Virus record (IMG/VR): IMGVR_UViG_3300010160_000301
Span: 1 to 20,054 of that record
From: a virus
DNA length: 20,054 nucleotides
Strand: one strand, 5' to 3'
Positions 1 to 20,054 of this stretch are shown piece by piece. Under the pieces are notes generated by a model. It saw only the letters and a program-made list of their open reading frames with translations. It was not told the DNA's origin and did not search any database. Made by a program: the position numbers and the translations under genes. Positions within the stretch are counted from its first letter, which is position 1, and each line of letters starts with the position of its first letter.

Positions 1-8
1 ACTTTACA

Positions 9-1823
9 ATGGATTTAACTAAACTAAAAAGTAAAACGACCTTAGAAAAGGTTAGAAACTACGAAGGAAAAAACGAACATATTCTAAAAATGAAAAAAAA
101 ATTAGAAAATGAAGGTTTTTTCCTAATGACACCTAGTCAAATTTCTTACGTGGAAGAAAATTATGATGTCTCACCAATAGAACTTAATAAAATTGTTGAG
201 ATAACCACTTATTTGGGTGAACAACTAAAAGAAAAGTTTAGTTTAAAAAACACACCAGAAAAGGTTTTTATTGAAACTGTTTTAAGTGAAGGAGAAAAGT
301 CTTACCATGTAAAAGGTAAACTTTATAAAAATCAAAAAGAAAACATTCTTTATCACATACCAAAAACACAATTGTTAACGGATTTATTTTTTGAACCTTA
401 TGAAGATTTGGATGTTGATTTTGATTCGGTTAATAAAATAAACAAAAAAAACAGGAATTTATTCCCACATCAAGAAACTGCTATTAAGTTTTTATTAAAA
501 AGAGATAAATCCATTTTGTCTGATGACATGGGTCTTGGAAAAAGTATGTCATCTATTTGTGCCGCATTATTGTCTGGTGTTGAAAAAATATTAGTTGTTT
601 GTCCTGCAAACGCAAAAATTAACTGGTTTCGTGAGATAACGGATTTTATTGACGAAGAAATGGTTACCATAATTAAAAGTGGTTATTGGCAACCAAAAGT
701 TTTTACCATTATTAATTACGATATTTTAAATCGTTTTCACGAAATACAAGACAAAAGAAAAAAAGAAGATACCAAAAGTTACATTAATGATGAAAAATTT
801 GATTTAATGATAGTAGACGAGGCACATATGATAAAAAATAAAGACAGCATTCGTGGTAAAATAGTCTCTCAAATAGCAGAAAATATCCCTAAAGTTTGGT
901 TGTTAACAGGGACACCGATAGCGAATAGACCAATGGATTATTACAACCTATTAAAGGTTTGTCAAGTTCCAGTAACCGATAATTTTCAACATTTCGCATA
1001 TCGTTATTGTGCAGCAAAATCTTTTAATAAAAGATTGCAATCAGGTAAAATAAAAAAAATATGGTTAACCGATGGGGCCTCTAATTTAGAGGAATTACAT
1101 CAAAAAACCAAAAATTATGTGTTACGTAGAAAAAAAGAAGACCATTTAGATTTACCACCTAAAATTGTTTCACCTTTTTATTTGGAATTAGAAAACAAAA
1201 AAGGATATGAAAACGCTTTTGAGGATTATGTTAAATGGTTAGAATTAGAAGGTAAAAATTTAGGTCCAGCTAGACAAATGGTGGAGATGGTTGTTTTACG
1301 AAAATTTATTTCACAAGAAAAAGTTTCACATACTATTGACATGGTACAAAACTTTTTAGAACAATCAGAAACCAGAAAAGTTATTGTATTCACTGTTTTT
1401 ACTGAAAGTTTAAAAAAATTAAAAGAAGAGTTTGGTGAAATCGCTGTTTGTCACAACGGTGAAATGTCGGATAAGGAAAAACAAAAAAGTATCGACAGGT
1501 TTCAAACGGATCCAGACGTTAGAGTTTTTATTGGTAATATTATTTCTGCTGGTTCTGCTATTACTTTAACCGCTTCAGACACAACTTTGTTTCACGATAT
1601 CGACTTTGTTCCTTCGAACCATCAACAAGCAGAGGATAGAAATTTTAGGATTGGTCAAGACAAAACCGTTAACATTTACTACCCAATATTTGCAAATACA
1701 ATCGAAGAAAGGATTTATGAAATTCTGCAAAAGAAAAAAGAAGTAATATCTAAGGTTATGGGTGAAAATGTGGGTAATATTGATATTGCTGAAGATTTTA
1801 TTTCAACTTTATTTAAAATATAA
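9..1823 (+). CDS. SNF2-family (SF2) DNA helicase/translocase
   Basis: This is a 604-residue ATP-dependent DNA translocase of the SNF2/RapA-like branch of superfamily 2. Visible motifs, in order, are a Walker A-type motif I DDMGLGKS at residues 172-179 (Lys178), motif II DEAH at 270-273, motif III LTGTPI near residue 300, and in the second RecA lobe the motif VI signature QAEDRNFRIGQ at 540-550 with both arginines. Both lobes are complete and no extra nuclease or bromo-type domain is seen. The first ~150 residues are a lysine-rich extension that may be a substrate-binding module. Only eight bases precede the ATG, so its promoter lies outside the window. Phages use such enzymes for replication-fork remodelling, recombination or repair (compare T4 UvsW, a different SF2 type). 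The helicase class is clear; the specific role is inferred. Confidence 0.93.
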   Translation: MDLTKLKSKTTLEKVRNYEGKNEHILKMKKKLENEGFFLMTPSQISYVEENYDVSPIELNKIVEITTYLGEQLKEKFSLKNTPEKVFIETVLSEGEKSYHVKGKLYKNQKENILYHIPKTQLLTDLFFEPYEDLDVDFDSVNKINKKNRNLFPHQETAIKFLLKRDKSILSDDMGLGKSMSSICAALLSGVEKILVVCPANAKINWFREITDFIDEEMVTIIKSGYWQPKVFTIINYDILNRFHEIQDKRKKEDTKSYINDEKFDLMIVDEAHMIKNKDSIRGKIVSQIAENIPKVWLLTGTPIANRPMDYYNLLKVCQVPVTDNFQHFAYRYCAAKSFNKRLQSGKIKKIWLTDGASNLEELHQKTKNYVLRRKKEDHLDLPPKIVSPFYLELENKKGYENAFEDYVKWLELEGKNLGPARQMVEMVVLRKFISQEKVSHTIDMVQNFLEQSETRKVIVFTVFTESLKKLKEEFGEIAVCHNGEMSDKEKQKSIDRFQTDPDVRVFIGNIISAGSAITLTASDTTLFHDIDFVPSNHQQAEDRNFRIGQDKTVNIYYPIFANTIEERIYEILQKKKEVISKVMGENVGNIDIAEDFISTLFKI

Positions 1824-1831
1824 AACTTATA

Positions 1832-1841
1832 TATATTTATC
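1832..1841 (+). promoter_or_regulatory. AT-rich TATATTTATC element before the neck-like gene
   Basis: A TATATTTATC block sits in the 32-bp gap after the helicase gene and ends 14 bases before the next ATG. Closely similar blocks precede other genes in the window (8431, 12169, 12465 and, on the minus strand, 19771). It may be a promoter element or a translation-initiation context. Function is inferred from recurrence only. Confidence 0.28.
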
Positions 1842-1855
1842 TAATAAAAACCTAA

Positions 1856-3001
1856 ATGGCTTTAGTAATAGATGATATAGAAAAAGAAAAGGTCTTCCGT
1901 CAAATTAGACATAGATTAGGGGCTCCACTTAGAAAGATAGAATTGTCTGATGAACAAATGTGCACTTTATTGGAAATTTCTATAGAAGATCATTCTGCAT
2001 ATATTAATGAATGGTTGATAGAGTCACAATGGTCATCTCTCGATAATATTAATTTAAGTACAGCGGATTTAACTAAAGCATTAACTACCAGAGGACAGGA
2101 TTATGAAGATAGTTTTACATATGCCTATTCTAAAATAGTTGGTTTACAAGCAAGAGGTCCCTGGGAATTAAAACAAGATTATGTTGTTTTAACAGATCAT
2201 CAACAAGTATACCAAATACCTGCCGGTCGTGAAATGAGTGAAGTACTTTATTTCCAACCACCAACAGTAGATTATGCTTTATATTCTAACTATGGTTTTG
2301 GTGATTATGGTTTTGGTGGTGGTGTTGCTCAGTTACCATATGGTGCTGCTGGTGGTGGTTTTGGTTATGGTGGTTTTTATTTGGCACCAGCTTTTGATAT
2401 TGTATTAAGAAATGCGGATTATAATTTAAAACAAAGATTAGTTAGTTCAGAATTAACTTATTGGATTACAGCAGGACCTAATGGAACTAAATTATTACAC
2501 TTATCACCACCCCCAGGAAGTCGTTTGGCTTTTGGTCGTGGTGGTTTTGCGGGTGGTAATTCTGTTAACGTTGGTGGTAGTCGAGTTTGGTATTGGTATT
2601 ATGAAACAACAACGGCAGAAGATAGGTTACGTTGTTTAAACGCAAATAAAGATATTGTGAAACTACCTTCTGATGTTCCGATTGACGTTGTTAATTTCAC
2701 GGAATTAAATACACCGTCAAAACAATGGGTCAGAGATTATTTTACTGCTTTATGTAAAGAAACCCTTGGTAGGGTTCGTGGTAAATTTGGTGGTGTCCTT
2801 GGTGTTGCCGAAGCAGAAGTTACCATGGATTATGAATCGCTACTATCAGAATCAAAAGAAGATAAAGATAAATTAATGACCCGACTTAATGAAAGGTTAG
2901 AAAGATTACGTCCAGACAATATGTTAACAAGAAAGGCAACAGAAGCCGAACAATTAAATAAGATGTTACAATACAGACCTTTAGGCATAACAGTTATATA
3001 A
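1856..3001 (+). CDS. Neck / head-tail connector-like structural protein (possible T4 gp13-type)
   Basis: This 381-residue protein looks like a neck or head-completion component of a T4-like virion. The N-terminus has the pattern I-R-x-R-LGAP (Leu21-Pro24) followed by an acidic helix with spaced Asp/Glu and Tyr. From memory this resembles the start of gp13-like neck proteins of large myoviruses. Residues ~140-180 are a glycine- and aromatic-rich loop (repeated GFG and YGG), unusual in a globular protein and perhaps a surface or inter-subunit loop. The C-terminal ~90 residues, with KETLGRVRGKFGG and then a charged helix ending in RLERLRP, fit the helical tail of that family. It lies directly upstream of the fibre genes, with one base before the next ATG. 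The structural role is well supported by context; the exact T4 equivalence is tentative. Confidence 0.5.
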   Translation: MALVIDDIEKEKVFRQIRHRLGAPLRKIELSDEQMCTLLEISIEDHSAYINEWLIESQWSSLDNINLSTADLTKALTTRGQDYEDSFTYAYSKIVGLQARGPWELKQDYVVLTDHQQVYQIPAGREMSEVLYFQPPTVDYALYSNYGFGDYGFGGGVAQLPYGAAGGGFGYGGFYLAPAFDIVLRNADYNLKQRLVSSELTYWITAGPNGTKLLHLSPPPGSRLAFGRGGFAGGNSVNVGGSRVWYWYYETTTAEDRLRCLNANKDIVKLPSDVPIDVVNFTELNTPSKQWVRDYFTALCKETLGRVRGKFGGVLGVAEAEVTMDYESLLSESKEDKDKLMTRLNERLERLRPDNMLTRKATEAEQLNKMLQYRPLGITVI

Positions 3002-3002
3002 A

Positions 3003-5081
3003 ATGGCACAATTCCTAACCCGTCCAAATTTTGAAGACAGACAAATCGTTCAGCGTATAGGTGATAGCATAAATCTATCAGGAACAACTACTATATCAAA
3101 TCCAGGTTATTTAAAAATTAATCAAAGTGCCGCACCAGGTTTGGTTGCGACATCTTTAGATTTCGATGGTACCGTTATTTGGGGCCCTGTTAGTGGTTTA
3201 AGTTGGTCTATATCAGCTTGTACATCACCACTTTATGTTAATAATATTGTTGCATGTCCTTCTTCGGCAGGAACTATAACAGTCCAATCAGGGATTCTAA
3301 AAGTTAATGGATCATTACAATTGAACCCAACACTTTCAGGCGGAACTGTAAATAACAGAATTTTAGTTATTGATAATAATGGGTTTGTTAAAGTAGGTCA
3401 AACAGGTACTTCTATAAGTTCTTTAAATTATAGTAATAACAACTTAATTTTAACTTTAAATGATGGTAGTATTTTTACGGCAACCATCAATACAATGACA
3501 GGTTTAACCGTTAATGGTAATTTAACTGTTAGTGGTAATACTTCTATAGTTGGTAAGTTAAATGTTACTGGTAACACATATGTTAGTGGTTCAGTAAGTG
3601 CAACAACTTTTTACGGTAATGGGTCTAATTTAACAGGTATCCCTGATTATTATGTTACGGGTGGTACTTTTACAAGTAATATTTTAACACTAAATCGTCA
3701 AAATGGTTCTGTTACAATAGCAGGTTTTACCGGATTTACCGATAACTATGTTACAGGTGGTACCTATAACTATGGTACCGGTACTTTAACACTTAGTAGA
3801 CAAAATGGTTCCGTAAATATAAGTGGAATACAATTTACTGGTAATACATTAGCTTCTTGTATTAATGATATTTACATTCAAAATTTATATGGATGTGGTA
3901 ATCCGATAACAATCCAGAGTTCACTTAAAAGTGTAGCTGGTGGTTCTACTGCAGCCGGAACATTAGCTCTTGCTTTTGGTAACGGTGTAACGGCCGCGGG
4001 TAATTATTCCATGGCTCAGGGCATTGGAACATCCACCGCTGGTGGTACATATGCTCATGCAGAAGGTAAATCAACAATAGCTTCAAATCAGTATTCACAT
4101 GCAGAAGGTGATACCACACAAGCTAGTGGAATAGGTTCACACGCGGAAGGTAGTAATAGTGTTTCAAGTGGACAAGGTTCACATGCGGAAGGACAAACTA
4201 CGACTTCTAGTGGTAATTACTCACATTCACAGGGAATCTCAACAACATCATCTGGTATTTATTCATTCGCTTCAGGTTCGGCGTCAACCGCATCGGGTAT
4301 TGCATCTTTTGTTCATTCAAGTAATTCTACGGTATCTGGTAATAGGTCGGTTGTTTTGGGGGGTCAAGGGATAAACGGTACACAAAGTGATTATGTTTAT
4401 GTTTCTAATTTAAATATTAATTCAACACCAACAAACGACGATACAAACACTAAAGTTTTGGTTAGAAATACCTCTACAGGTAATGTTGAAACTAAAACTT
4501 TTGGGTTAGACAGTATAGTTTTAACCGTGGCTCCACCAATAATACCAATAGTAGGAGTTGGTCCATCTGTTGATACAATAAAAGGGATTCCACAAGGTCA
4601 GGTAATAACTGGTTATACATCGATTTATGTTAATAACACTTTACAAGTAGGGCCTAGTGTAACAACAAACTTTGGTTCTTACGACAACACAACGGGTTTA
4701 TTCACCACAAATGTTAATGCGACATTAATGTTAAATGCGTGGATACATTTAAAACCAGATACAAGCACTTCTACCGCGTGGTCACTTTCGGGTACAGGTG
4801 AGTTTGGATTGGGTATTTGTCCTAATAACGCTACCGATATTTATGTTGGGAACTATCAAACAATCATACCAGACCCTGACACCGCACAATATGTGTATGA
4901 ACTATATGGTGCAAATGCACCAAGAACAAACCAAATAGATATTAGTATTAATAATATTGTTTACCTTAATTCTGGTGCCACATTCAGGCTTAAAGTTTTA
5001 AATAAAACCGATAGAAGTTATGCTGGCCCTAGTGTTGTTACTGGTGATGCTATTAGGTTCTCAATAACAAGGATAATGTAA
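3003..5081 (+). CDS. Tail fibre with YadA-like repeats and C1q/TNF-like tip
   Basis: A 692-residue trimeric-fibre-type protein, rich in Gly, Ser, Thr and Asn. The N-terminal ~60 residues are non-repetitive and probably anchor to the virion. Residues ~130-280 hold beta-helix-like repeats (NGNLTVSGN and two copies of YVTGGT...LTL.RQNGSV.I.G). Residues 334-446 form eight 14-15-residue repeats of the YadA/Hia head type (consensus x-Y-S-H-A-E-G-x-x-T-x-x-S-G), which fold as a left-handed beta-roll in trimeric adhesins. A linker VLVRNTSTGNVETK leads to a ~180-residue C-terminal domain (from ~510) with the GxFT...L..A..HLKPDT pattern of C1q/TNF-like jelly rolls. The next gene shares that linker and tip. 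No endosialidase-type (S74) chaperone is seen. The likely role is receptor binding. Confidence 0.85.
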   Translation: MAQFLTRPNFEDRQIVQRIGDSINLSGTTTISNPGYLKINQSAAPGLVATSLDFDGTVIWGPVSGLSWSISACTSPLYVNNIVACPSSAGTITVQSGILKVNGSLQLNPTLSGGTVNNRILVIDNNGFVKVGQTGTSISSLNYSNNNLILTLNDGSIFTATINTMTGLTVNGNLTVSGNTSIVGKLNVTGNTYVSGSVSATTFYGNGSNLTGIPDYYVTGGTFTSNILTLNRQNGSVTIAGFTGFTDNYVTGGTYNYGTGTLTLSRQNGSVNISGIQFTGNTLASCINDIYIQNLYGCGNPITIQSSLKSVAGGSTAAGTLALAFGNGVTAAGNYSMAQGIGTSTAGGTYAHAEGKSTIASNQYSHAEGDTTQASGIGSHAEGSNSVSSGQGSHAEGQTTTSSGNYSHSQGISTTSSGIYSFASGSASTASGIASFVHSSNSTVSGNRSVVLGGQGINGTQSDYVYVSNLNINSTPTNDDTNTKVLVRNTSTGNVETKTFGLDSIVLTVAPPIIPIVGVGPSVDTIKGIPQGQVITGYTSIYVNNTLQVGPSVTTNFGSYDNTTGLFTTNVNATLMLNAWIHLKPDTSTSTAWSLSGTGEFGLGICPNNATDIYVGNYQTIIPDPDTAQYVYELYGANAPRTNQIDISINNIVYLNSGATFRLKVLNKTDRSYAGPSVVTGDAIRFSITRIM
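4002..4340 (+). repeat. Eight in-frame YadA-like 42-45-bp coding repeats
   Basis: Eight tandem units, seven of 42 bp and one of 45 bp, encode 14-15 residues each with the core SHAEG or a variant (MAQG, HSQG, FASG). The DNA copies are diverged while the protein pattern is kept, which fits selection on the beta-roll rather than recent slippage. Such arrays can change length by recombination. Confidence 0.85.
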
Positions 5082-5097
5082 AAAAATATAATATAAA

Positions 5098-6657
5098 ATG
5101 TCATTAAATTTAAGAAGTTCAGGGAACCCTTTAACACAACCACAATTAGATAATAACCTTACTTTTTTATATAGTAGAGATATCACTGGTAGTACGGTAA
5201 CTGGAACAACTCTTTTTTTGTATAAACAAGATGGTACGGTTTTAACAACACAGTTACCGTCAAATAGTGGTGGAACAGGTGTTGATACGTTTACGACAGG
5301 TTTTACTTTTACTAACAATAACACTTTAACAATAAGTAGGAATCAAGGATTAAGTAATTTACCTGTTACAATAAATAATTTAACCTTAACAGGTTTAACA
5401 GTTAATGGGAGTATTTCAGCTTCCACATATTTAGGTTTACCACAAACAGTTCCTGGATCACCAGTTAACAGTATACAGTTTAACGGTGGTAGTAACGTAT
5501 TCAGTGGTTCTTCTAATTTTACCTTTAACCCATCAACAAATGTTCTTTCTTTAGTCGGAACTGTTAGTATTACGGGAAACAGTACTGCACTAAGTAATAT
5601 GATTAACGGTGGTGTAACTAATTTTATCACAAACAATAATAGTGGTACTGGGGCGTATTCGGCAAACGGGTTAATAATGGGTAGAGGTGGTTCTAGTATT
5701 TCTACATCAAAATTTTTGTTTACTACAGGGTATACTAACACTTATATTCGTAATACAGATTTAACAACTGTTGAAACTGTTGGTGCTGTTAGTGGCGGTT
5801 TAAATAATTCATCTCTCCCAACAAAACAGATTAATTTTATAGCTTCTCAAAATGGTGGTTCCGTCTTTGAATGGCATTATAACACTAGTAATACGTTAGC
5901 AGACGTAACAACAGCAAAAATGATATTATCAGCATCTACTGGTAATTTGTTTACATCTGGGTCTTACTCTACAACTGCTTTAACTTTAAGAAATACACCG
6001 ACCTTACATACAGGTACAACCTCCCAAGTTTTGGTTAGAGATACAATGACCGGTAACGTCGAAGTTAAAAACATAGGAAATGTTTATTACTGTGCTTTGT
6101 TTATAAATAGTACATCACAACCAAACGCTGGGGTTATACCATCAGTACCGGTAAGTAATGGTGGTATCGCCGATAAGGGTCGTTTTATTACTGGTTTTAC
6201 ACAAATAGCGTCAAACGGTACCGTATCGACAGCTTCGGGTGTTGGTAATTATGTTACATCACCACCTTCTTGTAGTTTTGGTAGTTTTAATAATAATACC
6301 GGTGTTTTTACAATTACACAAGCTGGACTTTATTTAGTAGAAGGTGCTATACATTTAAAACCTGATACTAGTTCTAGTGTTTATTGGCAATCAGGTACCA
6401 CAAGTGGCACCTCAAGTGGTACATTTGGTTTGGGTATTTGTGATAACACTATAACAAACATATACGGAGGTAATTACATGACAGTACAACCAAATTTACA
6501 TACTGAAATAGATATTTCAACTAGTAATTTAATTTACGCGGACGGTACAAATGACTATGTTTCACTTAAATATTTAAACTGGACCAACAGAAATTACGAT
6601 GGTACTGTTTACCCCAATAGTGACGGTATAAGATTTTCAATCACAAAAGTATACTAA
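5098..6657 (+). CDS. Second tail fibre/receptor-binding protein with C1q/TNF-like tip
   Basis: A 519-residue fibre protein, partly paralogous to its upstream neighbour. The N-terminus, with GNPLTQPQLDNNLTFLYSRD, is short and probably attaches it to the virion. The middle holds beta-rich repeats, including LTGLTVNGSISASTYLGLP, a phrase that also occurs in variant form in the preceding fibre. The linker VLVRDTMTGNVEVK and the tip from ~328 match the upstream protein: HLKPDTSSS, FGLGIC.N..T.IY.GNY, IDIS..N.IY and a terminal RFSIT. The YadA-like repeat block is absent here, so the pair shares a tip on different shafts. The stop overlaps the next start (TAATG at 6655-6659). The fibre assignment is strong; which receptor it binds cannot be read from sequence. 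Confidence 0.82.
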   Translation: MSLNLRSSGNPLTQPQLDNNLTFLYSRDITGSTVTGTTLFLYKQDGTVLTTQLPSNSGGTGVDTFTTGFTFTNNNTLTISRNQGLSNLPVTINNLTLTGLTVNGSISASTYLGLPQTVPGSPVNSIQFNGGSNVFSGSSNFTFNPSTNVLSLVGTVSITGNSTALSNMINGGVTNFITNNNSGTGAYSANGLIMGRGGSSISTSKFLFTTGYTNTYIRNTDLTTVETVGAVSGGLNNSSLPTKQINFIASQNGGSVFEWHYNTSNTLADVTTAKMILSASTGNLFTSGSYSTTALTLRNTPTLHTGTTSQVLVRDTMTGNVEVKNIGNVYYCALFINSTSQPNAGVIPSVPVSNGGIADKGRFITGFTQIASNGTVSTASGVGNYVTSPPSCSFGSFNNNTGVFTITQAGLYLVEGAIHLKPDTSSSVYWQSGTTSGTSSGTFGLGICDNTITNIYGGNYMTVQPNLHTEIDISTSNLIYADGTNDYVSLKYLNWTNRNYDGTVYPNSDGIRFSITKVY

Positions 6658-8429
6658 TGGATATAAAAAACAACTATTATTTTAAAAATTTTGAAACCAT
6701 AAACATTGTTTACAATGACTATTGGGATTTTAATTTAGCCAATGACAAGACAGGTGATTATATTCCTTATGCCATTAACTGTAAAGATAGTTGTGGCCAT
6801 AATATTGTAACCGATGGCTTGGTCGCATGGTTTGATATTAATAATAGTGGTACCACAACGTCAAGTTATACCTTGACTTCTTTAGCGGAATGGTCAAGTT
6901 ATATCTTGACCCCTTCCAGTGGATTCACATTAAACGACTGGGGTTTAACAGGGGTTGATAACGGCAGAACTAACTGTTTAACAGGAAAAACTTTAGTTAT
7001 AACGTCAGCCAATACTAGATTAGTTTTATATGCAGTTACTGGTTATAGCATAACATACACACCAGAATCTGGTTGTACTGTGGGCCCAGGAATTTATTCA
7101 TACCCATATAAAACCCACTATAATGTACAAGCTTTAGGCGGTTGTCCAGTGGGTAATACCGTTTGTTTGAATGGAGGTTTTTACCAAGGGTTTTTTAAAC
7201 TAGATGACGATAACCCATCACCTGTTAACGAGTTAGATGATAACTCTTGTCATGGAAGTGGGTATACCTTAACTTCGGTTTCGGGTTATACCAAATGGCA
7301 GGTAATGCCAACAGAATTCCCAAATGGATGGTCAATGGAAACTTGGATTAAAAGGGATAACTCTTTTTGTGTATCAGGGAGTACGTCGGCTTTAACTTTA
7401 AACACCGTTTTTACGGGAAACAGTAATTTCTTCTTTTACATTGGTACACGAGCTGAAAATAAATTTTGGAATAATTTTTCGGGTGAAACAGGTTATACAA
7501 CAAGTACCGGAATTCCGTTACAAAGAACATCTTCCTTAGAATATGAGGAAAGGGTTGTGGGACCAAATAGTGGTGTTAGTTGGTTTACCAGGAACACTAG
7601 TTGTGGGTGTCAAGTCACTTGTGGTGTTTGTGGTACCGTTACACCAGGGTATGTTGACCCAAGTTATATATCTGGGGGTCAAAACTGGTTCTCAAGAGGT
7701 AGCAGTCAAATAGCTGCTTGTTGTAGTGTTTGTAATACACCAGCATTAAATTCCGTAGTTACAGGGTATAGTTATAGTTATTGTGACCAAATATCAGAAA
7801 ACGCTTTAGGTTTTAGAATAACAAAAGATGGTCGTATTGGTTATCGTAAAATGACGGTTACGGGTGATTGTTATAATAATAAATTTTTAATTACCGGTAC
7901 CGTTATGGAAGAAGGTTACTCCGATGCAAATGTAATACCAACAGGAAATAGTTGGACACATGTTGTGGTAACTTATGTTGAAGGTGGTTCTAAATATGGT
8001 TTACCAGCAGGAACTTTAACTTTTTGGGTTAATGGTTTGGCAAAATATAAGGTCTATGATTTTATTGGTTTACAATTAAGAGCTTTAGATGAATGGAGTG
8101 CCAAACAAATTGGGGTTCCATTTAATATGAGTTGGGGTGGTGGTACACAAGGTTTAACTGAAAGTCAAACTTTTGGTGGTCCTGACCCAGCAGACAAAAA
8201 TATGGATATTCAAAAATATTTTGCAGGTACTTTTGAAGGTGAACTTTCACAGTTACGTTTTTACGAAAAAGCTTTAAATGTTTTAGAAGTTAGAAACAAT
8301 TTCTTTGTTGATTGTCGAAGATATTGTAAAGATAATACCTTTGGTGGGGCACAAATTGTACAACCAGGTAACAGTAATTGTGGTAGTTGTAAAAGTCCGT
8401 TACCACCTTACATCATAATACCATGTTGA
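6657..8429 (+). CDS. Cysteine-rich LamG/concanavalin-like virion protein
   Basis: A 590-residue protein with hallmarks of a LamG-like (Laminin_G_3-type) carbohydrate-binding jelly roll: DGLVAWFD at residue ~53, GWSMETWIKRD at ~224, SWTHVVVTYVEGG at ~432 with the following TLTFWVNG, and GTFEGELSQLRFYEKAL at ~524. Long insertions split the fold. It has about 22 cysteines, many paired as CGC, CGVC, CC or CGSC, concentrated in the insertions and the last ~60 residues, which is far more than its neighbours. No signal peptide or membrane segment is visible. Translation is probably coupled to the upstream fibre through TAATG. Position after two fibres suggests a host-surface glycan-binding part of the tail, possibly with metal-bound or disulfide-stabilised loops. 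Confidence 0.72.
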   Translation: MDIKNNYYFKNFETINIVYNDYWDFNLANDKTGDYIPYAINCKDSCGHNIVTDGLVAWFDINNSGTTTSSYTLTSLAEWSSYILTPSSGFTLNDWGLTGVDNGRTNCLTGKTLVITSANTRLVLYAVTGYSITYTPESGCTVGPGIYSYPYKTHYNVQALGGCPVGNTVCLNGGFYQGFFKLDDDNPSPVNELDDNSCHGSGYTLTSVSGYTKWQVMPTEFPNGWSMETWIKRDNSFCVSGSTSALTLNTVFTGNSNFFFYIGTRAENKFWNNFSGETGYTTSTGIPLQRTSSLEYEERVVGPNSGVSWFTRNTSCGCQVTCGVCGTVTPGYVDPSYISGGQNWFSRGSSQIAACCSVCNTPALNSVVTGYSYSYCDQISENALGFRITKDGRIGYRKMTVTGDCYNNKFLITGTVMEEGYSDANVIPTGNSWTHVVVTYVEGGSKYGLPAGTLTFWVNGLAKYKVYDFIGLQLRALDEWSAKQIGVPFNMSWGGGTQGLTESQTFGGPDPADKNMDIQKYFAGTFEGELSQLRFYEKALNVLEVRNNFFVDCRRYCKDNTFGGAQIVQPGNSNCGSCKSPLPPYIIIPC

Positions 8430-8430
8430 T

Positions 8431-8440
8431 GATATTTATT
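8431..8440 (+). promoter_or_regulatory. GATATTTATT element before the baseplate-like gene
   Basis: GATATTTATT fills most of the 18-bp gap after the LamG gene and ends seven bases before the next ATG. It matches the elements at 12169 and 12465 in eight or more positions. A promoter or initiation-context role is inferred from recurrence only. Confidence 0.3.
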
Positions 8441-8447
8441 AAATAAG

Positions 8448-8837
8448 ATGGCACAAAATTTTTTCATTCGCAAAAACAGCACACTTCCGGTAATTAAGTT
8501 AAAATTAATTAATGACGGTAGAAGTACCTATCGTCAAATATATGACCGTTTAGAGAATGCGGCAGTTACTTTTAGTATGATAGATGATAAAGGTAATTAT
8601 AAGGTTTTTAACAAGGCAGGTTTATTACTACCAGTTGATAAAGAAATCTGTAAAGAAGACGGTGAATATTATTTAGGGTACCAATTTGACGTTAAAGACG
8701 TTAACTTAGCGGGTTCTTTTAAAGCGGAATTTAGGGTTGATTTTTTAGATAATGGTGAAAGTTTAATTGTCCCAATAAGAGAAGATCTATATGTCAATGT
8801 ATTAGATAGTTTTACAAAAGCTAAAATTGTGTGTTAA
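8448..8837 (+). CDS. Small beta-rich tail/baseplate protein (possible BppU N-terminal-like fold)
   Basis: A 129-residue protein predicted to be all beta. Alternating hydrophobic strands (LPVIKLKLI, AAVTFSMIDDKG, YYLGYQFD, GSFKAEFRVDFLD, DLYVNVLDSF) fit an immunoglobulin-like sandwich. The order of 'limit on deformation, ID.dG.y..., GxY/F.aEF.vdf..g' resembles, by eye, the N-terminal domain of siphophage upper-baseplate BppU-type proteins, which connects fibres to the baseplate. It directly follows the fibre and LamG genes, which supports an adaptor role. Identity at family level is weak; membership of the tail module is more secure. The stop codon ends two bases before the next preferred ATG. 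Confidence 0.45.
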   Translation: MAQNFFIRKNSTLPVIKLKLINDGRSTYRQIYDRLENAAVTFSMIDDKGNYKVFNKAGLLLPVDKEICKEDGEYYLGYQFDVKDVNLAGSFKAEFRVDFLDNGESLIVPIREDLYVNVLDSFTKAKIVC

Positions 8838-8838
8838 C

Positions 8839-9183
8839 ATGAAAAATTTAATTAAAAATATATTAAAGGAAGAAATTACCACCAGTAAAAGTTTTGAGGA
8901 CTTTGCCGAAAAAAGATTTGCTGGTGCGGAAAAAATCGTTAATAACGCAAAAGAAAAAGGTGGTCCCGCAATGTTAACATACCACCATTTTATAGTTAAA
9001 CTACCTTACTATAAAGAAGCAGTGGAAGGTAAGTTTGATTTAGAAAAATCAAAAAAAGAATTTAAAAAATATCTAGATGAGTTATGTGATTTATCTGAAA
9101 ACGTTGAAATGGGTCAAGTAGAGTTTCAAAAACTAGTTGGTCTGATAGAAGTTTTAGGGGAACTCATAATCAAACAAAAGTAA
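8839..9183 (+). CDS. Small helical phage protein with basic amphipathic N-terminus, function unknown
   Basis: A 114-residue, charged, mostly helical protein. I choose the ATG at 8839, one base after the upstream stop, rather than the in-frame TTG at 8827, because the ATG start gives the N-terminus MKNLIKNILKEEITTS, a basic amphipathic helix ending in Glu-Glu. This loosely resembles capsid-targeting leaders of T4 internal proteins (MKTYQEFIAEA), which the prohead protease removes after Glu. The rest includes GGPAMLTYHHFIVKLPYY (residues ~42-59) and a helical C-terminus, VEFQKLVGLIEVLGELII-like, and matches no family I can name. There is no membrane segment. It lies between the tail module and the DNA polymerase leader. 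Confidence 0.7.
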   Translation: MKNLIKNILKEEITTSKSFEDFAEKRFAGAEKIVNNAKEKGGPAMLTYHHFIVKLPYYKEAVEGKFDLEKSKKEFKKYLDELCDLSENVEMGQVEFQKLVGLIEVLGELIIKQK

Positions 9184-9231
9184 TTTACTATCTCAAAACG
9201 TTTTACTATCTTTATTAAAAATTATTAATAA
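9184..9231 (+). promoter_or_regulatory. Polymerase leader: direct repeat and A:T hairpin
   Basis: The 91-bp gap before the polymerase ATG holds two perfect copies of TTTACTATCT (9184-9193 and 9202-9211), start to start 18 bp, and just after them an inverted repeat TTATTAA (9212-9218) / TTAATAA (9225-9231) with a 6-nt loop. The repeat could be a protein-binding site or part of a promoter. The hairpin could be an RNA operator; T4 and RB69 DNA polymerases repress their own translation through a leader hairpin. The stem is all A:T, so it is weak. Regulatory function is inferred. Confidence 0.3.
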
Positions 9232-9274
9232 CGAGTTGGTTTTTCTGTACCCGTCCAAAACAGAATGAGATATT

Positions 9275-12148
9275 ATGAACATAGAAAAAGATATAATAAA
9301 ACAAGCCTCTCCAGATCAAATTCGTGATTTCCTTGAAGGTCACGACCCTGAAAAATATATTGTCGGAATCGAATTAGACCAAACAGATGATTGGTCAGTA
9401 GATAACTCAAACCGTGTTTATTTAATGATTGACGACCCTGAAAAGGGTAAAAAAATTAAAACCCAAAAATTTATACCTTTTTGTTGGACCAAATCTTTGA
9501 AAGATACTGGATTTTATGGTGACGATGTTGAAAGAATGCGTTATGAAGCAAAAAGACATGGAATTTCAACAGAAAAACTTCGAACCGATGATGACAGTCG
9601 TCTAGAGAATGGTTTTAAATTTTTAGTTAAAACAACCGGTACTTATCGTGATTTAATTAACTTCTTTAAAAAAGGTGGTTTAGACCCTTGGAAAAGAAAG
9701 GATATGATTCAACTTTTACAACCTATTGAACAGTATATGATACAAACAGGTAAACGGTTGTTTAAAGGTTTTGATGACTATTCTGAAGTCCATAAGGTTG
9801 TATTCGATATTGAGACCACTTCTTTGGACCCCGAAAATGGTCATATATTTTTGATTGGGGTTAAAGATAATCGTGGGTACCGAAAAATATTGGATGCTTA
9901 TGGTGAAAACGGTGAATGGTCAGCAGAGAATGAAAAAGAAATGATTATGAATTTCTTTGAAATTATTTCTGAACTAAACGCTTCTATCATTACTGGTTAT
10001 AATTCTGAGAACTTTGACTGGCATTACATTTTAGGTAGAATGAAAATACTTGGAATTGTGGATGAACACGTTAGGGTTACACCCAGAGGTGATAAAACTA
10101 AAACGTACATATCAGATGGTTTCATTAAAACTAAACACCCTGAAATTCCGTTAAAACGTAAAACCGCATCACTTAAATTAGGTGCTGAATTAGAATCCTA
10201 TGAACAAACACTTATGTGGGGTTATAATATATTGGATACCTTACATCGTGTTAGACAAGCACAGGCCGTAAACTCTAACATTAAAGAGGCTGGTTTAAAG
10301 TATATATCAAAAGAGGCTAAAGTCGAAAGACCAAATCGTGTTTATATAGACGGTTCACAGTTGGGTAGAATTTGGAATGAAAATAAAAAATGTTATTACA
10401 ATCCAACAAGCGGGCAATGGTACCTGTTAGATGATATAAAACCAGAACCAAAAATAATTGAAAATAAAAAAGGTGAGTTGGTGGTTGTTGATGGGTATGA
10501 AGATAAATGGGAAATTGTTGATGGTCGATTTTTAATAACTGAATATCTAACGGATGATTTGTTGGAAACAGAACAGGTAGACGATATTTACACTCAAGCA
10601 GGATTTTTAACAGCTTCCTTAGTTCCAACAACCTTTAGTCGTACCATTACAATGGGTACCGCAACTCTTTGGAAGTTATTAATGATGTCTTGGTCATATG
10701 AAAATGGGTTAGCAATCCCAGATACATTACCAAAAAGAGAATTTACCGGTGGTTTGTCTAGACTTTTACATTTAGGTTATAGTAAAAAAGTTGCAAAGTT
10801 TGACTACGCGTCACTTTATCCGGCAATACAATTAACACATGAAGTTTTTCCTGATTGTGATGTTACAGGTGCGTTACGAGCAATGTTATTATACCTTTCT
10901 GAAACTCGTAATAAGTATAAAGCTTTAATGAATGAAGCGAACGCGGCAGGTGATTCAAAAGCGGCATCAACGTATGATAAAAAACAATTACCGATTAAAA
11001 TTTTAAATAACTCTGCTTTTGGTTCTATTTCTGCTCCACATATTTTCCCTTGGGGTGATATTGATATTGGTGAGATGATTACCTGTACTGGTAGGCAGTA
11101 TTTAAGGACTATGATTACTTTTTTTATGGAAAGAGGTTACACCCCTTTAGTGTTAGACACTGACGGTGTTAATTTTTCATGTCCTGAAGATGCGGAAAAT
11201 AGAACTTACGTTGGTAACGGATTACATCGTTTTGCTAAAAAAGATAAAGTTTATTCGGGTATCGATGCGGATGTTGCTGAATATAATGAAAGATTTATGC
11301 ATGGTGTTATGGGTCTCGATATTGATGATATCATGGAGTCAACCATTAATTTATCTAGAAAAAATTATGCAATCTTAAAACCAGGTGGTAAAATCAAATT
11401 AACGGGTAATACCATTAAAGGAAAATCTATCCCAAAATACATTGAAAAATTCTTGGGTAAAGCTATTAAAATGTTGTTGGATGGTAAGGGTAAAGAATTT
11501 GTTGATTTTTACTATGAACATTTGGAAAAGATTTATAATCAACAAGTTCCTTTAGTAGATGTCGCGAGTAAATCAAAAGTTAAAAAAACTGTTGAAAGTT
11601 ACAAAAAAAGGGGTACTGACAAAAACGGCAGAGAATTACCAAGACAAGCTCATATGGAGTTAATTATTCGTGATAGTGTCCACATAAACTTGGGTGATAC
11701 CATTTATCATATCAATAATGGGACTAAAAAATCACATGCAGATATCTCCACTAGTAAAACTAAAAAAGATCCGCCAGAAGGTACAACAAAATTTAATTGT
11801 TATTTAATCACAGAAGACGAGATTAAGAAAAACCCTGACTTAACAGGTGAATATAACGTACCAAAATACATTGATGCTTTCAATAAAAAAGTAGAACCAC
11901 TTTTAGTTGTTTTTCCATTACATGTTCGAGAATCTTTAATAATCGAAAATCCAGAATCAAAACAATACTTTACTTCAAAAGAACTGGAATTAATTGGTGG
12001 GGTTGCAACAAACCCGGAAGATCAAGATACCTTGGAGGAATTGATGACTATGAGTGAGGGTGAGGTTAATTTTTGGCGAAGAAAAGGTGTTTCAGAAACT
12101 TACATGGTAAAAGATAGGTTTCAGGAAAATAAAAATATTACTGTTTAG
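9275..12148 (+). CDS. Family B DNA polymerase with 3'-5' exonuclease
   Basis: A 957-residue replicative polymerase. The exonuclease domain carries Exo I FDIETT (Asp178, Glu180), Exo II YNSENFD (Asp248) and an Exo III-type Asp321 in YNILD, so proofreading residues appear intact. The polymerase domain carries motif A DYASLYP (Asp510), motif B KILNNSAFG (Lys575-Gly583) and motif C DTDG (Asp628, Asp630). Two departures from the textbook family are visible: Phe582 replaces the Tyr of Kx3NSxYG, and motif C reads VLDTDG rather than YxDTDS. Between the exonuclease and palm, residues ~350-440 form a charged insertion. The C-terminal thumb region is complete. It sits between virion-type genes rather than with other replication genes. 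Intein and frameshift are not seen. The next gene follows after 34 bp. Confidence 0.95.
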   Translation: MNIEKDIIKQASPDQIRDFLEGHDPEKYIVGIELDQTDDWSVDNSNRVYLMIDDPEKGKKIKTQKFIPFCWTKSLKDTGFYGDDVERMRYEAKRHGISTEKLRTDDDSRLENGFKFLVKTTGTYRDLINFFKKGGLDPWKRKDMIQLLQPIEQYMIQTGKRLFKGFDDYSEVHKVVFDIETTSLDPENGHIFLIGVKDNRGYRKILDAYGENGEWSAENEKEMIMNFFEIISELNASIITGYNSENFDWHYILGRMKILGIVDEHVRVTPRGDKTKTYISDGFIKTKHPEIPLKRKTASLKLGAELESYEQTLMWGYNILDTLHRVRQAQAVNSNIKEAGLKYISKEAKVERPNRVYIDGSQLGRIWNENKKCYYNPTSGQWYLLDDIKPEPKIIENKKGELVVVDGYEDKWEIVDGRFLITEYLTDDLLETEQVDDIYTQAGFLTASLVPTTFSRTITMGTATLWKLLMMSWSYENGLAIPDTLPKREFTGGLSRLLHLGYSKKVAKFDYASLYPAIQLTHEVFPDCDVTGALRAMLLYLSETRNKYKALMNEANAAGDSKAASTYDKKQLPIKILNNSAFGSISAPHIFPWGDIDIGEMITCTGRQYLRTMITFFMERGYTPLVLDTDGVNFSCPEDAENRTYVGNGLHRFAKKDKVYSGIDADVAEYNERFMHGVMGLDIDDIMESTINLSRKNYAILKPGGKIKLTGNTIKGKSIPKYIEKFLGKAIKMLLDGKGKEFVDFYYEHLEKIYNQQVPLVDVASKSKVKKTVESYKKRGTDKNGRELPRQAHMELIIRDSVHINLGDTIYHINNGTKKSHADISTSKTKKDPPEGTTKFNCYLITEDEIKKNPDLTGEYNVPKYIDAFNKKVEPLLVVFPLHVRESLIIENPESKQYFTSKELELIGGVATNPEDQDTLEELMTMSEGEVNFWRRKGVSETYMVKDRFQENKNITV

Positions 12149-12168
12149 TTTTTTAAAATATTTTTCAC

Positions 12169-12178
12169 GATATTTATC
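12169..12178 (+). promoter_or_regulatory. GATATTTATC element
   Basis: GATATTTATC lies in the 34-bp gap after the polymerase gene and ends four bases before the next ATG. If it were a -10 element the transcript would be nearly leaderless. It is one of five similar sites in gene-flanking gaps. Confidence 0.3.
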
Positions 12179-12182
12179 ATAT

Positions 12183-12446
12183 ATGATACCACATTTACAA
12201 GAATTCATACCCTACGATATGGCTTTAAAATTAAGCGAACTGGGTTATCATAACCAAATACAGGGTTATTACAATATTTATAATAAACACATGTTTTTTT
12301 CTGAACATATTTTACATAGTGAAGCTATTTGGGCACCAAGCTACGAACAAGTTTTAAATTGGTTGCAAGTTACCCACAATAAAGACGTTAACCCCGATAA
12401 AGAAAGTATTATAGAGGCTATTAGTGAAATAAGTTTAAAAAGATAA
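12183..12446 (+). CDS. Small conserved-looking phage protein, function unknown
   Basis: An 87-residue soluble protein with MALKLSELGY (residues ~13-22), a tyrosine-rich stretch and WAPSYEQVLNWLQ (~50-62). From memory, short phage proteins with an 'A.KLKELGF...YY......APTYQQ...W' pattern are common in Bacteroidota phages, and this fits that pattern, but no function is known to me. No membrane segment, cysteine cluster or catalytic motif is visible. The start is the first ATG after the polymerase stop and has no Shine-Dalgarno sequence. Flanking AT elements on both sides suggest it may be transcribed on its own. Confidence 0.75.
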   Translation: MIPHLQEFIPYDMALKLSELGYHNQIQGYYNIYNKHMFFSEHILHSEAIWAPSYEQVLNWLQVTHNKDVNPDKESIIEAISEISLKR

Positions 12447-12464
12447 AATAATTCGTTTTTCTTT

Positions 12465-12474
12465 GATATTTATA
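12465..12474 (+). promoter_or_regulatory. GATATTTATA element
   Basis: GATATTTATA lies in the 41-bp gap before the 12488 gene and ends 13 bases before its ATG. It is the third copy starting with GATATTTAT in an intergenic gap. Promoter function is inferred from recurrence. Confidence 0.3.
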
Positions 12475-12487
12475 AAGAAAAAAGAAA

Positions 12488-13096
12488 ATGATTAATTTTT
12501 TAAATGAGTTTATATATTTTGATGGTAAAAATGTTCCTCTTAGAGATGACGTTAAATCATCTTCTAACAGTACTACCGACCCAATGTTTGACCCAGAAGA
12601 CGGGCATCAACTAAAAAACGCTACCGCACAACAACGTCAACAAGGTTATCGAGGGTATTACTCTTTAGTACCAATGCCATCCGTTAAAACACCACTGGCA
12701 AGTGATAGTTACCCGACAATGATTTCGTATATGGATGATGAAGAAAAAGTTAGGACACCTAAGAAAAGTAAAAAATACCCTAGCCCTAAAAATATCAAAA
12801 GAAAAATAAAAGAAACTTCAAAAGATAAAATGAAGGGTATGGTGGAAGATATTGTTACTAAAAAGGTGACAAAAGATATTTTTAACCTTAAAAAAAATGA
12901 AATCCCCGATATTGATGCTGTTGCAGAAGAAAACCCTATTTTAGTTAGAAAGTTAAAAAATCTAATTGATATTGTTTCTTTAAATCAGGCTACTGGTGAA
13001 CAAAAAGGTATTATCCTAAACTTCTTGGTTAGTAATATCGATACCGTTAATATTCCTGTAGAATATAAAAAAGAAATTACCAAAAATTTACAATAA
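12488..13096 (+). CDS. Unknown lysine-rich protein, possible virion component
   Basis: A 202-residue protein in three visible parts: residues 1-80, polar and Pro/Gln-rich with GYRGYYSLVPMPS; residues ~85-125, very basic and Lys-rich (KKSKKYPSPKNIKRKIK), likely disordered or nucleic-acid binding; and residues ~125-202, helical and acidic-hydrophobic. No known domain is recognised. The N-terminus MINFLNEFI is a short amphipathic stretch, weakly like the leaders of neighbouring genes. One base separates its stop from the next ATG, so the following genes are probably cotranscribed. A head-associated or scaffold-like role is possible from size, composition and context only. Confidence 0.7.
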   Translation: MINFLNEFIYFDGKNVPLRDDVKSSSNSTTDPMFDPEDGHQLKNATAQQRQQGYRGYYSLVPMPSVKTPLASDSYPTMISYMDDEEKVRTPKKSKKYPSPKNIKRKIKETSKDKMKGMVEDIVTKKVTKDIFNLKKNEIPDIDAVAEENPILVRKLKNLIDIVSLNQATGEQKGIILNFLVSNIDTVNIPVEYKKEITKNLQ

Positions 13097-13633
13097 ATGG
13101 CAAACTCACAGTTACAAGGTCGTTATTGGGATATTCCTGAAGAATTACTTAACCATTTAAAAAGAATTATGCGTGCATACAAAGGTAAGGAAAATGTTGA
13201 GGGGTATCAGAGATTAAGAAATTTAATATCTGAACCTAAAGTTAGTTATGAAGAATTAAAAAGAGTTAAAAATTTTTTTGACACTCAATCTTCAGATACT
13301 GATTTTATGGGTGATAAAAAACAAACAACACCCTTTATACTTAATGGTGGTTTAAAAATGAAAAGTTGGGTTGATGAAACTTTAAAGACATCAAGAGATA
13401 ACATTGATGGTGTTAAAAAAATAAAAACCGATACCGCCATGGGTAATTACTACCAAAAAGATAGTATGTCAAGAGATGTTAAAAATTTAAAACCAAAAAC
13501 AGATGATGTAAAAATAAAACATTCACATCAAAAAAGTGTTTCAGAGGCTATTTATGAAATAAACATAATGGAAAACATAATAAATATTTTTAATAAAAAC
13601 AAAGAATCATGCCACAAATTTCACCAGTATTAA
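13097..13633 (+). CDS. Unknown helical phage protein
   Basis: A 178-residue protein. The first ~75 residues are helical, with IPEELLNHLKRIMRAYKG and VEGYQRLRNLI, followed by YEELKRVKNFFD, and look like a compact helical domain; FILNGGLKMKSWVDETL (~residues 82-98) follows. The middle is basic and polar. The C-terminus (~residues 147-165) carries SVSEAIYEINIMENIINIF, an amphipathic helix. I recall similar unnamed proteins in large Bacteroidota phages but can give no function. Its last 25 bases overlap the next gene in another frame, which is typical of phage packing. No catalytic motif or membrane segment is visible. Confidence 0.7.
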   Translation: MANSQLQGRYWDIPEELLNHLKRIMRAYKGKENVEGYQRLRNLISEPKVSYEELKRVKNFFDTQSSDTDFMGDKKQTTPFILNGGLKMKSWVDETLKTSRDNIDGVKKIKTDTAMGNYYQKDSMSRDVKNLKPKTDDVKIKHSHQKSVSEAIYEINIMENIINIFNKNKESCHKFHQY

Positions 13634-13950
13634 CAGACCCAGGTAGTGTCCAAAGTTTTGGACCAGGAGGTATTTTAAACCAATTACCAGGATTAAAACA
13701 AACAGCTGACGCCGAAAGATTAACTTTAACCGTTCTTAACGAATATAAAGATACAGCGGCCGATAGATACAGTTCAACACATCCAAACGCATTAAGTGAT
13801 AATGACGGTTTTGGTCGTGGAGATGCTAACGGTCAAGTAGGTACTATCGTTGATATACAAACTCAACAAACATTAACTTATTCATCGGGTAATAAATACA
13901 AACCTGGTATGGGTTACGATAACTTTAATTACCCACAACAATATTGGTAG
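13609..13950 (+). CDS. Unknown small phage protein, probably virion-related
   Basis: A 113-residue protein starting at an ATG inside the end of the upstream gene. It is Gly/Pro/Asn-rich, with SFGPGGILNQLPGLKQTADAE at its N-terminal side, a short helix (LTLTVLNEYKDTAADRY), and a Tyr/Asn-rich tail ending in NYPQQYW. The mix of low-complexity loops and a short helix would suit a small capsid or tail accessory protein, but no family is recognised. It ends with tandem stops TAG TAA. Reading the ATG as start is supported by the stop-to-start packing on both sides and lack of an alternative. Confidence 0.7.
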   Translation: MPQISPVLTDPGSVQSFGPGGILNQLPGLKQTADAERLTLTVLNEYKDTAADRYSSTHPNALSDNDGFGRGDANGQVGTIVDIQTQQTLTYSSGNKYKPGMGYDNFNYPQQYW

Positions 13951-13953
13951 TAA

Positions 13954-14334
13954 ATGAGACTTTACTCTATTCTAAATGAACTTATTTTAGAAGCAGCTTC
14001 AGATGCGGAAGTTAGTGATGCTATTGTTAAACACAATAGGGTTAAAATAAGATATCAAGAACCAAATGGTAGTTATAGTACTCGATATTTGGAATCTTAT
14101 GTCTTAGGGCTTTCAAAAGCCGGTAACCCAATTGTAAGGGCTTATCAATATGCTGGTGACACTACTACTGAAATAGGTTGGAAAACATTTAGATTAGATC
14201 GGATAATGGATTGGGAAGAAATGAATGAAAGACCGTTTAGTAATCCAATATCTGATAGAGTAACCGGAATACCAAAATATAACCGTCTTGGTGACGGTTC
14301 GATGACAAGAATAAACAAACAAGCAAAATTTTAA
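13954..14334 (+). CDS. Stand-alone WYL-domain protein with capsid-targeting-like leader
   Basis: A 126-residue protein. Residues ~27-88 match the WYL fold: VKIRY, then R-Y-L-E-S-Y-V-LG-S-AG-P (residues 44-59), RAYQYAGDT (62-70) and GWKTFRLDRI (75-84). WYL domains sense ligands or nucleic acids in bacterial regulators, usually joined to a helix-turn-helix; here there is no DNA-binding partner domain. The C-terminal ~35 residues end in GDGSMTRINKQAKF. The N-terminus MRLYSILNELILEAAS resembles the T4 capsid-targeting leader MKTYQEFIAEA, with a candidate prohead-protease site after Glu13. Packaging and delivery into the host would follow if so. WYL assignment is by eye but strong; the leader idea is inference. 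Confidence 0.75.
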   Translation: MRLYSILNELILEAASDAEVSDAIVKHNRVKIRYQEPNGSYSTRYLESYVLGLSKAGNPIVRAYQYAGDTTTEIGWKTFRLDRIMDWEEMNERPFSNPISDRVTGIPKYNRLGDGSMTRINKQAKF

Positions 14335-14337
14335 AAT

Positions 14338-14967
14338 ATGGATCCTAAATTATTAGCAATTCTCAAGAAATCAAAAGCGATTGATAAAGCCGCAGAAAAA
14401 TTTGATACTGGTAAAGCAAAAAGATCACAAACACCTGGTTTAACTAGTGATAGAAATGTTATGGGTGGAAGTTCTTTTGATTACGGACAACAAATGTCTG
14501 AGTCGGTTGAAGCTGGTACTGAAATGTATAATGAAAGAGTACAAAATTCTAGACTACCTGCAGCTATTCAAAAAGCAATGTTAGAAAACCCAATCCCACA
14601 ATTAAACCCAATGGGTGGTGTTGATGAAGAGACAATTAGAGAATTAAATGGTTATACAGTTAAAGAATCGGTTAGACAACCAGCGTACAGTGAAGACGAT
14701 GAAATAGATATGTTTGAAAATGCTGTAAAAAAACCTGAGATTAAAAAAAGAAGAATGGTAACCGAAAATATTAACCAAATGCCGGTTAACGTCGATGAAA
14801 GTTATTTAAGAAAACTAATCGCCTCTGAAATTTCAAAAGCTTTACCAAAAATAATCGAAAACTATTTCGAATCACGTTTGGTTAAAGAAAATGTACAATT
14901 TAAGGCTGGGAGCACAGTTTTTTCAGGAAATGTTATGCCAATGCCTAAATTAAAAAGAAAGCAATAA
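14338..14967 (+). CDS. Unknown protein, possible head scaffold/accessory
   Basis: A 209-residue, charged, largely helical or disordered protein. Features in order are a Lys/Ala/Asp-rich N-terminus (LLAILKKSKAIDKAAEKFD), a Ser/Gly-rich region, an amphipathic SRLPAAIQKAMLENPIPQL (residues ~71-89), an acidic patch EDDEIDMFE, and an amphipathic helix LRKLIASEISKALPKIIENYFESRL (~157-181, given in pieces here) before a basic Pro-Met tail. Such composition suits prohead core or other head-associated proteins, but no family is recognised. It follows the WYL gene by three bases and precedes the microprotein and terminator. Confidence 0.68.
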   Translation: MDPKLLAILKKSKAIDKAAEKFDTGKAKRSQTPGLTSDRNVMGGSSFDYGQQMSESVEAGTEMYNERVQNSRLPAAIQKAMLENPIPQLNPMGGVDEETIRELNGYTVKESVRQPAYSEDDEIDMFENAVKKPEIKKRRMVTENINQMPVNVDESYLRKLIASEISKALPKIIENYFESRLVKENVQFKAGSTVFSGNVMPMPKLKRKQ

Positions 14968-14990
14968 CAATTAAACTAAAAACAAACAAC

Positions 14991-15050
14991 ATGACAACAA
15001 AAGGATGTGGTTGCAAAGGCAACAAAGGTACACCAAAAGGTAAAAAGTAA
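14991..15050 (+). CDS. 19-residue Cys/Lys/Gly microprotein
   Basis: A 60-bp ORF, ATG at 14991 and TAA at 15048-15050, encoding MTTKGCGCKGNKGTPKGKK. It is the only ORF in the 97-bp space between the upstream gene and the terminator. The leader is A-rich (AAAACAAACAAC) like the other starts here. The peptide is strongly basic with a CxC motif, which could bind a metal or cap a disulfide. Support is positional: in-frame start and stop, normal initiation context, and a terminator immediately downstream. A similar CGC-Lys tail could also be a remnant of a longer C-terminus. No function is assigned. Confidence 0.45.
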   Translation: MTTKGCGCKGNKGTPKGKK

Positions 15051-15064
15051 CCTTTACAAAAATT

Positions 15065-15095
15065 AAAAAAACCCCACTATTAAGTGGGGTTTTTT
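15065..15095 (+). terminator. Strong intrinsic terminator
   Basis: Perfect 8-bp stem ACCCCACT (15071-15078) / AGTGGGGT (15083-15090) with loop ATTA, extended by A6 (15065-15070) pairing with T5 (15091-15095) and followed by a T-run. Symmetric A/T flanks let it work in both directions. It separates the virion-type block from the glycosyltransferase operon. Confidence 0.95.
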
Positions 15096-15121
15096 ATTGC
15101 ATAAAATTAAATAAAACATAT

Positions 15122-16441
15122 ATGAAAAATAAAGTAAAAGTATTAGTAATTTGTTCAGACCGTTCAGGTGTAGCAAAGTTTAGGTCATTAGATCCACATT
15201 TAAGGTTACAAGAAATGTATCCAGAAGATTTTTTTGTGGATATCATAACAGCAGGTATTGATAGTATTAACTGGGATGATGATAACTATTTAAAACAGTT
15301 TGACATTGTTCATTTTCACCGAACAATTACCGATGTTGTAGGAGGTCAATTACAACCTGTTTATGGTGAAAACGCGAAAAGAATTTTCGATAAATTTAAA
15401 AAATTCGGAATTGTTTCAGTTATGGATATTGATGATTATTGGATGCCATCAATTGACCACCCAGCATACCCAATGTTAAAACAGGCCAAATTAGATGAAC
15501 TTATTAAAAGTAATTTCCCGTTAGTTGACTATGTAACAACAACAACTAAAATTTTTGCTGAAGAAATTAAACGGTACAACAAAAATGTTATTATTATACC
15601 GAACGCAATTAATCCAGAGGAACCACAATTTCAAAAGAAAGAAGTTAAAAGTGATAAAAAACTTCGTATTGGTTGGTTAGGTGGTAGTTCTCATTTGGAA
15701 GATTTACGATTAATGAGACAAGGGTTAAATATTTGGATGAATTCTGATGAGGCAAAAGATACCCAATTGGTGATTTGTGGTTTTGATACCCGTGGTAGTA
15801 TGACAGAAACAAATTCACAAACAGGGGAACAAAGAACCAGAAAAATCCTACCACATGAAAGCGTTTGGGCTCGTTATGAAGAAGTTTTCACCGATGACTA
15901 TAAAATCCTAAGTCCAGAATATAAAAAACAACTTTTAAAATATTCTCAAGAAGAAGGTTTTAATGATATCAACGAACCTTACCGTAGGGTTTGGACGAAA
16001 CCGATTACGACTTACGCATCAAATTATAATTCTTTCGATATTTCTTTAGCACCATTAAAAGAACATATGTTTAATAAAGTAAAATCACAGTTAAAAGTTA
16101 TTGAGGCTGGGTTCCATAAAAAAGCATTGATAGCACAAAACTACGGTCCTTATACTATAGATTTGGTTAATGTAATGGAATTTGGTGGTAAAATTAATGA
16201 AAAAGGTAATGCAATCTTAATCGATTCTAAGAAAAATCATAGTGATTGGTTAAAGGCAATAAAATTTTTACATAAAAATCCGGAATTAATTGAAATTATG
16301 GGAGAAAATTTATATCTTTGTGTCAAGGAAAAATATCATATGGATGTGGTTACAAAAACCAGGTCAGATTTTTATCTTGAAATAGTAAAAAGAAACAACA
16401 AAGAAGTTAAACAATTAATCCTAGAAAACAATGCAATTTAA
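15122..16441 (+). CDS. GT-B fold glycosyltransferase (GT4-like)
   Basis: A 439-residue glycosyltransferase. The N-terminal Rossmann-like half starts VKVLVICSDRSGVAKFR and contains DIVHFHRT (residues 61-68), a MDIDDYW segment (101-107) and IIPNAIN (158-164), the usual turn before the second lobe. The C-terminal half opens LRIGWLGGSSHLEDL (181-195) and contains FDISLAPL (305-312), FNKVKSQLKVIEAG (317-330) and ALIAQNYGPY, matching the nucleotide-sugar-binding region of GT4-type enzymes (the 'K-x-x-E' zone). An insertion of ~80 residues (~215-300) separates the strands. The donor and acceptor are unknown; phage enzymes of this sort modify DNA bases, virions or host glycans. It is the first gene after the terminator and overlaps the exonuclease gene by 11 bp. 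Confidence 0.88.
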   Translation: MKNKVKVLVICSDRSGVAKFRSLDPHLRLQEMYPEDFFVDIITAGIDSINWDDDNYLKQFDIVHFHRTITDVVGGQLQPVYGENAKRIFDKFKKFGIVSVMDIDDYWMPSIDHPAYPMLKQAKLDELIKSNFPLVDYVTTTTKIFAEEIKRYNKNVIIIPNAINPEEPQFQKKEVKSDKKLRIGWLGGSSHLEDLRLMRQGLNIWMNSDEAKDTQLVICGFDTRGSMTETNSQTGEQRTRKILPHESVWARYEEVFTDDYKILSPEYKKQLLKYSQEEGFNDINEPYRRVWTKPITTYASNYNSFDISLAPLKEHMFNKVKSQLKVIEAGFHKKALIAQNYGPYTIDLVNVMEFGGKINEKGNAILIDSKKNHSDWLKAIKFLHKNPELIEIMGENLYLCVKEKYHMDVVTKTRSDFYLEIVKRNNKEVKQLILENNAI

Positions 16442-17138
16442 CATTGAAAAATTACTTTTTTTTGATATCGAAAGTGTAAGTCAATATGAATCTTTAAAAG
16501 ACTTGCCTGAAGAAGATCTAAAACAATGGTTATCTTATTATGATAACTTTAGAGAACGTGTAACCGATGAAAGTCGTATCACAAAAAAAATGACTGAAGA
16601 TGAGGTTAAACAAGAAGTTTACAAACAAACTGCAGCATTTTTCCCTGAATTTGGTAAAGTTGCCTGTGTTTCTATGGCTTTTGTAACTAAAGACGGTAGT
16701 GTTAAATTTGAATCTTTTTGTGGTCAAGATGAAGTTGAAATCTTAATGAACACTCGTAAAATTTTTGACAAGGTAGAAAGCTTAGGTTTTGAACTTTGTG
16801 GTCAAAATATTAAAAACTTTGATATCCCATTCTTAGCAAAAAGATTTGTTATTAACGGGTTAAAACCAGCAAAACTTTTTCCAACACACAATACAAAGCC
16901 TTGGGAATTAAGAGTTTTAGATACTAGAGATGTTTGGAATTTTGGTGGTAGAAGTATTGGTTCTTTAGATTTGATTTGCAGTGTATTAAAAGTTGATTCA
17001 CCTAAAAACGGTGATATTAAAGGTGACAATGTAACCGCTAATTTTTGGGAAGGTAAATACGAAGAAATTAAAACGTATTGCCAAAAAGACGTTAAAGCTT
17101 TAATTGATATAATAACAAAATTTAATAATTTAAAATGA
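16431..17138 (+). CDS. 3'-5' exonuclease, PolB-exonuclease-like DEDD family
   Basis: A 235-residue RNase H-fold exonuclease. Catalytic motifs are Exo I FDIES (Asp12, Glu14), Exo II GQNIKNFD (Asp131) and Exo III Y-C-Q-K-D (Tyr216, Asp220), which is the DEDDy pattern. The arrangement with DTRDVW...SLDLICSVL (~164-187) matches stand-alone exonucleases related to the PolB proofreading domain (DNA_pol_B_exo2-type). It would act on single-stranded 3' ends in replication, repair or recombination. An insert rich in Glu and Lys lies at residues ~20-65. It overlaps the glycosyltransferase stop by 11 bp and the dUTPase start by 4 bp (ATGA), so translation is likely coupled. The polymerase at 9275 has its own exonuclease, so this is a second activity. 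Confidence 0.9.
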   Translation: MQFNIEKLLFFDIESVSQYESLKDLPEEDLKQWLSYYDNFRERVTDESRITKKMTEDEVKQEVYKQTAAFFPEFGKVACVSMAFVTKDGSVKFESFCGQDEVEILMNTRKIFDKVESLGFELCGQNIKNFDIPFLAKRFVINGLKPAKLFPTHNTKPWELRVLDTRDVWNFGGRSIGSLDLICSVLKVDSPKNGDIKGDNVTANFWEGKYEEIKTYCQKDVKALIDIITKFNNLK

Positions 17139-17731
17139 CAGACGATTTACAGAATTACATTAAAGAATTAATTCATTTAAAAAAATTAGGTTTAATTTCT
17201 AACGATGAATTAAACGAGTTAGACGAACTTTTAGTTATGTCTAAAGAGTTGGAATCAGTGGGTTTTAGTGAGTATAAAGATGTTAATAAAACAGAAATTA
17301 AATTCGTTAATACTTCAGAAAATCCTGACCCTATTTGGGCTAAAGACGGTGACTCTGGTTTTGATTTAAGGGCTAACATTAGTGGTACAATAAAACCGTT
17401 AGAAAGGTTGTTAATACCTACTGGATTATACTTCGAACTACCTGATGGGTATGATATGGAAATAAAATCTAGAAGTGGATTAGCATCAAAACACGGTATT
17501 GGAGTTTTAACAGGGACAATAGATTTGAATTATAAAGGGGAGGTTATGGTATTATTATTTAACATAAGTAATGATGTTTTTAATTTCCAAAAAGGAGATA
17601 GACTTGCACAAGCAGTCGTAAGGTCAAGAGTTAGTACAGAATTTGGTAAAATGATTAAATTAAATTCTATAAAGGAACTTTCAGAAACTGAACGTGGTTC
17701 AGGTGGGTTTGGATCAACAGGTAAAAATTAA
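17135..17731 (+). CDS. dut: dUTPase (trimeric type) with N-terminal helical extension
   Basis: A 198-residue dUTP diphosphatase that hydrolyses dUTP to dUMP and pyrophosphate, keeping uracil out of phage DNA and feeding dTMP synthesis. All five motifs of the trimeric family are present: I DSGFDLRA (73-80), II RSGLASKHG (113-121), III GTIDLNYKGE (127-136, with the catalytic Asp and the Tyr that discriminates uracil), IV GDRLAQ (154-159) and V RGSGGFGSTG (187-196). Typical enzymes are ~140-150 residues; here residues 1-53 add a helical hairpin, LHLKKLGLIS.DEL-like, that recalls SHOCT domains. The start ATG overlaps the exonuclease stop (ATGA). An internal start is not favoured, as no later ATG gives a shorter full enzyme before motif I with better context. 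Confidence 0.95.
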   Translation: MTDDLQNYIKELIHLKKLGLISNDELNELDELLVMSKELESVGFSEYKDVNKTEIKFVNTSENPDPIWAKDGDSGFDLRANISGTIKPLERLLIPTGLYFELPDGYDMEIKSRSGLASKHGIGVLTGTIDLNYKGEVMVLLFNISNDVFNFQKGDRLAQAVVRSRVSTEFGKMIKLNSIKELSETERGSGGFGSTGKN

Positions 17732-17735
17732 AAAT

Positions 17736-18041
17736 ATGTCACACTATAGACCGCTACCTAATTACCTAACGATAAAACCTTCAACAATAGACGGACTTGG
17801 TTTATTCACAAATGTTGATATTGATAATAATTTTACCATAGGTGTAACCCATGTAAAAGACCCAAGATTTGAAGACGGCTATATTAGAACACCTCTTGGC
17901 GGTTTTTTTAATCATTCAAACACTCCTAACTGTGAAGTTATTCATGAAAATGAATTTATCAAATTAAAAACAATTAGAGAAATAAAAGAGGGTGAAGAAT
18001 TAACCTCAAAGTACACATTATATAACCCAATAAAAGAATAA
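17736..18041 (+). CDS. Minimal SET-domain protein (lysine methyltransferase-like)
   Basis: A 101-residue protein of the SET fold, which transfers methyl groups from S-adenosylmethionine to protein lysines. Visible motifs are GLGLFT (20-25), the SAM-site NHSNTPNC (59-66) and the GEELTSKY block (86-93) with the candidate catalytic Tyr93. I choose the ATG at 17736; the in-frame GTG at 17694 would overlap the dUTPase by 38 bp and adds nothing. At ~100 residues it lacks pre-SET, most of the SET-I insert and any cysteine post-SET domain, so it is near the minimum for the fold. Such small phage SET proteins exist, but their targets are unknown. The next gene starts one base after its stop. Confidence 0.85.
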   Translation: MSHYRPLPNYLTIKPSTIDGLGLFTNVDIDNNFTIGVTHVKDPRFEDGYIRTPLGGFFNHSNTPNCEVIHENEFIKLKTIREIKEGEELTSKYTLYNPIKE

Positions 18042-18042
18042 T

Positions 18043-18546
18043 ATGTCAGTAGTAGCAGTAAAAGTTTATAAAGATAAAATTGTAATTGGTGCCGATTCAG
18101 TACTTATAAATGACACAGTACAAGAAAAAGATAGAAAAGCTAAACTTTTTCAAAACGATTTTATGTGTGTGGGTGATGTCGGAGAAGCTCAAGAAGGAGC
18201 GTTATTCCGAATATATACAAAAACAAGAAAACCTAGGGAATCTAGTGTTGACGCGATAACAGAATTTCTTTTCGAATTCTATCAATGGAAAAAAGAAAAA
18301 ACTGAAAGTACTGAATTAGTAAATTATTATATAATTGTTTTTGAAAATAAGGCATTTTTAGTTGAAGGCTTTTATGTCAAAGAAATTGTGGATTATATGG
18401 CTATAGGTGCTGGAAATTCGTTCGCACTTGCGGCACTTTACTTGAATCATGATGTATATGACGCAATAAGTGTCGCTTGTGAATTATCAACACTATGTGA
18501 ACCCCCTATTAATATTATAGAAGTACCTATTAAATCCGTTAAATAA
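18043..18546 (+). CDS. HslV/proteasome-beta-like Ntn hydrolase with N-terminal Ser
   Basis: A 167-residue protein close in length to HslV (~175). After removal of Met1 the numbering matches HslV without gaps at the catalytic region: Ser1 (Thr1 in HslV), Asp17 in IGADS, and Lys33 in RKAKLF. Also alignable are VVAVKVYKDKIVIGAD at the start, a GDVGEAQEGALF block where HslV has AGFAGGTADAFTLF, and AIGAGNSFALAALY (~120-133) where HslV has IGSGGPYAQAAA. In HslV this fold cuts unfolded proteins with the ATPase HslU. No HslU or other AAA+ unfoldase is seen in the window, so it may use a host unfoldase or process small substrates alone. Ser1 in place of Thr1 is known in other Ntn hydrolases. Its 3' end is overlapped by the minus-strand nuclease ORF. 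Confidence 0.8.
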   Translation: MSVVAVKVYKDKIVIGADSVLINDTVQEKDRKAKLFQNDFMCVGDVGEAQEGALFRIYTKTRKPRESSVDAITEFLFEFYQWKKEKTESTELVNYYIIVFENKAFLVEGFYVKEIVDYMAIGAGNSFALAALYLNHDVYDAISVACELSTLCEPPINIIEVPIKSVK

Positions 18547-19595
18547 TCATTAACATTTTCTGTATATTTAATACGTATTAATTTAATATTGTTTTTTAAA
18601 CAATATTGATTTTTAATTTCATCGTGTTTTTTGGTTTTTTTAAAATTTTTTTTATCATAATCCCAGATAAACGGCTTAAAATGTTGTTCACCATCATACT
18701 CAATACACATATTGTATTCTGGTAAATAAAAATCAAACGGAAGGGGTTTAATATTTCTACAATCAATAAATCTATATTGTGATATATATTTAATATTTTT
18801 TTCTTCTAAAAAATATTTAACCTTTAACTCACCCTTTGATGTACTACAAAATTTACAGCCTTTCCCTTTAAAATGATTTAAAGGGATCTGTTCAAACTCA
18901 CCATGAATTGGGCATATAATTTTAACTTTTGTACTATAATTTTTATACTCAACTAAACAATAATCATATTTATTATTGTGAATTTTTATTGATTTATCGA
19001 TAAATTCTTTAGTTGTAAGTTTATTTAATCCTGCACATTTTTTACATCCACATCCAGATAAATGACTGTGTGGTTCTTGTTCGAATTCACCATGAATAGG
19101 GCAAATAATTTTAACTTTTGTTCTATTATTTTTGTAATCCACTAAAGAATAATTATACTTGTCATTATGTATTTCTTTAGCCTTTTCTATAAAATTTTTA
19201 GTGTTAGATTTATCAGTTCCGCCACATTTACGACACCCTTTACCGTTTAAATGACCGACCGAAAATTGTTGAAACTCACCGTGTATTGGACATGTTATTA
19301 TAACTTTAGAACGAGCATTTTTGTAATCAACCAAAGAATAATCATATTTATCACCATGTAGTTTTTTAGCTCTTTTTATAAATTCTTCTGTTGTTAATTT
19401 AACATTATTACAACATATTGGACATCCACCACCGCTTAAATGATTGGTAGAACTTTGCTCAAAAACCCCATGTTCTTTACATATAATTTTTATTTTACTA
19501 TGTGAACCAACGTATTCAACCAAAGAATAATCATATTTATCACCATGAACATTCTTGGCATCTTCTATAAATTGTTCAGTTGTTTTTTTGACCAT
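18447..19595 (-). CDS. Zinc-ribbon-repeat (DUF723/CapR-like) nuclease with Vsr/PD-(D/E)XK-like domain
   Basis: A 382-residue putative selfish endonuclease. Four ~63-residue repeats each have HGDKYDYSLVxY...K..I.C.xHG.F.Q....H..G.GC..C. The candidate zinc ligands are Cys39/His42/Cys58/Cys61, 102/105/121/124, 165/168/184/187 and 228/231/247/250. Residues ~251-356 form a nuclease domain: FDFYLPEYNMCIEYDGEQHF (287-306) has the D...E-x-D arrangement of Vsr-like/PD-(D/E)XK folds. Proteins of this shape are common in phages and large viruses as presumed homing endonucleases. The last ~33 codons are antisense to the 3' end of the Ntn hydrolase gene and look like read-through. It starts inside the end of the upstream RHH gene. 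Confidence 0.85.
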   Translation of the reverse strand: MVKKTTEQFIEDAKNVHGDKYDYSLVEYVGSHSKIKIICKEHGVFEQSSTNHLSGGGCPICCNNVKLTTEEFIKRAKKLHGDKYDYSLVDYKNARSKVIITCPIHGEFQQFSVGHLNGKGCRKCGGTDKSNTKNFIEKAKEIHNDKYNYSLVDYKNNRTKVKIICPIHGEFEQEPHSHLSGCGCKKCAGLNKLTTKEFIDKSIKIHNNKYDYCLVEYKNYSTKVKIICPIHGEFEQIPLNHFKGKGCKFCSTSKGELKVKYFLEEKNIKYISQYRFIDCRNIKPLPFDFYLPEYNMCIEYDGEQHFKPFIWDYDKKNFKKTKKHDEIKNQYCLKNNIKLIRIKYTENVNDYLTDLIGTSIILIGGSHSVDNSQATLIASYTS

Positions 19596-19743
19596 TACTT
19601 TTAATAATTTCTTTATTTAATTCCTCATCAATAAAATTCCTGAATCTTTGACTCATATTAAACCCTTGTTTTTTACACATATTTTTATATCTATCATATT
19701 TTTCTTTCGATAGTCTAAATATCACTGTTTTATCTTTATTCAT
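19576..19743 (-). CDS. Ribbon-helix-helix (Arc/CopG-like) DNA-binding protein
   Basis: A 55-residue ORF with start ATG at 19743 and TGA at 19576-19578. The sequence begins MNKDKTVIFRLSKEKYDRYK and continues with a second helix containing NMSQRFRNFIDEELNK. A short beta strand (TVIFRLS), helix A (KEKYDRYKNMCKKQG) and helix B (SQRFRNFIDEEL) is the RHH plan of small dimeric repressors. Its stop lies inside the nuclease gene, with a 20-bp overlap, so the two are probably co-translated. Upstream is a 14-bp A:T palindrome that could be its operator. By analogy RHH proteins autoregulate their operon; here it would limit nuclease expression. It lies below common ORF length cut-offs and is easily missed. 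Confidence 0.75.
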   Translation of the reverse strand: MNKDKTVIFRLSKEKYDRYKNMCKKQGFNMSQRFRNFIDEELNKEIIKSNGQKNN

Positions 19744-19754
19744 TTTGTATATAC

Positions 19755-19771
19755 ATTTATATATAAATATG
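19755..19771. promoter_or_regulatory. Palindrome and TATAAATA / TATATTTAT promoter-like core
   Basis: ATTTATATATAAAT at 19755-19768 is a perfect 14-bp palindrome 12 bp upstream of the RHH start. On the + strand 19762-19769 reads TATAAATA, which is the T4 late promoter -10 box, and on the minus strand 19771-19762 reads CATATTTATA, like the elements before + strand genes. It lies between divergent genes (minus RHH, plus 19836), so it could be a shared promoter and an operator for the RHH protein. Function is inferred. Confidence 0.4.
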
Positions 19772-19835
19772 TGTTTTTATTGAAAAAACTTTATTTATTA
19801 AAAAAAATTACATATATTCATAAAAAATAATAAAA

Positions 19836-20009
19836 ATGGAAAATTTATACGATTACTACATTCACTACAACATTTATACTAAAGAATGGAAAGCTTTTTT
19901 AAGAACCGAAAATTCAAAATACCTGAATGGTAAAGCTAAAGTCATTTCTGATATCAGTCCTAATAACTTGATTAAAAGAATCAAGGAACTTGAAAAAACA
20001 ATATCTTAA
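19836..20009 (+). CDS. Small tyrosine-rich phage protein, function unknown
   Basis: A 57-residue ORF from ATG at 19836 to TAA at 20007-20009. The first half, YDYYIHYNIYTKEWKAFLR, is a strand-turn-strand with aromatic residues, and the second half is a basic helix (NLIKRIKELEK). I recall similar short phage proteins with a 'YYI.YN.YT..W.A' start, but no function is known. The A-rich leader without Shine-Dalgarno sequence matches the other genes. It is the first + strand gene after the minus-strand insertion and overlaps the next start by one base (TAATG). Confidence 0.65.
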   Translation: MENLYDYYIHYNIYTKEWKAFLRTENSKYLNGKAKVISDISPNNLIKRIKELEKTIS

Positions 20010-20054
20010 TGGTTACTGTTGTTTATTCAACCAGGAAACCTAATAAAGAGTTTC
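20009..20054 (+). CDS. Truncated ORF at window end (possible glycosyltransferase-like start)
   Basis: Open from ATG at 20009, coupled by TAATG to the preceding gene, to the end of the window; only MVTVVYSTRKPNKEF is visible. A short hydrophobic strand (VTVVYSTR) at the very start, as in nucleotide-sugar enzymes of the GT-A type, makes a glycosyltransferase possible, but 15 residues cannot decide it. Confidence 0.5.
   Translation, partial: MVTVVYSTRKPNKEF

Follow-up and report, generated by a model that had tools for sequence, protein, structure and literature searches.

The internal head proteins of bacteriophage T4 (IPI-III and Alt) vary between phages; they carry a short N-terminal leader ending in L/I-x-E and, once cut by gp21, are small basic proteins. 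In one published account (PMC9026906), gp21 is described as cutting after L/I-X-E, with propeptides of 7-65 residues, those of the internal proteins being 10-19 residues long. The WYL domain is an Sm-like barrel shared by BrxR, CapW, PafBC and DriD, regulators of bacterial defence or DNA damage. This fold often binds nucleic acids. Single-domain WYL-type proteins are also represented in other phages in the structure library (Vibrio phage Vp_R1 and uncultured Caudovirales), mostly as weak structural matches. Packaging leaders of the T4 type and stand-alone phage WYL proteins are both already known; their combination, a WYL domain together with capsid targeting, was not found in the literature searched. 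We propose that the protein described below is a core late, head-packaged, nucleic-acid-binding WYL protein of T4-like phages that is trimmed after Glu13, an explanation that we favour and consider reasonably likely.

In the DNA analysed here (the window, 20,054 bases of viral sequence), the ORF at 13954..14334 on the plus strand is assigned, from a Pfam match and a structural model, as a WYL-fold protein precursor of 126 amino acids with the N-terminus MRLYSILNELILEAAS. An alternative upstream start was ruled out because an in-frame TAA lies immediately 5' of the ATG. The initial annotation called this a stand-alone WYL protein, and the domain call is borne out: Pfam WYL (PF13280) matches residues 19-88 (14008..14217, plus strand) with an E value of 4.5e-7 and a score of 30.2 bits (cut-off 21.8). 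The same profile is over its cut-off in 5/7 members of the first, narrow set of relatives and reaches E <= 0.01 in 40 of the 44 members of the wider family. Structure prediction, which the initial annotation had put forward as a check, likewise gave a WYL barrel. The AlphaFold model, built on an alignment of 44 sequences drawn from 49 non-redundant relatives, the window and one broad-set relative, has a mean pLDDT of 86.8, and its top 12 structural matches are all PafBC, BrxR, DriD and CapW chains with Z scores of 8.7 to 11.3 (PafBC 11.3, BrxR 10.4). These scores lie above the Sm/Hfq background of about 7-8, which argues that the modelled domain is a real WYL/Sm barrel; an earlier model from 8 sequences had similar structural matches. 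Sequence searches of the PDB with the WYL protein returned nothing, or a sub-significant PafBC alignment whose sole use was to locate the W-Y-L positions. No second domain was found by Pfam in the 126 residues. There is no helix-turn-helix, just 18 residues with no further Pfam family preceding the WYL domain, and no room for a ferredoxin-like WCX domain, the 38 C-terminal residues forming one short helix and one strand in the model. The protein is thus stand-alone as claimed, but this is a property it shares with the phage proteins mentioned above. Its C-terminal residues 109-126 (14278..14331, plus strand) form a conserved stretch in the alignment, YN..GD.SM......F, with a predicted extra beta strand at 117-123.

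The W-Y-L tripeptide of strand 3, which gives the domain its name and is not demanded by the PF13280 profile, is missing in all 44 sequences, where positions 59-61 at this site are mostly P/L, I/V and I/L/V. Arg44, Arg62, Trp76 and Asp82 are invariant (44/44), Arg80 is present in 40/44, and a basic residue (Arg or Lys) occupies position 83 throughout. The protein resembles BrxR, CapW, PafBC and DriD in its Sm-like barrel and in the conserved basic positions of a loop of the F-R-L-D-R type, and differs from them in lacking the helix-turn-helix and space for WCX, in its replaced W-Y-L triplet and in its added phage leader. According to PMC11804915, binding of ssDNA by PafBC needs arginines of the WYL domain, and that by PafB is abolished on loss of the WYL Tyr. 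Judged from these mutants and the PafBC alignment, Arg80 and the basic residue at 83 would correspond to the ssDNA-binding arginines of PafBC.

Residues 1-13 (MRLYSILNELILE, 13954..13992, plus strand) are proposed to be a cleavable capsid-targeting leader on the basis of motif conservation and disorder in the model. The leader ends in I-L-E|A, with a hydrophobic residue two before Glu13, the putative cut site. In the first broad set (200 relatives), Glu13 or the aligned leader-end Glu is present in 49/49 distinct proteins, the residue two before it being I, L or V and the middle position unconstrained (L, V, F, N, T, S). Since this set had been retrieved partly through the leader pattern itself, the search was repeated with residues 17-126 only; the IMG/VR relatives, which had numbered 7, 23 and 200 as the query was widened, then rose to at least 455. 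In the best 80 of these at least 455 matches, near-identical records included, [LI]xE ending at residues 9-20 occurs in 54 of the 56 distinct N-terminal 20-mers. The two others are L246, which has V-S-E, and L244, for which a wrong internal start was picked by the script and whose true leader ends in I-I-E. The family combining WYL domain and leader is widespread in uncultured T4-like phages. Divergent leaders keep the motif directly before the WYL domain (for example MTYAEQILREILTE, MVFGGLLEQILLNE and MANTQKQILFE); those of L210, L216 and L242 are about 24 residues long and contain two L/I-x-E motifs, the second adjoining the domain, and a long insert separates leader and domain in L244. Conservation over the 44 sequences is 0.64 in the leader, 0.38 in the linker (residues 14-18) and 0.58 in the domain, and the 44-sequence model gives residues 1-12 a pLDDT below 50 and begins the first helix of the domain at residue 17. 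An integral role of the leader in the fold, as drawn in the 8-sequence model (one long helix, 2-26, of low confidence), was rejected on the 44-sequence model, which separates the two. By its sequence and model the leader behaves as a detachable module, variable in sequence and length, and its resemblance to a T4-type cleavable propeptide is well supported by the sequence. Of the T4-like leader claimed in the initial annotation, the L/I-x-E at Glu13, kept over divergent leaders, and the disorder have stood; the likeness to the T4 leader is one of pattern only, about 13 residues being too few to demonstrate homology.

A motif this short might be coincidental in termini rich in L, I and E, the protein being an ordinary intracellular WYL protein; the regex classes used for leaders also catch unrelated genes, and the L, I and E content of the leaders accounts for some of the motif count. 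This explanation is very improbable in view of the shuffle tests and of the Glu that is invariant in all 49 distinct proteins. Among 18 representatives below 50% identity, taken from the best 80 of at least 455 loci, the motif is present in 16 against 6.6 +/- 1.9 in composition shuffles, and 0/5000 shuffles reach 16/18. With automatically called starts the figure for WYL proteins from these best 80 loci is 14/18 against 5.5 in shuffles, and the motif is absent from 8 of the 81 WYL ORFs (best 80 of at least 455, plus the window), in some through an upstream start call. Five co-located families in the same 81 loci show no comparable excess (6/23 against 2.9, 4/19 against 2.8, 4/25 against 3.6, 5/22 against 2.9 and 0/11 against 1.0); for the first of them 114/2000 shuffles score as high, and none of the five is clearly above its shuffles.

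A protease and capsid of the appropriate type accompany the leader in relatives, as in T4. An S77 (gp21-type) protease is over cut-off in 7/11 and 11/13, together 18/24, leader-bearing IMG/VR records, and these are the very 18 in which gp23 exceeds its cut-off; in the remaining six, which are probably fragments, neither does. The WYL protein of a 108-kb relative (G001) is 89% identical to that of the window, and this relative has gp23 and gp20 homologues and an S77 protease. The capsid proteins possess, in 18/18 (a count made without three huge-phage capsid ORFs, which were unparsed), the sequence [I/L/M]-x-E|[A/T/S/G/N] 15-18 residues ahead of a conserved P-[IL]-[VI]-R-R, a site that we take to lie near the cleavage position of T4 gp23, and the I-L-E|A of the window conforms to the same rule. 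No capsid or protease gene was found in the 20,054 bases of the window, a fragment that does not reach these genes. The T4-like gp20 portal ORF of the 108-kb relative (L020:5411-9814) carries an intein splicing domain as well as an HNH match.

Searches by tblastn of 50,697 phage records with the WYL proteins of the window and its relatives gave nothing, or leaderless homologues in huge phages only, and no cultured phage with the leader-bearing gene was found among these records. The huge phages LR745206, LR756504 and LR756501 share the WYL domain (E 3e-6 to 7e-4) in proteins with other N-termini, long C-terminal extensions and no leader. They offer no clean contrast for the leader, because they too have gp23 over cut-off and an S77 match, the latter below cut-off. 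For prokaryotes, one degenerate-pattern scan of 84,980 genomes, which was not exhaustive, gave 10 stretches, none of them a relative, and a prokaryotic origin by close homology was rejected on this result.

We infer the following route. The leader would draw the precursor into the prohead core, where the gp21-type (S77) protease would cut it after Glu13 in I-L-E|A. The mature protein of 113 residues, basic (pI 9.2; pI above 8 in 37/49 relatives) and of WYL/Sm fold, would be retained alongside the DNA inside the head and probably be ejected with it on infection. The WYL barrel is a probable binder of nucleic acid, single-stranded or otherwise; binding would take place within the head, while the DNA enters or immediately afterwards. 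On sequence grounds, then, the protein is probably packaged in the virion and may be carried into the host cell at infection; the sharpest prediction is a new N-terminus at Ala14. The leader and the small basic product are like those of the T4 internal proteins, whereas the WYL/Sm-fold cargo and the conserved, syntenic gene are not, and packaging is here a prediction from the sequence. If correct, phages would have co-opted, as packaged cargo of the head, the fold with which bacterial regulators of defence and DNA damage sense nucleic acid, and a large uncultured T4-like group would gain a conserved head protein, possibly a whole set of leader-tagged cargo.

The genetic context is consistent with a core function. 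The WYL gene lies in a five-gene cassette at 12488-14967 (products of 202, 178 and 113 residues, WYL, and 209 residues) that is conserved across the phage group, its synteny holding over proteins down to about 34% identity. All on the plus strand, and counted over 81 loci (the best 80 of at least 455, plus the window), the 202-aa gene (12488..13096) is present in 64, the 178-aa gene (13097..13633) in 74, the 113-aa gene directly upstream of WYL (13609..13950) in 81 and the 209-aa gene directly downstream (14338..14967) in 78; contig ends may account for some of the missing genes. None of the four partners shows a convincing known family, nor a clear leader in the shuffle test, and the 209-aa protein and one relative of it gave no phage match. 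Strict synteny makes a simple counter-defence gene less likely and favours a core part in the virion or in assembly over a loose accessory one. The same synteny with the 113-, 178-, 202- and 209-aa genes would also suit a structural or assembly protein, for example of the neck or head, whose leader is a conserved docking helix, never cut, that binds a cassette partner. We consider this unlikely: the leader is strongly conserved among close relatives, as a docking helix would be, but its sequence and length vary more widely while L/I-x-E stays beside the domain, an insert can part it from the domain (L244), it is disordered in the model, and the same motif recurs in the capsid proteins. Counted against the favoured explanation are the strict synteny itself, unlike that of the variable T4 internal proteins, the leaderless cassette partners, the leaderless huge-phage homologues despite their gp23, the missing W-Y-L and the leaders rich in L, I and E.

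Head packaging is also compatible with a functional refinement in which the injected protein serves takeover of the host: it would bind what host WYL regulators such as BrxR or CapW bind (ligand, ssDNA or partner) or, like PafBC, RNA polymerase, thereby blunting defence or steering transcription. The fold is closest to regulators of the BrxR, CapW and PafBC type, and T4 Alt and IPI are precedents of injected head proteins (PMC9026906, PMC3012670); the core, syntenic rather than variable gene and the absent WYL tyrosine speak against it, and we give it little weight. More doubtful still is the specific version in which the virion-delivered protein absorbs the ssDNA or nucleotide signal sensed by host BrxR, CapW or PafBC-like regulators, or engages RNA polymerase, thereby switching defence or transcription before phage gene expression.

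The placement of the gene among virion-type genes, as initially annotated, holds only in a broad sense. Upstream, the ORF at 1856-3001 has a partial head-tail-adaptor match (E 3e-9 over 65 residues) and no phage match, and the ORFs at 3003-8429 are read as fibre-like; closer to WYL lie a glycosyltransferase, a DNA polymerase of family-B type and small ORFs that match no known family. A small protein at 18043-18546 shows a weak match, under cut-off, to HslV, a proteasome-like protease (E 0.009), and relatives have comparable ORFs downstream of WYL.

Many unrelated ORFs of a 272-kb relative (G011, L088-L101) and of the 108-kb G001 (L016-L021) also begin with short leaders ending in hydrophobic-x-E, such as MKRIIRLTESDLARIVRRVINE and MKELIRHILKE. 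The leader regex flags 61/295 ORFs in the former and 23/109 in the latter, false positives included, and the leaders of these ORFs differ in sequence from that of WYL; judged by their N-termini, they may represent a large set of packaged proteins. In G001, repeated paralogues starting MKNLIRKIL[KR]EEFDDF are spread through the genome, at L016:1520-2329, L017:16099-16473, L019:12148-12525 and L020:1151-1537. The cassette profiles gave no match at E <= 1 in Flavobacterium phage vB_FspM_immuto_2-6A (L265-L268). This cultured, T4-like phage has ORFs with such leaders (MKKSELVKLIKEEL and MKKSQLRQIIKEAL) and is a possible laboratory system for the leader idea.
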